A stretch of DNA of 64,000 nucleotides from Candidatus Bathyarchaeia archaeon. GTDB lineage: Archaea; Thermoproteota; Bathyarchaeia; Bathyarchaeales; Bathyarchaeaceae. Numbering within the stretch: the stretch's first letter is position 1; the number at the start of each line of letters is the position of its first letter. Positions 1-64,000 of the stretch are shown here, piece after piece. The notes beneath the pieces were generated by a model. The model saw nothing but the letters and a program-made list of their open reading frames with translations. It had not been told where the DNA came from and did no database searches. The translations under genes were made by a program, and so were the position numbers. Location of the stretch: positions 396,925 to 460,924 of the forward strand of contig DATETJ010000009.1 in NCBI GenBank assembly GCA_035283685.1, given 5' to 3'.

Positions 1-592
1 GAAGCAGTTCACTTTTGTTCTCAAGTTTTGACCAGATCTCAATGGCTTTATCGCCGCAGTCGATTCCTTCTTGCACAATATTTTTCATTTCTCGCCAGTC
101 GGATGCAACATGTAAACTCTCAATCAGACATTGCAGAAGATCGTTACACATTTTTCCGTAGTTGAATTGGTCTCCAACTTTCTCGTATGCTTCTAAACTT
201 TTTCTTCCAAGCAAACAGCATTGGTGGTTGATTCTCTTTTTTTCTAAAGAGTCAGACGCCAGCCAAGAACTCGCGTATTCAGCGCTGGCGTAACACTGGG
301 CGCTTTTGCCTTGATTCTGTAAGTTGTCTTCTTTTTCGAAAAGTTTTGCAGCGTTTCTATAAGCCTCAACTGCTTGTTGCCTTATTTTCTTGAATTCCTC
401 TGTGTCTTCAGCCTGGGTGGAAGCACGAAGGTAACAGAAGCCTATGTTCTCCCATGTTTCCGCGGCAAACGATATGTCTTTCGATCTAGAAGCCAGTGCT
501 TGTTCATAGAATTTAGCTGCTTCAAGCCAATTGTTGCTTTTTTCTTTTTCTTTAGCTCTTGTTCCTGCAGCTTCAACAATGTCTGAAGACAT
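1..592 (-). CDS. TPR-like helical repeat protein, partial (C-terminus off the window)
   Basis: A reading frame open for 197 codons runs off the left edge; the ATG is at 592 and the N-terminus is complete. The protein begins MSSDIVEAAGTRAKEKEKS and is almost all alpha-helical, with Ala/Tyr/Leu-rich repeats (WLEAAKFYEQALAS, AVEAYRNAAKLFEK, GKSAQCYASAEYAS, GRKSLEAYEKVGDQ) that have the spacing and small/large alternation of tetratricopeptide repeats. There is no signal peptide or membrane segment, so it is probably a cytosolic scaffold. The partner is unknown because the C-terminus and downstream genes lie outside the window. The TPR-like fold is an inference from repeat pattern, not from a profile search. 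Confidence 0.8.
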   Translation of the reverse strand, partial: MSSDIVEAAGTRAKEKEKSNNWLEAAKFYEQALASRSKDISFAAETWENIGFCYLRASTQAEDTEEFKKIRQQAVEAYRNAAKLFEKEDNLQNQGKSAQCYASAEYASSWLASDSLEKKRINHQCCLLGRKSLEAYEKVGDQFNYGKMCNDLLQCLIESLHVASDWREMKNIVQEGIDCGDKAIEIWSKLENKSELL

Positions 593-741
593 CGTTTATC
601 CTTGTTGAATATGCTTTCACGTATGAAAAACTTTCGCACACCACTAGAGGGAGTTGCACATTACGCAATCAGTACATTGTTCTCCTGTTGCCGAGCACTG
701 ATGTAATCATCTTGAACGGTTCTGAGCAGGCATGTTGGTTT

Positions 742-1029
742 CTAGATAGCGATTAGCAAGGCCACAGTTGATATGACCAGAGAGAGAAGGCCCAATAGAA
801 AGGATATTGCGGTGCCTGTCCACAGTTTCCTCCATGTTGGATATAAGCTGTAGAAGAAAATGAAAAGCGCTGAAATGAGGAACATTATCGCGGCGAGTGT
901 AAGGCCAAGTTTAAGGGTTATAGTGTAGTCTATTCCAAGTCGCAGCGCTGCCAAGCTCAGAGCAGCCAATGTTCCAGGCGCTGATGCATTTCTGATTGGT
1001 CTAATGAACTTTTCTGATTCGTCACTCAT
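742..1029 (-). CDS. small membrane protein, three predicted helices
   Basis: A 95-residue protein starting MSDESEKFIRPIRNASAPG. The reading frame extends further upstream to 1110, but I chose the ATG at 1029 because an AGGTG ribosome-binding site sits about 8 nt before it and the upstream extension looks non-coding. Three hydrophobic stretches follow: around LAALSLAALRLG, LGLTLAAIMFLISALFIFFYS and the C-terminal FLLGLLSLVISTVALLIAI, separated by a short basic loop (PTWRKLW). The N-terminus is probably cytosolic. I do not recognise the family. A tRNA-like element lies about 119 nt upstream of its start. Confidence 0.65.
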   Translation of the reverse strand: MSDESEKFIRPIRNASAPGTLAALSLAALRLGIDYTITLKLGLTLAAIMFLISALFIFFYSLYPTWRKLWTGTAISFLLGLLSLVISTVALLIAI

Positions 1030-1140
1030 CCAAGAACACCTACTAAGATACACTCTTGTTACCGAGCTGAAGCTCAGCTTCTGTCTTAAACTTTGTCTTC
1101 TCATTTCCAAGCAATATTCCTAACGTATGCTGTTGGAGAT

Positions 1141-1177
1141 TCCATAGGTGTGCGGGTGAGTCGGACGTGAACCCGCA
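1141..1177 (-). repeat. tRNA-like element 1 (degenerate tRNA 3' end)
   Basis: Read on the minus strand this resembles a tRNA T-arm plus acceptor end: a GCGGG arm, TTCACGT in place of the usual TTCAAGT loop, then CACCCGCACACC and CCTATGGA. The right-hand CCTATGGA flank is shared with the elements at 4047 and 7559. It is the most decayed of four such elements in the first 8 kb and cannot form a full tRNA. The surrounding 1030-1357 interval otherwise holds only the small frame at 1214-1357. Confidence 0.45.
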
Positions 1178-1213
1178 AAAACTCTGTCATGGTTGGTTGA
1201 GCGATGGATGTTT

Positions 1214-1357
1214 TTATCCTTCAATGAAAGCGTCTGCAGCCTCGTAGTCTTCTCTTCGTTTTGCGATTTTATCGTAAGCTGAGCTGATGGTGTTTTCATC
1301 TTGGTCCGTTCCTAAGGGAAAGATAATCTTGAATTTCAATCTGGCAGAACGCCACAC
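1214..1357 (-). CDS. possible 47-residue protein, unknown
   Basis: A GTG at 1355-1357 follows the TAG stop of the methyltransferase gene directly, with no gap, and opens a 47-codon frame (MWRSARLKFKIIFPLGTDQ... ending EAADAFIEG). Composition is coding-like: charged C-terminal half with KIAKRREDYEAADAF. An internal TTG at 1339 is an alternative start. It may be a real translationally coupled small protein or a leftover C-terminus of a larger gene. No family is recognised. Confidence 0.3.
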   Translation of the reverse strand: MWRSARLKFKIIFPLGTDQDENTISSAYDKIAKRREDYEAADAFIEG

Positions 1358-1897
1358 CTAGAGCCACTGACGGACCTTTCTCTTGTACCGCAAGTATTCC
1401 TCACCAAACTTCCTCTCGAGGTATCGCTCCTCCCGAGCTATAACCCCGAACTGTAAACCCAGAAACGCCACAGGTAACAGCAGCATAGCCCAGAGCGCAT
1501 TGAAGAAAACAGCAATTCCCACATAAATTAATGCCCCTGATAGGTAAATTGGGTTCCGCGAGAATCGATATGGTCCTCCGTCTACGATTACCCGAGTGGG
1601 CTTAGAGACAGCCACAGTCGTGCCATTGAGTCGAAGCGTTCGACCAGCCCACATCATCAGAAGGATACCCAACACGATGATGGACAAGCTGAAAACCAGT
1701 TGCAATAACGAGACGGTTAGGATCCACGGACTTACACCTATAAAAATGACTGGCAAGCTGACACGTAGCTGCAACCCGTTAGGCGAGAAGCCTAAAGGAA
1801 AAGCCCAATTTAGAAGCAGCCCCACCACCAGAGGTCCAAAGCCGATTAATGGAGGAAACGCTATCACTCCAGCATTGTCTTCCGCGTCGTCTTTCAT
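1358..1897 (-). CDS. isoprenylcysteine carboxyl methyltransferase-like membrane protein
   Basis: A 179-residue integral membrane protein of the ICMT/PEMT-like methyltransferase family. The C-terminal half has the family hallmark: G-PYRFSRNPIYLSGALIY, then a hydrophobic hairpin and REERYLERKFGEEYLRYKRKV, the S-adenosylmethionine-binding RHPxY-like and E-E regions. Four to five membrane helices are visible. The ATG at 1897 was preferred over a GTG at 1909 because the GTG overlaps an AAGGAGG ribosome-binding site that is well placed for the ATG. Archaeal members usually lack a known substrate; a lipid or thiol methyl acceptor is possible. It is followed immediately by a 47-codon frame. Confidence 0.8.
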   Translation of the reverse strand: MKDDAEDNAGVIAFPPLIGFGPLVVGLLLNWAFPLGFSPNGLQLRVSLPVIFIGVSPWILTVSLLQLVFSLSIIVLGILLMMWAGRTLRLNGTTVAVSKPTRVIVDGGPYRFSRNPIYLSGALIYVGIAVFFNALWAMLLLPVAFLGLQFGVIAREERYLERKFGEEYLRYKRKVRQWL

Positions 1898-2502
1898 CTC
1901 AAGTTCCACCTCCTTCTCGTCCTAATCTATATTCTCGATCAACTGAAGACTCCCTTAAAGCCAGATTTTTATATTCTCGGGATTTTTATGATTTTTATAT
2001 ATTTAATTGCCCTGCTCGTGGCATAAAATACTTTATGCCCTGAAATTTAGATGAACAACTAACAGCAATCTTTTGATGTCAAAGTAGCAGGTTTGTTCAA
2101 AATTGTGTCGTAACTCCGATAATTCAAACAAGCATTGGAACTTATTCCGTTGACGGGTCAATGTCAATTTCTTGATACGTTGATCCAGTTGACCCTGTAA
2201 CGGTCAGCTAGTAGATGTTGATACTCTTTAGTGAAGAATTCTCGCACCTTGATTTTTCGTTCCTCTGAAAGGAAAGAAGAGTCGACACGGTTGAGGCTGA
2301 GTCAAAAAAGTTCTGGAATCGTGAAATCGAGCTTGACAACATTGAAAGTGGCTTTCACCAACATTGAAGCGCCCCAAACTCACGAAAACAGAGCCGGAAA
2401 CAACTGTCACAAACAAAACTGAACTCAAAACACAAACAGAACAGGCTCAGCCCAGCCTCAAGAAATTTTCACACACTCATACTAATAGGTAGAAACCTTC
2501 AA
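1898..2502. other. non-coding interval with a hairpin and gene debris
   Basis: No convincing gene is seen in about 600 nt. The right side of the methyltransferase promoter is A/T-rich (1965-2005). An imperfect inverted repeat has arms at 2147-2161 and 2189-2203 (12 of 15 positions pair). On the minus strand, around 2110-2225, a short frame interrupted by stops reads LTVTGSTGSTYQEIDIDPST, typical of extracellular archaeal proteins, so this is probably the remnant of a lost surface-protein gene. Confidence 0.4.
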
Positions 2503-2549
2503 TGGTGCCGGGGGGACTTGGACCACCGGGAGCTGGCGATGTCTCCCGC
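2503..2549 (-). repeat. tRNA-like element 3
   Basis: On the minus strand it runs from GCGGGAG through a short hairpin (ACATCGCCAGCTC), a TCCAAGT loop and CCCCCCGGCACCA. It sits about 40 nt beyond the stop codon of the NHL-repeat gene. A 33-nt block (forward 2531-2563) is identical to the corresponding block of the element at 7559, and includes the internal hairpin and a pyrimidine-rich flank. The acceptor-like stem is poorer than in the copies at 4047 and 7559. Confidence 0.5.
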
Positions 2550-2588
2550 AACACCCCTTCTTTTCTTGCTTTTGATGTGTAGAGCATG

Positions 2589-3920
2589 TTACAATTGCTT
2601 TGAGTGTATTTTCTTTTTCTTCTTGAGTGTGAAATAGAAGACGACCATGAAGGCGAGTGTGGAAGCAAATAGGGAGAGGTTGGCGCTTGGAAACTCCGGT
2701 ACACTTGGAGGTGCAGAAGCGAACACTGCGTGCAGACTGTAGTCCTTGGTCATTGTGAGGCTGATGGGATTGAACGACCCAATATTGGCGCCTGGAGGCA
2801 GTTCCCAGTGATCAAAGTAGTAGCCAACGTTTGGCGTAGCTGTCACACTTACCGTGGCTCCAACAATATACGTGTGACTTCCCGGCGACGGGTTGGTGGT
2901 TCCACCTGTAGTCGTGGTAATAGTCAAGGTGTATCCTTGTCCAAATTTCTGAACACGATGGTTGGAAGTGTCTGCCACGTACACGTTTCCTGAACCATCA
3001 ACTGCAACACCTGCAGGGTACCTGAATTGGCCGTCGCCAGAGCCCAAACCACCCCACTTGGTTATGAAAGAGCCAGAACCAGTGAACTTCTGGACACGGT
3101 GATTGAAATAATCTGCCACGTACACATCTCCTGAACCATCAACAGCGATGCCGCGAGGCGCTGAGAAAAAGCCGTCGCCAGAACCATAACTGCCCCACTT
3201 GGTTAGAAAGGTTACAAGGGAGCCTGAGACAGCAAACTTTTGAACACGATTATTGCTATTGTCTACCACGTACACGTTTCCCGAGCTGTCAACTGCAACG
3301 CCAGCTGGAAAGCTGAACTGCCCGTCGCCTGTGCCACTGCTGCCCCATTTCGTTACGAAGCCGCCAGAACTATTGAACTTCTGAATACGATTATTGCTTG
3401 TGTCAGAAACGTAGACGTTTCCTGAACCATCAACAGCAACATTCGAAGGACCATAAAATTGACCATCCCCAGAGCCAAAGCTTCCCCATTTTAGCATGAA
3501 ACTGCCAGAGCTATCAAACTTCTGAACTCGATGGTTGTTGTCATCGGCTACGTACACATTTCCCGAGCCGTCGATGGCGACGCCCAGAGAACGGTCGAAC
3601 TGTCCATCGCCGGAACCTTGAGTGCCCCATTTCAGGATGAAGCTTCCAGAAGTGGTAAACTTTTGAACGCGGTAACCGTACAGTTCGCTTATGTACACGT
3701 TTCCTGAGCCATCGGCAGCAATACCGTAAGAATAGTTGAATTGTCCGTCTCCGGAGCCATTACTTCCCCATTTCAGGATGAATAGGTATGATTGAGCGGA
3801 GACTGGATTGATCACACCCAAGAAAAGAACGGTGAACAGAAAAGCGGCACCTGAAAATCTGATCCTACGAGAATAACAACCAATCATACTCTCTCTGCCC
3901 ACTTTGTGTTGTGGCATCAT
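2589..3920 (-). CDS. secreted NHL-repeat beta-propeller protein with C-terminal anchor
   Basis: A 443-residue protein with a signal peptide (hydrophobic FSGAAFLFTVLFLGVI, cleavage near VSA-QS), then seven tandem NHL units of about 47 residues each, with the repeated pattern KWGSxGSGDGQF...GVAVDGSGNVYVAD..NHRVQKF: a six- or seven-bladed propeller. A Thr/Pro-rich module follows with the pattern TTTGGTTNPSPGSHTY. The C-terminus is PEFPS, a hydrophobic helix and KKKKK, like archaeal PEF-CTERM sorting tails recognised by archaeosortases. ATGs at 3920, 3917 and 3887 are possible; the one at 3887 gives the most typical signal peptide. The protein probably sits on the cell surface and binds protein or glycan. 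A tRNA-like element lies 127 nt upstream. Confidence 0.9.
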   Translation of the reverse strand: MMPQHKVGRESMIGCYSRRIRFSGAAFLFTVLFLGVINPVSAQSYLFILKWGSNGSGDGQFNYSYGIAADGSGNVYISELYGYRVQKFTTSGSFILKWGTQGSGDGQFDRSLGVAIDGSGNVYVADDNNHRVQKFDSSGSFMLKWGSFGSGDGQFYGPSNVAVDGSGNVYVSDTSNNRIQKFNSSGGFVTKWGSSGTGDGQFSFPAGVAVDSSGNVYVVDNSNNRVQKFAVSGSLVTFLTKWGSYGSGDGFFSAPRGIAVDGSGDVYVADYFNHRVQKFTGSGSFITKWGGLGSGDGQFRYPAGVAVDGSGNVYVADTSNHRVQKFGQGYTLTITTTTGGTTNPSPGSHTYIVGATVSVTATPNVGYYFDHWELPPGANIGSFNPISLTMTKDYSLHAVFASAPPSVPEFPSANLSLFASTLAFMVVFYFTLKKKKKIHSKQL

Positions 3921-4046
3921 TCTTATTAGATTTGCAGTGTCTGTATTCTATACAATGAATCCAGAAAACAATAACGCTCTTAGCAATAACACCCAAAATC
4001 CCTCAACGTCGCCAAGACAAAACCCCGAGGGTGGTTTTTCCATAGG

Positions 4047-4106
4047 TGGTGCGGGGGGTGGGACTTGAACTCACCGAGGAGTGGCGATGTCTCCACTGTC
4101 TCCCGC
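4047..4106 (-). repeat. tRNA-like element 2 (60-nt minihelix)
   Basis: Minus-strand reading: GCGGGAG, a perfect hairpin AGTGG/CCACT, a linker, then GTGAG-TTCAAGT-CCCAC as a near-perfect T-arm, then CCCCCGC-A-CCA. The acceptor-like ends GCGGG and CCCGC pair. The T-arm, acceptor strand and CCA match the true tRNA-Leu at 8615-8702 closely. There is no D-arm or anticodon arm, so it is not a functional tRNA. A T-rich tract (forward 4115-4120) lies on its 5' side. The rest of 3921-4280 holds no gene. Confidence 0.6.
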
Positions 4107-4280
4107 ACTTTCCCTTTTTTCTGTCTTAAGGTTTTGAGTTGATGATGGACGCGGAAAATTTCTCTGTCATGATTGCTTGTTTGACGGGTCGTTCTATCTA
4201 ACCATAATATTTGTTGTTCCACCAAAAAGATTCTAGTTGAGGAGCGACGTTAGAAAAAGGGTGGGGTGATTTGTGGTAAA

Positions 4281-7200
4281 CTACCAGTTTTTGGTTTTGT
4301 ATCTGTTTTCTTCCCAGATGTTGCCTGTGCCTGTCATGTCCCAGTATAGGTCAAACTCTTCGTTGGTTAGAGCCTTGTTTTGCTCAATTTTGTTGTAATT
4401 AGAGTTTATTCCTTCGTCTTGGGCAACTGCTATGCCACACATCCGGTTTTTGGCAGCTACGTTTTTTTCGATGATGTTGCTGGAGGAAGCGAAAAGGTAT
4501 ATCCCATGGTTGTTTTCCTTAGCTTGGTTTTCCTCGATTTTGTTATTGTCTGACCCATAGAGAATGATGCCGTACACGCCGTTGTTTGTTGCTTCATTAT
4601 GTTCGACCTTGTTGTAATTTGAATTGTAGAGGATGATGCCGCCGCGTTGGTTGCGCGTGGCTATATTTTCTTCGAGAGCATTATGCTCCGACCCATCAAC
4701 TACGATGCCCCAGCGGATATTGCCAACCAACGTGTTTGCTTCCACCACATTGTAATCAGATTCCACAAGGGTTATTCCACGATAGTTGCCTTCAACCATG
4801 TTCTCTGTGATCTTGTTATTGAAAGAGTTGTGTAAGACTATGCCGTCTTCGACGTTGAAAGATGCAGTGTTCATTTGCACAATGGTGTCATATGATTCTA
4901 CCAGATGAATGCCACAATAAGAGTTGGAAATTGCCAAGTTGTCTTCTAACTTGTTGTCATAAGAAAACCATATGGAGATTCCTTCAAAATTGTCACTTGC
5001 AATGTTGTCCAGAAATTTATTGTAGTCAGAGTCTGAAACCATGATCCCTACAGTGTTGCTGGTTGCATTGTTAGAGGAAATTTCGTTATTTTCTGAAAAG
5101 TTGCGGATGTCTAAGCCATAACTGTTGTACATCACTCTATTTCCTTTAACTTTGCTGAAACTTGATTCGTCGAGCACTATTCCATTAAAATTGCTTACCG
5201 CTATGTTGCCCTCAATCGTGTTGTGATTTGAGTGGACAACGAGGACGCCGTCCCAAGTATGGCTGTGGGCGATATTCCCAGAGACAGTGTTGTAGTCGGA
5301 ATACCATAAGGAGATGCCACGCTCACCATTTGAAATCAGTTGGTTATCTTGTACGATGTTGTGGTTCGAGGAGTCATGGAGCCTAATACCCTCCCAATTG
5401 TTAAAGAACACAATGTTTCCTCGCAGATGATTTTCAGTTGAGTTGAAAAGCGAGATGCCGTTGTTATTGCTGCTTACTACGTTGTTTGACACCAAGTTGT
5501 GGTCATTGTCTTTCCACAAGACGATGCCCTCCTCTCCATTTCCAATCACCACATTATGTGATACTTCGTTATTATCGCTCGACTCTACCAGTGCGATGCC
5601 CTGCGCATTGTTGCTTGCAGTATTACCAGAGATAATGTTGTATGAAGACTGGGAGAGGACTATACCGACAGCTTCATTGTCGCTTGCCACGTTGTCCAAC
5701 ACTTTATTGTAATTTGATGAAGCAAAGAAGTTTATGCCGGCGAAGTTTGAAGCTGCTATGTTTTGGCTAACTAAATTGTGGTGAGATTCTCCTAACCAGA
5801 TGCCAGCCCAATTATTCGTTACTGTGTTATTTCCTATCTTAGAGTTTTTGGAACGATGGAGGTGTATACCAGCGTAGGCATTTGAGGTTATTATGTTTCC
5901 TTCCACACAATTGTTATCAGATTCCCATAGTGCGATGCCAATATCACCATTTGAAGTTACTATGTTTTCTTGTATTATGTTGTCATTCGAGGAGTCATGG
6001 AGACTAATACCCCACCAACTGTTAAAGGATGCATTGTTTCCCTGGAGATAATTTTCCGATGAGTTGAAAAGCATGATCCCGAAGTTATTGTGGCTCGCTA
6101 CGTTGTCTGACACCATGTTGTACTTGGGAGAAACTACGTTTTTCCACAAGGCGATACCCTCCGCTCCATTTTCAGTTGCCACGTTATTTGACACAATGTT
6201 GTGGTTGCTTGCGTCTCCCAGAGCAATGCCTTGCCAACTGTTGCCAGAAACATTGTTATATGTTATGGCGTTGTTGCTTGAATTTATTAACCATATACCT
6301 GCGTGACTGTTCAACGTTACATTATTGTCGCGGATGATGTTGTTGTTTGAGTGGTAGTGTTCGATGCCGGCCCATTCGTTTAGAGTTAGTATGTTGCCTT
6401 CAATAATATCCCCATTAGAGTAGTAAAGAGACAGACCACCCAACCCGTTTTGAATCGTAAACCTGTTGATCCTCACGTTGTCAGCAGTTATATGAATTAC
6501 GTGATCAGTTGCCCCACCGTCAACAATCGTGGTTTCAGAATCTTCACCCACAAGGGTTAAAGATTTGTACAGAAAGACGTTTTCGTAATATATTCCAGCA
6601 TCAACTTGGATTGTGTGTCCGTCCAAAGTTTCAGGAGCATCTATTGCTTCCTGAATCCATGCATAGTCCAAACCCGTGTCAACATTATGGACCACATGTG
6701 GAGTTGACGTGGAAATGTACAACGAGACATAAGTCTCATAGGGTGTTCTTGTACTGTCGTCCCATACGCCCACAAGTAGGTTTGTCCTTATGACTTGGCC
6801 TGGGGTGAAGGCCCAGTCATAGCCATCGTCTGAGTTAAGTTCTTTCCTAAATTCATACCAGTAGTAGGTTCCATCGTGAGTTGCTGCACCTTCAACGTTG
6901 TTCTCTCCAAGTGGTGACGCACTAACGTCATTGTACCATCTGGTTTCGTCCCAACCGTACAAGTCGAATGTTGCGTTGTCGAATTCGACGAAGCTAAAGT
7001 CACTGTGAGCCCAGAGTAGAGGGGGTTCCCCGATCCAATCCCAGAAATAGTCGATATATCCTCCGTCAAATGGATCGATATCCCCAGCAGGCCATTCCAC
7101 TCTATACAGGATGTAAAGCCATGTGTTGTCATTCTTTATCCAAACCCTGGCTGAAACTGTTCCAGGACCTACGTGCCACTCCAATAAGGTTAGGTCAACG

Positions 7201-7388
7201 GGAATCGTATCCGACCACTCTTCAGCTGTCGTCATTTTGCCATCAAAGGTAACGGCGATACTTAACCAGCCACTTGTAACGTTTACATTTGCTTGGGCTA
7301 ATTGAATGTTAAATGCTAATGTCAACATGCCAACAATGAGCAGTGTCAGCATTGTTCCAGAAACTGCTTTCTTTTCCAGTTTTCTCAC
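4281..7388 (-). CDS. large secreted parallel beta-helix (NosD-like) surface protein
   Basis: A 1035-residue protein. Residues 10-33 form a signal peptide (MLTLLIVGMLTLAFNIQLAQA). Residues 36-235 resemble a CBM9/DOMON-like beta-sandwich (SIAVTFDGKMTTAEEWSD, Trp/Asp-rich strands). From about residue 245 to the end there are some thirty right-handed beta-helix coils of 22-24 residues with the pattern NxxxxNxxxxxxGIxLxxSxxNxIxxN, as in NosD/pectate-lyase-like repeats. There is no C-terminal anchor; it ends ENRYKTKNW. It is probably exported and attached non-covalently, with a glycan- or surface-binding role. A second tRNA-like element lies 171 nt upstream. Protein-level relatedness to the surface protein at 55-58 kb is clear in the helix part. 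Confidence 0.9.
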   Translation of the reverse strand: MRKLEKKAVSGTMLTLLIVGMLTLAFNIQLAQANVNVTSGWLSIAVTFDGKMTTAEEWSDTIPVDLTLLEWHVGPGTVSARVWIKNDNTWLYILYRVEWPAGDIDPFDGGYIDYFWDWIGEPPLLWAHSDFSFVEFDNATFDLYGWDETRWYNDVSASPLGENNVEGAATHDGTYYWYEFRKELNSDDGYDWAFTPGQVIRTNLLVGVWDDSTRTPYETYVSLYISTSTPHVVHNVDTGLDYAWIQEAIDAPETLDGHTIQVDAGIYYENVFLYKSLTLVGEDSETTIVDGGATDHVIHITADNVRINRFTIQNGLGGLSLYYSNGDIIEGNILTLNEWAGIEHYHSNNNIIRDNNVTLNSHAGIWLINSSNNAITYNNVSGNSWQGIALGDASNHNIVSNNVATENGAEGIALWKNVVSPKYNMVSDNVASHNNFGIMLFNSSENYLQGNNASFNSWWGISLHDSSNDNIIQENIVTSNGDIGIALWESDNNCVEGNIITSNAYAGIHLHRSKNSKIGNNTVTNNWAGIWLGESHHNLVSQNIAASNFAGINFFASSNYNKVLDNVASDNEAVGIVLSQSSYNIISGNTASNNAQGIALVESSDNNEVSHNVVIGNGEEGIVLWKDNDHNLVSNNVVSSNNNGISLFNSTENHLRGNIVFFNNWEGIRLHDSSNHNIVQDNQLISNGERGISLWYSDYNTVSGNIAHSHTWDGVLVVHSNHNTIEGNIAVSNFNGIVLDESSFSKVKGNRVMYNSYGLDIRNFSENNEISSNNATSNTVGIMVSDSDYNKFLDNIASDNFEGISIWFSYDNKLEDNLAISNSYCGIHLVESYDTIVQMNTASFNVEDGIVLHNSFNNKITENMVEGNYRGITLVESDYNVVEANTLVGNIRWGIVVDGSEHNALEENIATRNQRGGIILYNSNYNKVEHNEATNNGVYGIILYGSDNNKIEENQAKENNHGIYLFASSSNIIEKNVAAKNRMCGIAVAQDEGINSNYNKIEQNKALTNEEFDLYWDMTGTGNIWEENRYKTKNW

Positions 7389-7558
7389 TTCTCCTTCCGA
7401 CTGTAGGATGCTTCATCGCCCAAGAAACAAGAGACTTGGCAGTTAAACACATGGCTGCAATCCGATTTATGCCTTGTGAAACAATATTCGATAGAGAACA
7501 TCTAGGCGGCATGGTCAACATTACCCGGGTCCGAACTCCCCGAGGGTTTTTCCATAGG

Positions 7559-7609
7559 TGGTGCGGGGGATAGGACTTGAACCCTCAGAGAGCTGGCGAT
7601 GTCTCCCGC
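7559..7609 (-). repeat. tRNA-like element 4 (51 nt)
   Basis: Minus strand: GCGGGAG, hairpin ACATCGCCAGCTC, then GAGGG-TTCAAGT-CCTAT as a weakened T-arm, then CCCCCGC-A-CCA. The ends pair as GCGGG/CCCGC. The 3' flank CCTATGGAAAAAC is shared with element 2 and, with one change, with the real tRNA-Leu flank. The 5' side shares a 33-nt identical block with element 3. It sits in the 350-nt gap before the beta-helix gene, which otherwise holds only an A/T-rich promoter-like zone. Confidence 0.6.
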
Positions 7610-7737
7610 AACACCCCTTCTTTTTTTGTCTGCTTAAACACGCTTGCAACGCATGCATAAAGATTAAAACAACAAGGGTTGAATATTAAGAGGACTGGCA
7701 TTGCCTGATTCTCGAATGTCACGCAGGGTTCTCTGCC

Positions 7738-8403
7738 GTGGAAGACCTCGAAGAATATCTTAGCGTTACTAAGCTTATCGATTCAAATCACCAGCTGGTC
7801 AGGACAGCAGCTTTGAGGATCGCAGGAGAAGCGGGGACGCCGAAAGATGCTGCGGTTAAGCTATTCAGTTTCGTTAGGGACAAAATACCTCTAGCTATCG
7901 TTAATCCGTGGAAGACTGCGTCGGAGACTTTGAGAATGCGTAAGGGCAGTTGCCTCACTAAGGCTACTCTTCAGGTTGCATTGTTGAGGTCGGTGGGAAT
8001 TCCAGCTAGGTTCAGAGTTGTGGAGTTCAAGGGCAATGATCCCGCGGAGTGGCGAGGCATAGTGCCTTCATTCAGTGTTTCCAGATTACCTGAACGGTGG
8101 TCGCACATCTTTGTAGAAGTTTACATAGAGGGCAGATGGATAATGGCTGACGCCACATTTGACAAAGCTCTGGTTCCTGATACAGACGATTGGGATGGTG
8201 AAAAAGATGTTTGCTGTATTGAGCCCCAAGCTGTTCTTGCCGACTTGGGAGCTTTTGTGTCTATTGAAGAAGAAGCGAGAAAGCTTGATAAAGCTTACAA
8301 GGCTCCAGTTTTCTGGATTATCGATGGCTACAAGACGTTTTGGCTTTTGAATCTCTATCAGAGAATACAGCGTCTTAAGAACAGGCTGAAACACCTTCTT
8401 TAA
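7738..8403 (+). CDS. transglutaminase-like (cysteine protease fold) protein
   Basis: A 221-residue cytosolic protein with the transglutaminase-like catalytic triad in order: Cys in RKGSCLTKATLQVALLRSVG (about residue 67), His in RWSHIFVEV (about residue 123) and Asp in MADATFDKA (about residue 137). The Cys sits at the start of a helix as in the superfamily. The start is a GTG at 7738; no better in-frame start is seen. Archaeal members of this family are often peptidases or amidases with unknown substrates. The C-terminal 60 residues are helical and basic (QRIQRLKNRLKHLL). It is a single gene between tRNA-like element 4 and tRNA-Leu. Confidence 0.8.
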   Translation: MEDLEEYLSVTKLIDSNHQLVRTAALRIAGEAGTPKDAAVKLFSFVRDKIPLAIVNPWKTASETLRMRKGSCLTKATLQVALLRSVGIPARFRVVEFKGNDPAEWRGIVPSFSVSRLPERWSHIFVEVYIEGRWIMADATFDKALVPDTDDWDGEKDVCCIEPQAVLADLGAFVSIEEEARKLDKAYKAPVFWIIDGYKTFWLLNLYQRIQRLKNRLKHLL

Positions 8404-8614
8404 CCGTTAACGCTTGCAAAGCGTTGCGAGAATAGTCTGAGAATCAAGTGTGAAGTATTCAAATGCGTATGTAATGTAGAGAAAAAAGGGAAGAAGATTT
8501 TGGTTTCTAGTTGCTTATTGCAGCTAGGATGTCTAGCAACGTTTGAGAACGTGCATCAACATCACCAGACAGCCCAACATCACCCTCACGGACCCTCGCA
8601 TATTTTTCCGTAGG

Positions 8615-8702
8615 TGGTGCGGGGGGTGGGACTTGAACCCACGAAGGCCTTCGCCAGAGGATCTTAAGTCCTCCCCCTTAGACCTGGCTCGGGTACCCCC
8701 GC
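8615..8702 (-). tRNA. tRNA-Leu(UAA) with encoded CCA
   Basis: Complete class II tRNA, 88 nt including the genomically encoded CCA. Acceptor GCGGGGG pairs with CCCCCGC; D-arm ACCCGAGCCAGGTC; anticodon stem GAGGA/TCCTC with loop CTTAAGA (anticodon TAA); long variable arm TGGCGAAGGCCTTC; T-arm GTGGG-TTCAAGT-CCCAC; discriminator A. No intron. Its T-arm and acceptor strand are the parent-like sequence for the tRNA-like elements at 1141, 2503, 4047 and 7559. Confidence 0.97.
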
Positions 8703-8821
8703 CGCTTTTATTAATGCCTTCAATATTGACTGCTCAACTTAAGCCTTGCTTGAAACCTAACGCTTCCTTGCGAACACAGTCCAGAGCAGCCCAGCCCATA
8801 CAAAAAGCCCTGTCACACTGC

Positions 8822-9140
8822 ACATAGAAGGGGTAGACCACACACATGCGACCCAGACTACTACTTCTGAACACAGCCAGCTCGGTATTATGACTTGTTC
8901 TAAGTGGAAGCTAATAACATCTGAAAAGAAACTCGCCTCCAACATTCAAGAAGCTGTTGGGCAAACCCTTCAGAGTCAACAACAACTCCAAAACAGCACA
9001 GCCATGAAGGGCGTTGATGTCACCGGGAACACTCTGACGACGATGTCCACACAGCTTCAGCCGCTGATGCGTTCCAACAATGGTAGAAGAAGGCTAAAGG
9101 GAAATGACACCTTCTTCTTCTGAAATTTCTCTTCCTGCAG
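8822..9140 (+). repeat. dispersed repeat, copy A
   Basis: One of four related 320-440 bp sequences (others at 23453, 37379 and, inverted, 52062). Ordered blocks: ACATAGAAG..., ACTACTACTTCTGA, CTCGGTATTATGACT..TTCTAAG, CTAATAACATCTGAAAAG, CAACATTCAAGAAG, CAACAACAACTCC, GTTGATGTCACCGGGAAC, ACGACGATGTCCACACAG, CTTCAGCCGC and the closing hairpin GAAGAAGG...CCTTCTTC. Copy A keeps an open frame (8890-9123) but without ribosome-binding site or recognisable domain; its left stem is degraded. It fills most of the 870-nt gap between 8403 and 9275 together with tRNA-Leu. Confidence 0.8.
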
Positions 9141-9274
9141 AACTGCCAACATTTAGCCGTGAGTAAGCATTATATCATTGTTTCTTATTTTACCCCTAGT
9201 CTCTGAAAAACATAACCACGAGCGTTATGAGGAGCCGCCACGGCTTCTCTGAGAGAGTTTAGGAAAGCATTGAA

Positions 9275-11074
9275 ATGAGTGTCCCGATCAGAGTGATCAG
9301 TTACCTGAGAAGGTACTGGCTCCTAGAGCTTCTAGTCATCCTTTGCCTTCTAGGAGTCACAGCACTCAACATTATGGTTCCATATCTTATCCGGATAATA
9401 ATTGACGACGTACTTGTTCGAATGGAGTACCAGTTGCTGCTTTTCCTGACGCTCAGCATACTTGGCATTGCAGCGTTGAGAGGCGCTCTCGCCTTTGCGC
9501 AAAGATACACAATGGAATATGTGGCTCAGAAAGCCGTTTACGACGTTCGAAACCAGATTTATGAGGCTCTACAGCGTCAGTCATTCACGTTCTACGATAA
9601 GATGCCCACCGGTCAGCTTATGTCAAGGGTTACAAGCGACGTTGACTTGCTGAGAGGATTCTTGGCGTGGGGTTTTCCCCAGTTCATCAGCATTTTAGCC
9701 ACGTTCATCGGCGTGTTTACGATTGCTGCCTCTATGAGTTGGAAACTGACCCTACTTGCTCTTTCACCGATTCCTATTGTATTCTTGATCACGTACAGGT
9801 TTGCGAAACGGGTAAGGCCGGTATTCACTGAAGGACAAGAGCGGTTAGGCGCCATAAACGAGGTCTTGCAGGAAAACATAACAAGCGTGAAGGTTGTTAG
9901 AGCATTCGCAAAGGAAGACCTCGAAGAACGCAAATTCATGGACAAAAGTAAGAACTACTTCAACACCAACCTACGTGCCGCCAAGCTTCGAGCCCTTCAT
10001 ATTCCACCAATGGAATTCATGGCTGGCTTAGGCACGGTTTTCATCCTGCTCTACGGCGGCACACAAGTAATGTCAGGAGAAATAACAATCGGCACACTCG
10101 TGGCCTTCAACAGCTACCTTCTACTACTGCTCATGCCCATGCGCTTCCTCGGCTTCATCACATCATTCTTGCAACGAGCCATCGCCGGAGCAAAAAGAAC
10201 ATTCGAAATCATGGACGCCGTTCCCGAAGTAAAAGACATGCCCAACGCCGTGGAACTGCCTCCAACAAAGGGGCAAGTTAGATTCGAGAATGTCTCGTTC
10301 AGCTACGGCCAGGAGCCGGTGCTTAGAAACGTGGCGTTTGAGGCAAAGCCCGGTGAAACCATCGCGTTACTTGGCACAACAGGCTCGGGAAAAAGCTCAG
10401 TTATCAGCCTGATTCCAAGGTTCTACGACATTAACGAAGGAAAGTTAACAATAGACGATTTCGACGTTAGAGACCTGAAAATCGAATCCTTGAGAAAGCA
10501 CATAGGCATTGTCCATCAAGAGACCTTTCTTTTTTCAGCCACAATCAGAGAAAACATAGCCTACAGCAGACCCGGGGCAAACATGGAAGAGATAATAGAT
10601 GCCGCAAAATCCGCGGAAGCCCACGATTTCATTACGTCATTCCCTCAAGGCTACAACACTGTGGTAGGTGAAAGAGGCTCCACACTTTCAGGCGGTCAAA
10701 GACAGAGAATCGCCATAGCTAGAGCGTTGTTGAAAGATCCTAAAATTCTGATTCTCGACGACTCAACCTCCAGCGTCGACATCGAAACTGAGTATCAGAT
10801 TCAGAAGGCATTGCAGGCGCTTCTCAAAGATCGGACAACTTTCGTCATCACGCAGCGTCTGTCAACTATAAAGAACGCTCACAAAATCATTGTGCTTGAC
10901 CAAGGGCGAATCGTGGAAACTGGAACGCATGACGAGTTGATGGAAAAGAACGGGATGTACAGGCGTATTTACGAAACTCAGCTTGCAGCGCAAGCCAAGC
11001 CTGAAGTTCAAGTGCAAGTCGTGAAGGATTCTGCTGGCCGGAAAACAAAGGGACCTGTGGGAGGCGCTCACTGA
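9275..11074 (+). CDS. ABC exporter half-transporter, degenerate ATPase subunit
   Basis: A 599-residue type IV ABC exporter subunit: six membrane helices (residues 15-310) then a nucleotide-binding domain. Walker A is GTTGSGKSS (about residue 368), signature LSGGQRQR, Walker B LILDDS, H-loop TQRLST. The catalytic Glu after Walker B is Asp and the switch His is Gln, so this subunit's own ATP site should be catalytically weak, while it supplies an intact signature to its partner. The next gene overlaps its stop codon by one base (TGATG), so both subunits are co-translated. Family members export drugs, lipids or peptides; the substrate here is unknown. Confidence 0.93.
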   Translation: MSVPIRVISYLRRYWLLELLVILCLLGVTALNIMVPYLIRIIIDDVLVRMEYQLLLFLTLSILGIAALRGALAFAQRYTMEYVAQKAVYDVRNQIYEALQRQSFTFYDKMPTGQLMSRVTSDVDLLRGFLAWGFPQFISILATFIGVFTIAASMSWKLTLLALSPIPIVFLITYRFAKRVRPVFTEGQERLGAINEVLQENITSVKVVRAFAKEDLEERKFMDKSKNYFNTNLRAAKLRALHIPPMEFMAGLGTVFILLYGGTQVMSGEITIGTLVAFNSYLLLLLMPMRFLGFITSFLQRAIAGAKRTFEIMDAVPEVKDMPNAVELPPTKGQVRFENVSFSYGQEPVLRNVAFEAKPGETIALLGTTGSGKSSVISLIPRFYDINEGKLTIDDFDVRDLKIESLRKHIGIVHQETFLFSATIRENIAYSRPGANMEEIIDAAKSAEAHDFITSFPQGYNTVVGERGSTLSGGQRQRIAIARALLKDPKILILDDSTSSVDIETEYQIQKALQALLKDRTTFVITQRLSTIKNAHKIIVLDQGRIVETGTHDELMEKNGMYRRIYETQLAAQAKPEVQVQVVKDSAGRKTKGPVGGAH

Positions 11075-12867
11075 TGGGTTTTCACCAAGCTTTTCTAGTC
11101 GATGAGGAGGAAACCAAACGCACTGTCCCAGATCGTGTCCTAATAAAGAGACTTCTGAAGTACATGGCTCGTTACAAGTCGAATTTTGCGACAATCATTT
11201 CACTTCTTCTTGTTTCCTCAAGCTTGGGACTAGTCGGTCCCTACATATTGGCTGTGGCCATCGATCAGTACATTGCACAAGGAAATCTCTCTGCCCTCTA
11301 CTGGATCTCGGCGGTTTATGTTGGCGTGTACGTGATAGTCTGGGTTGTCAGCTCTTTTCAAACGTACCTGAGGTTCTGGCTTGGACAGCGTTTAATCCTC
11401 GACCTTAGAATGGACCTGTTCTCCCGTCTTCAGCGGCTCTCGATGAGCTTCTACGACAAGCGGCACGTAGGGCGAATTATGTCGCGCGTCACGAACGATG
11501 TGGAAACATTGAACGAGTTCTTGACTTCAGGTGTGGAAGTTGCCATCGGCGACATTTTCATCCTAGTGGGCATAGTGGTGATGATGCTTATTCTGAACGT
11601 GCAGCTGGCAATGGTAACCTTGACTGTGATTCCGATTCTGTTGGTTGGAACTATCTTGCTGGGAGAGCGGGTTAGAGAAGCTTACAGGTTGACGAGAAAG
11701 AAGATTTCAGGCGTTACGGCAAACCTTGCTGAAAGCATATCTGGGATGCGGGTGGTTCAATCCTTCTCCCGGGAGATGGCGAACGCCCAGCAGTTTGACC
11801 GCGTGAACGTGGAGAACCTTCAAGCGAATATTCAGGCGGCGCGGGTTTCGGCGCTTTTCTTCCCTGTGGTAGACGTGCTTGGCTCTGTTGGAATGTGTCT
11901 TGTTCTCTGGTTTGGCGGCACGTCGGTGATGAATGGTTCCTTGACATTGGGCGTTTTAGTGGCTTTCATGGCTTATGTCACGCGGTTTTTCATGCCGATC
12001 CGCGAGATTAGCATGTTGTACAATAATGTGCAGTCTGCTTTGGCTGCCACGGAGAGGATAACGGAAATTCTTGACGCCAGATCTGAAGTTGAAGAGGCTA
12101 AGGATGCAGTAGAGCTGCCCAAAATTAGGGGAGAAATCAAATTTAACGATGTGTCTTTCGGATACGATCCGGAGAATTCCGTTCTAGACGACATAGAATT
12201 GGAGATCAGGGAAAACCAGCGGATTGCGCTAGTCGGTCCGACAGGTGCGGGCAAAACCTCTTTGGCCAGCCTTGTTGCTCGCTTCTACGACCCGCAGAAA
12301 GGAAGCATAACTGTCGACGGATACGACGTACGCAGAGTTACTTTGAAGTCGCTTAGAAGCCAGATGGGAATTGTGCTTCAAGATCCTTTGTTGTTCAGCG
12401 GCACAATTCGAGAGAACATAGCTTATGGTCGACCGGAGACGAGTGAGCAGAAAATTGTGGAGGCGGCGAAGGCTGTGGGCGCTCACGATTTCATAATGAA
12501 TTTTGCTCAGGGTTACGATACCGTTGTTGGTGAGAGAGGCATTAGGCTTTCGATGGGGCAGCGGCAGCTTGTCTCGTTTGCTCGGGCTTTGTTGGCTGAC
12601 CCTCGGATTCTGATTTTGGATGAGGCTACCTCCAGCGTGGACGCCTACACCGAGTTGCTGATTCAGAATGCGTTGAAGAAATTGTTGGAAAAGCGGACCA
12701 CGCTGATTATTGCTCATCGCTTGTCGACTGTGCGAAGCGCGGATAGAATTGTGGTTGTTGACAACGGCAGAATTGTGGACATGGGCTCACATGAGGAGCT
12801 GATGCGCCGAGAAGGCTTGTACCGCAAGCTGTACGAAATGCAGTTGAAACCAATCGAAGCCAAGTAG
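11074..12867 (+). CDS. ABC exporter half-transporter, catalytic ATPase subunit
   Basis: A 597-residue partner of the preceding subunit: six helices, then Walker A GPTGAGKTS, Walker B LILDEAT with intact catalytic Glu, and H-loop AHRLSTV. Its signature is LSMGQ instead of LSGGQ. Placed opposite each other, subunit 2's Walker A/B/His plus subunit 1's LSGGQ make one good site, and the other site is degenerate, as in TM287/288- and BmrCD-type heterodimers. The ATG overlaps the upstream stop by one base. A 51-residue membrane protein gene follows 40 nt downstream and may belong to the same transcript. Confidence 0.94.
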   Translation: MGFHQAFLVDEEETKRTVPDRVLIKRLLKYMARYKSNFATIISLLLVSSSLGLVGPYILAVAIDQYIAQGNLSALYWISAVYVGVYVIVWVVSSFQTYLRFWLGQRLILDLRMDLFSRLQRLSMSFYDKRHVGRIMSRVTNDVETLNEFLTSGVEVAIGDIFILVGIVVMMLILNVQLAMVTLTVIPILLVGTILLGERVREAYRLTRKKISGVTANLAESISGMRVVQSFSREMANAQQFDRVNVENLQANIQAARVSALFFPVVDVLGSVGMCLVLWFGGTSVMNGSLTLGVLVAFMAYVTRFFMPIREISMLYNNVQSALAATERITEILDARSEVEEAKDAVELPKIRGEIKFNDVSFGYDPENSVLDDIELEIRENQRIALVGPTGAGKTSLASLVARFYDPQKGSITVDGYDVRRVTLKSLRSQMGIVLQDPLLFSGTIRENIAYGRPETSEQKIVEAAKAVGAHDFIMNFAQGYDTVVGERGIRLSMGQRQLVSFARALLADPRILILDEATSSVDAYTELLIQNALKKLLEKRTTLIIAHRLSTVRSADRIVVVDNGRIVDMGSHEELMRREGLYRKLYEMQLKPIEAK

Positions 12868-12907
12868 GAATCTGCCATAGCTGAACTGAAAGGACAAGGT
12901 TGAGAAG

Positions 12908-13063
12908 GTGCAGAAAAGAACCGTCTCTGCCATCCTAGTGTGGATGGCTATAGCGTTACTTCTTCTGAACGGCTACTTGAAGTCGCCATGGATAATCGTG
13001 GTGTGCATTGGCGTGGTGATAAGTGCAGTCATGGTCTACTTCATTCCGCGACCGAAGAAGTGA
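12908..13063 (+). CDS. 51-residue two-helix membrane protein
   Basis: Starts with GTG at 12908 (MQKRTVSAILVWMAIALLLL), with AAGG about 10 nt upstream. Two hydrophobic helices are joined by a short loop NGYLKSPW: residues 7-20 and 26-46. It ends with the basic tail IPRPKK. It starts 40 nt after the ABC exporter gene pair on the same strand, so it may be an accessory or regulatory peptide of the exporter. No family is recognised. It is shorter than usual annotation cut-offs and easily missed. Confidence 0.6.
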   Translation: MQKRTVSAILVWMAIALLLLNGYLKSPWIIVVCIGVVISAVMVYFIPRPKK

Positions 13064-13103
13064 CACGTCTGGATAGTGCGCGATTTGTCTCAATGAGAGT
13101 GTT

Positions 13104-13799
13104 TCATTGTTTCAGATGTTTGTTGAAAAACGTTAGTGTTCTTTCCCAAGCGTCTTTCGCTGCCTCAGGTCTGTAGCGTTCTCCCGTATCGTTGAAGAAC
13201 GCGTGTGGAGCACCCGGATATACTTTGATGTCAAACTGCTTTCCATGTTTGGCGAGCGCTTGCTTCAAGAGGTTTATGTCCTGCTCTGTAATGCCCATGT
13301 CAGCTCCTGCGTAGTTGCCAAGGATTGGACATTGGATGCCTTTGACTAGGTCGATTGGCGTGGGGTTTCTGCCGTAGAATATGACTGCGGCTGCGAGTTC
13401 GGGGTTGCGGCAGGCCAGTTGCAGTGAGAAGCCGCCTCCCATGCAGAATCCGATGCTGCCTATATGGTCTGGTTTCACGTATTCGAGGGTTTTGAGGTAG
13501 TTAAAGGCGCCGTTCAGGTCTCCTAGGTTTTTTTCTTCAGTTAGTTTTTGGCGTAGTTCTCGGCCTTCTTCCAGGTTTGTTACGATTTTGCGGTCAAAGA
13601 GATCAACTGCGAGGGCTACGTAGCCTTCGTGTGCCAGTCGAGTGGCAACATCTTTAATGTGGTCGACGAGTCCCCAGATTTCATGAATAACGATTACGGC
13701 GGGGTACTTGTCAGCTGTTTTGGGTCTAGCTAGTAAGCCCAGAGTTGCTTGCGTAGGGTTTCCGCCGTGAAACTCCACTATGAATGAGGTTGTGTCCAT
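13104..13799 (-). CDS. dienelactone hydrolase family protein
   Basis: A 231-residue alpha/beta hydrolase. The nucleophile is Cys in GFCMGGGF, the acid is Asp in NYAGADMGIT, and the base is His in PGAPHAFFND, the Cys-Asp-His triad of carboxymethylenebutenolidase-like enzymes. The oxyanion/substrate region HEIWGL is also present. In the family it hydrolyses lactones or esters; in archaea the physiological substrate is unknown. An ATG at 13799 is taken as start (MDTTSFIVEFHGG); a GTG at 13817 would add six residues. It is convergent with the ABC exporter genes. Confidence 0.9.
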   Translation of the reverse strand: MDTTSFIVEFHGGNPTQATLGLLARPKTADKYPAVIVIHEIWGLVDHIKDVATRLAHEGYVALAVDLFDRKIVTNLEEGRELRQKLTEEKNLGDLNGAFNYLKTLEYVKPDHIGSIGFCMGGGFSLQLACRNPELAAAVIFYGRNPTPIDLVKGIQCPILGNYAGADMGITEQDINLLKQALAKHGKQFDIKVYPGAPHAFFNDTGERYRPEAAKDAWERTLTFFNKHLKQ

Positions 13800-13896
13800 G
13801 ATGGCTTCACTGTCCACTCATTGATGTTTACCAAGCTTTAAAATCCTTGTTTAGCAGCCAGTATCTGGTAGCTGCGCAGGCAAAGGAAGGGAAAAG

Positions 13897-14316
13897 GTGC
13901 CCGAAGTCAGCGACCTTCAGAATCAGGTTGACTTGGCGATTAGAAATTTGAAAAAGGATCACGAGGAAGCTGTCAAAACAGTGGCGTTCCTAAAAAAGAG
14001 GATAGACGATCTTGAACTGCACATAAGTAAGGAAGGCTACGTGAGAACTGACGCCGACGCTGGGAAACTGAACTCGGCGATGGAACAGCTTGACAGGTTT
14101 ATTGATTCCCTGATTCTGAACAGCGCCAGAGTCAAGGAGAAGTGTGAAAGGTTGGCGCAAGAATGCCAGATTCGTTCCTTTGAGCCTGTCGGACTGGAGA
14201 GTCTGAGGGCTTTGTGTCATGAGAATGAGCAGTTGGCGAAGGATCTGCTGTGTTACTCGTTGGGGCGTTTCAAACGCGCCTCCTTGGCTGAGGTGGATTC
14301 TATGGGCAGCGTCTAG
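13897..14316 (+). CDS. coiled-coil protein, unknown, upstream of XPF nuclease
   Basis: A 139-residue soluble protein starting with GTG at 13897 after a GGAAGGG purine tract. Residues 1-45 form a heptad-patterned coiled coil (LQNQVDLAIRNLKKDHEEAVKTVAFLKKRIDDL), residues 60-80 another helix (SAMEQLDRFIDSLILNSARVKEKCERL), and it contains four Cys (CERLAQEC, ALCHEN, LLCYS) that are not in an obvious zinc knuckle. It ends 38 nt before the ERCC4-nuclease gene, but a TATA box lies between them, so the two may be separately transcribed. Family not recognised. Confidence 0.7.
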   Translation: MPEVSDLQNQVDLAIRNLKKDHEEAVKTVAFLKKRIDDLELHISKEGYVRTDADAGKLNSAMEQLDRFIDSLILNSARVKEKCERLAQECQIRSFEPVGLESLRALCHENEQLAKDLLCYSLGRFKRASLAEVDSMGSV

Positions 14317-14333
14317 AAAGACAAAAGACGCAC

Positions 14334-14342
14334 AATATATAA
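14334..14342 (+). promoter_or_regulatory. TATA box of XPF nuclease gene
   Basis: AATATATAA lies about 17-25 nt before the three clustered ATGs (14355, 14361, 14367) of the nuclease gene. An archaeal start site about 25 nt from the box would give a nearly leaderless mRNA beginning around 14360, favouring the second or third ATG. Confidence 0.5.
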
Positions 14343-14354
14343 CAGGGTACAGGA

Positions 14355-15089
14355 ATGTTGATGTCTATGTCTGGTACAGAAACCCTCATACCCTTTCTGA
14401 AGGAACCGGAGAAAACCGATAAGCCGATCATTATCGTTGATACGCGTGAGGCGAGCAGTGCGCCCAAAATCGTCAAAGGATTGACTGAGTTGGGTGCTGA
14501 GATTCGGTTGGAAGCTTTGCAGAAAGGCGATTACATAGTTTCAGATCAGGTTGCCATTGAACGTAAAACAGTTCATGACTTTGTGTACACGTTGACGCGA
14601 AGGTTTCTTTTTGAGCAGTTGTTCAGGTTGAAAGAGGTCTACGTGAAGCCTTTCATTCTGATTGAAGGCTACTTGCCCATCGTTTACCGATTCAGCCGGA
14701 TACAGCCCGCGTCTGTGTGGGGCGCCATGTTCGCGTTGGCTAAGCAGGGTATCAACATGATTCACACGAACAGCTACAAGGAAACCATTGACTTCCTCTA
14801 CGTTGCAGCTAAGCAGGAGCAGATTGTGGAGAAGAGAGCGCCGGTTGTCCATCCGATTAAGCCGAATGAGACTCTTCAAGACCAGCAGGTGTTCTTTCTG
14901 GCTAGCTTACCTGTCATAGGACGTGAGAAAGCCGTTTCGCTGCTTGAGTCATATCAGACGCCTATGAATGCCCTTCTAAACGTGGATAACTGGAAGAAAG
15001 ACGCCTATGGGCTCGGGCCGATCATAACGGAGAAAGTCAAACAAGTCTTGAACACGCCGTTCACGCAAGCGGAGAAGAAGACAGAATGA
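14355..15089 (+). CDS. xpf: XPF/ERCC4-family structure-specific endonuclease (short crenarchaeal form)
   Basis: A 244-residue nuclease. Residues 25-150 are an ERCC4 domain with the active-site series VDTRE, then GDYIVSDQVAIERKTVHDF (the GDYxx..ERKxxxDF motif). Residues 178-235 hold tandem helix-hairpin-helix elements (ASLPVIGREKAVSLLE, NVDNWKKDAYGLGPIITEK). There is no helicase domain, as in crenarchaeal XPF, which acts as a PCNA-stimulated dimer on 3' flaps and branched DNA. No clear C-terminal PCNA-binding box is visible beyond NTPFTQAE. It acts in DNA repair or fork processing. The start may be any of three ATGs; AGGA is best spaced for 14361. Confidence 0.93.
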   Translation: MLMSMSGTETLIPFLKEPEKTDKPIIIVDTREASSAPKIVKGLTELGAEIRLEALQKGDYIVSDQVAIERKTVHDFVYTLTRRFLFEQLFRLKEVYVKPFILIEGYLPIVYRFSRIQPASVWGAMFALAKQGINMIHTNSYKETIDFLYVAAKQEQIVEKRAPVVHPIKPNETLQDQQVFFLASLPVIGREKAVSLLESYQTPMNALLNVDNWKKDAYGLGPIITEKVKQVLNTPFTQAEKKTE

Positions 15090-15166
15090 TAATCCAGAAG
15101 CTTATCGACGGCAAACCTTTATGAACACAGATCCTCTGAAAATCAGATCTGCAGGTGAAAGACTAG

Positions 15167-16261
15167 TTGTCCTCGTTCGCTGTTGAGAAACTGGCTAAAC
15201 TCACCACGGAATACTGTCTTCCTGTTTCTAAGGGTAAGAAAATTGGCATTATGGGAAACGTTGTGGCTGCGCCGCTCTTGCAGCAGTTGTATAAGCATGT
15301 TCTCTTGAGGGGCGGATATCCAATAACGGAGTTAGGGATGGATGGCTTAGCCGAGTTACACTTTGCACATGCTAGCGAGGAACAGCTTACTTTCGTGTCG
15401 CCATTCGACAAGTTCTTCATGACGGAAATTGACGGGATTATCAAAGTGTTCGCAGAAACAAATGTAAAAAGGCTATCGGGTGTGCCCGCGGAGAAAATTA
15501 AGAGAATGATGGTGTCTCAAAGAGAAGTAGCTGAGCTTTACGCAAAACACGTGAAAATCGGCGGCTTGGCAATTATACCTTTTCCAACGCTGGCGTTTGC
15601 TCAAGAAGCGGAGATGTCTCTGTTTGAGTACGAGGATTTTGTGGGTAAAGCCTGCTTCTTGGACAAGCCGGATCCAGTTAAAGAATGGAAGAATCTCTCA
15701 AAAAGGCAAGAGAAAACGGTTCAACTTCTCAACAAAGCTGAGAACGTACGGTTCGTTGGCGAGGACACTGATCTGAGGCTGAATGTTAAAGGGCGAACGT
15801 GGATCAACTGTGATGGGCACATTAACATGCCTGACGGTGAAATCTTCACCGGACCCATCGAGAACTCGGCTCAGGGACAGGTCAGGTTCACGTATCCGGG
15901 AATTTATGCGGGTAGAGAGATCATGGACATAACCTTGACTTTCAACAATGGCAAGGTGGTGAAAGCCAAGGCTGCGAAAGGCGAAGACCTGCTTCAACAA
16001 CTGCTGAAGACTGATGAAGGCGCGAAGAGAATTGGTGAGATAGCTATTGGCACGAACGCGGGTATTAACAGGTTTACTAAGAACATGCTTTTCGATGAGA
16101 AGATGGGCTACACTATGCACATGGCTTTGGGCAGATCCATTGCGATGTCAGGCGGCAAGAATCAGTCGAGCATTCACTGGGACATTCTCAAGGACATGAA
16201 GAAAGGAGAAATCTACGCTGACAAGCAGCTCATCTACGAAAAGGGACATTTCGTAATCTAG
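15167..16261 (+). CDS. M29-family aminopeptidase
   Basis: A 364-residue protein of the peptidase family M29 (AmpS/thermophilic aminopeptidase). The C-terminal half carries the metal-site elements: NMPDGEIFTGPIENSAQG (Glu ligands), EIAIGTNAGINRFTKN, GYTMHMALGRSIAMSGG (His) and SSIHWDIL (His-Asp). Members use two divalent metal ions to remove N-terminal residues from peptides. Start is TTG at 15167, with GGTG about 12 nt upstream. It is encoded on the same strand just before the large acetyltransferase fusion, about 100 nt apart. Confidence 0.88.
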   Translation: MSSFAVEKLAKLTTEYCLPVSKGKKIGIMGNVVAAPLLQQLYKHVLLRGGYPITELGMDGLAELHFAHASEEQLTFVSPFDKFFMTEIDGIIKVFAETNVKRLSGVPAEKIKRMMVSQREVAELYAKHVKIGGLAIIPFPTLAFAQEAEMSLFEYEDFVGKACFLDKPDPVKEWKNLSKRQEKTVQLLNKAENVRFVGEDTDLRLNVKGRTWINCDGHINMPDGEIFTGPIENSAQGQVRFTYPGIYAGREIMDITLTFNNGKVVKAKAAKGEDLLQQLLKTDEGAKRIGEIAIGTNAGINRFTKNMLFDEKMGYTMHMALGRSIAMSGGKNQSSIHWDILKDMKKGEIYADKQLIYEKGHFVI

Positions 16262-16358
16262 CTTGTCTGCACCGATAGATTTTTGTTGTTAAGTATTGCA
16301 TTAGAGGAAGCCGATTCGCTGTTTCGAATCGCATTAACGGCTCTGAAGGTCCATCAGA

Positions 16359-19300
16359 ATGAATGAAAAGGGGAGATCTGTTCCGAAAATCGTTGCGTTT
16401 CAGAAGGCTGACGCCAAGAAGCTAGCGGAGCTGTTCAACTCCTTTGACAAGGAAGGCTTGTGGCCTGGAGGTTTCACTGGTGGCGTGCCGTTCACGGCAG
16501 AGAGAGTGCTTAGCTCTTTTCCTGCGGGAGTGAAGAGCATCAGCATTTTGATTTCAACTCATAGGGGCAAGTTCACTGGCATTTGTAGTCTTCATCCTCA
16601 TGGTGAAGATGCCGAAGCTGCCTACATTGGGGTGTTTGGAGTTCATCCGGATTTTTTGGCTAAAGGTCATGGAAAAGCTATGATTCTTAAGGCGCTTCAG
16701 ATTGCAGCTGACAATGGCTTGATACGGGTTGATTTGAACACGTGGGCGGGCAACATGCGAGCGGTGCCCCTGTACAAGAAGTCTGGCATGTTTTGGGTTC
16801 CGGAGACAAGCGTTTACATGCAGGACTTTGTTCCGGGGATTTTGAATTTTCCTTTGGCGCGGGAGTTCTTCAAGAAGCACGATTGGTATTCGTCGCAGGT
16901 GCGGAAGCTTGAGCTTGTTCCCGACGAGTTTAGGCTTGAGGAAATGGAAGTGTTTCCGTATGAATTCGCTGAGGGTAAGGATAATCTCAAAGTGTGGGTG
17001 GACAGGTATGGTCGCGGCATCGTGGGAGTGGAGCGGACTCTTGAAGGTAAGCATCTGCGAGTTATGTGCAGGCTTAAGGATCATAAAGTAATCGCCGGAT
17101 TGGAACATGAACTCCTCATAGAGGTTGCAAACGACACTAAGAGCAGTATGCATGGTTCATTGTTCTTGTCTGGGTTCGAGGGCTTTGACGTTACAGTTCA
17201 TCCGTCGGAGTCGTTCATGGTTGAGAGCGGCGCGTCTCGAGTGTTGAGCGCTAAGTTCACGGTTAACCCGCAGACTGAGGCTCCTGAGGCTTCTCGGAAA
17301 CAGAAAACAGTCAAAGCAAGCCTGATTATCAATGGTGAGTTGGTTCCGTTTGAAATCGGCATGCGCATCTTGCCACTGCTTGAGTTTAAGACTTTTCCAG
17401 AAACTTTGACTGTTACTCCTGGAACAGCGGGCGAAATTCATGTCAACGTGTTCAATAATTCGAAAGAGCCTTTCCGTGGAAGCGTTTTCGTTGTCGACGA
17501 GGGCAGTAGGCTTTCATTGGGCAAGACTGTTTTTCCATTGGAGGTGCCAGCGAAGAGTCATTCTGGCTTCAGCATCGGCATGAAAGTTGGAGACGATCAG
17601 CCTACGTCTGTGATTCCTCTTGAGTTGCGCGCAAGAGGCAAGGTTAAGGGAGCTTCGGTTGACACCAAGACTGAGCAATTGTATGTCAAATGCTTGAGAC
17701 CTGGAGGCATAGTTGCTTCGGTAGAGAAGAGGGAACCGGGAAGAGTAGTGATTGTTGAAAATGAAGACATTGTTGCGCATGTGCAGCTCCGGGATGCGCT
17801 GTTGAATATTACGTTTAAGAACGCTTTGTCTGGGCGGCAGGATGTGTGGCTTCGTGGCGGGTTTGGAGTCGGACCGCCGTTTGGCTTTGTGAAGCCAATT
17901 GATTACAGTTATGAGATCGTGAAGCAGCCTGAGGGCTTAGAGTTGGTTCTTTCGGGTTTGCATCCGGATAAGCCGGGTGTTAAGATGATGCGGGTGTTGA
18001 CTTTCTACGCTGGGTCTTCGCTCATCAAGGAACAGGTCAAGGTTGTTAACTTGAATCCTGAGGTTGCCTATGATGTGAATGTGCGTGTGGGTGGGCAAAG
18101 CTCTGTGAGGAATCTGTTCAGGATGGTTGTGCCGCTGAAGGAAGTCGTGGAGCATGAGATGATTGCGTTTCCCGTGTCTGAGTCAGATCTGCCCACTGAC
18201 CCTAAGGAGTATGGGGAATCGTGGATTTGTTATCAGAATGAGGCGCAGGACTTCTGCTTTGGACAGATTTGGTCGCCTGAAAAACTCTTCAAAATCAGAT
18301 TTGGCGAGCAGTCTCTTGTGACTCCCGAGTATAAGCTGGGTCAAGTGAAGCCAGGCGAGACCGCTTGTACGTCAGAACTGTATTATGTCATTGAGAGAGG
18401 AAGCTGGCAGAACATTCGCAGGAAATGGCAATCCCTAGTCGAGAGGAAAATTCGCCCGGATGAGGAAATGATCGATTCGAAGCCTCTCTTCAATGTCCAG
18501 CTTACTGAAACCGTGTTGTATGACAAGGCTGAACTGAAGACTCAGCTTAGAGTTGAGAACTTTAGAAACAAGGAAGCCAGTGGCGAGGTCGTTTTGACGC
18601 CGCCGAAAGGCTGGAAAATCGTTCCCTCCAAGGTTGAGGTCAAGAAAGTCGCGATGAACAGTCCTTTTACTGCCAATGTATCCTTGCTTCCGCCTTCCAA
18701 GGCTGAGATGGGCGTTCACAGTGGAGATATCGCCTTCCACAGCGATAGGCAGGTGGTTCGGTTTCCTCTTGATGTTTGTCTTATCTCTCGCAGTGCGAAG
18801 CGGGCTGTGTCGGTTGCTCAAGGCAGGGAGGAGGACAAGGCTGTGTTCAAAGTTTCGAATGGGTTGCTTCGGTTCAAGGCGAGCGCAGAGTTTGCTGGGT
18901 GCCTCTACTTCTTGTCGAAAGGCGATGCTGTGAATCAGTTGTGTTCGAATTTCCCTCGTGTTGGCACAAAGGTGTTCTTAGAGAATTACACGGGTGGGAT
19001 AAGGGCGTTCTTTTTGGGTGATGGCTTTGAGTTTGCGAAGTCGAAAAGCCATGAGGAATTGTATGAGGCAGAGTTGGTTGAGGAAGGACGGTGGAAGGGA
19101 GTCAAGTTTTCTTTTGAGTCGAAGCAGCAGGAGCAGATTAAGGGCGTGGTGGGATCGGTTTCGTATTTGACTTTGCCACTCAGCAACATCATCAAGATTA
19201 AGCGTAGGTTTGAGAATCCTACGTCTGCGAGTTTCATGTTCAGCAGTTGCCTCTGGATTTCTCCGAATGTTGGAGGAACCTTTTACAAGAACGATGTGAT

Positions 19301-19616
19301 CTTTCCACGAGGCGGCAAGATTCTTCAGTTCAGGAGAGCGGGAGAGCCAGCGGTTGCCGGAGTTCAAACAGAGAAAGGATGGGCGCTAGTAGCTAATGCG
19401 GAGCAGAAAACGGGTCTCGGCGTGATCGCTGGGAACACTGACAAGTCAATGATACTTTCGTTGGACGTGGGGAAAACCATGCTGGAACTACTAGTCATGT
19501 CAAGGGTTCAACTGCAGCCTAAGCAAAGCTGTAAACTGGAGGATTATGCAGTTCTAAGCAGTGCAGACCACGAACCCATGGACAAGTTTTCAAGAATGCT
19601 TCGTGAAACAGCATGA
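16359..19616 (+). CDS. GNAT acetyltransferase fused to a large beta-sandwich protein
   Basis: A 1085-residue protein without signal peptide. Residues 10-160 are a GNAT domain: beta4 YIGVFGVHPDFLAKGHGKAM is the acetyl-CoA pyrophosphate loop (Q/RxxGxG/A variant AKGHGK), followed by NTWAGNMRAVPLYKKSGM. The remaining 900 residues are beta-rich, with at least four Ig-like NEW3-type modules (for example LRVMCRLKDHKVIAGLEHELLIEV, LTVTPGTAGEIHVNVFNN, LTPPKGWKIVPSKVEV) and two larger glycosidase-like beta-sandwich segments (residues 470-690 and 835-1060). No glycosidase active site is recognised. I know no described enzyme with this architecture; the sandwich could bind a polymer that the GNAT domain acetylates. 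Preceded by an AAGGT ribosome-binding site. Confidence 0.85.
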   Translation: MNEKGRSVPKIVAFQKADAKKLAELFNSFDKEGLWPGGFTGGVPFTAERVLSSFPAGVKSISILISTHRGKFTGICSLHPHGEDAEAAYIGVFGVHPDFLAKGHGKAMILKALQIAADNGLIRVDLNTWAGNMRAVPLYKKSGMFWVPETSVYMQDFVPGILNFPLAREFFKKHDWYSSQVRKLELVPDEFRLEEMEVFPYEFAEGKDNLKVWVDRYGRGIVGVERTLEGKHLRVMCRLKDHKVIAGLEHELLIEVANDTKSSMHGSLFLSGFEGFDVTVHPSESFMVESGASRVLSAKFTVNPQTEAPEASRKQKTVKASLIINGELVPFEIGMRILPLLEFKTFPETLTVTPGTAGEIHVNVFNNSKEPFRGSVFVVDEGSRLSLGKTVFPLEVPAKSHSGFSIGMKVGDDQPTSVIPLELRARGKVKGASVDTKTEQLYVKCLRPGGIVASVEKREPGRVVIVENEDIVAHVQLRDALLNITFKNALSGRQDVWLRGGFGVGPPFGFVKPIDYSYEIVKQPEGLELVLSGLHPDKPGVKMMRVLTFYAGSSLIKEQVKVVNLNPEVAYDVNVRVGGQSSVRNLFRMVVPLKEVVEHEMIAFPVSESDLPTDPKEYGESWICYQNEAQDFCFGQIWSPEKLFKIRFGEQSLVTPEYKLGQVKPGETACTSELYYVIERGSWQNIRRKWQSLVERKIRPDEEMIDSKPLFNVQLTETVLYDKAELKTQLRVENFRNKEASGEVVLTPPKGWKIVPSKVEVKKVAMNSPFTANVSLLPPSKAEMGVHSGDIAFHSDRQVVRFPLDVCLISRSAKRAVSVAQGREEDKAVFKVSNGLLRFKASAEFAGCLYFLSKGDAVNQLCSNFPRVGTKVFLENYTGGIRAFFLGDGFEFAKSKSHEELYEAELVEEGRWKGVKFSFESKQQEQIKGVVGSVSYLTLPLSNIIKIKRRFENPTSASFMFSSCLWISPNVGGTFYKNDVIFPRGGKILQFRRAGEPAVAGVQTEKGWALVANAEQKTGLGVIAGNTDKSMILSLDVGKTMLELLVMSRVQLQPKQSCKLEDYAVLSSADHEPMDKFSRMLRETA

Positions 19617-19772
19617 GCACTATGCCAGAATCACGAATCATATAAATTAGTGATTTTCAGAAGCGCAGGACCTACCCAGTAGACATTCTTGTGCGCGCAA
19701 GAAGTCTCTGTCCACAGACTGTAGATTGGAGGAATATCGAGGGCTTCATTCTGAAGGCTGACTACGATGGGG

Positions 19773-20279
19773 TTACTTTGCCTCTGATAAGTATTTGAAA
19801 TGTAGGGGCTTTATGACTTCTTTTCCGCGAAGATTTACAAGAACCGACTCAATGTCATCCACTAGGTCACCCCATGTGAGTCTAAAGTTGCGAAACCATT
19901 CGTCATAGTCTGAGTAGTCTTTATGAACTGAAATGTTGAAAGCGTCCATGCCCATTCCTCGCGATGCAGCATTCATAATGACGTTAGGCTGGTTCATTAG
20001 CCATTTCAGTCCCCTTTCCCGGCTAGTCTGGTATTTCTCCTCAGTGGCAACACTTGGTTTAATCTTGACGAAAGTCACTGCGAGTATTTGATAACCCATC
20101 TTGTCCCATTTCGGAACTATCGTATAACCATCGATTACTTCCTTCTCTAGAATTGCTCTCTTTCTTGAAATGGTAGGCTGAGAGACTCCCAGTTTCTTAC
20201 CTAGTTCCCTGTCACTCACTCTGGAGTTCTTTATCAACTCGGTAACTATTCTGTGGTCGATATCTTTTGATCTTTTCAT
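19773..20279 (-). CDS. Lrp/AsnC-family transcription regulator
   Basis: A 168-residue protein. Residues 3-55 form the winged HTH (DHRIVTELIKNSRVSDRELGKKLGVSQPTISRKRAILEKEV), followed by a divergent C-terminal alpha/beta domain (YQILAVTFVKIKP...) in place of a standard RAM ligand-binding domain. It therefore likely senses a small molecule in an unusual way or none at all. Two tandem copies of GAGCGATAA sit immediately before the ATG and may be its own operator. The 156-nt gap on its 3' side contains a TATA-like sequence and a 35-codon plus-strand frame (GTG at 19691) that I do not call as a gene. Confidence 0.87.
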   Translation of the reverse strand: MKRSKDIDHRIVTELIKNSRVSDRELGKKLGVSQPTISRKRAILEKEVIDGYTIVPKWDKMGYQILAVTFVKIKPSVATEEKYQTSRERGLKWLMNQPNVIMNAASRGMGMDAFNISVHKDYSDYDEWFRNFRLTWGDLVDDIESVLVNLRGKEVIKPLHFKYLSEAK

Positions 20280-20281
20280 AG

Positions 20282-20299
20282 TTATCGCTCTTATCGCTC
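20282..20299 (-). promoter_or_regulatory. tandem 9-mer repeat before the Lrp gene
   Basis: On the minus strand GAGCGATAA occurs twice back to back, ending two bases before the ATG at 20279. The position would overlap the ribosome-binding or transcription start region, fitting autoregulation by the adjacent Lrp-type protein. The role is inferred from position only. Confidence 0.35.
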
Positions 20300-20528
20300 A
20301 TGTGTTCTCTGTCCTACTTCATATTGCTTTTGGAAAATCGTTAGGCTTCGTTAAAGCCTGTTGGTCGTTTGGGTAGAAATTCTATCACAACAACAACCCT
20401 TCCTTCTACCCCTTCTTCCCCCCTCTCTATTACCTCTCTATTACAATTACAGACAGAGAGACAAAGAAGTCTCTGAAAGAGTCAAAGCTTCTAAAGGAGA
20501 GCTAGGTCTTTCAGCAGGGTGACGATGT

Positions 20529-21146
20529 TTAGGGTCTTTGTATAAGTGCAGATATGGCAATTGATACTACCAGAGAGAGTACGTAGATTAACAAGAACCT
20601 GCTTAATATTTTCCCTTTGATTTCTCCCCACACATCTATCTTCTGTCCTAGAAGAGAAGCAAGTCTCGCTTCAAGCCAGTTTGTGAATTTCTTAGATACG
20701 AGTCCTTGAACAAGAACGGTAGCAGTCCCAAGAATCAATCCTATCAGAAGAACTGCAGTCTCATTTTGCACGATAATTTTAGCCACATAAACAAATAGTG
20801 CTGTCGGATAGAATATCAAACACACTAGCAGGAAACACCATGCGAGAATACGGTTCTTCATTGAATCATACAACATACCTTTGAAACCTATGATGAAAGA
20901 AAACAGCATTGAAAAAACGACTGCTACCATAAGAAACAACAAACCAGCAGACTCTTTAGCAGTCAAAAAATCATGTTGGCTAATTATTAGTCCACTAGTA
21001 AACGTTGAAAGAGCGATGAGGCTGTAGAAAAATCCATCAACTCTGGAGAGAACTTTCTCTTTCTTCCTCTCTTGCTTCGTCTTCTCGGATTCTTCTATCA
21101 AAAAGTCGATTTTTTCTTCCAGTGTTTTTCTGTCTTCAGTAGCCAT
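20529..21146 (-). CDS. membrane protein with N-terminal coiled coil
   Basis: A 205-residue protein. Residues 1-38 are charged and helical (LEEKIDFLIEESEKTKQERKKEK), then four hydrophobic helices: about residues 38-60, 68-88, 96-120 (WCFLLVCLIFYPTALFVYVAKI) and 125-150, plus a final helix at 183-203. An AAAGGTG site is present upstream of the ATG. The family is not recognised. The flanking interval on its 5' side (21147-21398) contains only a fragmentary 29-codon frame with CKNC that lacks a normal start. Confidence 0.7.
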   Translation of the reverse strand: MATEDRKTLEEKIDFLIEESEKTKQERKKEKVLSRVDGFFYSLIALSTFTSGLIISQHDFLTAKESAGLLFLMVAVVFSMLFSFIIGFKGMLYDSMKNRILAWCFLLVCLIFYPTALFVYVAKIIVQNETAVLLIGLILGTATVLVQGLVSKKFTNWLEARLASLLGQKIDVWGEIKGKILSRFLLIYVLSLVVSIAISALIQRP

Positions 21147-21398
21147 TGATTTTCTGCACCTTTCACAATTCTAGTTAGCTCTTTTTAGCTCCGTTATAAC
21201 GTTTCTGCAATTCTTACACTTAAGAACATACAGAAACAGTAGAATCTGTGCAGATGACAATTACAGTTTGGGAAGTGGAAGATAGGTTAGAGTTTTTAGG
21301 CATAAAAGCCTGATTGCTCGAATCACCACTATTCACCGATTTGAGATTCGTGTAGGTGATATTTCTGGCAGTGTAAGCAGTGGTACAACTCTGAACGG

Positions 21399-23366
21399 TC
21401 AATCCCTTTGAAGTTCAGGGAGGATTTTTTCATAGAAAGCTAATGATTCTGGGTTGACTAATGCATCCTTGTTTGTGACTGGTCTGCCGTGGATGATGTT
21501 GGCGACTGAGCTCTCTACTTTCTTCATGTTGAATGTGTAGGGAATGTCTGGTGCCTCAATGATTAAGGCTGGAACATGTCTTGGCGAAGCCTGCTCCCGC
21601 AACGCTACTCGTATCTTGTTCTTCAAATCCTCAGTTAACCCGTAACCCTGCGTTAGCTTGACGAATAGGATGACGCGTTCCTCGCCTTTCCACGCTTGTC
21701 CCACAGCCATGCTGTCCGCTACTTCGGGAAACTTCTCTACTACGTTGTAGATTTCGGAGGGTCCAATGCGCACGCCAGATGGCTTCAACGTGAAATCAGA
21801 CCTACCCAAGAAGGTTATGCCGCCCGTGTCACCGTGAAACAGAACCCAATCACCGTGCCGCCAAACATCCGGAAACACATTAAAGTACGCGTCCTTGTAC
21901 CGCTTGCCATCCGGGTCATTCCAGAAATAAATGGGCATAGGAGGCGCAGGCGCTTCACACACAAGCTCAGCCTGCTGGTCTACCACAGACTTGCCCTTTT
22001 CATCATAGGCTTTAACTTTCATGGCTAAGGCTGGGCTCTGCAACTCACCAGCATAAACCGGCTGAATCGGGGTGCCAATGGCAAAGCAGCCGTTGATGTC
22101 GGTGCCCCCAGCAATGGAGTTGAAATGCAAATCCCCCTTGATCTCACGATAAACGTACTCGAAACCTTCAGCTGACAAAGGCGAACCCGTCTGACTAATC
22201 TCTTTAAGAGCAGGGAGGTCAAACTCCTTGCCCGGCTTGGCGCCTACACTTCGCAGATAATTGATGTAGCTGGCACTGCAACCAAAAATGCTAATCTTTT
22301 CATCCTGCGCCATCCGCCACATGGCAGTCCAGTCAGGGTAATTCGGGTTTCCATCATACAACACGACCGTAGCGCCCACAGCCAACGCACCCAGCAGCCA
22401 GTTCCACATCATCCAGCTGGGCGATGTAATGTAGAAAACACGGTCTTTACGCTTCACATCCGAATGCAGCTGCAACTCCTTCAAATGATTGATGAGCACA
22501 CCGCAACCCTGAACCATGCATTTTGGCTTACCTGTAGTGCCCGAAGAAAACATGATATAAACTGGATGATTGAAATCCACCTGCTCAAACCTAAGCTCAG
22601 ACGGGCTATCACGAGAAAGGAAATCCGTGTACACCACAGACTTATGAATGCTGCCTATGTTGGGCTTCTCACTCATGTACGGAACAACAACAACCTTCTC
22701 AAGCGAAGGCAATTCCCCAGCAATCTTCTCAACATTAGGCAAGAAGTTGAACGCCTTACCCTTGTACGGATAACCATCCACCGTGAACAACACTTTAGGC
22801 TCAATCTGACTTAGCCGATCGAGAACCGCGACGGGTCCAAGCTCACTACCACAAGAAGACCAAATGGCACCGATGCTCGTAGTAGCCAACATGGCAATGG
22901 CAGTTTCCATCAAATTAGGCATGTAAGCAGCCACACGATCACCCGGCTTCACACCCATCTTCCGAAGCGACTCAGCCAGCCTAGCCACAACACGATACAA
23001 CTCGGCATACGTCATCTTCGCTGTCTTAGCCGTCTCACCACGGAAAACAAACGCTAAACGATCATCCCTATACCGCAACAGGTTCTCAGCAAAATTCAAC
23101 CGACTGCCAACAAACCATTTTGCGCCCGGAAATTTGGTTAAATCGTCGACGACATGATCATACTTCCTCGAGGCTTTAATGTCTGCAAAATCCCACATAG
23201 CCGCCCAAAAATCTGGAATGCACTCAATAGACCATTTGTACAAGTCATTATAGGAGCCAATCCTGAGCTCATGCCTCTTATTGACAACGTCAATGAACTT
23301 CGTCACATTCGCCTGCTTAACCCGTTCTTGTGAAGGCACCCAAAGCGGCTTCCTCAACCCAGACAC
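21399..23366 (-). CDS. acsA: acetoacetyl-CoA synthetase (acetoacetate-CoA ligase)
   Basis: A 655-residue ANL-superfamily adenylate-forming enzyme. The A3 motif is YIMFSSGTTGKPKCMVQGCG; the acetoacetate-type block is PSWMMWNWLLGALAVGATVVLYDGNP interrupted by usual spacing, followed by GGTDINGCFAIG, HGDWV and the C-terminal catalytic Lys in YTFNMKKVES. Its closest family is acetoacetate-CoA ligase rather than acetate-CoA ligase. The start is a GTG at 23366 with GGAG 6 nt upstream; upstream in-frame ATGs encode a hydrophobic non-homologous extension. It would activate acetoacetate (or a similar short acid) to its CoA ester with ATP, feeding central metabolism. It stands alone, next to repeat copy B. 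Confidence 0.92.
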   Translation of the reverse strand: MSGLRKPLWVPSQERVKQANVTKFIDVVNKRHELRIGSYNDLYKWSIECIPDFWAAMWDFADIKASRKYDHVVDDLTKFPGAKWFVGSRLNFAENLLRYRDDRLAFVFRGETAKTAKMTYAELYRVVARLAESLRKMGVKPGDRVAAYMPNLMETAIAMLATTSIGAIWSSCGSELGPVAVLDRLSQIEPKVLFTVDGYPYKGKAFNFLPNVEKIAGELPSLEKVVVVPYMSEKPNIGSIHKSVVYTDFLSRDSPSELRFEQVDFNHPVYIMFSSGTTGKPKCMVQGCGVLINHLKELQLHSDVKRKDRVFYITSPSWMMWNWLLGALAVGATVVLYDGNPNYPDWTAMWRMAQDEKISIFGCSASYINYLRSVGAKPGKEFDLPALKEISQTGSPLSAEGFEYVYREIKGDLHFNSIAGGTDINGCFAIGTPIQPVYAGELQSPALAMKVKAYDEKGKSVVDQQAELVCEAPAPPMPIYFWNDPDGKRYKDAYFNVFPDVWRHGDWVLFHGDTGGITFLGRSDFTLKPSGVRIGPSEIYNVVEKFPEVADSMAVGQAWKGEERVILFVKLTQGYGLTEDLKNKIRVALREQASPRHVPALIIEAPDIPYTFNMKKVESSVANIIHGRPVTNKDALVNPESLAFYEKILPELQRD

Positions 23367-23452
23367 ATCCTGCTCCGAAAGGGCAATTATGCAAAACACA
23401 AACATAAAACCCTTAACATACACCAAAAAAGAAGAAGCAAACAAACACGTGG

Positions 23453-23793
23453 GTGCAGACTACTCTTGGGCAGAAACAAGCTCGGTATTATTACTGTTTC
23501 TAAGCGTGAGTTAATAACATCTGAAACAGAAACCGGTCCTCACACGCCGTCCTTGACGAAGCCAGGTCCAACCAGTGACGAAGCCCTGACACAGACCAGC
23601 GGGCAAGCAGAACCCAAATCACCATACAAAAACCCAAACACACCCCAAGAAACAACGCGCAGACTCGTTGATGTCACTTAGAACACTCTGACGACGACAT
23701 CCATACAGCTTCAGCCGCACAACACACTCAACATGGTAGAAGAAGGCTAAAGGGAAATGGCGCCTTCTTCTTCTGAAATCTCTTTCCCCGCAC
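23453..23793 (+). repeat. dispersed repeat, copy B (with partial duplicate to 23862)
   Basis: It aligns with copies A, C and D through GCAGACTACT, CTCGGTATTATTACTG, TTCTAAGCG.GAGTTAATAAC, then a copy-specific 120-nt insertion, then GTTGATGTCACTTAGAACAC, ACAGCTTCAGCCGC, and the GAAGAAGG...CCTTCTTC hairpin. It lacks the second stem. Immediately downstream, 23808-23862 repeats the block GATGTCACTAGGAAC...CACACAGCTCTTCCCGC a second time in diverged form, so the right half is partly duplicated in tandem. It occupies the 550-nt gap between acetoacetyl-CoA synthetase and the OB-fold gene. Confidence 0.75.
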
Positions 23794-23920
23794 AACAGCC
23801 ATGCTGGATGATGATGTCACTAGGAACAGCTTGACGATGACGCCCACACAGCTCTTCCCGCGATTTCAGGGACATCGAGATTACTTTATCCTATTCAGAG
23901 GCAATGTCCAGCCGGAGCCT

Positions 23921-24544
23921 TCAGTTAGCGACAACGCCACTAGCGACACGAACAGAACCCGTCTTCCCAACCCTCAACTGCCGCTCCCCTCTAAACGTAG
24001 AAATCCGGGCATTCTCAATCTGAACCACATCGCCCACAGACACAGAGTTAATCTGGTCATTCCACAGGCACAGCTTAATCTTCCCAGTTTCATCCGAAAT
24101 CAACGCATTAGCAACACTAGCATGATTACCAAACCGCGTAATCACAAACGTCGGCTTCGTAATCTCCAAAACCTCACCCTTCAAATTCACCTTCTTCATG
24201 CCCACCCGCAGGTTTTTAATCAGGAGCAACTCAGACCTACCATCCTTCCTGAAATGATGCCTACAAAGCGCATCCAAGTTCTCAACATCCTTAATCGGGT
24301 TACCCTGCCTCAACAAAAACTCGTCAAAAACCGGAAACTGCGCCACCACCTTAGAACCCGTCGTAATCAACAAAACCACTCTATCCTTCTGCCTCAGACG
24401 ACACTCAATAGACAGACTACCACACGACGACCTCCGATTCTCCCCAGCCGAAACCAACGCATTAAAAAACACGTCAGCATCAACATCATACTTAGCCGAC
24501 AGAAACGCCAAGTACTCAGCAGGCGACGCCTTATTCCGCAACAC
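23921..24544 (-). CDS. OB-fold single-stranded-DNA-binding (RPA-like) protein
   Basis: A 207-residue protein. Residues 118-205 form an OB-fold: KVNLKGEVLEITKPTFVITRFGNHASVANALISDETGKIKLCLWND, then VSVGDVVQIENARISTFRGERQLRVG, the pattern of RPA/SSB archaeal OB-folds. Residues 1-115 are a predicted alpha/beta region (DVDADVFFNALVSAGENRRSSC...) without a family that I recognise. GTG start at 24544, with GGGTGGG upstream. It probably binds ssDNA or RNA. Two tiny zinc-protein genes follow upstream on the same strand and may share regulation. Confidence 0.8.
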   Translation of the reverse strand: MLRNKASPAEYLAFLSAKYDVDADVFFNALVSAGENRRSSCGSLSIECRLRQKDRVVLLITTGSKVVAQFPVFDEFLLRQGNPIKDVENLDALCRHHFRKDGRSELLLIKNLRVGMKKVNLKGEVLEITKPTFVITRFGNHASVANALISDETGKIKLCLWNDQINSVSVGDVVQIENARISTFRGERQLRVGKTGSVRVASGVVAN

Positions 24545-24587
24545 TATCCCACCCTTCCCGCCAGAGCCATTTCCATCGCCGCAAGCC

Positions 24588-24731
24588 TCACTTCACAAAC
24601 TTCAACGGATGCCTCTTAAACCTCTTCTTACACGTCACACTGCAAAAATAATAAGTCTCACCATCATACGTCTTCTTGAACTTAGCAGACTTGTCATCCA
24701 GAACTGCACCACAAACCGGATCCCTTGGCAT
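24588..24731 (-). CDS. YHS-domain metal-binding mini-protein
   Basis: A 47-residue protein beginning MPRDPVCGAVLDDKSAKFKK and ending FCSVTCKKRFKRHPLKFVK. It is essentially a single YHS/TRASH-like domain: Cys7, then TYDGETYYFCSVTC with Cys30 and Cys34, the three-Cys metal site of this family. Such domains bind Cu, Zn or related metals as a sensor or chaperone. It is too short for common ORF cut-offs. It lies 43 nt upstream of the OB-fold gene on the same strand, with a GATA-rich leader. Confidence 0.85.
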   Translation of the reverse strand: MPRDPVCGAVLDDKSAKFKKTYDGETYYFCSVTCKKRFKRHPLKFVK

Positions 24732-24826
24732 TATCCTAGCCTTGACCTCATGTTAAAGTGCACATACTCCTTATTGTGATTAGTGGTAAAAAAGAGGGTT
24801 TATGAAACAAAGACAACCACGTAAAC

Positions 24827-24964
24827 CTAATATCTTCTCGGGGGTCTTCGCTTAGCATAACATTCTCGGCAGTACACAGGTCTGCTACCGTCAGGCTTGA
24901 ACGGAACTTCGCATTCCTGCCCACAGTCAGCACAGACTGCCTTATGCGTTTCGCTTCTATACAT
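24827..24964 (-). CDS. small CxxC/CxxC zinc-ribbon protein
   Basis: A 45-residue protein, MYRSETHKAVCADCGQEC followed by EVPFKPDGSRPVYCRECYAK and a basic RRPPRRY tail. The two CxxC pairs (CADC, CREC) make a classical zinc ribbon, as in a small family common in archaea and candidate-phylum bacteria. A longer frame in another phase starts 8 nt upstream but lacks domain logic. The basic tail suggests nucleic-acid or ribosome binding. Function unknown. Confidence 0.8.
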   Translation of the reverse strand: MYRSETHKAVCADCGQECEVPFKPDGSRPVYCRECYAKRRPPRRY

Positions 24965-25078
24965 TCTACCATTTCAACTCCCTAAACTGTTTAGCGCAAA
25001 AATCTCTTTTTTGCACACCCTCATTACAAGACTAGCTCTCTTAAATCTATCCATTGACAAAAACGGTTCCCCCCAAAG

Positions 25079-26194
25079 TCACGTTATCTCCTCTATGGTA
25101 GTCTTGGTCAAAGCCTTTATGTTATTGAACTCGGTCATCTCTCCATAACCCACAAGCGTAATAGCCGTGCCTTCGCCTCCCATCCTAGCGGTTCGACCGA
25201 TCCGGTGGAAATACACCAAGGCATCCAACGGAACATCATAGTTCACTATGTGAGTAACTCCATGAATGTCCAAGCCTCTGGCAGCAACATCAGTTGCAAC
25301 GAGCAACCTCAATTCGCCCCTTCTAAACGACTTGATAACCACATCTCTCTGAGACTGAGTGAAACCAGCATGAAGCGCCATAGCATCATACCCCCGATCC
25401 CTCAACTCATCAGCCAGAATGCTCGTGTCCGTACGCCTATTACAAAACACAATAGCACGACCAATATGATTCTCATCCAAAATGCTACGCAAGGTCTCAA
25501 ACTTGTTACGCGAATTCACAACCAAATAATACTGGCTCATCTGCGTAAGAGCAATCTCATCCTTACTCACAAGAATCATCTCAGGATTCTTCAGATACCT
25601 GCTACACACATTCATCACCGACTGATCTATCGTCGCCGAGAACAAACTAGTCTGCCTATCAGACGGCACCCTTCTCAGAATGATCTCAATATCATCTATG
25701 AAACCCATATCGAGCATCCTATCCGCCTCATCCAGAACAACAACCTTCACCGAAGCCAAATCCAGAATGCGTCTATCAAGCAGATCAATCACGCGGCCAG
25801 GCGTGCCCACAACAATATGGACACCATTTCTCAACGCGCGCACTTGCCTCTCAACAGGTTCTCCCCCATAGACAGGCAACACTCTCAACTTCGTATATTT
25901 TCCAAACCGACCAATATGATCCGCAACTTGAACAGCGAGTTCACGAGTCGGCACCAAAACCAAACCTTGAATCTTTCTCACTTCGGGGTTTAGGCGCTCA
26001 ATCATAGGAACTCCAAAAGCCGCAGTTTTCCCCGTCCCAGTTTGCGCCTGCCCAATAACGTCCTTGCCTTCAAGCAGCGGAGTAATCGCCTGAGCCTGAA
26101 TCGGAAAAAGACTATCAAACCCAAGTTCCTCAATGCCCTTCATAGTCTCCGCACTCAAGGGCAAGTCCGCAAAGTACTGTACTTGCATATTCAT
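25079..26194 (-). CDS. DEAD-box RNA helicase
   Basis: A 371-residue compact helicase. Motifs in order: Q motif FPIQAQAITPLLEGKDVIG, motif I AQTGTGKTAA, Ia PTRELA, II VLDEADRMLD, III SAT, IV VFCNRR, V ATDVAARGLDIHG, VI HRIGRTARMG. It ends soon after motif VI (ALTKTTIEEIT), so it is just the two RecA domains without an RNA-binding tail. Such proteins unwind short RNA duplexes in ribosome assembly and mRNA handling, with a cold-adaptation role in many archaea. The ATG at 26194 has AGGAG about 11 nt upstream. Confidence 0.96.
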   Translation of the reverse strand: MNMQVQYFADLPLSAETMKGIEELGFDSLFPIQAQAITPLLEGKDVIGQAQTGTGKTAAFGVPMIERLNPEVRKIQGLVLVPTRELAVQVADHIGRFGKYTKLRVLPVYGGEPVERQVRALRNGVHIVVGTPGRVIDLLDRRILDLASVKVVVLDEADRMLDMGFIDDIEIILRRVPSDRQTSLFSATIDQSVMNVCSRYLKNPEMILVSKDEIALTQMSQYYLVVNSRNKFETLRSILDENHIGRAIVFCNRRTDTSILADELRDRGYDAMALHAGFTQSQRDVVIKSFRRGELRLLVATDVAARGLDIHGVTHIVNYDVPLDALVYFHRIGRTARMGGEGTAITLVGYGEMTEFNNIKALTKTTIEEIT

Positions 26195-26357
26195 ATTCTA
26201 CATTTCTCCTGTCACAAAAACTCTTCATGCATTCCCAAAAGCTTTCAAAAGCCTCGTTAACTACATGATCAATGTGACAACACCATTCAACGTCGATCTC
26301 CCATAAAAAGGTTTAGCACGCAAACACACACAAAAACCCAATCCACAATGCTCACCA

Positions 26358-26365
26358 CTTATAAG
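26358..26365 (+). promoter_or_regulatory. TATA box of ModE-like gene
   Basis: CTTATAAG centred about 29 nt before the ATG at 26391, with no purine-rich ribosome-binding site in between, indicating a leaderless or nearly leaderless transcript. Confidence 0.5.
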
Positions 26366-26390
26366 CCGATAACACTAAAACAAGCCTACA

Positions 26391-26951
26391 ATGACCTCGC
26401 CAAAAAAACACAAAACCACAGCCAAAGTCTGGCTTGAATTCAAAGGCGAACCCCTGCTAGGAAAGGGCGGCGCCGACATACTTAACGCAATACGAAGCGA
26501 ACAATCAATATCCAGAGCTGCTCGAAAAGCAGACATGTCATACCGATACGTCTGGAACTACCTAGCTAAACTGCAAAAAGCACTCGATGAACCCATAGTT
26601 GAAACACACAAGGGCGGCACAAAAGGCGGAGGCGGAGCCAAACTGACCAACCTAGGCGAAGCCCTGCTCAAAGAATACAAACGAGTCGAAGCCTACGTGG
26701 GCGAGGTCCTCGAAGACAAAGAATACTGGGTGGCAGCCGGATTGAAAATAAGCGCACGAAACCGACTCAAAGGCACAGTCAAATCCGTGGAAAAAGGCGA
26801 CATAATCGCCAAAGTTAAACTCGAAGTGAAAACACCCGCAGTCATCACTGCACTCATATCACGCGAAGCAGTCGACGACCTGAAGATAAAAGCAGGGGAC
26901 AACGTCGAAGCCGTGATAAAAGCCACAGAAATCATGATCGCCAAAGAATAG
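26391..26951 (+). CDS. modE: ModE-like molybdate-responsive regulator
   Basis: A 186-residue protein. Residues 10-110 are the ModE-type winged HTH (EPLLGKGGADILNAIRSEQSISRAARKADMSYRYVWNYLAK and the Gly-rich wing THKGGTKGGGGAKLT). Residues 120-186 are one TOBE/Mop oxyanion-binding domain (ISARNRLKGTVKSVEKGDIIAKVKLEV...ISREAVDDLKIKAGDNVEAVIKATEIMI). Full ModE has two Mop units; with one, a dimer would make the molybdate site. It would control molybdate/tungstate uptake or Mo/W enzyme genes. No modABC genes are nearby. Confidence 0.9.
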   Translation: MTSPKKHKTTAKVWLEFKGEPLLGKGGADILNAIRSEQSISRAARKADMSYRYVWNYLAKLQKALDEPIVETHKGGTKGGGGAKLTNLGEALLKEYKRVEAYVGEVLEDKEYWVAAGLKISARNRLKGTVKSVEKGDIIAKVKLEVKTPAVITALISREAVDDLKIKAGDNVEAVIKATEIMIAKE

Positions 26952-26991
26952 CCAAGCTGGACTTCTCCAGATTTCCCCCGTTTTTTTTCCA

Positions 26992-28209
26992 TTATCGAAC
27001 CTTCGCCAGCTTGAAAATTCTACCATTATAGTCGCAGATGTACAATTCGTTCTGTTCATCAACGCCGAAAGACGTGATACTCAGACTTGAGTCCAACAGC
27101 TCTGTGTTAACTGCCGAATTCACGCCGTCATAACGAAGCGCCCAAATCCGCCCAGACCCAAAGTCCCCATATATATAAGAGCCAACCAGCTCAGGATGCT
27201 CCGAGCCGCGGTACACAAAGCCCCCGATTACAGCATTCCCTAGGCTGTTGTCATAGATCCAGACAGGCAGCGTCAGTCCCGTTTGATCGCAGTTTAGGCT
27301 TGGCTCGAAACAGAGGTTACCCTCCATGATGTCCCAACCATAGTTCTTGCCTTTATCAACAATGTCAATCTCCTCAACCCTGTTTTGCCCGGCATCTGCT
27401 GCCCAAAGCCGCCCTGTAACGGAATCAAAGCTAAACCGCCATGGATTGCGAAACCCATAAGCGTAGATCTCTTCACGAAAACCCAACGTGTTCCCCACAA
27501 AAGGATTGTCACTTGGAATCCCATAATTGAGACTCGGGAACGCTCTGTCAACATCAATTCGAAGAATCTTACCCAACAAAGACGCGCGACTTTGCCCATT
27601 GCCATGTGGGTCTCCCGCTGAGCCGCCATCGCCCATCGCAATGTACAAGTAACCATCCGGTCCAAACGCCAACTGCCCACCATTATGATTACTATACGGC
27701 TGCAAAACCTCTAAGAGAACATCCTCACTCGCTTCATCACCACGATTCGGATCGCCAGAAACAACCGAATATCGCGCAATAACAGTTCGCCTCGGATTGC
27801 CCGCTGTGTAATCCACATAGAAAAAACCATTATCTGAAAAGTCACCGTGAAAGGCCAGCCCGAGCAAACCTTCTTCAAATCCAGCAGAGTTGACTCGATC
27901 ACGAATGTCCAAGAAAACATTCGCAGCCGTCGTATCCAGCTGGTTCTGGAATATGTAGATCACGCCGCTCTTTTCTACAACGAAAAGCCGATCTGTGCCA
28001 TCACCCGAGATATACAAACCGACTGGGCGGTCAAAAACAAGATTCGAAAAAGCAACATCGACTTCATACCTAGTTTCATTTTGCGACGGGGCGGGCTGAT
28101 TTGCCAACCACGCAACCGCAAGCATACTGCTGGCTATGACCACAACAAGGACAGCGGCCAAAATCAACCATCTATACCGAATTTCCCTCACACCGCCATC
28201 AATGTGCAA
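26992..28209 (-). CDS. membrane-anchored glucose/sorbosone dehydrogenase-like beta-propeller
   Basis: A 405-residue protein with an N-terminal signal anchor (WLILAAVLVVVIASSMLAVAWLA) and a GSDH/PQQ-type six-bladed propeller: VVEKSGVIYIFQ, LLGLAFHGDFSDNGFFYVDY, NHNGGQLAFGPDGYLYIAMGDGG, YGFRNPWRFSFD, ADAGQNRVEEIDI and NYGWDIMEG. The Asn-His-Asn-Gly and ADAGQNR motifs match soluble aldose sugar dehydrogenase and HHIP-type proteins. It probably faces the outside; quinone cofactor use is not provable here, as binding residues vary in this family. The ATG at 28209 is the likeliest start. Confidence 0.88.
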   Translation of the reverse strand: MHIDGGVREIRYRWLILAAVLVVVIASSMLAVAWLANQPAPSQNETRYEVDVAFSNLVFDRPVGLYISGDGTDRLFVVEKSGVIYIFQNQLDTTAANVFLDIRDRVNSAGFEEGLLGLAFHGDFSDNGFFYVDYTAGNPRRTVIARYSVVSGDPNRGDEASEDVLLEVLQPYSNHNGGQLAFGPDGYLYIAMGDGGSAGDPHGNGQSRASLLGKILRIDVDRAFPSLNYGIPSDNPFVGNTLGFREEIYAYGFRNPWRFSFDSVTGRLWAADAGQNRVEEIDIVDKGKNYGWDIMEGNLCFEPSLNCDQTGLTLPVWIYDNSLGNAVIGGFVYRGSEHPELVGSYIYGDFGSGRIWALRYDGVNSAVNTELLDSSLSITSFGVDEQNELYICDYNGRIFKLAKVR

Positions 28210-28311
28210 GCACGCATTTCATACTAGTTGTTAGTGTTTCTAAAGCCACTTGAAACACTACCATCCATGAAACACGCAAAGGTAACACAAAAAAAGAATA
28301 TGGGGCAACAT

Positions 28312-28581
28312 CTAGCCGAAAGATAAAGCCTGTTCAGGATGCGCGAAAACAGTCTTTGAAGCAATCAACGTGACAGTCTCTTTTATGCCAGGAATCTTCC
28401 GAACCACATTTAGTATGAAATCGTCCAGTTCCTCCATAGTCTTGGCCTCGACTTCAATGCACACGTCGTAAACTCCATAAGTAAGACTTGCTTTCTTCAG
28501 ATGCTTAACGTTCTTCATCAGACTTAGAATCTCTTGTTCCGTTCCTGCTTGAACTTTTCCTAAGATATACGCGTAGATCAT
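28312..28581 (-). CDS. stand-alone Lrp/AsnC ligand-binding (RAM) domain protein
   Basis: An 89-residue protein made only of the AsnC-type alpha/beta ligand domain: AYILGKVQAGTEQEILSLMKNVKHLKKASLTYGVYDVCIEVEAKT, then MEELDDFILNVVRKIPGIKETVTLIASKTVF. No DNA-binding part is present. Such SMLs assemble with full-length Lrp proteins or bind amino acids. It lies 15 nt downstream of the Rpo5-like gene on the same strand, so the two are probably co-transcribed. Confidence 0.9.
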   Translation of the reverse strand: MIYAYILGKVQAGTEQEILSLMKNVKHLKKASLTYGVYDVCIEVEAKTMEELDDFILNVVRKIPGIKETVTLIASKTVFAHPEQALSFG

Positions 28582-28596
28582 TCATGTCTCCCCCCT

Positions 28597-29205
28597 TCAA
28601 CCCTCGACCACATACCTGTAACTAGTGTACTTCCCAGCTGTGGGGCTGTCCCGAATAATGCGCACAACATCACCCGGCTTAGCTCCAATTGCCTTCGCAC
28701 CAGGATCCGAAGCCTTAAGCCTTGGCAACTGATACGGTTGAACACGATACTCATTCAACAGTTTCTCACGATCCTCAGCCGCAACAATCTCATGCTTAGG
28801 CACAAGTACATGGCTAAAGATGTTGAACGATGGGAAAATCCTTGGAATAAGCTCCACTGGCGCCCTCTTGGAACTTCCTTTAGCTTGCTGCTTTGCTGCC
28901 TGAGTCAAGCGTCCACCTGTGACAAGAACGCCTTTGTCCACTCCCTGCTCAATCATGACTTTTCTGACCTGACCCATAGCTTGGACGCCAACAGTGCCCT
29001 GCGAAGACCAGCAGTAGATTAGCATTTTCTTGCCCTCACCCGTTTTCACAAGGAAACTTGTGCCCTCCTTGTGCTTTTTCTTGCTGATCTGCTTGTAGCC
29101 GCGCAACTCTATCAGAATCTGCGCTTTACGTTCTTCAATGGTTTCTCCAGCGCTCAAACAACAACCCCAACAATATCTGAAAGCGTTGTAGTCAACAGCG
29201 CTCAA
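28597..29205 (-). CDS. rpo5: RNA polymerase subunit Rpo5 (RpoH/Rpb5) with N-terminal jaw-like domain
   Basis: A 202-residue protein. Residues 128-202 are the archaeal Rpo5/RpoH core: [21 protein letters not shown], then [20 protein letters not shown] and [20 protein letters not shown], typical subunit H. Canonical archaeal Rpo5 is only about 80 residues. Here residues 25-125 precede it with the order of eukaryotic Rpb5: a GYKQIS segment, a hydrophobic strand [37 protein letters not shown] and [18 protein letters not shown] at 29205 or at 29157 may be the start; an AAAATATT box about 42 nt upstream favours the first. It is not next to rpoB/rpoA; the downstream gene is an AsnC-type protein. Confidence 0.85.
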
Positions 29206-29290
29206 ACAACCCTTAAACTTTACGCTTCACACAGCCCACACAATATTTTCAGCTAGCACTCCATGAAACCATTATCCCGCCCTTCGCGTA

Positions 29291-29299
29291 ACTTAAATA
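29291..29299 (+). promoter_or_regulatory. TATA box of radA
   Basis: ACTTAAATA lies about 54-62 nt before the radA ATG at 29353. The start codon also has GAGG about 9 nt upstream, so radA probably has a short leader with a real ribosome-binding site. Confidence 0.45.
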
Positions 29300-29352
29300 C
29301 GCGCTAATGTCTCTATCTGCAATGAACCAGCGACAGCCTAGAGGCAAAAGCC

Positions 29353-30363
29353 ATGGTTGTTGAAGAACAACACGAAGAGGAGAAACCTGCAGAGGAAAAA
29401 TACGAACGACTGGAAGACCTACCAGGTGTTGGACCAGCTACAGCCCAAAAACTGCGCGAACTCGGCTTCAACACCGTTGAATCCATGGCAACCGCAGCCA
29501 TCAAAGAACTCGAACCTGCAGGCATAAGCGAAAAAAAAGCCCTAGACATCATACGCGCCGCTAGGTCAACTTTAGCGCTCACTTTTATGCGTGCCGATGA
29601 ACTGATGAAAATACGCCAAAGCGTCATGCGCCTCACCACAGGCAGCAAAGCAATAGACGAGATAATAGCAGGCGGCTTAGAAACACAAACCATAACCGAA
29701 TTTTACGGCGAATACGGAACCGGCAAAAGCCAACTCTGCCACCAAATGTGCGTCAACGTCCAGCTGCCCAACGAACGCGGCGGACTGAACGGAGGCGCAT
29801 TATACATCGACACCGAAAATACGTTCCGAACCGAACGCATTATCCAAATGGCACAACATATGGGATTAAACCCAGAAGACGTGATCAAACGAATCATATT
29901 CGCAGAGGCCTACACCTCAGATCATCAAATGTTTCTTTTGGAAAACGCTGACAAAATCGTCAAAGAAAACAACATCCGCCTCATAGTCATCGACTCCTTA
30001 ACTGCCCACTTCCGCAGCGAGTACCTAGGTAGAGAAATGTTAGCTGAGAGGCAGCAGAAACTCAACAAACACATGCATAGACTAATCCGCCTAGCCCGAG
30101 CCTTCAACGCAGTCGCCGCCGTGACCAACCAAGTCATGGCTAAACCCGATGTCTTCTTCGGCGACGCAGTTCACCCAGTAGGCGGACATATCGTAGCCCA
30201 CACTAGTCACACACGCGTGTACCTGCGCAAATCATCTCGCGGGCCACTCCGCATCGCTCGGCTCGTATCGAGTCCCTACCTCCCCGAGGGCGAAAGAGTT
30301 TTCAAGATAACTGAGAATGGTGTAGAAGACACATCTGAAGAGGATCAGCAGGGAAGACGATAA
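29353..30363 (+). CDS. radA: RadA DNA recombinase
   Basis: A 336-residue archaeal RadA of normal length. N-terminal helix-hairpin-helix domain (LEDLPGVGPATAQKLRELGF, ISEKKALDIIRAARS), oligomerisation linker with FMRADE, then the RecA core: Walker A GEYGTGKSQ (about residue 119), ALYIDTENTFRTERI, Walker B LIVIDSLTAHFR, and the L2 region FNAVAAVTNQVMAKPD. It polymerises on ssDNA and performs homologous pairing. The acidic N-terminal tail (EEQHEEEKPAEEKYER) is usual for radA. A TTG-started gene follows with no gap. Confidence 0.97.
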   Translation: MVVEEQHEEEKPAEEKYERLEDLPGVGPATAQKLRELGFNTVESMATAAIKELEPAGISEKKALDIIRAARSTLALTFMRADELMKIRQSVMRLTTGSKAIDEIIAGGLETQTITEFYGEYGTGKSQLCHQMCVNVQLPNERGGLNGGALYIDTENTFRTERIIQMAQHMGLNPEDVIKRIIFAEAYTSDHQMFLLENADKIVKENNIRLIVIDSLTAHFRSEYLGREMLAERQQKLNKHMHRLIRLARAFNAVAAVTNQVMAKPDVFFGDAVHPVGGHIVAHTSHTRVYLRKSSRGPLRIARLVSSPYLPEGERVFKITENGVEDTSEEDQQGRR

Positions 30364-30900
30364 TTGACCAAGCCTGTTCCAAAAGTCTATGCTACAAGAT
30401 TCTTCCAACTGGTGACATCTCGGCAATTTGCCGAAGCTGAACGCATTCTCGAACGCGTCAAACAAAAAATGCATGTGAGCGACCGCAACCGAGGCTATTT
30501 CCAAGCATTGTACGGCATGCTCCTAACAATGAAGAACAGCGACCGATACGCGTTTCTATCCACCGCAGACCTAACCGACAAAAAGCAACTGAAGAACTGC
30601 CGAAAAGAGTTTCTGAGCCACATGGAAAGTCGTCTCCACGATGACTACGACCGCGGATATTTCGAAGCTTGGGCAGACTACATGCGAATACTGCCAAAAA
30701 TCGAGGTTCCACCAGTCAGCAACAAAAACACCCAGAAAGTAGCTGAAGAAGAAAGGATTCAGGAAGAAAAACCAGAAGTGCTCGTGACTCAGGAAAAAGT
30801 TGAGGCGAAAAGCAAAACAGAGCCTGCTGAGGATAAGAACGAGGCAGAAACTGTAGAGCATCGCCAAAGTCTAATTGTAGACTATGCAAAACAAACGTAA
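30364..30900 (+). CDS. conserved-looking unknown protein in radA operon
   Basis: A 178-residue protein starting at TTG 30364 immediately after the radA stop codon, implying translational coupling. Residues 1-110 are helical (YATRFFQLVTSRQFAEAERILERVKQKM, RNRGYFQALYGMLLTMKN) with a compact alpha-helical repeat look; residues 118-170 are an acidic, Lys/Glu-rich, low-complexity tail (NKNTQKVAEEERIQEEKPEVLV). I do not recognise it. Co-occurrence with radA suggests a recombination accessory role. Confidence 0.75.
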   Translation: MTKPVPKVYATRFFQLVTSRQFAEAERILERVKQKMHVSDRNRGYFQALYGMLLTMKNSDRYAFLSTADLTDKKQLKNCRKEFLSHMESRLHDDYDRGYFEAWADYMRILPKIEVPPVSNKNTQKVAEEERIQEEKPEVLVTQEKVEAKSKTEPAEDKNEAETVEHRQSLIVDYAKQT

Positions 30901-31156
30901 GTCCTTAACGCGCGTTAAACGTTGAAAGCTGTCCATCATAGGCGCTACAGTGCGATTTACTCCTCTGACCCAGCATCGATCCTAGGCAGAGTTGAGAGTA
31001 AACGTGAAGAGTTAGCAGGGGCGTTTTGAACTAGTGAAGGAGGGCATAATCATTCTCTGTTGGGCACGAACGTGAAGGCCCTGCTGGAAGGCTTTTCATA
31101 GAAGCATCAAAGCATATTAGTGGAATCCTTCTGTTCAATTTCTAGAGAGTCAACCG

Positions 31157-32332
31157 ATGCCCACCAATCTGCCTGTTGTTGCTAAGAAGAAATGGAATGA
31201 GGCTTCACTAGCCAGAACGCCACAGGAAAAAGTGGAGAAGCTAGAGGAGTTTCTCAGCCTAATTCCAAAGCACAAGGGAACAGAGAAGCTTCGAGCACAA
31301 GTGAAGCGCCAGATTTCAACTTTGCACAAAGAACTTGAGGAAAAAAGACGTCGAAGAGCTGGGCGAGGTGGGCCGCGATTTTTCTTTGAAAAAGAAGGCG
31401 CAGCACAGATCATTATTCTAGGCCCTACCAAGGTAGGCCGAAGCAGTCTACTAACTTCTGTGACTAACGCCAAGACCGATGTATCTGACTACCCCTTCAC
31501 CACTCGTGAACCTGTGCCAGGCATGCTGCAATTTGAAGACCTCCAGTTTCAGCTGGTGGAAGCTCCAGCGCTGATTAAAGGTGCAGCAGGCAGCAGCTCA
31601 GGCGGACTTCAAACACTTGGGCTGGCCAGAAACGCCGATGGAATCATACTTATGGTCGACTTGTCTGAAGACACGACCCAACAGTTGACGACAATTCTGG
31701 AAGAACTCGAGAAAGCTCGCATTTTGACTCAGAAACCACGTGCTAGGGTCGAGATTGAGCGAAAACACGTCGGTGCCGGACTACGCATCATCATGTTCGG
31801 AAAGTTGCTAGACTGCAACCTCCGCGATGTTGAAAACCTGCTCAAAGGGTATCGAATCGTTGACGCGACCGTCAAGATTTATGGCAAAGCAACACTTGAT
31901 GATGTTGAAGATGCCATTTTCGAGAGCACCATTTACAGACCTGCAATCGTGGTTGCCAATAAAGCGGACTTGCCCGAGGCAGAAGGCGCGTTGCAGCAGT
32001 TGAAGCAGTTCGTGGGCAATACGTTGCCGATAGTGCCGGTTTCATGTCGCACAGGAACGGGATTGGAAAAACTAGGAGCAGAAGTCTTCAAGGCACTGGA
32101 CATAATCAGAGTTTATACTAAAGAGCCAAACGATCGTGAACCTTCGAGTAACCCGTTCATTTTGAAGAGTGGCTCAACTGTAGCTAGTTTAGCCAGGCAG
32201 ATTCACAGCGACTTTATCGAGAGATTCGCGTACGCTCGAGTTTGGGCAAAAAGGCTCACATTCAGTCCGCAGAAGGTTGGCCCATCGTTCCCACTGAAAG
32301 ACAAAGACAGCGTGGAGCTACGCACAAGATAG
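31157..32332 (+). CDS. DRG-like TGS-domain GTPase with altered P-loop
   Basis: A 391-residue protein of the DRG/Obg-like family. N-terminal charged helical region (about residues 20-75), then a G domain: G1 GPTKVGRSSLL in which the P-loop Lys is Arg; G3 region LVEAPALIKGAAG where DxPG has become EAPA; G4 ANKAD; G5 SCRTG. It retains the family's inserted region (HVGAGLRIIMFGKLLDC) and the C-terminal TGS domain (ARQIHSDFIERFAYARVWAKRLTFSPQKVG). DRG proteins associate with translating ribosomes; this one may bind but not hydrolyse GTP normally. An upstream gap of 256 nt has no gene. Confidence 0.9.
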   Translation: MPTNLPVVAKKKWNEASLARTPQEKVEKLEEFLSLIPKHKGTEKLRAQVKRQISTLHKELEEKRRRRAGRGGPRFFFEKEGAAQIIILGPTKVGRSSLLTSVTNAKTDVSDYPFTTREPVPGMLQFEDLQFQLVEAPALIKGAAGSSSGGLQTLGLARNADGIILMVDLSEDTTQQLTTILEELEKARILTQKPRARVEIERKHVGAGLRIIMFGKLLDCNLRDVENLLKGYRIVDATVKIYGKATLDDVEDAIFESTIYRPAIVVANKADLPEAEGALQQLKQFVGNTLPIVPVSCRTGTGLEKLGAEVFKALDIIRVYTKEPNDREPSSNPFILKSGSTVASLARQIHSDFIERFAYARVWAKRLTFSPQKVGPSFPLKDKDSVELRTR

Positions 32333-32345
32333 AAGATGCCGTTAG

Positions 32346-32927
32346 CTAACGTGACGAACGCGCAATTCTTTCGATTTCGTTGCGTTTCGAGACAGCGTAG
32401 CTTTTGACGTCTTTGTTAGCGGCTAAGATTAGCTCTTCAGATACGCATTCTTCCAACGTTCGCGGATTATTCAACGATGCCTTTCTTGCGCCTTCCGTGA
32501 GCAAACGCAATGCCAAGTCCACACGACGTTGAGGCGCCACATCCACAGCCATGTGATAGACGATGCCGCCATAACTCAGACGCGTTGTGTCTTCGCAAGG
32601 TGCGCTGTTTTCTACTGCTTTAGTCAGCACTTCAATTGGGCTTTGTCCGGCACGCAGATTGATTATTTCAAATGCGTTTCTCACGACGTTTACAGCCCTT
32701 TCCTTCTTCCCCGCTGCTCTTCCAGGACGCATGAGGTTGTTGACCAAGCGTTCAACAATGTTGACCTCTGCCTTGCGGAACTTGCCGTGCTCGTGTCTGC
32801 CCATGCTGTGAGGCGAAAATATGGGTCGCAATGAAATGTAACGTTTTAAGCCCAAGTCGTGAACTTCAATACCGCTGAAAGACCATTTTCCGAAGAGCTT
32901 GATTTCTTCCACAACTTGTTTGCTCAT
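32346..32927 (-). CDS. rps7: small ribosomal subunit protein uS7
   Basis: A 193-residue uS7. The true N-terminus is MSKQVVEEIKLFGKWSFSG at 32927, with GAGG 9 nt upstream; an in-frame ATG at 32996 would overlap rps12 coding sequence and add non-homologous residues. Family blocks include FSPHSMGRHEHGKF, VERLVNNLMRPGRAAGKKERA, VVRNAFEIINLRAGQSPIEVL and TRLSYGGIVYHMAVDVAPQRRVD. It binds the 3' major domain of 16S rRNA and contacts E-site tRNA. It follows rps12 by 16 nt. Confidence 0.97.
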   Translation of the reverse strand: MSKQVVEEIKLFGKWSFSGIEVHDLGLKRYISLRPIFSPHSMGRHEHGKFRKAEVNIVERLVNNLMRPGRAAGKKERAVNVVRNAFEIINLRAGQSPIEVLTKAVENSAPCEDTTRLSYGGIVYHMAVDVAPQRRVDLALRLLTEGARKASLNNPRTLEECVSEELILAANKDVKSYAVSKRNEIERIARSSR

Positions 32928-32943
32928 ACATGCTGTCCTCGCT

Positions 32944-33381
32944 TTAACGCATGGGTTTCTCTTTCTTGCCCAACACCAACTGCTTGAGTGAAACACCGTT
33001 TACGGTTACAACTTTCCATCGTACGCCTGGAATGTCGCCCATAGCTCCTCCACGTGAGCCACCTATTCCTTCAACAATCACCTCATCATGCTCATCGACC
33101 ACGTTTAGGGCGCCGTCTCCAGGCAGAAAAGCTGTGATAACTCTGCCGTTCTTGATCAGTTGAGTGCGCACACACTTTCGGATGGCGCTGTTGGGTTGCT
33201 TGCTCTCTACACCTACTTTCTCCAAAACTATGCCTCGACCCATTGGCGAGCCAGCTAAAGGGTCAGCTTTGATGTCAAGTCTCATCATGCGGCGCTTATA
33301 GTACATGTCGCTCCAGCGAAACTGCTTCCTACGCTCAATCAGTTTCCGCGCCGCGAACTCGCCAGCCGTCTTAGAACCCAT
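32944..33381 (-). CDS. rps12: small ribosomal subunit protein uS12
   Basis: A 145-residue archaeal uS12. The decoding-centre motifs [17 protein letters not shown] and [17 protein letters not shown] are clear, as is the N-terminal basic extension ([19 protein letters not shown]). It lines the A site and monitors codon-anticodon pairing. It starts the rps12-rps7 operon; in many archaea EF genes follow, but here the next upstream neighbour is the frameshifted dppA gene on the same strand. Confidence 0.97.
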
Positions 33382-33429
33382 GCTGTTGTTTCAACCTCGT
33401 GTCTATCCATAAAACACAACAACCAGTAT

Positions 33430-34196
33430 TTAAGCGATAACCGATTGTCTGGAGCCAACACTGATTGTCTTTGCAGTCGGCAACAACTCTGCAGCATCAG
33501 CATAGAGACTCGTCATGAAAGTTATCCTTGTTTCCACTGGAGGTTTTGCCACAAGTGTTCGAGTCTTGCCGCCTCTGTGTTTAGCAACCGCGTTCCTAAC
33601 AGCTTCGCTCAGATTTTTCTCAACTGTTATCATACTAGGGCTTCCAGCCGAAAGCCTACTCAGAGACTGTTTCAAAGCGACTGCTTCAGTCCATGGTGCT
33701 TGGCGCTTGACATCGTCCTTTATGAGTTGAGCTTCACCTGCAGCCATTATGACGGGCACGCCCATCTCTCCGGCCACGTAAGCGTTCAACAAGGGCTCGC
33801 TTGCCGTAACCCCGTTTATCTCCACCTTATTGATAGTCGCACCACTGTAGGTATGATCAAAAGTCGACTTAGCAGTGCCAAACTTGGCATGATACTCCAA
33901 GAAAACGGCCGCGTCACAACCTTCAACGTCCGCAACCATACTCAAAGGTCGCGGAAAACCTCTCACAATCTCAGCATACTCTGGCAAATCATCTATGAGT
34001 AAGTTGACCATGGTTCCATGGCTGTCAGCGATCAGACTCTGTCAAAACCATTCTTCTTCAGTTCATCCGCCACAGTCAACGTAACCTTTGTAGCAATCTT
34101 CCTAGCCTCATCATGCAGCGCTCCCTGCAAAGCCAACTGCCCAGGAATCACGAGGTAAGGCATGCCTTCCAAATCAACTGAAATGAAAGCTTTCAT
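33430..34196 (-). pseudogene. dppA: M55 D-aminopeptidase (DppA family), frameshifted
   Basis: The gene begins at ATG 34196 (MKAFISVDLEGMPYLVIPGQ, with the Asp/Glu metal ligands SVDLEG) and continues 54 codons to ...LKKNGFDRV, where a TGA occurs at 34032-34034. The continuation reads LIADSHGTMVNLLIDDLPE in another phase and runs to 33430 (conserved blocks GCDAAVFLEYHAKFGT, GEMGVPVIMAAGEAQ). One missing base near 34036 would restore a full 250-residue M55 peptidase. The intact second part alone lacks the first metal ligands. It could be an assembly error, a true pseudogene or an unusual frameshift site. Confidence 0.85.
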
Positions 34197-34225
34197 GTCG
34201 TCACCATTGTTCTGAGGTAGTAAGC

Positions 34226-34993
34226 TTAACGTTTGAAATGATCGATCTCTTCCTGTATTGCTTTTTTGACGTCGTCCTCGGAGGCGGGACCGAACAGTCT
34301 GATCTTCCCGTTTATCAGGGGCTCCGCGGTTCCATATTTCCGTACTGTCTCGGGCGTTGTATCAATCTCAATTATTTTCACCTTACTTCCGAAGGATTCT
34401 GCCACTTTCTTGATTCGATGGTACATGTGAACTCCGACGGGGCAGAAGAAACTGTTGGATAGTGTGACCTCAACTTTTTCGGTTGATGGTTTGTAGTTGA
34501 GTTCGATTAGTTTGAATTCGACGGCTTCTTTGGTAAGCGGAAAATACATGAGTTTGAAAGGCGCGTGTTCTTTGACAATTTTGAATCCCTGCTTAAGGAA
34601 CAACTCATAATGCATGAATTCCTTGATATCAGTCGCGTCCACCAAGATGCCTCTGAATCCTTTTTTCTTGAGGTCGTTTTTCATGTAGTCAAACATCATC
34701 TTGCCGAAACCCTTGTGTGCGTGGCTGCGTAGCATTTCTGTGCAGTAAATACACGCCACTTTCGACTCGATCTCGTATGGAATCAGAGCGTTCTCCGAGA
34801 CTCCATAATAGATGTGTCCGACGACCTTGTCTCCGTCGAGAAGATGGTAGCCCTCCACCGTCTTGCCCAGATTGGCCTTAAACCACCGTCTTGAATCAGG
34901 CACGAAATCAGTCCATGAAACGCCTGGCGGTGTCTCGCTCATGCAACAATAGGTTGATGCCAAATCCTCAGCTGTGACTTCTTTCACCTGCAT
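34226..34993 (-). CDS. GNAT acetyltransferase with C-terminal thioredoxin-like (YoaP-type) domain
   Basis: A 255-residue fusion. Residues 1-150 are a GNAT domain: VACIYCTEMLRSHAHKGFGKMMFDYM is the acetyl-CoA loop region, with YELFLKQGFKIVKE near the end. Residues 165-250 are a thioredoxin-like alpha/beta domain (VEVTLSNSFFCPVGVHMYHRIKKVAESFGSKVKIIEIDT, then PLINGKIRLFGPASEDDVKKAI) with one Cys where an active-site CxxC would be, so it is not a normal oxidoreductase. A related protein with the same architecture lies at 36511-37272 on the opposite side of the MFS gene. Confidence 0.85.
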   Translation of the reverse strand: MQVKEVTAEDLASTYCCMSETPPGVSWTDFVPDSRRWFKANLGKTVEGYHLLDGDKVVGHIYYGVSENALIPYEIESKVACIYCTEMLRSHAHKGFGKMMFDYMKNDLKKKGFRGILVDATDIKEFMHYELFLKQGFKIVKEHAPFKLMYFPLTKEAVEFKLIELNYKPSTEKVEVTLSNSFFCPVGVHMYHRIKKVAESFGSKVKIIEIDTTPETVRKYGTAEPLINGKIRLFGPASEDDVKKAIQEEIDHFKR

Positions 34994-35143
34994 ATAGCCA
35001 ACCTCACACCTACATCACGCCGTAACAACTTTTAATCCTTGTCTTCAGCCTGAACCAAGTAGGTGTTTCTCACGCTCAAGAATGCAAGGACAACGTTTTT
35101 GATTTGGCGCTTCACTTCTGTGTAGTCAAGAAAGGACAGAAAC

Positions 35144-36427
35144 ATGAAAACCCCGGGCGTGGCAAGGCAGACACTTCTCGGCATGTGGTCGTTCCAGTTC
35201 TTAACCATGATGCGTCGAGGAGTCTTCTACTCCTTCATGTACATCTACCTATTCTCACTCCTCGGAAACGTAACAAGCACAGCTGCTTTAGGCACCTTAA
35301 CAATGCTAATGTCTGCCATAGGTCAAAACGCACTATGGGGCAGAATCTCCGACCGTCAAAGAATGAGAGCCCAACTTGTAGTTATAGGGGAAGCAACAGC
35401 CGGACTGACTTACATTGCAGTCTTCTTCCTCCACAAATACTACATAGACGCGCGATTAGACCTCGCAGCAGGATTTTCACTTGTCATCGGCTTAGCCATC
35501 CTCGAATTCTTCTGGTCAATGTCAGACGTAGGTTGGGCCTCGCTGGTTACCGACATCACAACTCCAGCGACACGAGGCAGCTTCGTCGGAGGAATAAACT
35601 TCATAATGTCCATTGGACGAATGACGGGCATAATACTGGCAGGCTCCCTCTACGCAGATGGACTAGGCTTCAGACAAGGCACTATCTTCTACATCGTAAG
35701 CGTCATGCTGTTCATAGGCGCCTTCATAATGTGGCTAGTGGCAAAAAACATCAAACCAGCACCTGAAACTCGTTCAACAGACTCTACACAGGAGAGCGAC
35801 TCAGCCAAAGATGCCCGATCCAGAAACAAGCCCCAAAACGAAAAGGCTTTCCGCTGGTTCCTAGTTGCACTTACCATTGTGGTTCTTGGAGTAGCATCCA
35901 CAGGTCAAGTTTTCCCTTTATTCCTCAAACTCAACCAAGGATTGCACGCAACAGACCTAGAAGTAAGCTTCATTCTCTCAGCATGGACTCTTGGCGGAAT
36001 GCTTGCTAGCATCATCGCAGGCAGAATGGCAGATGTGACGGGAAGAACATCTGTAATATTGACCGGTTTGCTGATCGCTGCCGCAACTCCGCTGTTTTAT
36101 GGGCTGGTGCCAAATGTGGTCGTAATAGGAATTGTCTATGGAATTAATGGCATAGCTTTTATGACATTGCAGACAGCAGGCTTCGCCTTAGCGGGAGATA
36201 TAATCCCAGAGCATAGACGAGGCAGACTACTTAGCAGGTATAACACAGTCATGGCGCTGAGCTGGGGACCAGCAGGCTTGCTCATAGGTGGACCGCTAGC
36301 CGACATTCAGACGGGAATCCTCAATGTCCCAGTGCATGCAGCTTACGTCAACGCTTTCCTCGCCTCCTCCCTTCTCGTATTGGCAGGAACATTCGTGTTT
36401 TTCGTCAAAGTAAGAAGACAAACATAA
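35144..36427 (+). CDS. MFS transporter
   Basis: A 427-residue 12-helix major facilitator. The inter-helix 2/3 loop GRISDRQRMRAQLVV and the second-half equivalent AGRMADVTGRTSVIL are the family's motif A copies. The midpoint cytosolic loop (residues 205-240: KPAPETRSTDSTQESDSAKDARSRNKPQNEK) is long and polar. No substrate-specific motif is seen; drug or sugar-type families are possible. It sits between two GNAT/YoaP-like genes, one divergent and one downstream, and may be functionally linked with them. Confidence 0.93.
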   Translation: MKTPGVARQTLLGMWSFQFLTMMRRGVFYSFMYIYLFSLLGNVTSTAALGTLTMLMSAIGQNALWGRISDRQRMRAQLVVIGEATAGLTYIAVFFLHKYYIDARLDLAAGFSLVIGLAILEFFWSMSDVGWASLVTDITTPATRGSFVGGINFIMSIGRMTGIILAGSLYADGLGFRQGTIFYIVSVMLFIGAFIMWLVAKNIKPAPETRSTDSTQESDSAKDARSRNKPQNEKAFRWFLVALTIVVLGVASTGQVFPLFLKLNQGLHATDLEVSFILSAWTLGGMLASIIAGRMADVTGRTSVILTGLLIAAATPLFYGLVPNVVVIGIVYGINGIAFMTLQTAGFALAGDIIPEHRRGRLLSRYNTVMALSWGPAGLLIGGPLADIQTGILNVPVHAAYVNAFLASSLLVLAGTFVFFVKVRRQT

Positions 36428-36510
36428 TGACCGAACAAACCTTTTAGCGCGCTGTGCTTTATAGGCACGGGATAGCTCAAATTAGCTGCCGAAAGGTAAG
36501 GCGTGGTCGC

Positions 36511-37272
36511 ATGAATATAGTCACAGTCAACGAGGAAAACGTGTCTGAAAAAGGATTCTTCTGTTATATGAGCAAGAAGAAGACTCCCGGATATCAAAGA
36601 AAACTGAGATGGCTCAAAGAAAGATTCGACGAGGGCATGCAAATTAAAATGCTTGACCTCGCACAGGGCGGCAGAGGATTCGTCGAGTACATACCAGGGG
36701 GATTCGCTTGGAGAGCTGTAAGCGCCAAAGGATACATGTTTATCCACTGCATTTGGATTGCTGGAAAATCCAGAGGCAAAGGATACGGCTCTCTTTTCCT
36801 CAACGAATGCATAAAAGACGCGAGAAAATCAGGCATGAAAGGAGTGGCAATGATTACAAGCGAGAAAAACTGGCTTGTTGAAAAAAAGTTTCTCATGAAA
36901 CACGGTTTCGAGTCCGTTGCTCAGTACCCTCCTTTTGAACTAATGGTAAAGAAATTTACTGAGGCACCGCCACCATCATTCACGGGTGATTTTGAACAAA
37001 AGCTGAAAAACTGTGGAAGCGGTCTCACAATTATCCGTTCAGATCAATGCCCCTACATAGACGCCGCAGTGAATGCAGCACTCGAAGCAGCAAAAGAACT
37101 TGGAATCAAAACACAAACCATAGAGCTAAAGAATTCTGAAGACGTCAGAAAAATATCACCGTCTCCATACGGCGTCTTCCAAATCGTGTACAATAGAAAA
37201 CTCCTGACCTATCATTCACTAGCCAAAAAAGACTTGACAGAAAGGCTCCGAACATCAACACCACCACAATAA
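36511..37272 (+). CDS. GNAT acetyltransferase with C-terminal YoaP-like domain
   Basis: A 253-residue protein using the ATG at 36511; an in-frame ATG at 36454 would add an Arg-rich leader through the likely promoter. GNAT domain: IHCIWIAGKSRGKGYGSLFLNECI (acetyl-CoA loop) and MKHGFESVAQYPP. Residues 165-250: a YoaP-like thioredoxin-fold region (GLTIIRSDQCPYIDAAVNAALEAAKELGIKTQTIELKNSED), with CPY in the CxxC position. Paralogue of the protein at 34226-34993; both may modify or sense a thiol or aldehyde compound, but no substrate is known. Confidence 0.85.
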   Translation: MNIVTVNEENVSEKGFFCYMSKKKTPGYQRKLRWLKERFDEGMQIKMLDLAQGGRGFVEYIPGGFAWRAVSAKGYMFIHCIWIAGKSRGKGYGSLFLNECIKDARKSGMKGVAMITSEKNWLVEKKFLMKHGFESVAQYPPFELMVKKFTEAPPPSFTGDFEQKLKNCGSGLTIIRSDQCPYIDAAVNAALEAAKELGIKTQTIELKNSEDVRKISPSPYGVFQIVYNRKLLTYHSLAKKDLTERLRTSTPPQ

Positions 37273-37378
37273 AAGCCAGATCATGTGAACAATGCAGACC
37301 GCGTCAATGTCCCAGTTAAAGCTCTTCGGACAGCTTGTTCTACAAGCTTAGAGAGCACATGAGAGAACTACACGGCGA

Positions 37379-37821
37379 ACATAGAAGTAGTAGTCAACGT
37401 ACACGCGGCACAGACTACTACTTCTAAACCTGAAGCACCTTGGTATTATTACCATTTCTAAGCGAAAGTTAATAACATCTGAAACAGAAACCACCCTCAC
37501 AACATCACCTTCAACATCCAAGAAGTTGTTGTGGCAAACCCTTCAACGTCAACAACAACTTCAAAACGCTTGATCACTCAACGCCACACAGTCTGCGCTT
37601 GCATGTTCAACTACAACTGTCCAAACCACTGCCCTCAACCACAGCGTCTGAGCGTTGATGTCGCCGGGAACAGTCGTATGACGATGTCCACACAGCTTCA
37701 GCCACACCCACACGTGATGATGAAACAATAGCGCAAGTCAACTTCATCACGCACACAGTCGCAACCACTGGAGAAAAAGACCTTAATGGTCAGTCGCCTT
37801 CTTCTCCTGAAGTGCGCCTCC
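37379..37821 (+). repeat. dispersed repeat, copy C
   Basis: The longest copy. Stem 1 is perfect here: AGAAGTAGTAGTC pairs with GACTACTACTTCT across a 20-nt loop. The core CTTGGTATTATTACC..TTCTAAGCG..AGTTAATAAC follows, then stem 2 (CAAGAAGTTGTTG / CAACAACAACTTC, 10-bp perfect core), then a 90-nt copy-specific insert, GTTGATGTCGCCGGGAAC and ACAGCTTCAGCCAC. The right hairpin region is rearranged, but CGCCTTCTTCTCCTGAAG at its end matches the usual CACCTTCTTCTTCTGAAA. The interval 37273-37960 before metG contains no other feature. Confidence 0.8.
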
Positions 37822-37961
37822 CAAGCGCTGAGGAACCTGAGCACCTGCCAGTCACAGTTCAGATAACCCAAGCCAGCATATAGTCGTTACAAATCGAGAC
37901 TCCGTTGCGCTTAAGTACAAGCGCAGCAACATGTTAAAAAGCGAATTGGAGGTGCACTGCA

Positions 37962-39629
37962 CTCAACCGAATCATCGTTACAACTGCGCTTATCTACGCA
38001 AACGGTGAAATCCACTTAGGACACGTTACCTCCACATATCTTCCAGCCGACATATTTGTAAGATACTGCCGACTCAAAGGCTACGACGCCATACACGTTG
38101 GCGCAACCGACGATTACGGAACACCAATCCTCATCGAAGCTGAGAAAGCGGGAAAAAGCCCAGAAGAGTTCGTGGAACACTGGAACAAAACTGACCAAAA
38201 AGACTTCAGCGACCTCGGAATATCCTTTGATATCTTCCACAAAACCAGTTCAAAAGAAAACACTGAGCTGACTCAACACTTTTTCAAAACGTTATACGAT
38301 AAAGGATACATCTTCAAACGAACCATACTGCAACCCTACTGCCCAAAAGACAAAAAATTCCTACCCGACCGCTACGTCAAAGGCACATGCCCATTCTGCG
38401 GCGCTACCGAACAGTACTCAGACAGCTGTGAGAAATGCGGCAGAACCTTCCAGCCAAGCGAAATCCAAGCCCCTCACTGCTCCTTATGCGGCACCACGCC
38501 AGTCAACCGAGAAAGCCAACACTACTTCTTCAAGCTCTCACAATTCTCAGACGCCCTCAAAAAATGGCTTGAAGACAACCAGAATCTCCAACACGAGGTC
38601 AAGAACTACGTGCTCAACTGGATCAAAGAAGGCTTACTTGACTGGGACATAACCCGCGACATACAATGGGGCGTGCCCATACCACTTAACGAAGCCAAGG
38701 GTCAAGTGCTCTACGGCTGGTTCGACAACCATTTAGGGTACATAGCCACCGCGCAGAAATACTTCGAGGCAAAAGGAATCGACGGCAAAAAAGCCTGGAA
38801 CACATCGAAAATTTACCACTATATCGGAAAAGACATAGTCTATCATCACTACTTGTTCCTGCCAGCCATGCGAATAGGCAACGGAGAATACAAGCTTCCA
38901 GACTACATTCCAACCAGAGGACACTTGCTTCTGGAGCAACAGAAGTTTTCCAAGAGCCGAGGATGGTACATCAGCCTCAGAGACCTACTGAACAAGTTTC
39001 CAGCAGATTACCTGCGCTATTATCTTGCCTCAATCACGGCGTACACTCAAGCCGATGTCAACTTCGACTGGGCAGACTTCCAAAAAAGGATAAACAACGA
39101 GTTAATCGCCAACATAGGCAACTTCATCCATCGAACTCTGACCTTCACATGGTCCAAATATAAAGGAAAAGTACCCCAACCCAAAGCATACGACGAAGCA
39201 GACAATGAATTAATAGAAAGAATCAAACAGGTAGCCGAAGACGTAAGCAGGGAATTCGAAGACAACGAACTAACGAAAGGGCTGCGAAAAATCGTGGAAT
39301 TCTCAGCCCTCTGCAACCGATACTTCCAGAAGAAGCAACCTTGGGCAGACAAAGAAAAAGCAGAGACAACCTTGTACGTTTGCGTCAACGCAGTGCGCAC
39401 ACTGGCCATACTGCTAGAGCCTTACACGCCCTTCTCAGCTGACAGACTTTGGCAGCAGCTAAATCTCAACGGGTCAGTTCACAAGCAAAACTGGGATTCC
39501 GCATCGCGACTCGAAATCGAAGGCGGACACCAAATCAACCAGCCCAGCGTTCTCTTAGAAAAGATCCTTGACAAGCAAATTGAACAAGAGAGACAGAAAC
39601 TCGGCAGAGCAACAGCCACAGCTAAATGA
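37962..39629 (+). CDS. metG: methionyl-tRNA synthetase, catalytic (alpha) subunit, no canonical start codon
   Basis: A class I aminoacyl-tRNA synthetase of about 555 residues. HIGH motif variant EIHLGHV, zinc knuckles CPFC/CEKC/CSLC, KFSKS motif in QQKFSKSRGW, and an anticodon-binding helical domain at the C-terminus. The family N-terminus RIIVTTALIYANGEIHLGHV is clear from 37968, but no in-frame ATG, GTG or TTG exists between the upstream TAA (37935) and that point. A strong GGAGGTG lies at 37948-37954; the codon 9 nt beyond is CTC (37962). The tRNA-binding C-terminal domain is a separate gene 64 nt downstream. Confidence 0.88.
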   Translation, partial: LNRIIVTTALIYANGEIHLGHVTSTYLPADIFVRYCRLKGYDAIHVGATDDYGTPILIEAEKAGKSPEEFVEHWNKTDQKDFSDLGISFDIFHKTSSKENTELTQHFFKTLYDKGYIFKRTILQPYCPKDKKFLPDRYVKGTCPFCGATEQYSDSCEKCGRTFQPSEIQAPHCSLCGTTPVNRESQHYFFKLSQFSDALKKWLEDNQNLQHEVKNYVLNWIKEGLLDWDITRDIQWGVPIPLNEAKGQVLYGWFDNHLGYIATAQKYFEAKGIDGKKAWNTSKIYHYIGKDIVYHHYLFLPAMRIGNGEYKLPDYIPTRGHLLLEQQKFSKSRGWYISLRDLLNKFPADYLRYYLASITAYTQADVNFDWADFQKRINNELIANIGNFIHRTLTFTWSKYKGKVPQPKAYDEADNELIERIKQVAEDVSREFEDNELTKGLRKIVEFSALCNRYFQKKQPWADKEKAETTLYVCVNAVRTLAILLEPYTPFSADRLWQQLNLNGSVHKQNWDSASRLEIEGGHQINQPSVLLEKILDKQIEQERQKLGRATATAK

Positions 39630-39693
39630 ATCATAAGACAAATAAGCCAACGCTTCTTCTTGCACAAGTAAACCGCATAGGAAGCTACTTAGC

Positions 39694-40029
39694 ATGCTAG
39701 AAAAAATCGTCTCATTTGAAGAGTTCACAAAAATGGACCTGCGCATAGGCAAGATAACTAAAGCTGAGCCAGTTGCGGGTTCACGCAACCTCATCAAAAT
39801 GCTCATAGACGTGGGCAACGACGATATTCGACAAGCAGTTGCTGGGCTGGCCCAATACTATAACGCTAAGGAACTTGAGGGAAAACACGTCGCCGTCATA
39901 GCAAACTTACAGCCCAAGAAAATGTTCGGAATCGAATCCAACGTAATGATTCTTGCAGCAGAAGACGAGAACACTGTTTCCATGCTCATGCCAGACCGAC
40001 CAGTCACAACTGGCAGCAGAATAAAGTGA
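39694..40029 (+). CDS. metG-beta: MetRS beta subunit, C-terminal tRNA-binding OB-fold
   Basis: A 111-residue EMAP/Trbp111-like OB-fold: FEEFTKMDLRIGKITKAEPVAG and the strand set VAGLAQYYNAKELEGKHVAVIANLQPKKMFGIESNVMILAAED are diagnostic. It binds tRNA structure and raises MetRS efficiency; in many archaea and this one it is encoded apart from the catalytic subunit. It is 64 nt downstream of the catalytic gene and shares the GTGA overlap with the next gene, so all three form one operon. Confidence 0.95.
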   Translation: MLEKIVSFEEFTKMDLRIGKITKAEPVAGSRNLIKMLIDVGNDDIRQAVAGLAQYYNAKELEGKHVAVIANLQPKKMFGIESNVMILAAEDENTVSMLMPDRPVTTGSRIK

Positions 40030-40697
40030 AAAACTACGTGCCTCTGTTGAAAATCGATTTACATTTACACACTCATTATTCACGAGACAGTAAGACCACG
40101 CTTGGTGAAGTTATTCATTATGCCAAGAAGCGAGGACTCGACGGAGTTGCTGTAACAGACCATGATACTGTGCAAGGGGCACGCAGATTGGCACAGCAAA
40201 AAGACCTGTTAATTATCCCAGGCATGGAAGTCAGCAGCCTGCACGGACACATCTTAGGCCTGAACATAACTGAACCAGTGCAACCCAAAAAAAGTATCAC
40301 AGAAACCGTGGAAAAAATCAGGCAGTTAGGCGGAATTGCTGTAATAGCTCATCCCGCGGTAGCTATCAAGAGTGGACTTGGCAGCCGAATAACCTCGGCC
40401 TCAAGCATTGATGCAGTTGAGGTTATAAACGCGTCCGCTTTTCCGTTTTTTCTCTCAACATATCTAGGACGTCGACTTGCTCGTCGTCTAGCGCTTCCTC
40501 AGACTGCTGGCAGTGATTCACACTTCCCAGAAGAAATCGGCAGCGCATACACATTCGTTGATGCGGACTCGAATCAAGACGATATAATGGAGGCTTTAAG
40601 AAACGGAAAAACCATACCTGTTGGGAAACCGATATCTTGGATGAAAAGAGTAGCGAGAGGATCAGAAGGCATACAGGAAAGGCTGAGAAGACTTTAA
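40026..40697 (+). CDS. PHP-domain metal-dependent phosphoesterase
   Basis: A 223-residue PHP protein. Metal ligands in order: DLHLHTHYSRDS (HxHxxxS), VAVTDHDTVQG, PGMEVSS, HGHILG, AVIAHPAV and TAGSDSHFPEE. Family members hydrolyse phosphodiesters or phosphoesters of nucleotides, sugars or histidinol. The GTG start overlaps the stop of the MetRS beta gene (GTGA). It converges with and overlaps ftsZ by four bases at the 3' end (TTAA shared by both stop codons). Confidence 0.9.
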   Translation: MKNYVPLLKIDLHLHTHYSRDSKTTLGEVIHYAKKRGLDGVAVTDHDTVQGARRLAQQKDLLIIPGMEVSSLHGHILGLNITEPVQPKKSITETVEKIRQLGGIAVIAHPAVAIKSGLGSRITSASSIDAVEVINASAFPFFLSTYLGRRLARRLALPQTAGSDSHFPEEIGSAYTFVDADSNQDDIMEALRNGKTIPVGKPISWMKRVARGSEGIQERLRRL

Positions 40698-41821
40698 TCC
40701 TCAAAGCCCTCGATCTGATCTATGCCCAAATCCACAGTCAGAGATTTTTCGGACTCAAAATACGATGACTCTATATCGTAAAGCTCTGGTATCATGTTCC
40801 TCAAACCATAGCGACTGTAAGGTGAGTTCACACCGGTCATGACAAGAGTGACTTGAAGACCTTCGCTATCCGGGCACATCCTAGCCCCCCACACTACCCT
40901 CGCGCTGTGACCCATCCTGTCTGCCACAAGCTCCTTGACTCTGTCAACCTCTTGAAAAGTCATGTTGACATCGCCTGAAACCTGTATTAAAGCTCCTGTA
41001 GCACTAGCATGGTCAGCACTTAGAAGTAAAGTGTCCAAGGCACTTTGAACAGCTTCTTCAACTCGGTTGGGAGCATCAGATTCCCCTATTCCAACAGTTG
41101 CCATTCCGCCTTCTTTCACGATGGTTTTGAAATCACTTATGTCCAAGTTAATCATACTGGGCTCTGAAAGAGTTTCAACTATCCCTTTGATCATGTCAGC
41201 TAAAACGTGATCTGCTGCTCTGCAAGCCTCGCTAAATGGAAGCCCTCGAGCAGCCTTCACGATCTTATCGCTGTCGACCAGTACCGCTGTATCGCAAGCC
41301 ACTCGCATCTCGCTTACAGCATCAGTCACAAAACCACGGCGATATTCACTCATCCTGAATGGCGTAGCGACGACACCGACAACGACAGCACCTTTTCGCC
41401 GAGCAGTCTCAGCCACAACTGGAGCCGCACCCGTGCCAGTGCCACCGCCCAAGCCAACAACCACAAATACTACGTCGATGTTTTCAACCAAGCTTTCTAT
41501 AAGCGCTGTTGATTCTTTTGCGGCTGCCCTTCCAGTCTCGGGATTACCGCCTGCACTTAAGCCGCGTGTCACCGTTTCCCCAATCAACACTTTTCTGGCA
41601 GAGCCCACAAGATTAAGGTCTTTCAGATCTGTATTGACTGCAATGCACTCAGCGCCTGTTAGGCCATCATCTGTAAGTAGACTGGCTATTCTATTCCCAG
41701 CACCCCCGACTCCCAGAACCGCAACACGACATCTAGGCTTGCCTAGATCACTTTGAACCTGAATCTTCTTGCGCCGAGCGGCAGGCTTAGATGCTGCCGT
41801 TCGCTTGCGCTGCTTAGCCAC
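40694..41821 (-). CDS. ftsZ: cell-division tubulin homologue FtsZ
   Basis: A 375-residue FtsZ. Basic N-terminal extension (residues 1-28), GTP-binding VLGVGGAGNRIASLL, the tubulin signature GLGGGTGTGAAPV (about residue 126), and the synergy (T7) region NLDISDFKTIVKEGG. It polymerises into a mid-cell ring and hydrolyses GTP at the subunit interface. The GTG start overlaps the end of the upstream ribbon-helix-helix gene by 8 nt, so the two are co-expressed. There is no long C-terminal tail with a conserved SepF-binding peptide, although the acidic end QIEGFED is similar in role. Confidence 0.96.
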   Translation of the reverse strand: MAKQRKRTAASKPAARRKKIQVQSDLGKPRCRVAVLGVGGAGNRIASLLTDDGLTGAECIAVNTDLKDLNLVGSARKVLIGETVTRGLSAGGNPETGRAAAKESTALIESLVENIDVVFVVVGLGGGTGTGAAPVVAETARRKGAVVVGVVATPFRMSEYRRGFVTDAVSEMRVACDTAVLVDSDKIVKAARGLPFSEACRAADHVLADMIKGIVETLSEPSMINLDISDFKTIVKEGGMATVGIGESDAPNRVEEAVQSALDTLLLSADHASATGALIQVSGDVNMTFQEVDRVKELVADRMGHSARVVWGARMCPDSEGLQVTLVMTGVNSPYSRYGLRNMIPELYDIESSYFESEKSLTVDLGIDQIEGFED

Positions 41822-41972
41822 TGGCGTTTTTCCCCCTCCAAGCCTCAGCGTTCAACAAGTCCCTTATTGCCACGCGAATCGCTTCAGCTCGGTTCGGATA
41901 GTAACGATCGTCCACCAAACCCTGCAAAGCTTTCAAGTAAGGTTCAGGAAGGTACAGCGTAATCAGCTTCAC
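41814..41972 (-). CDS. ribbon-helix-helix (CopG/CdrS-like) regulator upstream of ftsZ
   Basis: A 52-residue RHH protein: N-terminal strand MKLITLYLPEPYLKALQGLV, then RYYPNRAEAIRVAIRDLLNAEAW, the two helices of the MetJ/Arc fold. It starts at GTG 41972 behind a perfect GGAGGTG, and overlaps ftsZ by 8 nt. In haloarchaea the small RHH protein CdrS is co-encoded with ftsZ2 and controls division genes; this gene has the same arrangement. It is too short for common annotation cut-offs. Confidence 0.9.
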   Translation of the reverse strand: MKLITLYLPEPYLKALQGLVDDRYYPNRAEAIRVAIRDLLNAEAWRGKNASG

Positions 41973-42027
41973 TCAAACACCTCCACAACTCTCCACAAGG
42001 CAAAAGCAACAGAGCGCGGGATAGCCC

Positions 42028-42069
42028 ATATATAGACTTATGTTATGTTACAAATATGTCTCAAATATG
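42028..42069 (-). promoter_or_regulatory. promoter and candidate operator of the RHH-ftsZ operon
   Basis: On the minus strand, CTATATATGGG (box at 42028-42034) lies about 56 nt before the RHH start codon. Just upstream, CATATTTG occurs twice in direct orientation (42051-42058 and 42062-42069), 11 bp apart, one helical turn, as expected for RHH dimers binding on one face. Autoregulation is inferred from position. Confidence 0.5.
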
Positions 42070-42207
42070 ATACAAACACGCCTGCTCAGTCTTTCCATCC
42101 CTCTGGAAAATCCGCATTTTGTTTTTGTGTATATTTGCTGCTTTCGAGAACCTTTATGTTTTCGCTGCGTGATTAAACGTCTAGGTTGCGGTTGAAAACT
42201 GTTTACG

Positions 42208-43551
42208 ATGTCTCGGCGGATTGGATCTATGAGCAGTAGGCGGAGGCAATGCCGAGTTTTCTTGGAGAGTTTCGGGTGTTCGTCTAACGTTGCTGACGGC
42301 GAATTCATGTCCGGATGCTTGCTTGAAGCGGGTTTTGACCTTGTGAACTCAGCGGAAGAGGCTGACGTTCTGATTTATAATACGTGCGCTGTGAAGACGC
42401 CCACGGAAAACCGTGCCATAGAGCTCTTGAAAAAAGCTCCGACCCTGAAAACGCACAAGAAAAAGCTCCTAGTCACTGGTTGTTTGCCACTGATCAATTT
42501 CAAGCGCTTGAAGGACGAAGTCAACTTTGATGCAGTTTTGGGACCAAGTTGCGGTTCAGGTGTGGTTGAGACACTGCAGAAAATCATCGATAACAAACCT
42601 GTTTCACCGAAGAAGCCGAGTCAAAACGCAAAGCCAAGTCTGTGCTTCCCCAGACATGCCGTTAACCCGGTGATCAGCATCGTCCCTGTGGCGCAAGGTT
42701 GCTTAGGTTCTTGCTCATACTGTTGTGTTGTTTTTGCACGTGGTCACCTCCACAGCTTCAGCATTGACGATGTTGTCAAACGAATCAAGTCAGATTTGCT
42801 TTGTGGCGCCCGAGAGGTTTGGTTAACAGGACAAGATATGGGCTCTTATGGAAAAGACATTGGCGTCAATCTTGCGGAGCTTTTGGGAAAAGGATGCGCA
42901 TTGGAAGGAAACTACATGGTAAGAGTCGGAATGATGACGCCTAACCTAGCTTTAGAGATCCTTCCCGATCTGGTTGAAGCCTTTCGAAATGAACATGTGT
43001 TCAAGTTCGTGCACTTGCCTGTTCAGAGCGGCGATAACCGCGTGTTAGAACTCATGAATCGCGAGTACTCAATTGAAGATTTCATGCAGATTGTCGAAAC
43101 CTTCAGAAACACCATTCAGAACATCACTGTGGCAACAGACATAATCTGCGGGTTCCCAGGCGAAAGCTCAGGGGCTTTTGATCGAACTTTAGGCTTGATT
43201 AAAGAGATCAAACCGGATGTTGTGAACATATCCAAGTTCTTTCCAAGACCGGGAACCGCAGCTGAAAAAATGAAGCCCAAGGTCTCGCTAGAGGAAGTCA
43301 GTGAAAGAAGCAAGAGGGCTACCAGCTTAGTCAGAAAAATCTCTTTCGAAAAAAACAGGAAGTGGCTGCATTGGAAAGGACGCATTCTTGTCGACGAACG
43401 AGGAAAGCGTGCTAACACACTCATTGGGAGAAACTTTGCCTACAAACCAATAGTCATTAGAAATCACAGTCCATCTTTGCTCGGAACTTTTGTCGATGTC
43501 AAGGTGACTGCCGCTTTTCAAACCTATTTGGCAGCCGAGATTGTTGATTAG
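42208..43551 (+). CDS. tRNA methylthiotransferase (MiaB/CDKAL1-like radical SAM)
   Basis: A 447-residue MTTase. N-terminal UPF0004 domain with three Cys (SFGCSSN, NTCAVK, VTGCLP); radical SAM core with CLGSCSYCC binding a 4Fe-4S cluster; C-terminal TRAM-like domain (GRILVDERGKRANTLIGRNFAYKPIVI). The archaeal/eukaryotic eMtaB/CDKAL1 branch adds a methylthio group to t6A37 of tRNA. ATG at 42208 or 42229. It is divergent from the RHH-ftsZ operon and shares its intergenic region. Clear and intact. Confidence 0.9.
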   Translation: MSRRIGSMSSRRRQCRVFLESFGCSSNVADGEFMSGCLLEAGFDLVNSAEEADVLIYNTCAVKTPTENRAIELLKKAPTLKTHKKKLLVTGCLPLINFKRLKDEVNFDAVLGPSCGSGVVETLQKIIDNKPVSPKKPSQNAKPSLCFPRHAVNPVISIVPVAQGCLGSCSYCCVVFARGHLHSFSIDDVVKRIKSDLLCGAREVWLTGQDMGSYGKDIGVNLAELLGKGCALEGNYMVRVGMMTPNLALEILPDLVEAFRNEHVFKFVHLPVQSGDNRVLELMNREYSIEDFMQIVETFRNTIQNITVATDIICGFPGESSGAFDRTLGLIKEIKPDVVNISKFFPRPGTAAEKMKPKVSLEEVSERSKRATSLVRKISFEKNRKWLHWKGRILVDERGKRANTLIGRNFAYKPIVIRNHSPSLLGTFVDVKVTAAFQTYLAAEIVD

Positions 43552-43581
43552 CACAGCAGGAGAGTTCAAGCATCTTCTCAA

Positions 43582-44367
43582 TCAGACTTTGCCCTTGAGA
43601 TTCCAGTCTTCATTAGTGTATTTTTCCTTTCGCAGTTTTGAGACAAGTTGCTGCTCTTGTTTCGTCAGGTCTCCGTTCATGAGTTCGGCTTCCAAGGCTT
43701 TCTGAAACCCTTGAATCAGTGCTTCCGAAGCCCTTTCAACATTTACACCGCGCTTGAGTTCCTGTCCAATTGAAGTAAGTTTGTCTTTAGCTACGCAAAC
43801 AACGTCGTCAACAGCTTTGGCCCAAGGAACTCGCAGGAAAGTGAACATTCTTTCTAGATCAACGTGCATGAGAAATGTGCCATGTTGTAGAAGAACGCCG
43901 CCTTTATGGTATTGGGCGCTGCCTGAGATTTTCCGGCCATTTACCGCTATGTTTGGGCAGTTTCGTGGGTCGCCTGGACTGAAGTTGGCTTTGACGCCCA
44001 GAATCTTTGCTGCCTCAATTAATCCGTCACAGATCTTATTGTAAGCGGCGACTACGTCTGTGCTGCCGAAATCTTTCTCTTTCACAACAATACTGTAGGT
44101 GATCTCGTCCATACTGTCGTGATAGACTGTTCCTCCGCCGCTAATCCTTCTCACTATGTCAACGCCGTGTTCTCGGCAGTTTTCAACCTGAACCTCGTGG
44201 GATACATCCTGAAACCGCCCGATTGAAACCGCGGAAGGTTTCCAGCGATAGAGACGCAACGTATTTGGAACGGCGTCTTCAATTCTTGCCGAGGTTATGG
44301 CTTCGTCTATGGCCATGTTTTTAGAAGCATCATATACGTCGAGTTTGAGGAGTCTCCAGATTTTCAA
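43582..44367 (-). CDS. lplA: lipoate-protein ligase A
   Basis: A 261-residue LplA/LipB-fold enzyme with the lipoate-binding RRISGGGTVYHD motif and NGRKISGSAQYHKGGVLLQHGT loop. It attaches lipoate to GcvH or E2 proteins through lipoyl-AMP. Some archaea need a separate LplB; at this size both the catalytic part and a short C-terminal tail (residues 225-261) are here. It overlaps the flavin-reductase-like gene by 4 nt. A dihydrolipoamide-dehydrogenase-like gene is 6 kb away, but no lipoylated target is encoded in the window. Confidence 0.94.
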   Translation of the reverse strand: MKIWRLLKLDVYDASKNMAIDEAITSARIEDAVPNTLRLYRWKPSAVSIGRFQDVSHEVQVENCREHGVDIVRRISGGGTVYHDSMDEITYSIVVKEKDFGSTDVVAAYNKICDGLIEAAKILGVKANFSPGDPRNCPNIAVNGRKISGSAQYHKGGVLLQHGTFLMHVDLERMFTFLRVPWAKAVDDVVCVAKDKLTSIGQELKRGVNVERASEALIQGFQKALEAELMNGDLTKQEQQLVSKLRKEKYTNEDWNLKGKV

Positions 44368-44948
44368 TTTGTGCTCACTGGTTTGGCTTGGATTTCTTGT
44401 ACACGGTCAAGTGTGCCGTAGGTTTTCTCTTCTAGATAGAATATCGGATTAAGATATGTGTAACGTTCACGGCTTGAGCCTTTCAATGCCTTCTCATCGA
44501 TACAGGCAAACACTATTTCTCCAAAAAACCAGATTTCATCCCCATACCGCCTATCTGACTCATAAACGCATTCCAGATGTCCCTTGCATTCCTCAATTCG
44601 AGGCACAGCAACAGTTATAGAAGGCCCGAGAGTGAAACCCAGTTTCTTTATTCTAGAAGCGTCACCATGCGCCGATTCGCCGGTCCTCCAAACGCTTTCA
44701 GCTAGATCCTCGCCTGGAATGTTTATCACAAACTCCTTTGTTTCGAGTATGTTTCGCGCCGTCTGATGTTGAAGGTTGCAGCCGAAGCCAATTATTGCTG
44801 GCTTCACCGCCACCATGGATATCCAGCTTTTCGGCGCCACGTTTGGAGCCTTTCTTCTGTTAATGGTGCTCACTAGTGCAATGTGTCTGGGTAACGGAGA
44901 TGTGTGCCACTTCGCCTTGTCAACACCTAAACACACTTTTTCTGCCAT
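44364..44948 (-). CDS. flavin reductase-like FMN-binding protein
   Basis: A 194-residue split-barrel flavin-binding domain: PRHIALVSTINRRKAPNVAPKSWISMVAVKPAIIGFGCN and TARNILETKEFVINIPGEDL with the HxG...HGDAS flavin-contact segment (SAHGDASRIKKLGF). Members reduce FMN/FAD or act as flavoredoxin. It overlaps lplA by 4 nt, indicating co-transcription. Divergent promoter region with the JAMM-protease gene lies on its upstream side. Confidence 0.9.
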   Translation of the reverse strand: MAEKVCLGVDKAKWHTSPLPRHIALVSTINRRKAPNVAPKSWISMVAVKPAIIGFGCNLQHQTARNILETKEFVINIPGEDLAESVWRTGESAHGDASRIKKLGFTLGPSITVAVPRIEECKGHLECVYESDRRYGDEIWFFGEIVFACIDEKALKGSSRERYTYLNPIFYLEEKTYGTLDRVQEIQAKPVSTN

Positions 44949-45065
44949 GCGTAACTGCCACCATTTACCCTTAAGAAGTGTTAACAGTTATAGCTAAATC
45001 CTTTTTTCGATGCGCGCGTTAGGTAGTCAAAACGTGCATTGACATAATCAGCAAGGAGGCATCGC

Positions 45066-45446
45066 GTGAACGTTAGAGTTGTGATTCTTAGAGGAGTGCT
45101 TGACATGATTTTCGAAGGTGCTAGGCGCCTTCATCCGAGAGAGACTCTTATCCTCTTGAGGGGCAGGGCAAACAAGAATGTGATAAGCATTTCTGAGGTG
45201 GTGATTCCGCCTCTAGCAACGCATGGAGAGGACTTCTCAAGCTTTGCTTTACATATGTTACCCATGGACTTTTCAATCGTTGGAGTTGCTCACTCTCATC
45301 CAAGCGGAAGCCTGAAGCCGTCAGTTGAAGACCAGAATCTATCTATGGGCAGAGTAATGCTGATTGTTGGTTTCCCATACAATGGGATGGAGAACGTTGC
45401 GGTCCACAACAGAAACGGTGAGAAGCTGAAGTTAGAGGTCACTTGA
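45066..45446 (+). CDS. JAMM/MPN+ metalloprotease
   Basis: A 126-residue single-domain JAMM protein. Catalytic Glu in HPRETLILL; metal and catalytic motif AHSHPSGSLKPSVEDQN (HxHPxGxxxPSxxD). Archaeal JAMMs remove ubiquitin-like SAMP/Urm1-type proteins or act on similar isopeptides. GTG start at 45066 with AAGGAGG 7 nt upstream, strong expression signal. It converges with the HdrA gene (3-nt gap). Domain identity is secure; target is unknown. Confidence 0.9.
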   Translation: MNVRVVILRGVLDMIFEGARRLHPRETLILLRGRANKNVISISEVVIPPLATHGEDFSSFALHMLPMDFSIVGVAHSHPSGSLKPSVEDQNLSMGRVMLIVGFPYNGMENVAVHNRNGEKLKLEVT

Positions 45447-45449
45447 ACC

Positions 45450-47924
45450 TCATGATTTTGGGGCTGGAGCCGCCACAGCAACTGGTATCTCGGCTTTTTT
45501 TCGTGCCAACATTTTCTCTATGATAGGCTTAAGTTTAGCGTTCTCGGCCATTATCCTGTCTTTTCCAAGCGCATTCATTTGATCGGCTAGTTCCTTAATC
45601 AAGGCTGCGAATTTGACCCCCTCAGCCGCTGAAACATAATCAATTCGAAGGCGTTCAGGACTCATCCCCAGTTTTTCCAGCATGCCTTTTAGCGCTGTCA
45701 TGCGTTTTGTCATCCAAACGTTGCCTGAAATGTAGTGGCAGTCGTATGGTAAGTGACATGCAGCAACCAGCACCATGCCAGCGCCTAGTCTCAGCGCCTC
45801 AAGGACAAAGTCTCTGTCAACTCGTCCTGAACACATGACTCGTATGGGTCGAAGATTCGGCGGGTACTCAAAGCGGCTTGTCCCAGCCAAGTCAGCGCCA
45901 GCGTAACTGCACCAGTTGCATAGAAAGCCGAGAATCGTCTCTTGAGGATTCGTTTCCAACGCTGCGTGGATTTGGCTCATTATTTGGGCGTCAGTGAAGT
46001 GCATCTGAGCGATGGCGTCGGTTGGGCATTCAGCAACACAGGTGCCGCAACCGTGACACATTGCAGGTGTGACTAAAGCGGGCTGCTTTTCGGGCGCTTT
46101 GGCAGCACCATAGGGGCAGACTTTTTCGCATATTCCGCATTTCACTCTGGTGTTTTGACATGTTTTTTGGTCTACTACAGCAATGATGGGTTCAATCTTG
46201 ACTTTGGGCTTCGACAATATTGTTGCGGCTCTGCTTGCCGCTGCGCTGCCTTGAGCCACGCTGTAAGGGATGTCTTTTGGTCCTTGGCAGGCACCTGCCA
46301 CGAAAATGCCGTCGGTTGGAGTGTCAATGGGCTTGAGTTTCGGATGGCTTTCCATGAAGAAGCCGTCGCTTCCACGCGAGATGCCGAAGACTCTGGCTAC
46401 GTCAGCTGAGTCATCTTTCGCTATAGCTGCGGTGCACAGGACAACCATTTCGCTTTCGATCTCGATGGGCTCGCCAAGGCTCATGTCTTCAGCTCTTATG
46501 TAGAGGTTCTTTGTTTTCTGGTCTTCGAGAACTTGCGATGCTTTTCCCCGAATGAAGTCTATGCCTAGGTCGCGGGCTCGACGGTAGAACTCTTCATAGC
46601 CTTTGAAGTTGGTGCGCATGTCGATGTACATGAGGTGAACTTCAACGTCGTCCTTGTATTTCTCCTTCAGCAAAATGGCGTCTTTCAAGGCGTACATGCA
46701 GCAGAAGCCTGAGCAGTATTCGTATTTGTTGACGTCTCGCGAGCCGACACATTGAATGAAGGTGACGCTGTGTGGCTTCTTGCCGTCAGAGGCGCGAAGC
46801 ACTTTGCCGCCGGTTGGTCCAGCAGCAAGGATTAGCCGTTCGAACTCTAAGGCGGTTATTACGTTGTCGTATTTGCCGTAACCGTACAATGGGTCATCTG
46901 TAGGCATGTAGATATCAAAGCCCGTCGCCAGAATGATCGCGCCGACGTCCAGCTCGATCTCTTCAGGTCGCTGCTCAAAGTTTATGGCTTCGCGCGCACC
47001 GCAGGCGTCAACACACTTGTAACATTCGATACAATAGTCCATGTTGATCGTGTAAATCAGCGGGATAGCTTGTTCAAAAGGAACAGATATTGCCCTACGC
47101 ACGCCCATGTTCATGTCCCATTCGTTCGGATACTCGATGGGGCATGCGTCTCGGCATTCGCCGCAGCCCGTGCAGTTCTTAGCTATTACATACCGTGGGT
47201 TTTTGCGCACTTTTACTTTGAAATTGCCAACATAACCGTCAACTCGCACGACATCAGCGTTGGATATTATTGTGATATTAGGATGGCGGTTGACGTCGAC
47301 CATCTTCGGTCCTTCGATGCAGATGCTGCAGTCTAGAGTTGGGAACGTCTTGTCCAGCTGAGCCATGTGGCCGCCGATGCTTTCACTTTTTTCAACCAAG
47401 TATACCTTGAATCCCATGTCTGCCAAGTCGAGAGCTGCGTTTATGCCTGCGATGCCGCCGCCCACCACCAGTGCTTGGTTTGTGACTGGAACCTCAATAA
47501 CTTCTAACGGTTTCAGCAACACGGCTTTGGCTACAGCCATTCTAACTATGTCTTTGGCCTTTTCTGTGGCTTCTTTAGGCATGCTCCCGTGTGCCCAAGA
47601 TGAGAACTCGCGGATGTTTGCCATTTCGTAATAGTACGGGTTCAGGCCTTCGCTGCTGATGCACTTGCGGAAAGTCGGCTCGTGCATACGCGGTGAGCAA
47701 GCCGCCACGACCACGCGGTTGAGTTTGTTCTCCCTGATCTCCTTACGTATCTGCTCTTGCCCTGGGTCGGCACAGGAGTAGCGGTTGTCTCCAGCGAACG
47801 CGACGTAGGGCAGAGTCTTGGCATATTCCACCAGTGCTTTAATGTCAATAACGCCTGCGATGTTGAGACCGCAGTGGCATACGAAGACTCCGACTCTCGC
47901 CGTTTCTTCAGGCATTTTCGACAC
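45450..47924 (-). CDS. hdrA: HdrA-MvhD fusion: heterodisulfide reductase subunit A with MvhD domain
   Basis: An 824-residue iron-sulfur flavoprotein. N-terminal VFVCHCGLNIAGV, FAD domain VVGGGIAGINAALDLAD, catalytic Cys region TLDCSICIEGPKM, ferredoxin motifs CTGCGECRDACP and CIECYKCVDAC, then a second FAD-binding stretch and CGICEKVCP plus CHGCGTCVAECP. From about residue 665 it continues as MvhD (FLCNWCSYAGADLAG...CSGRVDRDFVLEALRLGAGMVL), normally a separate subunit linking hydrogenase to HdrA. It is thus able to accept electrons from H2 and bifurcate them. It overlaps the polyferredoxin gene by 17 nt. Confidence 0.95.
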   Translation of the reverse strand: MSKMPEETARVGVFVCHCGLNIAGVIDIKALVEYAKTLPYVAFAGDNRYSCADPGQEQIRKEIRENKLNRVVVAACSPRMHEPTFRKCISSEGLNPYYYEMANIREFSSWAHGSMPKEATEKAKDIVRMAVAKAVLLKPLEVIEVPVTNQALVVGGGIAGINAALDLADMGFKVYLVEKSESIGGHMAQLDKTFPTLDCSICIEGPKMVDVNRHPNITIISNADVVRVDGYVGNFKVKVRKNPRYVIAKNCTGCGECRDACPIEYPNEWDMNMGVRRAISVPFEQAIPLIYTINMDYCIECYKCVDACGAREAINFEQRPEEIELDVGAIILATGFDIYMPTDDPLYGYGKYDNVITALEFERLILAAGPTGGKVLRASDGKKPHSVTFIQCVGSRDVNKYEYCSGFCCMYALKDAILLKEKYKDDVEVHLMYIDMRTNFKGYEEFYRRARDLGIDFIRGKASQVLEDQKTKNLYIRAEDMSLGEPIEIESEMVVLCTAAIAKDDSADVARVFGISRGSDGFFMESHPKLKPIDTPTDGIFVAGACQGPKDIPYSVAQGSAAASRAATILSKPKVKIEPIIAVVDQKTCQNTRVKCGICEKVCPYGAAKAPEKQPALVTPAMCHGCGTCVAECPTDAIAQMHFTDAQIMSQIHAALETNPQETILGFLCNWCSYAGADLAGTSRFEYPPNLRPIRVMCSGRVDRDFVLEALRLGAGMVLVAACHLPYDCHYISGNVWMTKRMTALKGMLEKLGMSPERLRIDYVSAAEGVKFAALIKELADQMNALGKDRIMAENAKLKPIIEKMLARKKAEIPVAVAAPAPKS

Positions 47925-48846
47925 CCTTTAACAGTGATTTTCTTTCAATTGACTGCTGCACTTTCGCAGCTCGCTTAGTTTGGCTTTCTTTTGAATATTC
48001 TCGTGTAGAGGTTAGTTTTTCAATGGCTTTGTTCCATGCGCCAGATTTAATTGGCGTGTGATAGACTGAACGTCGCTCCATGACTAATGCGCCATCAGCT
48101 GGGCAGACGATTTTGCAGGCGCCGCAGAACACGCAAAATGCCGCGTTTGGGTAGACTTTGCCGTCGCTGTTTAGGAATAAGGCGCTTGGAATTGGACATA
48201 CGTCTAAGCAGTCTTGGCAGTTGGGGGGGCATTTTTCAACATTTATGTCGAGCACGCCGTGGAAAATCTTGCGTACGTGGATTGCGCCTTCTGGGCATTT
48301 GACTTCGCATAGCCGGCAGCACGGACTTTGTTCTTTTAGGATGTTGACTTGGACTTTCAAGTCGTTTCTATCTGAATATGTTTTCAGTTTCTCATGTGGA
48401 AGCTGTTTCCCTTCGGGCGTGAGTAAGGCGACTTTGATGAGGTTGAGTGGACACGCTTTTTCGCATTCTACGCAGTCTAGACTGCATTTGGATGCGTCTA
48501 CTTCGATTTCGTGAATAAGTCGTGGGAAGGATTCTTTTTCAACAACTGAGACGAGATGTTGCCCGTTTACGTTGACGCGTATTGCGTCAAAGGGGCAGAT
48601 GGGTTCGCACATGCCGCAGTATGTGCATTTCTGTGGGTTGACATCTATGATGGGGCGTTGCGTTTTCTGTCCTTGCTGTTTTGGTTGCTTTTTGACGTCG
48701 ATGGCCTCTCTGGGGCAGATAGTTTTGCAGATTTCGCAGCCGACGCATAAGGTTCTGGTTAATGTAAGCTCGTAGTGCTTGGCATGCAGGAGACGTTGTA
48801 TCGTGAGCTCATTTTCGTTGTCGATTTTTAGCTCTTTTATTGGCAT
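47908..48846 (-). CDS. polyferredoxin with six 4Fe-4S motifs
   Basis: A 312-residue protein. The ATG at 48846 is preceded by AAAGGAG; a longer in-frame extension to 49236 is non-homologous. Six cysteine motifs: CVGCEICKTICP, CTYCGMCEPICP, CSLDCVECEKACP, CCRLCEVKCP, CPPNCQDCLDVCP and CVFCGACKIVCP, probably six to eight clusters. Polyferredoxins move electrons between hydrogenase and heterodisulfide reductase modules. Its 3' end overlaps the HdrA-MvhD gene start, so the pair is co-transcribed. It is divergent from hypE. Confidence 0.93.
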   Translation of the reverse strand: MPIKELKIDNENELTIQRLLHAKHYELTLTRTLCVGCEICKTICPREAIDVKKQPKQQGQKTQRPIIDVNPQKCTYCGMCEPICPFDAIRVNVNGQHLVSVVEKESFPRLIHEIEVDASKCSLDCVECEKACPLNLIKVALLTPEGKQLPHEKLKTYSDRNDLKVQVNILKEQSPCCRLCEVKCPEGAIHVRKIFHGVLDINVEKCPPNCQDCLDVCPIPSALFLNSDGKVYPNAAFCVFCGACKIVCPADGALVMERRSVYHTPIKSGAWNKAIEKLTSTREYSKESQTKRAAKVQQSIERKSLLKGVENA

Positions 48847-49081
48847 GACGCCCCGACTCCTTTGTTCCAGCTGTTTCAAAGTTGGTGAGTTGAGAAGGTA
48901 TTTACATTTGTAAACCATAATAAAAAGCTTACATTCTGTCCTCTGTGTTTTATGTTTCTTACCATCGATTTTCTGAGCTTTCGATGATAAATATGATGCA
49001 TATTCGTTGTGCCGCTTGTGAGGACATGACTTAAGTGTCTCGCATTTCCCTTTCATAATTTCTCTAGGAGCGAGGGTTATC

Positions 49082-50137
49082 GTGGAACAGAGGATAACTA
49101 TGGTGCATGGTGCTGGAGGAGCGGTCACTAATGATTTGATCAAGAGATACATCCTGAAGTACTTAGGTGGCAGCAACGCTGAGGTTCCTTTGGAGGCGTT
49201 GGACGACGCCGCTGTGATAGATGGAATTGTTCTCAAGTCGGATTCTCATGCGGTTAAGCCTTTATTTTTTCCGGGAGGCGACATTGGACGTTTGGCCGTG
49301 ACGGGCACAGTGAATGATATGGCTGTTTTGGGTGCTCAGCCGTTGGCGCTTACCTCTGCGTTTGTGTTGGAAGAAGGGTTGCCCTTAGCGGATTTTGAAC
49401 GCATTGTGTCAAGCATGGGGGAAACGTGCAAAGAGGCAGGCGTGTACGTGATTACAGGGGACACTAAGGTCGTTGAAAAAGGGGCTCTGGGCGGCTGTGT
49501 GGTTAACACTTCGGGCATTGGCAAGCGCAACCCAGCTTTGGACCATGATATACTCGTAGTAAAGAAGTTGCGACCTGAGTTTGGCGCTCATTGGCTGCTT
49601 GACTCTAATCTGCGTCCTGGAGACAAGATTATCCTGTCTGGCACAATTGGCGATCACGGGTTGGCTGTTTTGTCGAGTCGGGAAGGCTATGGTTTTGGCA
49701 GCAACATCAGATCAGACATGGCTCCTCTGAATAAGGTGATTCAGCGGCTGCTAGGAGAAGTGGGCGGAATTGTGGCTATGAAAGACCCTACTCGAGGCGG
49801 TCTATCCAACGCGCTGAACGAGTGGAGTCAGAAGTCAAAGGTGGGTGTATTGGTCAAAGAGGAAAAGGTGCCTATTCGAGATGATGTGCGGTCAGCGTGT
49901 GAAATGTTGGGCATTGACCCGTTAGAGGTTGGAAATGAGGGAAAGATCATCATAGGCGTGGTGGCGGAGAAAGCTGAAGAAGTCTGTCAGGTTTTGAGAA
50001 CGATGAAGGAAGGACTGAACGCGCAGATTATTGGAGAAGCAACCAGCCAATTCAAAGAAGTGGCAATGGAGACCGTAGTGGGAGGAACGAGGGTTTTAAC
50101 TCCGCCTATCGGTGACCCGATCCCTAGGATATGTTAG
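49082..50137 (+). CDS. hypE: hydrogenase maturation factor HypE
   Basis: A 351-residue HypE. N-terminal MVHGAGGAVTNDLI, the ATP-binding region and TGTVNDMAVLGAQP, and the C-terminal tail PRIC whose Cys is carbamoylated by HypF and dehydrated to thiocyanate to supply the CN ligand. The C-terminal Cys is intact. GTG start at 49082. It is the only hyp gene on the plus strand and is split from hypCBAD by 2.4 kb. Confidence 0.96.
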   Translation: MEQRITMVHGAGGAVTNDLIKRYILKYLGGSNAEVPLEALDDAAVIDGIVLKSDSHAVKPLFFPGGDIGRLAVTGTVNDMAVLGAQPLALTSAFVLEEGLPLADFERIVSSMGETCKEAGVYVITGDTKVVEKGALGGCVVNTSGIGKRNPALDHDILVVKKLRPEFGAHWLLDSNLRPGDKIILSGTIGDHGLAVLSSREGYGFGSNIRSDMAPLNKVIQRLLGEVGGIVAMKDPTRGGLSNALNEWSQKSKVGVLVKEEKVPIRDDVRSACEMLGIDPLEVGNEGKIIIGVVAEKAEEVCQVLRTMKEGLNAQIIGEATSQFKEVAMETVVGGTRVLTPPIGDPIPRIC

Positions 50138-50185
50138 TGCTCTCTGCCATATAATTCGCAAGACGTAATAGCCCCTTGTGGGTAC

Positions 50186-50539
50186 ATGCTTGTAGTAATG
50201 ACGCCCGTTAGAAGCAGAAAGCGCGTTTCTTGGATTTTGATAGTTTTGGTCTTTGCTGTCAACGCGTTCATTTTAGCTGTTGCTTTGCCTCTGCATCCAA
50301 TTTGGGCGTATATGGTTGTCTCATTTGTTGTTGCCTTGGATTTTTCTCTCTATTTTCTCTATGTTCGATACTACAAGAAGGAGAATGTTCGGTATCCGTT
50401 GGTTCCGCCGGAGGGCAAGGGTGACGTTTATTTTCCTAGGTCAAAGATTCCGAGACCGATTCATGAAGATATGCGTCGAATGCGTGAGAAAGAGAGAGAG
50501 TTTGCCAAGTTGAGGAAGTTGAGGCGCCGGAAGAAGTAG
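50186..50539 (+). CDS. small two-helix membrane protein, basic C-terminus
   Basis: A 117-residue protein: residues 14-33 and 39-60 are hydrophobic helices (WILIVLVFAVNAFILAVALP, WAYMVVSFVVALDFSLYFLYV), followed by a cytosolic tail of about 55 residues rich in Arg/Lys (RRMREKEREFAKLRKLRRRKK). ATG at 50186 or 50198. It lies between hypE and a flavoprotein gene on the same strand. No family is recognised; a membrane-ribosome or membrane-nucleoid tether is possible only by charge. Confidence 0.7.
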   Translation: MLVVMTPVRSRKRVSWILIVLVFAVNAFILAVALPLHPIWAYMVVSFVVALDFSLYFLYVRYYKKENVRYPLVPPEGKGDVYFPRSKIPRPIHEDMRRMREKEREFAKLRKLRRRKK

Positions 50540-50593
50540 CGTTTCGGTGCAATTATTTATAGGGCATGGCTTCGTTCTCGTTATGGTCTGTAG

Positions 50594-52051
50594 TTGCGGT
50601 GTCCAACTTTGAAGCAATATGATCTGATTGTAATTGGCACAGGCTCTGTCATGGAGATTGTCAACGCGGTGTTACAGGAGAATCCGCATTGGCGAGTCGC
50701 TGTGATTGATAAGGATGAGCCTGGTGGGATTTGTCTTACTCGTGGTTGTATTCCGTCGAAGATTCTGCTTTATCCTGCTGAGGTTGTGCGGACGATTGAG
50801 AAGGCGGGCATTCTTGGAATTGATGTTGATGTGAGGGGCGTTGATTTTGGGAAGGTTATGGAGCGGATGCGGAGGCTTATTTCAGGCGATATAAGTATGA
50901 TTCGGCAGGGTCTCACTAGCACCAAGAGTGTAGACTACTACCCGATGTGTGCTGAGTTCACTGGACCTTACACGCTGAAAGTTGGGGATGACACCGTAAC
51001 CTCGAGGTTCATTATTTTAGGAGCAGGCTCAAAACCACAGATTCCACCCATAAAGGGGCTGGAGGAAGCGGGTTATCTCACAAGTGACACAGTGCTTGCG
51101 CTTGGTCGCTTGCCGGAGAGTATTGTGGTTATTGGTGGAGGGTACATAGCTGCTGAGTACGGGCATTTTTTGTCTGCTATGGGTTCGAAGGTTGCTGTGA
51201 TCGGTCGGAATCCGCAGTTTCTGCCTGATGAGGAGCCTGAGGTGTCAGCCATAGCTAAGATGGAGTTGGAGAAGCATATGACCATACTGACTAATCATGA
51301 GGTTCGTGAAGCTGTGAAAGCTGGGAATGGTTTGAAGAGGCTGGTTGCGGTGAACAGAGAAACGGGAGAGGAGGTTGAGATAGAGGCGCATGAGATTTTG
51401 GTGGCTTCGGGTAGAAGTTCGAATTCGGATGTTTTGCATCCGGAGCGTGCTGGCATAGAAGTTGACAAGGAAGGGTGGATTGTGACAAATGAGTTTTTGG
51501 AGACGTCTCAGCCGGGTGTCTGGGCTTTGGGTGATGCTACGGGCAAGTTTCCGTTTAAGCATAAGGCGAATTATGATGCGCAGATGGTTTACTACAACGC
51601 TGTTCTCAAGCGGGGAGTCAAAGTGGATTATCATGCTGTGCCGCATGCTGTGTTCACGTATCCTGAGGTTGCGAGTGTTGGGTTGCGTGAGAAAGAGGCT
51701 GTGCAGCAGTATGGTGAGGACATGGTTCTGATTGGCAGTCACAGGTATGCGGATACGGCTAAGGGTGAAGCCATGGGCATTGAAGACGAGAATTATTTTG
51801 TGAAGGTTATTGTTTTGAAGGATTCGTTGAGGATTTTGGGCGCGCATATCGTTGGACCGCACGCATCTGCGTTGATACAGGAAGTGGTCAATCTGATGTA
51901 TACGCCTGAGCAGAGTGCGCAGCCTGTACTGCAGGCGATGCACATACATCCCGCTCTAAGCGAAGTGGTGCAGAAGGCAGTTGACGCTTTGGCTCCGCCT
52001 AATGTGTATCATCATGTGCTCGAACATCATTTCGGATTGAAGGTAGAGTGA
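50594..52051 (+). CDS. lpd: dihydrolipoamide dehydrogenase-like flavoprotein
   Basis: A 485-residue two-dinucleotide-binding-domain disulfide oxidoreductase. FAD motif IVIGTGSVMEIV (the usual second Gly replaced), redox-active disulfide CLTRGCIPSK, NAD motif VVIGGGYIAAEYGHFL, second FAD motif WALGDATGKF, and the C-terminal HIHPALSEVV (His-Glu pair). It oxidises dihydrolipoamide or a related dithiol; mercuric-reductase-like relatives exist, but no metal-binding Cys pair is present. Starts at TTG 50594 or 50609. Repeat copy D begins 10 nt after its stop. Confidence 0.9.
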   Translation: MRCPTLKQYDLIVIGTGSVMEIVNAVLQENPHWRVAVIDKDEPGGICLTRGCIPSKILLYPAEVVRTIEKAGILGIDVDVRGVDFGKVMERMRRLISGDISMIRQGLTSTKSVDYYPMCAEFTGPYTLKVGDDTVTSRFIILGAGSKPQIPPIKGLEEAGYLTSDTVLALGRLPESIVVIGGGYIAAEYGHFLSAMGSKVAVIGRNPQFLPDEEPEVSAIAKMELEKHMTILTNHEVREAVKAGNGLKRLVAVNRETGEEVEIEAHEILVASGRSSNSDVLHPERAGIEVDKEGWIVTNEFLETSQPGVWALGDATGKFPFKHKANYDAQMVYYNAVLKRGVKVDYHAVPHAVFTYPEVASVGLREKEAVQQYGEDMVLIGSHRYADTAKGEAMGIEDENYFVKVIVLKDSLRILGAHIVGPHASALIQEVVNLMYTPEQSAQPVLQAMHIHPALSEVVQKAVDALAPPNVYHHVLEHHFGLKVE

Positions 52052-52061
52052 GTCCCAGCGG

Positions 52062-52400
52062 CTGCGGGAAAACAAATTTCAAAAGAAGAAGGTGCCATTT
52101 CCCTTTAGCCTTCTTCTACCATGTTGCAGGTGCGTTATGCGACTGAAGCTGTATGGATATCGTCGTCAGAGTGTTCCCGGTGACATCAACGAGCGGAATG
52201 TTACGCGTGGAGGGGCTGTGGCTGTTTTGAAGTTGTTGTTGACTAGCGTAGTGCTTTGTTACAACAACTTCTTGAATGTTGGAGGCGAGTTTCTTTTCAG
52301 ATGTTATTAACTTCCGCTTAGAATCAGTAATAATACCGAGCTCGTTTCTGCTCAGAAGTAGTGGTCTGTGCCTCGTGTTTGTTGACTACTACTTCTATGT
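52062..52400 (-). repeat. dispersed repeat, copy D (inverted)
   Basis: Minus-strand orientation. From right to left: ACATAGAAGTAGTAGTC with GACCACTACTTCTGA (stem 1 with one mismatch), CTCGGTATTATTACTG, TTCTAAGCGGAAGTTAATAAC, CCTCCAACATTCAAGAAG, stem 2 (GAAGTTGTTG / CAACAACTTC, perfect), GTTGATGTCACCGGGAACAC, CAGCTTCAGTCGC and the hairpin GAAGAAGG...CCTTCTTC. It fills nearly the whole 472-nt gap between lpd and hypD. Because it lies in the opposite orientation to A-C, it is an element rather than a tandem duplication. Confidence 0.8.
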
Positions 52401-52523
52401 AGGTTGCTGGCTGTGTGGGTGTTGATGCCCAATCGTTCTTAGTGTCATCAACAAGTTTGAAGACATTTTCCTCTTTTTTGTATGGTTTTTTGTTGGTGCA
52501 ATGAAGTTCTTGGTTCTTTGGTG

Positions 52524-53621
52524 CTATTCAGGTTGTTTTCCAACAGTGTGGCTTGCCCATATTCTGCATGTGCCTTCCATGCTGACCATGCATGCGCCTT
52601 TCGGCGTCTGTGGAGTGCATGCCTTCATGTAGATGTCGCATTCTGGTGGTTTTATTTTTCCAATCATGACGAGGTGGCAGAGGCAGCCAGGCAAGAGGTC
52701 TCGGGCACCTGTGATTTTGACGTCGTATTTACTACGAGTATCATACTCCTTGTATTCTGGTTTTAGAGCCAAGGCTGAGGCTGGAAGCTTGCCCAAGCCG
52801 CGCCAATGTCCGGCAGCCACATCGAAAGCTTGTTGCAGTAGTTCTTGTGCCTTGGTGTTGCCTTCCCATGCTACGGCGCGGCTGTATTCGTTTTCCAGCT
52901 TTGCTTCGTTATTCTTGATCTGTTGGAGAATCATCGAGATCGCGAATAACACGTCCAGAGGCTCGAAGCCAGCCACGACGGTGGGCATGCGGTAGGCGCG
53001 TGGAAACAACTCATACGGTTTCATGCCGATTATAGTCGATACGTGACCTGGCGCAATGAACCCGTCAATGTGCAAGTCACCCACGCCGAGCAATAGTTCC
53101 ATAGCAGGCGGGATCAAACGATGCGAAACCAAGAAGCTGAGGTTGCGAGGCGGCTTTTTCAAGACTTCGACAGCGGTTGAAGGGGCAGTTGTCTCGAAAC
53201 CAACGGCGAAGAAGGCAAACTCTTGATTAGGCTCTTTCTCAGCCATCTTCACAGCGTCTAAGATGCTGTAGACTACGCGCACGTCTCCGCCTCTTGCCGT
53301 TGCATCTTGCAGCGACAATTCAGAGCCAGGAACGCGCACCAAGTCGCCGAAGGTCGCTATCGTTACATTCTTTTCCAAGGACAGTTTTATGGCTTCGTCG
53401 ATTTCAGCCGCTGGAATGATGCATACTGGGCAGCCTGGGCCTGCGATGACTTCGACTGATTCGGGGAGAAGATTCCGTAATCCATAGTAACTGATAGTCC
53501 ACTCGTGAGTGCCGCACACATGACAAATCTTAACGGGGTAGGAGGGCGCTAGCCCACGGATTTGGTCCACCACGCGCTTGGCAAGCGTGGCGTCTCTGAA
53601 GCTGGACGGGGGTCGTTCCAT
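52524..53621 (-). CDS. hypD: hydrogenase maturation factor HypD
   Basis: A 365-residue HypD. Conserved Cys motifs CHVCGTHEWTIS, IAGPGCPVCIIP, FATFGDLVRVPGS and the C-terminal iron-sulfur Cys set (LPGCLCHLV, CTPQTPKGACMVSMEGTC). With HypC it forms the scaffold on which Fe(CN)2CO is assembled. It ends the hypCBAD operon, 6 nt after hypA. Fully intact. Confidence 0.96.
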   Translation of the reverse strand: MERPPSSFRDATLAKRVVDQIRGLAPSYPVKICHVCGTHEWTISYYGLRNLLPESVEVIAGPGCPVCIIPAAEIDEAIKLSLEKNVTIATFGDLVRVPGSELSLQDATARGGDVRVVYSILDAVKMAEKEPNQEFAFFAVGFETTAPSTAVEVLKKPPRNLSFLVSHRLIPPAMELLLGVGDLHIDGFIAPGHVSTIIGMKPYELFPRAYRMPTVVAGFEPLDVLFAISMILQQIKNNEAKLENEYSRAVAWEGNTKAQELLQQAFDVAAGHWRGLGKLPASALALKPEYKEYDTRSKYDVKITGARDLLPGCLCHLVMIGKIKPPECDIYMKACTPQTPKGACMVSMEGTCRIWASHTVGKQPE

Positions 53622-53627
53622 GGTTTC

Positions 53628-53999
53628 TCATACCAGCATTTTGATGTTCCTGATGGTGCACTCTTTGCCTGCTGCGATGTGGACTGCATTGTTGCATTTT
53701 GGGCAGCTCAGGGTGGGCACAGGCACATGGTATAGCGGGTCATCTTGATATTTGAAGCCGCCTTCGTAGCCGCAGTTGCCGCATTTGACTATGCCCTCTT
53801 GTTCTTCGATAATCAGCTTTGAGCCCTCAATGATCGTTCCTTTAGTCAAAGCCTCAAAGGCAAACCGCACCTGCTCCAAGCCTAAGAATGTGAGTTTGCC
53901 GATGACTAAGTTGACTTCAGTTACCTTCTTGGCTTCGCGTTTCTCAGCTTCTGTCAAGACACTTTGTACGATTTGGCTAGTTACCGAAAACTCGTGCAC
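53628..53999 (-). CDS. hypA: nickel-insertion protein HypA
   Basis: A 123-residue HypA. MHEFSVTSQIV is the N-terminal Ni site (the His next to the first Met), and CGNC/CPKC makes the structural zinc finger. It hands nickel to the hydrogenase large subunit with HypB. GTG start at 53999; the next gene starts 6 nt after its stop. Confidence 0.96.
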   Translation of the reverse strand: MHEFSVTSQIVQSVLTEAEKREAKKVTEVNLVIGKLTFLGLEQVRFAFEALTKGTIIEGSKLIIEEQEGIVKCGNCGYEGGFKYQDDPLYHVPVPTLSCPKCNNAVHIAAGKECTIRNIKMLV

Positions 54000-54005
54000 T
54001 CAGGG

Positions 54006-54689
54006 TCACAGTCCTAGGGCAGTGGCAACTTTGTCGACGCCTTCGCCAGTTCGGCAATTAGTGGGGACAACTAAGGCTTTGGGATTGATTGTCTTAACGT
54101 CCCTTTCCAGCTTTCTTACGTCAACGCCCATAGCCTTAGCCAAATCAATCTTGTTTATCGCGACGACATCAGCGTCCATGAAAATGAAGGGATGCTTAAC
54201 AACCATGTAAGGTCCTTCAGTGACGCTTATAACCACGACACGTTTGTCTGAGCCGAGCGGAAACTCGGCAGGGCATATCAGATTACCCACGTTCTCGATT
54301 AGGAGCAAGTTGATTATCCTAAGGCTGAGCTTTTGCAAGGCTTTCTTGACTAGATTAGCGTCAAGGTGGCATTCTTTGCCCGTGTTTATGGCTACGGTTT
54401 CAACGCCGTGTCTTGCGATCAGTTCGGCGTCGATGGTGGTTGTCAGGTCTCCCTTGAAAACAGCAATATGGTAGCGGTTCTTGAGCAGTCGGACTAGTTT
54501 TTCGATTAAGCTGGTTTTGCCCGAGCCGATGGCGCCCATTATATCGATGGCTTTAGCGCCGTTCTCATGCAGAAGACACTTATTCTCGTCAGCCAAGCGT
54601 TGATTAGCTTTCAGAAGGTCTTCGGACAGCTCTACGTCGTAGATTTCGCCCTCTTCCGCCTTGACAACACCTTTCTTCAATGGAGCCAA
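54006..54689 (-). CDS. hypB: nickel-insertion GTPase HypB
   Basis: A 227-residue HypB. P-loop MGAIGSGKTSLIEKL (about residue 52), ENVGNLICPAEFPLG switch, KIDLAKAMG, and NTGKECHLDANLV metal-bearing region. There is no N-terminal His-rich stretch, so it lacks nickel storage. A TTG at 54689 is the start, giving MAPLKKGVVKAEEGE. It hydrolyses GTP to help HypA deliver nickel. 26 nt downstream of hypC. Confidence 0.95.
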   Translation of the reverse strand: MAPLKKGVVKAEEGEIYDVELSEDLLKANQRLADENKCLLHENGAKAIDIMGAIGSGKTSLIEKLVRLLKNRYHIAVFKGDLTTTIDAELIARHGVETVAINTGKECHLDANLVKKALQKLSLRIINLLLIENVGNLICPAEFPLGSDKRVVVISVTEGPYMVVKHPFIFMDADVVAINKIDLAKAMGVDVRKLERDVKTINPKALVVPTNCRTGEGVDKVATALGL

Positions 54690-54715
54690 CCAGCAACAGC
54701 CTTCCTATGGGCTTT

Positions 54716-54958
54716 CTAGTTAGAAGTAGTGGTTGTCGCCTCATACTTATTGAGGATTTCGTTCCACAACGCCAATGTTTCCTCAGCTGCTTTTGCGTCC
54801 AAAACCTCGATAGCGTAGCCAGCGTGCACAATCACGTATTCGCCGATTTTTGCCTCAACCAACGACACGTTTACGTCTCGCATGGTTCCAGCTCCAAAAT
54901 CCACTCTAGCCATGTCGCCGTGAATCTCAACCACTTTGGCTGGAATTGCGAGACACAT
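54716..54958 (-). CDS. hypC: hydrogenase maturation chaperone HypC
   Basis: An 80-residue HypC/HybG protein. MCLAIPAKVVEI is the N-terminal Cys that binds the large subunit and HypD; VNVSLVEAKIGEYVIVHAGYAIEVLD is the OB-like body. The C-terminal tail KYEATTTTSN is unusual for the family and resembles the left end of the dispersed repeat (see findings). It is the first gene of hypCBAD. Confidence 0.95.
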   Translation of the reverse strand: MCLAIPAKVVEIHGDMARVDFGAGTMRDVNVSLVEAKIGEYVIVHAGYAIEVLDAKAAEETLALWNEILNKYEATTTTSN

Positions 54959-55052
54959 ACTCCATCACAGAACAGAAACCATGGAAATCCAGAGATAAAG
55001 GGATATCGTTTATGCAGAACCCCCGAATCTATGAAACTTCCTCGGGGACGCG

Positions 55053-58000
55053 TTATTTGCGTTTTCTCAGGAGTAATATCGCTGCCATTGCTATTCCTAT
55101 CGCTGCAATGGCTGTGCCTATTATCCCTACTGGGAAGGCTTCGGTTGGCGGTGGAGTGGGTGCCTCCGCTTGCCGCACTATTACTGTGGTTGTGTCTGTT
55201 GCCCAGTTTCCAGCTGCGTCTGTTACATTTAAGGTGATGTTGTAGACGCCTGGCGTGTTGAATGTGTATGTTGGTCTTTCTCCTATTAACGTCTTGACTG
55301 TTAAGTCTGTGAATGTCCAAGTGTATGTTCCTATGCCGTTTTCGTCTGTGGAGGTTGAAGCATCAAACGTTACCAATATGTCTTCGTTGACAGCCTGGTC
55401 TACCCCGGCGTTGGCTGTTGGCTTTGTTGTGTCCAGAATGATCGAGTCGCTATAAGATGAAATTAGACCAGCGTTGTCTTTGATTTGGTAGTAGACTGTT
55501 TTCGTTCCGTCTCCAGACGTTAAGGTCCAAGTTTTGGTTGGTGTAGAAGTTTCCCAAGGTTCGGTGTCCCAAACACCGTCTTTGCTGAATCTAACCTGAT
55601 ATTCGCCTGAGGTTGCGTCTGCTGCAGATAATGTTAGCGTCACAGAGGTTGAAGTTGTATAGGCAACGTCATTTTGGATTGTTATAGCACCTGATGGAGC
55701 GGTTTTATCGATTTTTATCGTTGTGGTTTTTACTGTTTCCGAGTTCCGAGCTTTGTCTGTTGATCTGTAGTAGACGACAGTGTTTCCTTCATTGATTATA
55801 GTGAAGGGTGTTGCATAAGTAATCCATGTAGCGCTCTCGAAGCTGTATTCTGTTTTGTCAACTTTGGTATCGTCAGTTGCCGACAAAGTTGCAGTAACAT
55901 CTGAGGTAAACCAACCATTATCGCCCAAAACACCGCTTAAACCTATCGTGGTTAGAGGGGGAGTTAAGTCCACCGGGGGAGTCCAAAGGTTCATAAGTGG
56001 GTAGTTGTCGTGATTGTTCTCATCAATAACGTATGGTATGTCTCCCAAGCCGTCGCTTCCAGGCTCATCTTGATATGGCCCACTTTTCTCATCAACACCA
56101 GAGTAGTTGCTCCAATAGTTTCCGCCAGAAGAATAGCCGTTATCCCAAACATTCACTGAATTGGAGGTGTCAACTTGAATTGTATTATCTACGAAGTTAT
56201 TATGGTAGATGGAATTATTCGAAGAATAATCGACCCACATGCCATACCTATTGTCTGTTACGTTGTTTCCGTATATGACATTGTAAGTTGAGGCTGTAAG
56301 ATCGATGCCAGTAAACTCGTTTGCTACTATATCATTTTTGGTTATTGTATTGTTATTAGCTGAGTAGATGAGAAGGACGCCACGCACGTTCTTTGTAATG
56401 TTGTTTTCAGAAAGAGTATTGTTAAGCGAGTATCGGAGACCAACACCATAAAGGTTGTCTGTTAGGTCGTTTTCAGCTATTATGTTGGTAGCGGAGTCAA
56501 CAAGACTTATGCCATATACGGTGTCTGTTAGTTTGTTGTTTTCTATTTTCGAGTTTGATGAGTAAGCGATTAGGACTCCTTGAACGTTGTGTGTTAGATC
56601 AAGCCCCTTAACCATTATGTTTGTCGAGTTTACAAGTCCAAGATATCCTACCTTGGGAAATGTAGAAGAATTTATTACAAGATTGTTCTGATTGATTAGG
56701 TAATAGATTGGCTTCGCATTTACGGTGTTTGAAACATCTATATCCTGAATAAAATGATCAAGGATTTCACCAAAAATCCCAAAATTATATCGGTTTCCAA
56801 ACATAACATTATTCCTAAGGCTATTGTTAAACGACCAGAGGAGGGAAATACCCTCATCATTGCCGGTTACGTTGTTTTCAATTATGACGTTGTTAACGGA
56901 ATTGACAAGAATAATCCCACGCATGGAGTTTGCACTGACGTAGTTTCGAGTTATGGTGTTATTAGCAGCCCCTTCTAACCACATGCCACAGTGGTTGTTT
57001 ATTACATCGTTTTTTACGAGGATATTGTTGTTGCTGTTGTTTAGAAGTATGGCACTATCCCACCAACTACCTTGCCACTCAGCGCCGCTGTTCCTTATCG
57101 TAAATCCATTGATTGAAACATTACTTGTCTGTACTGTAACGACTGTGCCTATTCCGCCCCCATCAATTATGGCGCCTCCTACATTTTCTCCAATAAGCGA
57201 TACTGTCTTGTTTACAACTACATTTTCGTAGTATGTTCCATTGTATACAAAGATTGCGTCACCTGTGTTGGCTGCGTTTATTGCTTCTTGTATTTTTGAA
57301 AAGTCTGCTGGTCCATCATCATCCACAATCCAAGCTACCCTGTATTTAGCAAGGTCGTCTCCCCCGCCTGTCCATGTGCTTGGTGCTCCCTGCCATGCGT
57401 AAATGCGTCCGTCAGCGTAGCCCAAACGGCGCCCTACATAGTAGCCTACTCCAAAGGGCAAGTCTGCTAAGCGTTCCCAACTATTCGTAGAAATGGTGTA
57501 CCGGTAGGTGCGGTTGTCTGGTATTCCGTCTGGATGGGCTTGGTTTCCGCTTAGAGCATAGACGTAATCCGTATGGCTCGGCAGCCAAAACCCAACATAA
57601 AGAAGTGAACCCCCATCTCCCACTCCGCCTGTCCTACCACCATGTGGAAGCGCTGGAATATCAGCCACTACAGTCCAAGCATCATCTGTAAGACTATAAC
57701 GCCAAAAATCGTAAAGGGGTGCGGTTTCAATGAACTCACCACGCAATCCATACAAGTATTCGCCGCCTGTCCAAACAAGTGAGGCCCCATCACCCATGCC
57801 AGCCGGCGGATCCGCAGGCATGTCGCTCCAACTGTTTGCAGAGGGGTCATAACGCATAAAATACGTGGGGCGTTGCTCGCCGCCTATTGTGGCATATATG
57901 CGGTTGTCCATGTCGACCCATGTTATGGCGTTGCCTTCTCCTTGGTCTGCTGTGGTGTTTGCCAAAGTCTCCCAAGAGTTGCTCGAGATACTGTAACGGT

Positions 58001-58364
58001 AAAACCATCTGCGGCTATCATCCGTTGCTGCACCAAATAACGCGTAAACGTAATCGCCAAAGTCCCAAGCCAAGGCTGTACCAGTCTTGAAAGCCGAGCC
58101 ATCGGGTTTTGAGGGAGATGCCGTAAGAGTCCAGCTATCGTCTGCTGGGCGATAACGATAAAAACCATCGCCTCTGGCGATGTAGATGGCATCGCCCGTT
58201 CCAACCACAGCTTCACCCCAAGCACCCGTAATGGTATCTCGAAACCAAACCCAACTACCATCTGTCCCTGACCTTGATACCACTGGAGAAAACTTGAATG
58301 CTAAGGTAAACATGCCTAATAGAAACAACGCCACAAAAACTAAGCCAATCTTCCTCTGACCCAT
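55053..58364 (-). CDS. 1103-residue modular surface protein: Kelch, beta-helix, Ig/PKD, membrane anchor
   Basis: Signal peptide (IGLVFVALFLLGMFTLAF), Kelch-type propeller (about residues 30-345: WFYRYSISSNSWETLANT, TYRYTISTNSWERLADL), then a NosD/right-handed beta-helix (about 350-775: FTIRNSGAEWQGSWW, INHCGMWLEGAANNTITRN), then OmpL47/Ig-like modules (TPPLTTIGLSGVLGDNGWFTSD, YYRSTDKARNSETV), a PKD-like domain (TANAGVDQAVNEDILVTFDASTS) and a C-terminal TM anchor (IGTAIAAIGIAMAAILLL-RKRK). It is an exposed surface protein, perhaps glycan-binding or adhesive, with homology to the beta-helix of the protein at 4-7 kb. It is transcribed toward the hyp operon. Confidence 0.92.
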   Translation of the reverse strand: MGQRKIGLVFVALFLLGMFTLAFKFSPVVSRSGTDGSWVWFRDTITGAWGEAVVGTGDAIYIARGDGFYRYRPADDSWTLTASPSKPDGSAFKTGTALAWDFGDYVYALFGAATDDSRRWFYRYSISSNSWETLANTTADQGEGNAITWVDMDNRIYATIGGEQRPTYFMRYDPSANSWSDMPADPPAGMGDGASLVWTGGEYLYGLRGEFIETAPLYDFWRYSLTDDAWTVVADIPALPHGGRTGGVGDGGSLLYVGFWLPSHTDYVYALSGNQAHPDGIPDNRTYRYTISTNSWERLADLPFGVGYYVGRRLGYADGRIYAWQGAPSTWTGGGDDLAKYRVAWIVDDDGPADFSKIQEAINAANTGDAIFVYNGTYYENVVVNKTVSLIGENVGGAIIDGGGIGTVVTVQTSNVSINGFTIRNSGAEWQGSWWDSAILLNNSNNNILVKNDVINNHCGMWLEGAANNTITRNYVSANSMRGIILVNSVNNVIIENNVTGNDEGISLLWSFNNSLRNNVMFGNRYNFGIFGEILDHFIQDIDVSNTVNAKPIYYLINQNNLVINSSTFPKVGYLGLVNSTNIMVKGLDLTHNVQGVLIAYSSNSKIENNKLTDTVYGISLVDSATNIIAENDLTDNLYGVGLRYSLNNTLSENNITKNVRGVLLIYSANNNTITKNDIVANEFTGIDLTASTYNVIYGNNVTDNRYGMWVDYSSNNSIYHNNFVDNTIQVDTSNSVNVWDNGYSSGGNYWSNYSGVDEKSGPYQDEPGSDGLGDIPYVIDENNHDNYPLMNLWTPPVDLTPPLTTIGLSGVLGDNGWFTSDVTATLSATDDTKVDKTEYSFESATWITYATPFTIINEGNTVVYYRSTDKARNSETVKTTTIKIDKTAPSGAITIQNDVAYTTSTSVTLTLSAADATSGEYQVRFSKDGVWDTEPWETSTPTKTWTLTSGDGTKTVYYQIKDNAGLISSYSDSIILDTTKPTANAGVDQAVNEDILVTFDASTSTDENGIGTYTWTFTDLTVKTLIGERPTYTFNTPGVYNITLNVTDAAGNWATDTTTVIVRQAEAPTPPPTEAFPVGIIGTAIAAIGIAMAAILLLRKRK

Positions 58365-58644
58365 CTTCTCCTCCCTAATGATATTATAACGATAAAAACA
58401 ACTCCTAATCCTTACGGAAGATTATTCTACCCCTCTATCTGTTGCAAAATCTTCAGAAAAAAGGATGTTGCTCGAGTGTCACCTCTCCAAAAAAACGTAT
58501 GACGTGTAGGAGTGAGGAGGCTGAAAACTATGGTACTTAGTAGGCGTAAGGCTTGATCTGAGTATTTTTGAATTCAGGTATTCTCCTGTTTCCCTGAGCG
58601 CTGGAAGATAGCTTAGCCCGCTCTGGCAGTTGCATATACATTGA

Positions 58645-58965
58645 TCATGTAAAATTGAAGGCGGCGTCTTCTTCTGGGCGGTCTACCCCTATGTTCACCT
58701 TATAGTAGTCTTCTAATGCTTTCTTCAGTCGCTCATAAGTAGTCTGATCGATTGACTTGTTCTGGAGCAGCTTCTCAAGTCCCTTCAGCTCCAAGTTCAT
58801 TACGTCTTCCTGGTTAGGCTCCATCTCATTGTGCGCCCTTGTGAGCTCCATCCACCTCTTTCGTGCACGTTCTTCCTGTCTTGCGTAGTAAAACGCTAGC
58901 GAACTCATTAGAAAAACAAAGATGCCCAATGGCAGAATAAGCACGTAGAAGTAGGAAGCTTCCAT
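58645..58965 (-). CDS. single-helix membrane protein with SHOCT-like C-terminus
   Basis: A 106-residue protein: one membrane helix (residues 8-28, LILPLGIFVFLMSSLAFYYA), a basic helix (RQEERARKRWMELTRAHNEM), then a SHOCT-like pair of helices (GLEKLLQNKSIDQTTYERLKKALEDYYKV). SHOCT domains occur at the ends of membrane proteins and help oligomerisation. It is divergent from the next gene at 59143, whose product is also a membrane protein. The 58366-58644 gap shows no gene. Confidence 0.7.
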   Translation of the reverse strand: MEASYFYVLILPLGIFVFLMSSLAFYYARQEERARKRWMELTRAHNEMEPNQEDVMNLELKGLEKLLQNKSIDQTTYERLKKALEDYYKVNIGVDRPEEDAAFNFT

Positions 58966-59142
58966 AAAAATAGAGGCTAAACTAGTGCAATAAGCTGTTT
59001 ATGAATCGAAGCTATGAATCCTGATTCAATTGGTTCACGTTAAATTATTAAGTGAGTGAAATATCCGATTTCTCTATTAATGCAAGTTGAAATGAAAAGC
59101 GTAATAAACAAATTCGTAGTAAACATCCTACAACCTTGTTGA

Positions 59143-59787
59143 ATGGATGCTGAGGAGTTACAAAGACACGTGGATAAGTATCACGTGGATAAGTATGGAA
59201 AACTCTTCATTATAATGATGAGCATCCTAACTGGATTCCTTCTCTTCGAACTCTACCAATCATTAAAACTTACTGATGGAGGATTCACAAGCTCTTCTCA
59301 AGTTATTGCTATTTTGCCACTCGTGGTTCAGGCGAACGTGAGCCTTCTCGCATTTTGGGGCTTAATGCTTACGTTCAGAACTAGGGAATTATCTTCGCAA
59401 AGAATTGAACTCATGAGAAACCTCTGGGAAATAGGTTTCAAAAGAGATGAACTCAGGGTGAAAATCGAGGAAGCCACAGAAGAAAAAGAGTTACTGAAGA
59501 AACTGTACGAAGAGCTAGGAAAAGATGCAAAAATACGAAAGGGAAGCATTGCAGCATTTTACGAATGGGAAACAAGTATAATGTATCTCGGACTTTTTGC
59601 GGCAGTATTCTTTGTCCTGTCCATATCCTCTGGGCTTTATGGAATCAGCATGACTTTTCACGCGGAGCTGGTGGATCCTTTGACCTATTTCACTCCTTTC
59701 GTGTGTCTATTTTTCGGGGTAGTGGCAACAATGTTTGCACTATTGAGCTCTACATATAGGATAGGGAAGAGTTTGGAAACTCGATAG
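59143..59787 (+). CDS. membrane protein with cytosolic coiled coil
   Basis: A 214-residue protein with four predicted helices: residues 20-40 (FIIMMSILTGFLLFELY), 56-80 (VIAILPLVVQANVSLLAFWGLML), 145-168 (SIMYLGLFAAVFFVLSISSGLYG) and 178-205. Between them lies a helical, charged region (RIELMRNLWEIGFKRDELRVKIEEATEEKELLKKLYEELGK). Start ATG at 59143; an A/T-rich box lies about 90 nt upstream. Family not recognised. Confidence 0.7.
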   Translation: MDAEELQRHVDKYHVDKYGKLFIIMMSILTGFLLFELYQSLKLTDGGFTSSSQVIAILPLVVQANVSLLAFWGLMLTFRTRELSSQRIELMRNLWEIGFKRDELRVKIEEATEEKELLKKLYEELGKDAKIRKGSIAAFYEWETSIMYLGLFAAVFFVLSISSGLYGISMTFHAELVDPLTYFTPFVCLFFGVVATMFALLSSTYRIGKSLETR

Positions 59788-59901
59788 TTCGGGGTGTAAA
59801 TAGAAAGAGCCTATTGGCGATGTACAAAGTAACAGCCTTCATTGAATACGAATACCTAGCCATGAACATCTATGTTTCTTACAATTGGGTTCGTGTGGTC
59901 T

Positions 59902-62196
59902 CTATTTCTCGGTCTCTGTAGCCTGAGTTTTACGCCAAGCTGCAACAAAAGCCTGCCCAAACGAAACACCCCCATCGCCTGCAGGCACAAACCTGTGAAC
60001 CACAAACCGCAACCCATTTTCCTCAACGACACGTCCAACTGCTTTAGTTATTTGCTCGTTAAATGCGACGCCGCCAGAAAAGCCAACGACATTAACACCT
60101 AAGCGTTTGGCTTCGTCAACAGCCACCTGCGCCAAACCTTCAGCCAAATACTGCTGAGCTGAAAAAGCCAGATCTCTAGAGGACTCGGTGGTTCTTCGAT
60201 TGAAAACCTGATGGATCATGGCTGTTGTGTTAATCACGTTGTCTTTCACTATAGGTTGAAGCTTCAATATGTCCTTGCCATTTGTTGCGGCAGCCTCTAA
60301 CTTCATGGCGGGTTCGCCCTCATACGTGCGCTCGTAACAGACGCCTAAGATAGCTGAAACCGCGTCCAGAACTCGACCACAGCTTGAAGTGACCGGACTC
60401 GAACCCTTATTTAATTGTTGAATTATCACTTCAGCCTCCTTTCTTCCATGGGGCAGATACTTGCTATTCGACAACAGCCAGTCCTCCATTAACACTGCCT
60501 TACTTAGAATTCCAGCTGCCATCCGCAAAGGGTAACGCGTCGCCAGATCGCCGCCTACCAGAGGCTGCAGTTCCAGGTGCCCAACGCGATGAGACTCGCC
60601 CTGTCTGTCACAGTGAAGGATTTCGCCACCCCACGCTTCGCCATTAAAACCATATCCGTAGCCGTCACACACAATGGCGACAATATGATCCAGATCATGT
60701 TCAGCTATGAGCGCTGCGCCGTGAGCATGATGATGCTGCACCTGAACCACGGGGCAACCCAGCTCATCACCCCAATCCTTAGCCAACTGTGTAGTTGTAA
60801 ACTTCGGATGAAGATCACAAGCGAAGACATCAGGCTTGCTGTTAGTCAAACGCAAAAGATGTTCACTAGCGCTCCTCAGAAACCGAAGCGTCTCCAAATT
60901 CTCAACATCGCCAACATGCTGAGACAAGAAAGCCTTGTTCCCAAGCAAGACACACGAAGTCGAATTGAGCTCGCCGCCCAAAGCCAACACACACTCATCA
61001 ACCGTCTGCTTCAGCCGAATAGGCTCAGGCGCAAACCCCCGAGACCTACGAACAAAGCTGACATCCTCTCCATGAACACGGACAACCGAGTCATCACACC
61101 GTTGAGCAATAAGCCGGTCATGAAAAAGAAAGTAATCAACCACACTTCCCAGCTTCTTGACAGCCTCATCATTATCCGTCACTATCGGCTCATCTGGCGG
61201 ATTCGCACTAGTCATAACGAAAGCTGGTTCACGCACACCATCAAACAACATGAAATGCAAACCCGTGTAAGGCAACATGACGCCAACATTATGCAAGTCC
61301 GGCGCAATCAAACCCGACAGGAAATACTCAGGGCTCTTCCTCAACAAAACAATAGGCTTAACATAAGACGCTAGCAGCTCAGCCTCTTTCCAGCTAACAT
61401 CGGCAAAGCTCCAAACAGTCTCAATGTCACGCGCCATAACGGCAAACGGCTTCTGCGAACGATGCTTTACAGATCTTAGACGAGCAATAGGCTCATCCCG
61501 CGTAGTCGGGGCTGCCACATGAAACCCACCGTAACCCTTGACAGCTAACACATTGCCCTCTTCGAGCAATTTGCCCGCTTCACGAATCGGGTCTCTACTA
61601 CTTAGGAGTTCCCCATTCTTGCTGGCTAAGTAAGCTTTAGGACCACATTCTGGGCAAGCAACAGTCTGAGCGTGAAACCTGCGATTCGCAGGATCAACGT
61701 ATTCTCCGAGACAGAAAGAGCACATCTTAAACTGTTTCATCGTAGTGTTCGGTCGATCGTAAGGCAAACTTTCAATCGTCGTGTAACGCGGACCACAGTC
61801 AGTGCACGTTATGAAAAAATAATCATGCCGCTTATCAGACGGCTCTCGCAGCTCACGCAAGCACGCATCACAAATCGCAACATCAGGCGGAACAACCGAA
61901 CCAGAAAACTCCACAGTCTCAGAGCTGCCCAGAATCTTGAAATTGACGAATTCCTTTCTGTCGTCGCCAAATTGAGTAACTACATCGTGAATCTTTGCTA
62001 GAGGCGGCTTCTTCTCCCTCAGATCCCTAAGAAACTGTTCAACTCTGTGCTTCTCTCCCTCAACCACTATTTCAACGTAGGCGTCGCCCCGGTTGCGCAC
62101 GAAGCCATCCAGTTCATTCTCAACTGCAATTCGGTAGACGAAAGGTCGGAAGCCCACACCCTGAACGATGCCGCTTACTTTAATCTCAGCTCTCAA
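59902..62196 (-). CDS. hypF: carbamoyltransferase HypF
   Basis: A 764-residue HypF with all domains: acylphosphatase (residues 1-90, VSGIVQGVGFRPFVYRIAVE), two zinc fingers (CDACLREL, CTDCGPRY, CSFCLGEY, CPECGPKA), YrdC/Sua5-like (GGFHVAAPTTRDEPIARLRS) and a Kae1-like domain (VQHHHAHGAALIAEHDLDHIV, GFSGGVAFNEQITKAV). It makes carbamoyl-AMP from carbamoyl phosphate and transfers carbamoyl to the HypE C-terminal Cys. It completes the HypA-F set, but sits alone between a membrane-protein gene and hdrBC. Confidence 0.97.
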   Translation of the reverse strand: MRAEIKVSGIVQGVGFRPFVYRIAVENELDGFVRNRGDAYVEIVVEGEKHRVEQFLRDLREKKPPLAKIHDVVTQFGDDRKEFVNFKILGSSETVEFSGSVVPPDVAICDACLRELREPSDKRHDYFFITCTDCGPRYTTIESLPYDRPNTTMKQFKMCSFCLGEYVDPANRRFHAQTVACPECGPKAYLASKNGELLSSRDPIREAGKLLEEGNVLAVKGYGGFHVAAPTTRDEPIARLRSVKHRSQKPFAVMARDIETVWSFADVSWKEAELLASYVKPIVLLRKSPEYFLSGLIAPDLHNVGVMLPYTGLHFMLFDGVREPAFVMTSANPPDEPIVTDNDEAVKKLGSVVDYFLFHDRLIAQRCDDSVVRVHGEDVSFVRRSRGFAPEPIRLKQTVDECVLALGGELNSTSCVLLGNKAFLSQHVGDVENLETLRFLRSASEHLLRLTNSKPDVFACDLHPKFTTTQLAKDWGDELGCPVVQVQHHHAHGAALIAEHDLDHIVAIVCDGYGYGFNGEAWGGEILHCDRQGESHRVGHLELQPLVGGDLATRYPLRMAAGILSKAVLMEDWLLSNSKYLPHGRKEAEVIIQQLNKGSSPVTSSCGRVLDAVSAILGVCYERTYEGEPAMKLEAAATNGKDILKLQPIVKDNVINTTAMIHQVFNRRTTESSRDLAFSAQQYLAEGLAQVAVDEAKRLGVNVVGFSGGVAFNEQITKAVGRVVEENGLRFVVHRFVPAGDGGVSFGQAFVAAWRKTQATETEK

Positions 62197-62288
62197 AACT
62201 GGCTGTCTCCAGTTACCCTTCGCATGTTGCTACTTGATTGAAGAGACACAGACTTGACACAAAAACCTGCTTGTCGAAGCCAACCGAC

Positions 62289-63200
62289 TCAAATCTTGCT
62301 GAGCAACACGTCAGTTGGAACAACGTTATTGTACATGCCTAGCTTCTCAGGCGACAAACCTAAAGCTAAGCCAAGAAGCTGCACGAAATGCAACACTGGA
62401 ATGTTGTAGAATACCCCAGTTTTGTCTCTGATTTCGATTTGTCCGCGGTCGTACTGGAAGTGGCAGAAGCCGCACGGCGTTACTATCACGTCCGCGCCCA
62501 CGTTCCTAACGTTTTCAAGCTTTTCCCGCGTCATGTCTAACGAAACATCCAAAGCTGCTGTCCTGACGCCTCCGCCTGCACCACAACACATCATTTTATC
62601 CCGGTAGGGGATGCTTTTGGCGCCTAGCGCTTCAGCCATTTCATCGAGAAACTTGGGGCGTTCAACACTCTTCATATCACGATGTTTCGTGGGTTTCAGC
62701 AGGTGGCAACCGTAGTGGACAGCAACGTTCAGAGGCAGCTTCCTTTGAACCATGCCCATCAGTTTCTCAGGTCCAAAGTCTCGGTACAATAACTCGGCAA
62801 AGTGCCTCACCTGAATGTTGCCATGATATTCTCGTTGAACTTCCTTCAGAACATTGTTAACCTTGTCACGTTGCTCTGCATCACCTTTCAGAATGTCGTT
62901 AGCCTCTTTCAACGTGCCATAACAGCCACTACATAATGTTACGATGTCGCAACTCATCGACTCAGCGATTGTCAAATTGCGCGCAGCCAACGCCAACCAC
63001 GTTGTCTTGTCAAATGACTTGAAAACCCCCGGCGCTGGGCAACAGGAGGCACCCTCCATGTCTCTCAGCTCCATGTCCAAGAGCGGAGCAACATTGCGCA
63101 TAGCCAATTCAATCCCGGGATACCGGTTGGGAATCATGCAACCAAGGAAGAACGCGTAGGGCTTAGACATGACCGTCGTAACCTCACTATTTCCATTCAT
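62289..63200 (-). CDS. hdrB: heterodisulfide reductase subunit B
   Basis: A 303-residue HdrB with two cysteine-rich CCG domains: GASCCPAPGVF...CSGCYGTL and MMCCGAGGGVRTA...CGFCHFQYD, binding the two noncubane 4Fe-4S clusters that cleave CoM-S-S-CoB-like disulfide. N-terminal PYAFFLGCMIPNRYPGIE is typical. Starts at ATG 63200 (overlapping hdrC by 14 nt) or at the later ATG 63170. Co-transcribed with hdrC. Confidence 0.96.
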   Translation of the reverse strand: MNGNSEVTTVMSKPYAFFLGCMIPNRYPGIELAMRNVAPLLDMELRDMEGASCCPAPGVFKSFDKTTWLALAARNLTIAESMSCDIVTLCSGCYGTLKEANDILKGDAEQRDKVNNVLKEVQREYHGNIQVRHFAELLYRDFGPEKLMGMVQRKLPLNVAVHYGCHLLKPTKHRDMKSVERPKFLDEMAEALGAKSIPYRDKMMCCGAGGGVRTAALDVSLDMTREKLENVRNVGADVIVTPCGFCHFQYDRGQIEIRDKTGVFYNIPVLHFVQLLGLALGLSPEKLGMYNNVVPTDVLLSKI

Positions 63201-63723
63201 AACCCGTTAGCTTATCAAAGCCTGTTTTCTTAACCAACGCCTGAACCTCAGCCAGTGCGTTGGTAAATGCATGGGTGGTTGGAGGCAACTCCGATAAACC
63301 AAAGCCTAATCTCGCTTTTCGATTCGCATCGTCAATTGGAACAGCATGACCACTTTTCAAAACAAGGCTTGCCACAAGCCTATGCCTGTCCAGCATATGA
63401 CCAGACTGAACCGCCAACGTGCGCATAGCTAATATGACATCAGTGGGATCAACACCACGCGGACAGCGCTCCAAGCACGTGTAGCATGTAGTGCAAAGCC
63501 ACAAGTCTTTGTCCGAAAGCACAGGCTCCCTAAAACCTAAGACCGCCCGTCTGATGAGCTGGCGTGTTCGAAAGGCTGTTCTACGGCCTGAGGGGCAACT
63601 GGCTGTACACGTGCCGCATTGAATGCACAAATTGATTTTCTCGCCCCCAGCTTTTGCCACCGCTTCAGAGAAACCCGGATCAAGTTCGTCTAGTCGAACA
63701 ACCTTTTTCTGCGGCTCTGTCAT
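63187..63723 (-). CDS. hdrC: heterodisulfide reductase subunit C
   Basis: A 178-residue HdrC with two 4Fe-4S motifs, CIQCGTCTASCPSGRRTAFRTR and CTTCYTCLERCPRGVD, which wire HdrA electrons to HdrB. Gene order hdrC-hdrB is usual. The divergent region to 63934 contains several A/T-rich blocks and probably promoters for both hdrCB and the next hdrA. Confidence 0.96.
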   Translation of the reverse strand: MTEPQKKVVRLDELDPGFSEAVAKAGGEKINLCIQCGTCTASCPSGRRTAFRTRQLIRRAVLGFREPVLSDKDLWLCTTCYTCLERCPRGVDPTDVILAMRTLAVQSGHMLDRHRLVASLVLKSGHAVPIDDANRKARLGFGLSELPPTTHAFTNALAEVQALVKKTGFDKLTGYEWK

Positions 63724-63934
63724 GACGGTTAGCCTCTAATTTTTGTGGCACAAGGCTCGAATTTGAGAGAAGAGTTTTGTAATGTTTGAACCTAATAAAT
63801 CTTCTTTTACGTATGCGTTAAGCTTGCTTTAAGTCCTGCTCGTAAACGTGACTCTTAAAAGGCAGTTTTACAACTATGCTTGATTCTACACCAAGATCAG
63901 AATTACCTAGTATCCATGGAGTGTCCTTAATTTT

Positions 63935-64000
63935 ATGGAGCAGCATAAAGAAAAGAAAGTCAGCGTCTACATATGCCACTGTGGCGGAAACATAAGTGAC
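63935..64000 (+). CDS. hdrA: second HdrA, start only (partial)
   Basis: Twenty-two codons from ATG 63935 to the window edge: MEQHKEKKVSVYICHCGGNI followed by SD. The VYICHCGGNI segment is the same HdrA/FAD-pyridine nucleotide N-terminal signature as VFVCHCGLNI in the gene at 45450-47924. It is divergent from hdrCB, so this cluster would supply a second, complete HdrABC set. Everything beyond is off the window. Confidence 0.75.
   Translation, partial: MEQHKEKKVSVYICHCGGNISD

What the first reader, a model, noticed from the sequence alone, without database searches (positions are those of the whole stretch)
4047..4106. tRNA-Leu-like minihelix elements
Four minus-strand elements (1141, 2503, 4047, 7559) carry the T-arm, acceptor 3' strand and often CCA of the tRNA-Leu at 8615-8702, three of them (2503, 4047, 7559) joined to a short hairpin and GCGGG 5' arm. 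Three (1141, 4047, 7559) lie 119-171 nt upstream of genes for membrane or secreted proteins, one behind such a gene. They could be attachment-site scars from integrations at the tRNA gene, tRNA-derived repeats, or a regulatory RNA that mimics a tRNA end.
Basis: partly seen in the sequence, partly recalled or inferred. Interest (0 to 1): 0.7.

Follow-up and report, generated by a model that had tools for sequence, protein, structure and literature searches.

The report
Recombinase scars at archaeal tRNA ends
The odd half-tRNA pieces are scars left where mobile DNA recombined into tRNA genes of a Bathyarchaeia archaeon; they carry a DNA tag that, in this sequence collection, occurs only in that class and also sits beside a family of integrase genes, so they look like part of an integron-like gene-shuffling system rather than a regulatory RNA.

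Summary
Three minus-strand elements (2503, 4047, 7559) join the 3' end of tRNA-Leu (T-arm to past CCA) to a short constant sequence, and a fourth (1141) is a deleted version. The constant part, AAAAAAGGGGAGTTTGCGGGRGAYATCTCCA, is not tRNA. An exact 23-base core of it occurs in 79 stretches of 84,980 species genomes; 77 are Bathyarchaeia (a few records labelled only uncultured archaeon). It sits between genes in no fixed orientation to them, and neighbouring copies point the same way (36 of 40). In about a fifth of sites it is joined in fixed register to the T-loop and 3' end of a tRNA (Leu, Pro, Ala, Ser, others), in about a tenth to an antisense tRNA 5' end, and elsewhere to an imperfect dyad in the same register. 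Identity with the parental tRNA starts at the T-loop, and for tRNA-Ala the likely reciprocal junction exists. The left half of the constant sequence lies about 50-120 bp upstream of a Xer-like tyrosine recombinase in at least 10 of 26 homologues (0.36 expected); the host genome has two. I conclude these are attachment-site junctions of a Bathyarchaeia-specific integrase system with integron-like arrays. Cassette mobility is inferred, not shown. The minihelix/regulatory RNA idea is not supported.

The parts
8615..8702 (-). intact tRNA-Leu (TAA), the target gene
   Evidence: ARAGORN, Rfam RF00005 55 bits
7545..7584 (-). tRNA-Leu 3' end (T-loop, acceptor 3' strand, CCA) plus its 3' flank CCTATGGAAAAA; junction starts at GGG|TTCAAG
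   Evidence: identity with tRNA-Leu starts 3 nt before the T-loop and runs past CCA
7594..7611 (-). constant module TTGCGGGAGACATCGCCA
   Evidence: 0 mismatches to pattern
7612..7631 (-). A-run / G-run part of the arm (AAAAAAAGAAGGGGTG)
   Evidence: sequence; consensus of 86 distinct sites
4035..4070 (-). tRNA-Leu 3' end plus flank CCTATGGAAAAA
   Evidence: BLAST 95% to 8603-8642
4082..4108 (-). module, variant with 9-nt insertion (GTGCGGGAGACAGTGGAGACATCGCCA)
   Evidence: similar insertion variants in L224 and L282
4109..4122 (-). A-run / G-run part of the arm
2503..2524 (-). decayed tRNA-Leu 3' end with CCA
2534..2551 (-). constant module TTGCGGGAGACATCGCCA
   Evidence: 0 mismatches
2552..2570 (-). 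A-run / G-run part of the arm
1141..1184 (-). deleted version: GAGTTTTTGCGGG joined to TTCACGTCC...CCCGCACACCTATGGAA
   Evidence: sequence read; inference that it derives from the same junction
4281..7388 (-). gene between sites 7559 and 4047 (NosD/right-handed beta-helix protein, 1035 aa)
   Evidence: Pfam PF05048, PF13229
2589..3920 (-). gene between sites 4047 and 2503 (NHL-repeat protein, 443 aa)
   Evidence: Pfam PF01436
1358..1909 (-). gene between sites 2503 and 1141 (PEMT/ICMT-type methyltransferase)
   Evidence: Pfam PF04191
7738..8403 (+). gene between tRNA-Leu and site 7559 (transglutaminase-like)
   Evidence: Pfam PF01841

Best explanation
Each element is a junction (attR-like attachment site) made by a Xer-like tyrosine recombinase of Bathyarchaeia. 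The constant sequence is the arm of the attachment site that belongs to the mobile DNA. About 33 nt from the module start, in fixed register, lies an imperfect dyad that I take for the crossover core. When the target is a tRNA gene, the T-arm (GTGGG-TTCAAAT-CCCAC) is that dyad, so the junction joins the arm to the tRNA from its T-loop through the CCA and into its 3' flank; some junctions instead use the D-loop on the other strand. In the window, serial events at tRNA-Leu(TAA) left three or four such junctions in the same orientation with about one gene between them. Shown: the constant arm, its restriction to Bathyarchaeia in the collection scanned, the register, the T-loop junctions, the likely reciprocal junction at tRNA-Ala, the same-orientation arrays, the arm upstream of recombinase genes, and module-bearing stretches absent from sister genomes. 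Inferred: that this recombinase makes the junctions, that crossover is in the T-loop, and that the stretches between sites move as cassettes.
For: (1) Genome-wide the module is joined to the 3' ends of different tRNAs. (2) Identity with the parental tRNA begins 3-7 nt before TTCAAAT (in some cases within a G-run) and runs past CCA at 7559, 4047, L053 (Pro), L038 (Ala), L003 (Ser) and G018:1052504 (Leu). (3) G000:C10:119060 carries tRNA-Ala nt 1-47, two mismatches, then GGGGTTCAAATCCC and unrelated sequence: the expected partner of L038 (module...GGGGGTTCAAATCCCCCCCAGTCCA). (4) In 109 sites without recognised tRNA sequence a dyad is centred 33.5 nt from the module start (0.39 vs baseline 0.262, SD 0.020; pairs 29-38 and 28-39, z 4.6 and 5.5); T-loop sites centre at 33.0. 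(5) Adjacent sites share orientation in 36 of 40 pairs. (6) The arm lies within 250 nt upstream of 10 of 26 homologues of one tyrosine recombinase family (0.36 expected); full module-like sites in reverse orientation lie upstream of L433, L435 and L448, the last in this genome. The pattern R..K..HxxR..K..Y is conserved in the homologues aligned. (7) In L227 four sites with creatininase, flavin reductase and rubrerythrin genes between them are followed by the recombinase gene. (8) The five-site array of G018 lies in about 6.2 kb where sister genome G015 has about 125 bp; two further cases.
Against: Most sites have no recombinase nearby (6 of 53 within 3 kb, about 2.4 expected by my estimate), and genomes with this recombinase family are not significantly more often module-bearing (7 of 8 vs 18 of 33; p about 0.1 by my calculation). 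The recombinase-side sites mostly share only the left half of the module (A-run to GCGGG). The right half of the scars is also constant, which a plain attR would not need. Sister genomes are too diverged (about 75-87% identity) to give base-exact empty sites, and the three cases do not agree on which end of a module is the edge of the insertion. Genes beside modules are ordinary metabolic genes.
Confidence: 0.8

Rival explanations
1. A structured non-coding RNA or mRNA leader that mimics a tRNA end (minihelix), processed by RNase P/Z or CCA enzyme.
For: T-arm and acceptor 3' strand intact in some copies; CCA present; some copies upstream of genes.
Against: No strand preference against genes; no base conserved upstream of the A-run that could mark a promoter; hairpin energy not better than shuffled in sites without tRNA; acceptor pairing with GCGGG is lacking in many non-Leu copies; no Rfam match even at E 1 other than tRNA and a sub-threshold snoRNA hit elsewhere.
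Confidence: 0.04
2. Split or intron-interrupted tRNA genes: the module and its reverse complement next to tRNA 3' and 5' parts would be the pairing leaders of trans-spliced halves.
For: Module is followed at 12 nt by reverse complements of tRNA 5' ends in some sites and by tRNA 3' ends in others; a poly-T follows the 5' halves on their sense strand; L053 has both parts of tRNA-Pro flanking 1.1 kb.
Against: Halves lack the region between D-loop and T-loop (tRNA-Pro nt 1-22 and T-arm onwards); an intact tRNA-Pro exists 3 kb away; the same leader for all tRNAs would not pair them specifically; most sites have no tRNA.
Confidence: 0.03
3. End sequence of a DNA transposon, MITE or IS200/IS605-like element with a preference for tRNA genes, unrelated to the tyrosine recombinase.
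For: Short intergenic repeat, many copies, conserved end and variable flank; one case with the palindrome TGGAGATATCTCCA at both ends (L053).
Against: No second conserved end found; arrays are overwhelmingly same-orientation; the arm lies upstream of tyrosine recombinases far more often than expected.
Confidence: 0.08
4. Ordinary tRNA attR scars of unrelated proviruses/plasmids, the constant arm being an incidental host sequence.
For: The genome also has tRNA 3' fragments without module (C2:561009, C2:217125).
Against: The same arm next to many different tRNAs and genomes and next to recombinase genes cannot be incidental; no exact match in IMG/VR.
Confidence: 0.05

Closest known systems
Genomic islands and integrative elements in tRNA genes (tyrosine integrases; Islander, PMC4383910; review of archaeal tyrosine recombinases, PMC8371274; titles and abstracts only seen)
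   Same: Tyrosine recombinase, tRNA 3' end as target, displaced tRNA 3' fragment marks the junction, tRNA gene left intact in the window.
   Different: One constant arm is shared by a whole class and is joined to many different tRNAs, to antisense D-loops and to non-tRNA dyads; stretches between sites are often 0.5-3.5 kb with one to a few genes and mostly no integrase.
Integrons and cassette arrays without integrase (CALIN), including archaeal integrons (PMC9668308)
   Same: Same-orientation arrays of sites with single genes between; Xer-like tyrosine recombinase whose 5' end faces a site (L227); most arrays lack an integrase.
   Different: No attC consensus (GTTRRRY in 19 of 166 sites, 36 in shuffles); no integron-integrase NCBIfam model reached; tRNA genes serve as targets. 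'Bathyarch' does not occur in the main text of the archaeal integron paper.
Tycheposons (named in PMC10872708; original paper not read)
   Same: As I recall it, small integrative elements at tRNA genes that leave partial tRNA copies.
   Different: As I recall it, restore whole tRNAs and carry their own recombinase; no class-wide constant arm. From memory, not tested.
Archaeal XerA/dif
   Same: Recombinase is XerA-like (NF040815, 1e-17 to 1e-23, below cut-off; PDB 4a8e and 5hxy hits).
   Different: Many sites per genome rather than a single dif; protein longer (387-450 aa in most) with a conserved K after the HxxR motif where many family members have H or W (comparison from memory).

Membership tests
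tRNA-targeting tyrosine-recombinase integrative elements | Junction within a tRNA gene with target-identical sequence to the gene end | tested here: met
   identity starts at T-loop and passes CCA in six junctions compared with their parents
tRNA-targeting tyrosine-recombinase integrative elements | Integrase gene linked to the attachment site | tested here: met
   arm upstream of 10 of 26 homologues, 0.36 expected; at other scars mostly no integrase nearby
tRNA-targeting tyrosine-recombinase integrative elements | Reciprocal attL/attR pair flanking one element | tested here: inconclusive
   tRNA-Ala pair (C10:119060 and C11:247737) lies on two contigs; tRNA-Pro parts flank 1.1 kb
tRNA-targeting tyrosine-recombinase integrative elements | Empty site in a relative | tested here: inconclusive
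   stretch absent in sister genomes in three cases, but not base-exact
Integron | Integron integrase (IntI) family membership | tested here: not met
   no integron-specific NCBIfam model among hits; XerA_Arch model (titled site-specific tyrosine recombinase/integron integrase) only below cut-off
Integron | attC sites with RYYYAAC/GTTRRRY ends | tested here: not met
   absent from consensus; GTTRRRY in 19/166 sites vs 36/166 shuffled
Integron | Array of same-orientation sites with single genes next to the integrase 5' end | tested here: met
   L227; 36/40 neighbouring pairs same orientation
Integron | Cassettes excise and integrate | not testable with these tools
   needs reads or experiments
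Split tRNA genes | Complementary halves covering the whole tRNA and no intact copy | tested here: not met
   middle of tRNA missing, intact copies present for Leu, Pro and Ala
Rfam RNA families | Match to a described RNA family | tested here: not met

The most novel reading that the evidence does not exclude
Bathyarchaeia possess an integron-like gene-cassette system of their own: a Xer-like recombinase with an attachment site next to its 5' end, arrays of single-gene cassettes tagged by a class-wide constant arm, and a core that tolerates different sequences as long as they form a dyad at fixed distance, so that T-loops or D-loops of many tRNA genes serve as entry points.
Probability: 0.4. 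Interest if true: 0.82.

Novelty: new variant of a known kind. Interest (0 to 1): 0.64.

Why it matters
Bathyarchaeia are abundant and mostly uncultured, and how they take up accessory genes is largely unknown. A class-wide attachment-site tag lets one list insertion junctions and cassette arrays in any Bathyarchaeia genome by sequence search, and names a recombinase to test. If the arrays are mobile, this is an archaeal gene-capture system analogous to but distinct from integrons, using universally conserved tRNA loops as landing sites.

Tried and rejected
Regulatory RNA/minihelix: no strand bias, conserved upstream base or general hairpin. Split tRNAs: middle of tRNA missing, intact copies exist. 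Transcription terminator: as many sites face gene ends from one side as the other. Hairpin next to every module: noticed by eye, failed as an energy test; the narrower dyad test at fixed register passed, but only a minority of sites have long stems. MITE with a second conserved end: none found. Virus origin: no exact match in IMG/VR and no relative of the recombinase found there. Genome-level correlation of recombinase and module presence: not significant. attC membership: failed. Literature searches on archaeal integrons, Bathyarchaeia mobile elements, tRNA introns and tRNA attachment sites turned up no description of this sequence among the titles and abstracts listed and the two papers searched by term.

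Full report
CHECK OF THE OBSERVATION. The window holds one tRNA, Leu(TAA), at 8615-8702 minus. The elements at 2503, 4047 and 7559 are as described; 1141 is a deleted relative that keeps GAGTTTTTGCGGG directly in front of a T-loop-like stretch. A BLAST of the 4047 element against its own 2.28 Mb genome gives eight places at E up to 1e-3, some of them intact tRNAs. The window is contig C9:396925-460924 of that genome.

THE CONSERVED PART IS NOT tRNA. Other copies carry the same sequence TTGCGGGAGACATCGCCA, or close variants, in front of different tRNA ends: a Ser-like 3' end (L003), tRNA-Ala (L038), or no tRNA at all. In 41 relatives it occurs in 25 genomes, up to 14 times per genome, with reversed-pattern controls at 0 or 1. 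The pattern GGRNKTTGCGGGRGAYATCDCCA has exact matches in 79 stretches among 84,980 species genomes. Of these, 77 are titled Candidatus Bathyarchaeota, Bathyarchaeia or Bathyarchaeum, or 'uncultured archaeon' (CALJDG and CALKGV records); the other two are in bacterial records, share nearly the same sequence, lack the A-run and look like chance. IMG/VR has none. The consensus from 86 distinct sites is A5-7, G-run, NNTTTGCGGGRGAYATCTCCA.

WHERE IT SITS. Sites are mostly between genes, without orientation preference relative to the genes. Neighbouring sites in one locus share orientation in 36 of 40 pairs. In the single-contig G018 chromosome 18 sites score 10 or more (1 in the reversed control), with arrays at 18-28 kb and 849-854 kb. 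Genes beside sites are ordinary: aldehyde ferredoxin oxidoreductase, TatD, nitroreductase, GNAT, methyltransferase and others.

REGISTER AND JUNCTIONS. After the module, 11-12 nt on, about a fifth of the sites (35 of 166) enter a T-loop and run to the tRNA 3' end; 18 of 162 contain antisense tRNA 5' sequence by my pattern, which also catches a few decayed T-arms. The tRNAs differ. Aligning junctions with their parental tRNAs shows identity beginning 3-7 nt before TTCAAAT, within G-runs in some, and continuing past CCA: Leu at 7559 and 4047 (into CCTAYGGAAAAA), Pro in L053, Ala in L038, Ser in L003, Leu(GAG) at G018:1052504. The tRNA-Ala case has a likely partner: C10:119060 matches the intact tRNA-Ala (C10:120017) for nt 1-47, has two mismatches, shares GGGGTTCAAATCCC and then diverges, while L038 has the module followed by GGGGGTTCAAATCCCCCCCAGTCCA. 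The two lie on different contigs, both near contig ends. In L053 the first 22 nt of tRNA-Pro and its T-arm end flank 1.1 kb.

A DYAD AT THE SAME PLACE. If the T-arm is a crossover core, sites without tRNA should also have a dyad there. In 109 such sites, complementarity of symmetric positions peaks 33.5 nt after the module start (0.39; baseline 0.262, SD 0.020), where the T-loop centre of tRNA-type sites lies (33.0). The strongest pairs are 29-38 and 28-39 (z 4.6 and 5.5); stems of 6 or more occur in 18 sites against about 8 expected. The test was prompted by eye inspection of some of the same sites, so the choice of register was not blind. A general folding-energy test was negative.

THE RECOMBINASE. 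In L227 four sites in one orientation (one of them weak) alternate with creatininase, flavin reductase and rubrerythrin genes and end at a tyrosine recombinase gene (387 aa, PF00589 1.7e-9), the last site about 80 nt before its start. This genome has two relatives (C4:3775-4935, 43% identity; C3:41097-42107, 40%). Among 26 homologous places from Bathyarchaeia, 10 have the arm within 250 nt upstream of the match, against 0.36 expected from the pattern's frequency in G018; the homologues are not independent of one another. In nine of these ten the A-run is distal and the core side faces the recombinase; the tenth, L448 of this genome, has the reverse orientation. L433 and L435 have further module-like sites with T-arms in reverse orientation. 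The nine share the arm as far as GCGGG but differ from the scars after it. The pattern R..K..HxxR..K..Y is conserved in the 22 sequences aligned, the tyrosine in the 19 that reach it. The nearest solved structures are XerC-like/XerA recombinases. At genome level, presence of this family and of modules is not significantly associated (7 of 8 versus 18 of 33), and other PF00589 proteins are numerous.

INSERTIONS. The five-site array of G018 (L303) lies in about 6.2 kb for which sister genome G015 has about 125 bp between the same flanks. A G015 module starts 15-30 nt after synteny with G018 ends, and synteny resumes 1.7 kb later; a G008 module lies within 2 kb missing in G018. In G010 two loci share a 619-bp unit (93.5%) that begins at the A-run of the module and ends at the stop codon of a nitroreductase gene. 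These show that module-bearing stretches are gained, lost or duplicated, but the diverged sequences do not give exact boundaries and do not agree on which side of the module is the edge.

CONCLUSION. The elements are attachment-site junctions of a recombinase system specific to Bathyarchaeia in the collection scanned. In the window they record serial events at tRNA-Leu(TAA). Integron-like gene capture is a plausible reading, but integron membership fails on attC consensus and integrase family, and mobility of single cassettes remains inference.

Noticed in passing
window 8822-9150, 23429-23801, 37379-37706, 52062-52400; also L231, L232, L233, L264, L268, L271, L314: An unrelated intergenic repeat of about 330 bp, many copies per genome, several lying within a few hundred bases of tRNAs or tRNA fragments; it contains stretches (GTTGATGTCACCGGGAACACTCTGACGACGATGTCC) that look like box C/D motifs to me.
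   Followed up: partly
G000:C2:561009-561052, G000:C2:217125-217179, G000:C3:17059-17116: tRNA 3' halves without the module, starting near the anticodon arm: probably scars of other integrases.
   Followed up: no
L224:8881-9499 and L225:8000-8618 (genome G010): 93.5% identical 619-bp unit: module + tRNA T-arm + nitroreductase gene, ending at the stop codon.
   Followed up: partly
L244, L248, L249 (genomes G008, G015) and L220:6900-6995 (G018): Another intergenic repeat (GTTTAACATAGATCGTTTACGTTTTAACATT...CCAAAAATCGGGG), often next to ATGCATGC palindromes.
   Followed up: no
L224:11069 and 12764, L282, window 4082-4108: Module variants with an inserted stretch of about 10 nt (TTGCGGGAGA-AGTCGGGAGA-TATCTCCA), as if the inner half had been duplicated.
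   Followed up: no
L437, L439, L056, L121: A second kind of right half after the arm, such as CGGGAGAACACCCGA, in some recombinase-side sites and in this genome (C11:131972); may be the site of a related recombinase.
   Followed up: no
G018 chromosome: ARAGORN finds only 21 tRNAs (34 with introns allowed) in a 1.5 Mb genome given as 92% complete; many Bathyarchaeia tRNAs seem to have introns.
   Followed up: no

Follow-up and report, generated by a model that had tools for sequence, protein, structure and literature searches.

A family of modular intergenic repeats was identified in the genome of an uncultured Bathyarchaeota archaeon (2,280,325 bases in 12 contigs; the HypD protein encoded in the window shares 79% identity with records named Candidatus Bathyarchaeota). 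We interpret it, with a probability of roughly 57%, as an old and lineage-specific family of non-autonomous modular repeats, whose design resembles that of BOX elements. It comprises at least 76 loci (29.8 kb; a lower bound, the loci having been counted in the genome stretches around copies) and covers at least 1.3% of the 2.3 Mb genome. The window, i.e., the whole stretch of 64,000 nucleotides that was analysed (G000:C9:396925-460924), carries four copies and a fifth, decayed one.

Copies in the window

The sequence-only reading had placed four copies at 8822-9140 (+), 23453-23793 (+), 37379-37821 (+) and 52062-52400 (-), sharing the same blocks in the same order. Inspection of the window sequence confirmed the positions, strands and block order of all four, with two corrections: (i) copies 2, 3 and 4 continue beyond these bounds, and (ii) the copy at 23453 lacks the left arm of stem 1 and carries an X block in place of stem 2. 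Upstream of 52062-52400 lies an E module, which reaches 52455, and downstream of 23453-23793 a J module extends to 23852. The copies are composed as follows (the module letters are described in the next section):

8822..9144, + strand: copy 1; A 8822-8880, B core 8881-8933, C hairpin, D 9013-9062, T hairpin 9080-9144
23446..23852, + strand: copy 2; half of A, B core 23481-23534, X block, D 23667-23716, T hairpin 23733-23797, J 23803-23852
37378..37829, + strand: copy 3; A hairpin 37378-37438, B core 37439-37492, C hairpin, F at about 37582-37627, D 37654-37703, G hairpin at about 37706-37765 and a decayed T 37767-37829
52058..52455, - strand: copy 4; E 52399-52455, A hairpin 52341-52401, B core 52288-52340, C hairpin (variant loop), D 52141-52190 and T hairpin 52058-52122
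2336..2487, + strand: fifth copy, decayed; R-Y-Z 3' unit only

The copies align with one another beyond short matches. Since their blocks are approximately 80-94% identical and a BLAST comparison of the copies 8822-9140 and 52062-52400 gives E = 1.8e-79, chance resemblance is excluded. The fifth copy, recognized by BLAST with the R-Y-Z consensus and by reading of the sequence, has CACTCATACTAATAGG at its end and adjoins a repeat resembling the 3' half of a tRNA. There are three such direct repeats (2497-2550, 4033-4094 and 7545-7606), situated near a genuine tRNA-Leu gene (8615-8702, - strand) and flanking an NHL-repeat gene (2589-3920) and a NosD/beta-helix gene (4281-7388); they resemble the scars that tRNA-targeted integration leaves at attachment sites. 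A separate 41-nt stretch (54713-54753), lying apart from other modules, matches part of module A at 73% identity and is possibly a decayed fragment of that module, or a chance match.

Genome-wide family and order of its modules

A whole-genome BLAST search with the copy 8822-9140 as the query returned 65 matches (best non-self E = 1.8e-79), and a covariance model of module T found 79 matches in the genome. The family thus extends far beyond the four window copies, all of which are real members of it. Its elements occur on both strands and on many contigs, in gaps between genes, in agreement with the earlier description of a dispersed, intergenic and modular repeat. The regular spacing of 14-15 kb noted in that description proved to be a coincidence of the window, the spacing across the genome being irregular. 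The median length of an element is approximately 390 bp (range 84-905 bp).

About a dozen conserved modules were distinguished by alignment and flank reading. They follow a colinear, one-strand chain, [B-X]-E-A-B-C-(b)F-D/J-G-T, which is often continued by R-Y-Z; the order is nearly fixed and strand-consistent, and each copy is a mosaic of these modules. Modules A, C, T, E, H and G are hairpins, whose stems differ from one another (their arm pairs include AGAAGTAGTAGTC/GACTACTACTTCT, GAAGTTGTTGT/ACAACAACTTC and GAAGAAGG/CCTTCTTC). Module B is the core CTCGGTATTATTACTGNTTCTAAGCGGAAGTTAATAACATCTGAAA. The 180-bp R-Y-Z unit, which had been overlooked in the sequence-only reading, ends many copies and consists of (i) R, in which a unit of roughly 21-22 nt (CAACATTAAACGTCACGCATAC) is repeated in a row, (ii) Y, an A/C-rich block with kinship to X, and (iii) Z, the terminal ACAAAAAAATTTTTCAGCACTCATACTAACCCTCT, which carries an A7T5 tract. 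About 40 copies of this unit are present, mostly at full length, either after T or alone. Two of the stand-alone copies (L187 and L191) share an extra upstream block (TTTCAAACCAACATCCA..CGACTTCCAGCAACATT-like), and therefore more module types exist than those named here.

The commonest junctions between modules are YZ (33), AB (31), RY (29), DT (28) and TR (27). Copies start variably (A in 22, B in 14, others in the remainder) and end mostly in Z (33) or T (18), so that variable 5' starts are combined with a shared 3' end (the T hairpin or R-Y-Z); internal modules are optional as well. Sequence kinship was found within the groups E/D/J, A/C, C/H and X/Y, and duplication was thus one of the ways in which the chain grew. 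The hexamer CAACAT stands at the start of modules A, C, T and R; in the elements its frequency is raised seven-fold (5.7 per kb, vs. 0.8 per kb per strand in all genome DNA examined). This common joint suggests that modules may have been exchanged by recombination at it.

Gene neighbourhood and terminator-like modules

The orientation of the elements was compared with that of the flanking genes, using home-made gene calls with RNA genes added by hand. In co-directional gaps, copies run with the direction of the genes in a ratio of 26:9 (p = 0.006), which counts against a purely neutral insert, as such an insert would not show this bias. Z ends are frequently located 60-90 bp ahead of a start codon, on the upstream side of a TATA-like box. 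Addition of the RNA genes weakened the idea that Z points at promoters without exception: in co-directional gaps Z faces a start in a ratio of 13:6, which is not significant alone.

Several elements neighbour genes for stable RNAs. At the 16S rRNA locus (L071; G000:C9:514300-520800), two inverted elements flank the gene with both Z ends directed towards it, so that its 3' end, too, is faced by a Z end, and at four further loci (L188, L182, L063 and L084) Z ends face the 3' ends of the genes for 23S rRNA, RNase P RNA, tRNA-Ser and tRNA-Gln.

Two modules have features of transcription terminators. In 42 of the 49 T modules the hairpin is followed by a T run, and 36 of the 44 Z units contain a T run of at least 4 together with an A run of at least 5, a combination found in 0.8% of random 60-mers; in these 36 units the T runs can be read on both strands. 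Oligo-T tracts are established archaeal terminators, and it is reasonable to regard T and Z as putative terminators or insulators.

The same observations can be read as the signature of a host-functional cassette for transcription punctuation or insulation, whose copies, irrespective of how they arose, selection would maintain in the roles of 3' UTR hairpins, terminators (T and Z) and promoter-upstream spacers. The bias towards the direction of transcription in co-directional gaps, the nearly invariant T stem with its following T runs, the bidirectional A/T runs of Z and the position of Z ends near downstream gene starts at many loci, or facing the 3' ends of RNA genes, are all consistent with this reading. 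We nevertheless consider it rather unlikely as the main explanation: the family is without a match in any searched relative, the content of its copies is highly variable (84-905 bp), many copies lie between divergent genes, where a terminator is not needed, and the positioning of Z at gene starts falls short of significance by itself.

Folding and coding potential

The sequence-only reading had offered a structured RNA as one option. Here it was considered as a non-coding RNA family transcribed at each locus. Hairpins A and C do fold far better than shuffled sequences (z = -5.1 and -4.2, respectively), the linkers are A/C-rich on one strand, and the module order is strand-consistent. However, core B, the best-conserved block, has zero predicted consensus pairs and thus no consensus fold. 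Substitutions in the stems break pairs rather than compensate for one another. In the A stem 34 of 395 cells are unpaired, 12 changes are compatible on a single side and none is double; in the C stem 31 of 307 cells are unpaired, with 0 double compensatory changes; and in the T stem there is a single double compensatory change. In line with the earlier description, the element matches no known Rfam family: none was found at the gathering score, and nothing convincing appeared at E up to 1. We regard an RNA family as very unlikely.

Across the 49 copies of T, the stem is 98.6% identical, the loop 65% and the flanks 51%. Given this near-identity and the broken pairs, the stems are conserved as sequence, and an RNA fold would account for this no better than protein binding, a role in termination or a recent common ancestor.

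Descent from decayed pseudogene pieces of a repetitive protein is exceedingly improbable: the stems are built of GNN triplets, some frames give plausible repeats (e.g., LGIIT-SK-KLITSE in B), and frame +0 of B has a weak synonymous excess (z = 2.0; BLOSUM z = 2.2), but a six-frame codon substitution test found no consistent frame, the best frame differs from module to module, several frames (including the best one of D) contain conserved stops, modules A and T give no coding signal, and none of the elements showed a long intact ORF.

Possible mobility of the elements

The distribution of the family, i.e., its dispersal, presence on both strands, lineage restriction, mosaic decay and common 3' end, leads us to infer mobility. 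A non-autonomous element, the other option of the sequence-only reading, is the best remaining one, although terminal inverted repeats, target-site duplications and a partner transposase were not found. At the boundaries of the elements no terminal inverted repeats were seen, and the copies have neither a shared left terminus nor a fixed 5' end. Target-site duplications were looked for and do not exceed shuffled pairing (11 loci with shared words of at least 6, vs. 13.9 expected). None of ten tested genes beside or between copies encodes a transposase or site-specific recombinase; all are ordinary genes. Empty sites could not be demonstrated at hypD and MetRS, where the relatives are too distant and the neighbours are not conserved (a different gene lies upstream of the one tested).

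No reverse transcriptase was found in the genome, and retroposition by a resident enzyme was rejected for this reason. Mobilization as REP/BIME-type repeats by a RAYT transposase was considered because short palindromes are clustered between genes, as in REP/BIME repeats (PMC3733652, PMC2817692), and T has GTAG at its hairpin foot, following the tag rule of REPs (PMC3733652). This explanation is extremely unlikely. A search for the Y1 transposase (Y1_Tnp, RAYT) found no such protein in the genome, five control genomes being positive, which refutes a resident RAYT; an extinct one may have existed. Furthermore, in nearly all clusters the modules are arranged head-to-tail, in colinear order on one strand, unlike the alternating orientation of BIMEs, and their stems differ from module to module, unlike those of REP/BIME repeats.

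Distribution outside this genome

The search of related genomes showed a family restricted to this genome among those searched. BLAST gave no match in 40 relatives. The R-Y-Z unit was found in this genome only (27 genomes of the family searched) and not in the 26 others, in which the T model gave two marginal matches near 26 bits, vs. 79 matches here. The core model found merely 5 marginal matches (16-22 bits) in 162 other genomes of the order and none at 1e-4 in 256 other genomes of the class. A pattern search of the GTDB r220 contigs, which may leave out this genome itself, gave no match. No match was obtained in IMG/VR (four module patterns) or in plasmids and phages, and a virus or plasmid origin was rejected.

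Samples of seven relatives (about 400 kb of G012 and smaller stretches of six others) contain almost no intergenic repeats of at least 3 copies. In this genome 64 such intervals (18.9 kb) were found in 346 kb, a sample picked around copies, so that the comparison is biased towards it; in the 64 kb window alone such repeats amount to 1.1 kb. Ordinary archaeal core genes (RadA, FEN1/XPG, 16S, 23S and RNase P RNA) flank the copies, which makes contamination unlikely. As no match was found in the searched relatives, which included no second member of the archaeon's genus, the element probably arose or spread in one genus-level lineage.

Comparison with known repeat systems

The closest in design are the pneumococcal BOX elements, of which the family is not a member. 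BOX elements of Streptococcus pneumoniae and S. suis are multicopy, hairpin-forming repeats of 67-637 bp, built of boxA-boxBn-boxC modules; they are clustered, affect neighbouring genes and are reported to have terminal inverted repeats and target duplications (PMC3049150). The archaeal family shares with them ordered modules, optional or repeated internal units, variable size, hairpins, an intergenic location and many copies. It differs in having about a dozen module types rather than three to six and a 3' unit of tandem repeats with the A7T5 tract, as well as in being archaeal; no sequence relation to BOX was shown, and neither terminal inverted repeats nor target duplications were found.

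Prokaryotic MITEs are likewise short, non-coding, multicopy, intergenic and transposase-less (PMC10969869), and the present elements, being short, intergenic, multicopy and without an ORF, resemble them but lack terminal inverted repeats, target duplications and fixed ends. SPRITE elements, in which a terminator-like hairpin is followed by a T-rich tract near gene ends (PMC3049150), recall module T (a hairpin with a T-rich tail), which is here a single module of a much longer mosaic. A SINE-like retroposon would show a common 3' end with variable 5' truncation; in the present family the 3' ends lie at Z or T and the 5' starts vary, but internal modules are optional too, and no reverse transcriptase was found in the genome.

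Proposed origin and significance

As a lineage-specific, non-autonomous repeat family, the elements may descend from an ancestral unit of roughly 0.9 kb, which would have been copied and spread by a trans-acting enzyme, since lost or unrecognised. Modules would then have been lost, swapped and duplicated via recombination at the short common joints (CAACAT). Copies may have been tolerated in gaps partly through T (hairpin and T-rich tail) and Z (A7T5) acting as terminators; because these modules can presumably terminate transcription, insertion beside a housekeeping gene would be tolerated or even useful.

A bolder proposal, which we advance tentatively and consider quite unlikely, is that the family represents a new class: an archaeal cassette of several hairpins in a set order, multiplying by a mechanism that involves no terminal inverted repeats, no target duplications and no known transposase, and recruited as bidirectional transcription punctuation beside genes for housekeeping proteins and RNAs (among them 16S, 23S and RNase P).

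A few bacteria are known to carry modular small interspersed repeats, and our literature search yielded no account of a BOX-like family for Bathyarchaeia. The family raises two questions: by what means an ordered mosaic can multiply when it has neither terminal repeats nor a recognised transposase, and whether the element has come to contribute to the separation of transcripts in this archaeon.

Follow-up and report, generated by a model that had tools for sequence, protein, structure and literature searches.

In the window, i.e., the whole stretch of 64,000 nucleotides that was analysed, a small ribbon-helix-helix (RHH) gene stands directly before ftsZ and overlaps it (Table 1). This raises the question whether the RHH gene belongs with the haloarchaeal division regulator gene cdrS, and which product of such an operon the cell has to keep. 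The genome (class Bathyarchaeia, 2.28 Mb, 98% complete) contained one PF00091 match, and the named relatives retrieved by the RHH scan were Bathyarchaeia too.

Table 1. Positions of the features of the cdrS-ftsZ locus within the window
Feature	Position	Strand	Basis
ftsZ (FtsZ-A, RHH-linked type), 375 aa, GTPase motifs intact, fast-evolving	40694..41821	minus	Pfam, motifs, tree
FtsZ C-terminal peptide IPELYDIESSYFESEKSLTVDLGIDQIEGFED, GID motif, retained by itself in tail-only relatives	40697..40792	minus	C-terminus comparison; PMC8178401
Overlap of RHH gene and ftsZ, 8 nt, GTGGCTAA	41814..41821	minus	Reading and ORF list; recurs in relatives
cdrS-like RHH gene, 52 aa, GTG start	41814..41972	minus	ORF listing, Pfam, orthologue scan, NCBIfam
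Ribosome-binding site GGAGGTG of the RHH gene	41978..41984	minus	Direct sequence reading
TATA-like CTATATATG, downstream of the repeats	42028..42036	minus	Sequence reading only
Putative operator CGTGTTT, CATATTT, CATATTT, CATA, 11-bp steps	42040..42080	minus	Upstream comparison, spacing test
Divergent MiaB-like radical SAM/TRAM gene	42208..43551	plus	Pfam and locus comparison

The RHH gene and its link to ftsZ

The preliminary description of this DNA had named a 52-residue RHH gene with a perfect ribosome-binding site and an 8-nt overlap with ftsZ, and both were confirmed. Indeed, the ribosome-binding site lies 5 nt before the start codon, Pfam RHH_1 was matched over residues 4-40 (E=5.2e-7; 29.8 bits, cut-off 20.5), and the GTG start of ftsZ is placed inside the RHH gene. 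The open reading frame cannot be a chance one, since close orthologues (55-78% identity) were present as 110 copies in 109 of the 201 genomes of the class. The overlap recurred as well, the start codon of the following gene being exactly there in 63 of 108 loci (a set in which one region, of G198, is counted twice, as L025 and L040, and from which three of the 111 loci entered dropped out as they yielded no RHH row).

The protein consists of a single small RHH domain encoded directly before ftsZ on the same strand, as in haloarchaeal CdrS-FtsZ2 (available text of Darnell 2020, PMC7439475, and Liao 2021, PMC8406309), and its best NCBIfam match was the haloarchaeal CdrS model NF058555 (E=1.8e-9). 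The score of 37.4 bits stays below the equivalog cut-off of 100, and in this as in its length of 52 aa the protein differs from its haloarchaeal counterparts; it is therefore labelled CdrS-like and not a haloarchaeal CdrS equivalog, so that the identity first proposed holds in this form. That it is an antitoxin or a relative of NikR that came to lie beside ftsZ by chance is highly improbable: weak NikR matches in PDB and NCBIfam and the name parD given to the ftsZ2 neighbour in the available text of Pende et al. 2021 (PMC8178401) speak for it, but the NCBIfam ones are confined to the first 45-58 positions of models of 129-148 residues and are surpassed by CdrS, 52 residues leave no room for a metal-binding domain, no toxin gene adjoins (the neighbours being ftsZ and the MiaB-like gene), and the adjacency to ftsZ across many families already refutes chance. 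A second RHH paralogue in the same genome (L003; G000:C4:79372-79515; 53% identity) was rejected as a second cdrS-ftsZ locus, its neighbours being pyrF-like and ribosomal-like. This paralogue and its relatives (about 50% identical) are widespread in the class and adjoin pyrF-like, ribosomal-like and cyclophilin-like genes, not ftsZ.

Outside the class, the proposed old link between cdrS and ftsZ beyond Euryarchaeota was borne out by the conservation of the gene pair. An RHH match at E<=1e-6 was found in 241 of 349 genomes of the phylum sample, and ftsZ stood directly behind the RHH gene in 23 of 40 out-of-class loci fetched, which had been chosen among the best-scoring ones. This part of the interpretation is not new, as it has already been published: the available text of Darnell et al. 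2020 (PMC7439475) describes cdrS-ftsZ2 from every archaeal clade but DPANN, Bathyarchaeota having been included in the search, and that of Pende et al. 2021 (PMC8178401) describes archaeal ftsZ2 as frequently found with parD.

The FtsZ encoded in the window matched both Tubulin and FtsZ_C of Pfam and contained the motifs T1 (GVGGAGNRI), T4 (GGGTGTG) and T7 (NLDISD). Despite these intact GTP motifs, it evolves much faster than other FtsZ-A proteins: its branch is very long (1.17), its body is 56% identical to other intact FtsZ, versus 74% for G190 of the same family, and its score of 278.5 bits lies under the FtsZ equivalog cut-off (TIGR00065; 295.2). In a tree with long branches and without an FtsZ2 reference, it grouped with 15 out-of-class RHH-linked FtsZ proteins and not with FtsZ-B or FtsZ1 of M. 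jannaschii. Near its C-terminus it carries the GID motif (VDLGIDQIE), a position that reads GLD in Bathyarchaeum and mostly GLY, DLY or NLY in other tails. Only RHH-linked FtsZ-A carries this C-terminal peptide, FtsZ-B being without it.

FtsZ tails without a GTPase body

In the 201 genomes of the class, the RHH search gave a match at 1e-3 in 157 and the FtsZ search at 1e-10 in 122. Behind the 110 close RHH copies, ftsZ followed directly in 52 cases, FtsZ was found only elsewhere in 15, and no FtsZ was among the places listed in 43 (including G003, with distant tubulin-family matches at places absent from the listing). At loci without adjacent ftsZ a small open reading frame lies behind the RHH gene, often with the same 8-nt overlap. 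In all, 46 copies preceded an intact ftsZ, seven a full-length FtsZ with altered or destroyed GTP motifs (G060, G066, G117, G136, G151, G164 and G180), and 49 an open reading frame of 39-108 codons that keeps of FtsZ only the C-terminal peptide (hereafter tail-only); six were followed by nothing recognisable (G003, G013, G015, G026, G036 and G046) and two were cut by contig ends (G160 and G184). Hence, unlike haloarchaeal CdrS-FtsZ2, relatives of the window often lack the FtsZ body, and in Bathyarchaeia the loci that retain the regulator but no FtsZ GTPase are about as numerous as those that have both. Intact and tail-only loci represent the same place, since the same divergent MiaB-like gene adjoins both.

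The assignment of the small frames was made with a model of 56 FtsZ-A C-termini, which recognised the frame following the RHH gene at 55 of 61 loci, namely the 49 frames of 39-108 aa and six full-length proteins, one of these with near-normal motifs; reversed frames gave a best E of 1. No FtsZ was found at E<=1e-10 in 35 of the 49 tail-only genomes. The idea that FtsZ-B is the relocated body of FtsZ-A was rejected, as FtsZ-B forms a separate clade and occurs also in genomes with an intact FtsZ-A. A named collection of 80 loci comprised 46 tail-only loci, 33 intact ones and one full-length FtsZ without an exact GGGTGTG; it is no independent sample, since many of its genomes are the same as in the 201-genome set. 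Candidatus Bathycorpusculum and Candidatus Bathyarchaeum, with B. tardum in the latter, belong to the tail-only group. Conversely, a full FtsZ-A without a close RHH gene was encountered in 12 genomes of families f14, f17 and f20. When tails were sought beside the divergent RHH genes of families f10, f13, f23 and f24, there was one match, with E=0.43. In another family of the phylum (G242, L345, 1977-2189), a 70-aa frame about 350 nt behind the RHH gene ends in the tail-like LYLDLGIPRIKEEY (E=0.0015); this weak candidate may indicate that tail-only genes reach outside Bathyarchaeia. Among the matches listed from the open-licence literature, there was no report of tail-only FtsZ genes.

Open frame and motif were kept in all 49 tail-only loci. 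The ratio dN/dS (NG86; pairs with pS <=0.05 or >=0.72, or pN >=0.7, being dropped) in genus g11 (25 sequences, 300 pairs that are not independent) was 0.28 for the whole frame (234 pairs used), 0.20 for the tail part (165 pairs) and 0.36 for the N-terminal part and linker (243 pairs). For the whole frame it was 0.36 in g3 (12 of 15 pairs) and 0.30 in g10 (three of 10 pairs); with values well under 1 in three genera, the tail-only frames are under purifying selection. Similarly, the seven damaged FtsZ proteins were 22-67% identical to intact FtsZ over the body and 39-75% over the tail, the tail being higher in each of the seven, whereas pairs of intact FtsZ displayed the reverse pattern (body 81%, tail 71%). 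On a tree of the MiaB-like neighbour gene, tail-only and intact states were separated by seven changes; the tree is built from one gene, many of its forks are weak, and it is restricted to the 108 loci with a readable MiaB neighbour. As judged from this tree, tail-only frames arose several times. They are found in families f1 and f16, at two places in each, and in f2, f11 and f26. The tail-only G185 was placed closest to the window (support 92). For the tail protein, no globular domain was predicted (mean pLDDT 60, pTM 0.17).

SepF and other division machinery

The prevailing view of FtsZ is that of a polymerising GTPase whose tail serves as a tether. According to the available text of Pende et al. 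2021 (PMC8178401), the GID motif is the SepF-binding core of the archaeal FtsZ C-terminal domain, and archaea that have no FtsZ have no SepF either. The window agrees with that description in the place of the peptide at the FtsZ end, in its GID motif and in the SepF gene of its genome; it differs in that 49 relatives carry the peptide on a separate small protein, and in that SepF is kept where FtsZ is missing. SepF was found in 161 of the 201 genomes of the class. Of the 49 tail-only genomes, 45 have it, the others being G021, G058, G102 and G177; of the 35 tail-only genomes that gave no FtsZ match at 1e-10, 28 of them at least 90% complete, SepF is present in 32. These FtsZ-less genomes with SepF are exceptions to the published statement, as worded in that available text. 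Among 17 SepF genes read, 14 of them from tail-only genomes, the core looks intact; a PDB search for mapping the SepF pocket matched only 3zie and 3zig. A pull-down in Haloferax recovered SepF with FtsZ2 and not with FtsZ1 (available text of PMC8187382), and likewise only the RHH-linked FtsZ-A bears the peptide here.

The six genomes with the RHH gene but without a tail all lacked SepF. This association of tail and SepF gave p=7e-6 in a Fisher test that ignores kinship, and four to five independent contrasts with none discordant on the tree, too few for significance. Some of the absences may be gaps, because four of the six genomes are less than 80% complete, the firmer ones being G003 (95%) and G036 (one contig). 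Genomes such as G001, G008 and G025, which retained SepF without FtsZ-A and without a tail, argue against a simple rule.

Matches to ESCRT-III (Snf7) were found in 162 of the 201 genomes at E<=1e-3, including that of the window (E=4.4e-5), and in 99 above the curated cut-off. Such genes are thus common in the class, making an alternative constriction machine available, and ESCRT-III may have taken over constriction. Weak tubulin matches in FtsZ-less genomes were rejected as FtsZ; those inspected belonged to a Tubulin_2-like protein of about 890 aa and a neighbouring divergent protein. The former (motifs GLGSAGTN and GGGTGSG) occurs in FtsZ-less and other Bathyarchaeia (L170-L176, e.g., G139:C2:45993-46226, and L178-L180), and in three genomes read a divergent open frame of 462-503 aa lies near its gene or on another contig. 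The pair is a possible replacement cytoskeleton.

Another partner than SepF has to be considered for the tail protein, namely the RHH protein, an ESCRT-III component or the large tubulin-like protein. In g11, constraint extends to the N-terminal part and linker; G102 and G177 combine good tails with the lack of a SepF match; and the divergent partner of the tubulin-like protein in G093 contains the FtsZ-tail-like INMDLNLQQVE. This reading is nevertheless unlikely, if still to be reckoned with, given the lack of SepF matches in all genomes with tail-less loci, the position of two SepF-less genomes (f16/g60) among those with the weakest tails (E of 4e-4 and 1.4e-3), and the homology of the tail to a peptide known to bind SepF (available text of PMC8178401).

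A repeat array at the promoter and the probable purpose of the operon

Before the RHH gene lies an array of the form CATRTTT-N4-CATATTT-N4-CATA with a fixed period of 11 bp. The pair CRTRTT-N5-CRTATT was exact in 86 of 108 loci (shuffle mean 0.02) and present with at most one mismatch in 105 (shuffle mean 0.6), including all 49 tail-only loci; no other repeat spacing from 6 to 17 was found at the 108 loci. CopG, omega, MetJ and ParD are RHH regulators with tandem operators, repeated short sites at their own promoter. The present system shares the RHH fold and such sites; it differs in the spacing of the sites, which is 11 bp, and in its partner, since ftsZ or the ftsZ tail takes the place of a toxin or replication gene. 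The step of 11 bp would put RHH dimers on one face of the DNA. Most relatives have a conserved TATA-like box upstream of the repeats, which is the geometry of a repressor, and a further AT-rich box downstream of them, making the sign of regulation ambivalent; the layout leans towards self-repression in these relatives. In the window, the upstream box is absent and only the downstream one is found. In families such as f11, f12, f16 and f19 (upstream of L091-L094 and L096-L100), the half-site is mostly CGTATTT and not CATATTT, possibly a co-change with residues of the RHH strand.

In 12 whole genomes, the exact pair CATRTTT-N4-CATATTT occurred 10 times, eight times at the cdrS promoter and twice inside long open reading frames, and was absent from four of the genomes. 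The near confinement to this promoter points to self-regulation. It also makes it improbable that CdrS acts here mainly as a global regulator whose place before ftsZ is merely historical, a reading for which the survival of the RHH gene beyond ftsZ in many genomes speaks, as do the 18 chromosomal binding sites of Haloferax CdrS; among the sites listed in the available text of PMC8406309, its own promoter does not appear. An array at the own promoter is found here in place of the Haloferax regulon. Still more doubtful is the possibility that the tail-only frames are inert remains of a dying ftsZ, hitchhiking behind a cdrS that is itself kept for other targets. Loss of the body is common, and the six tail-less genomes keep the RHH gene without any tail; yet the low dN/dS in three genera, the open frame and motif throughout, the several origins on the neighbour-gene tree and the want of another strong operator site outside the own promoter in the 12 genomes all argue against it.

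Gene order and the 8-nt overlap recur, the 11-bp array is conserved, and regulator, array and FtsZ tail are retained after loss of the body, which suggests that the tail has a job of its own. The reading preferred here, and judged rather probable, is a self-regulated CdrS-type operon whose indispensable cargo is the SepF-binding FtsZ tail. RHH dimers would sit next to one another on the repeats and control the operon that encodes them, and the overlap would couple translation of the second gene to that of the first. The product that must stay would be the C-terminal peptide that attaches archaeal FtsZ to SepF, its membrane anchor. Once another machine had taken over constriction, the GTPase body could decay or be deleted in frame, while the start, the overlap and the tail that binds SepF were left in place; the result would be a small disordered protein, which may still engage SepF. 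The window would be the full version, with a fast-evolving FtsZ. More tentatively, with chances put slightly below even, the FtsZ tail was freed several times in Bathyarchaeia as a CdrS-controlled gene. Its product would be a small disordered ligand of SepF through which part of the FtsZ divisome keeps running in cells without the FtsZ GTPase, and which may serve as an adaptor to ESCRT-III.

If this is true, repeated loss of the GTPase with tail, regulator and operator kept would separate the polymer and tether roles of FtsZ in nature, and it goes against the statement, in the available text of PMC8178401, that archaea lacking FtsZ also lack SepF. It offers a testable case of the handover of a division machine from FtsZ to something else, for which a named organism with the tail-only form, Candidatus Bathyarchaeum tardum, is available.
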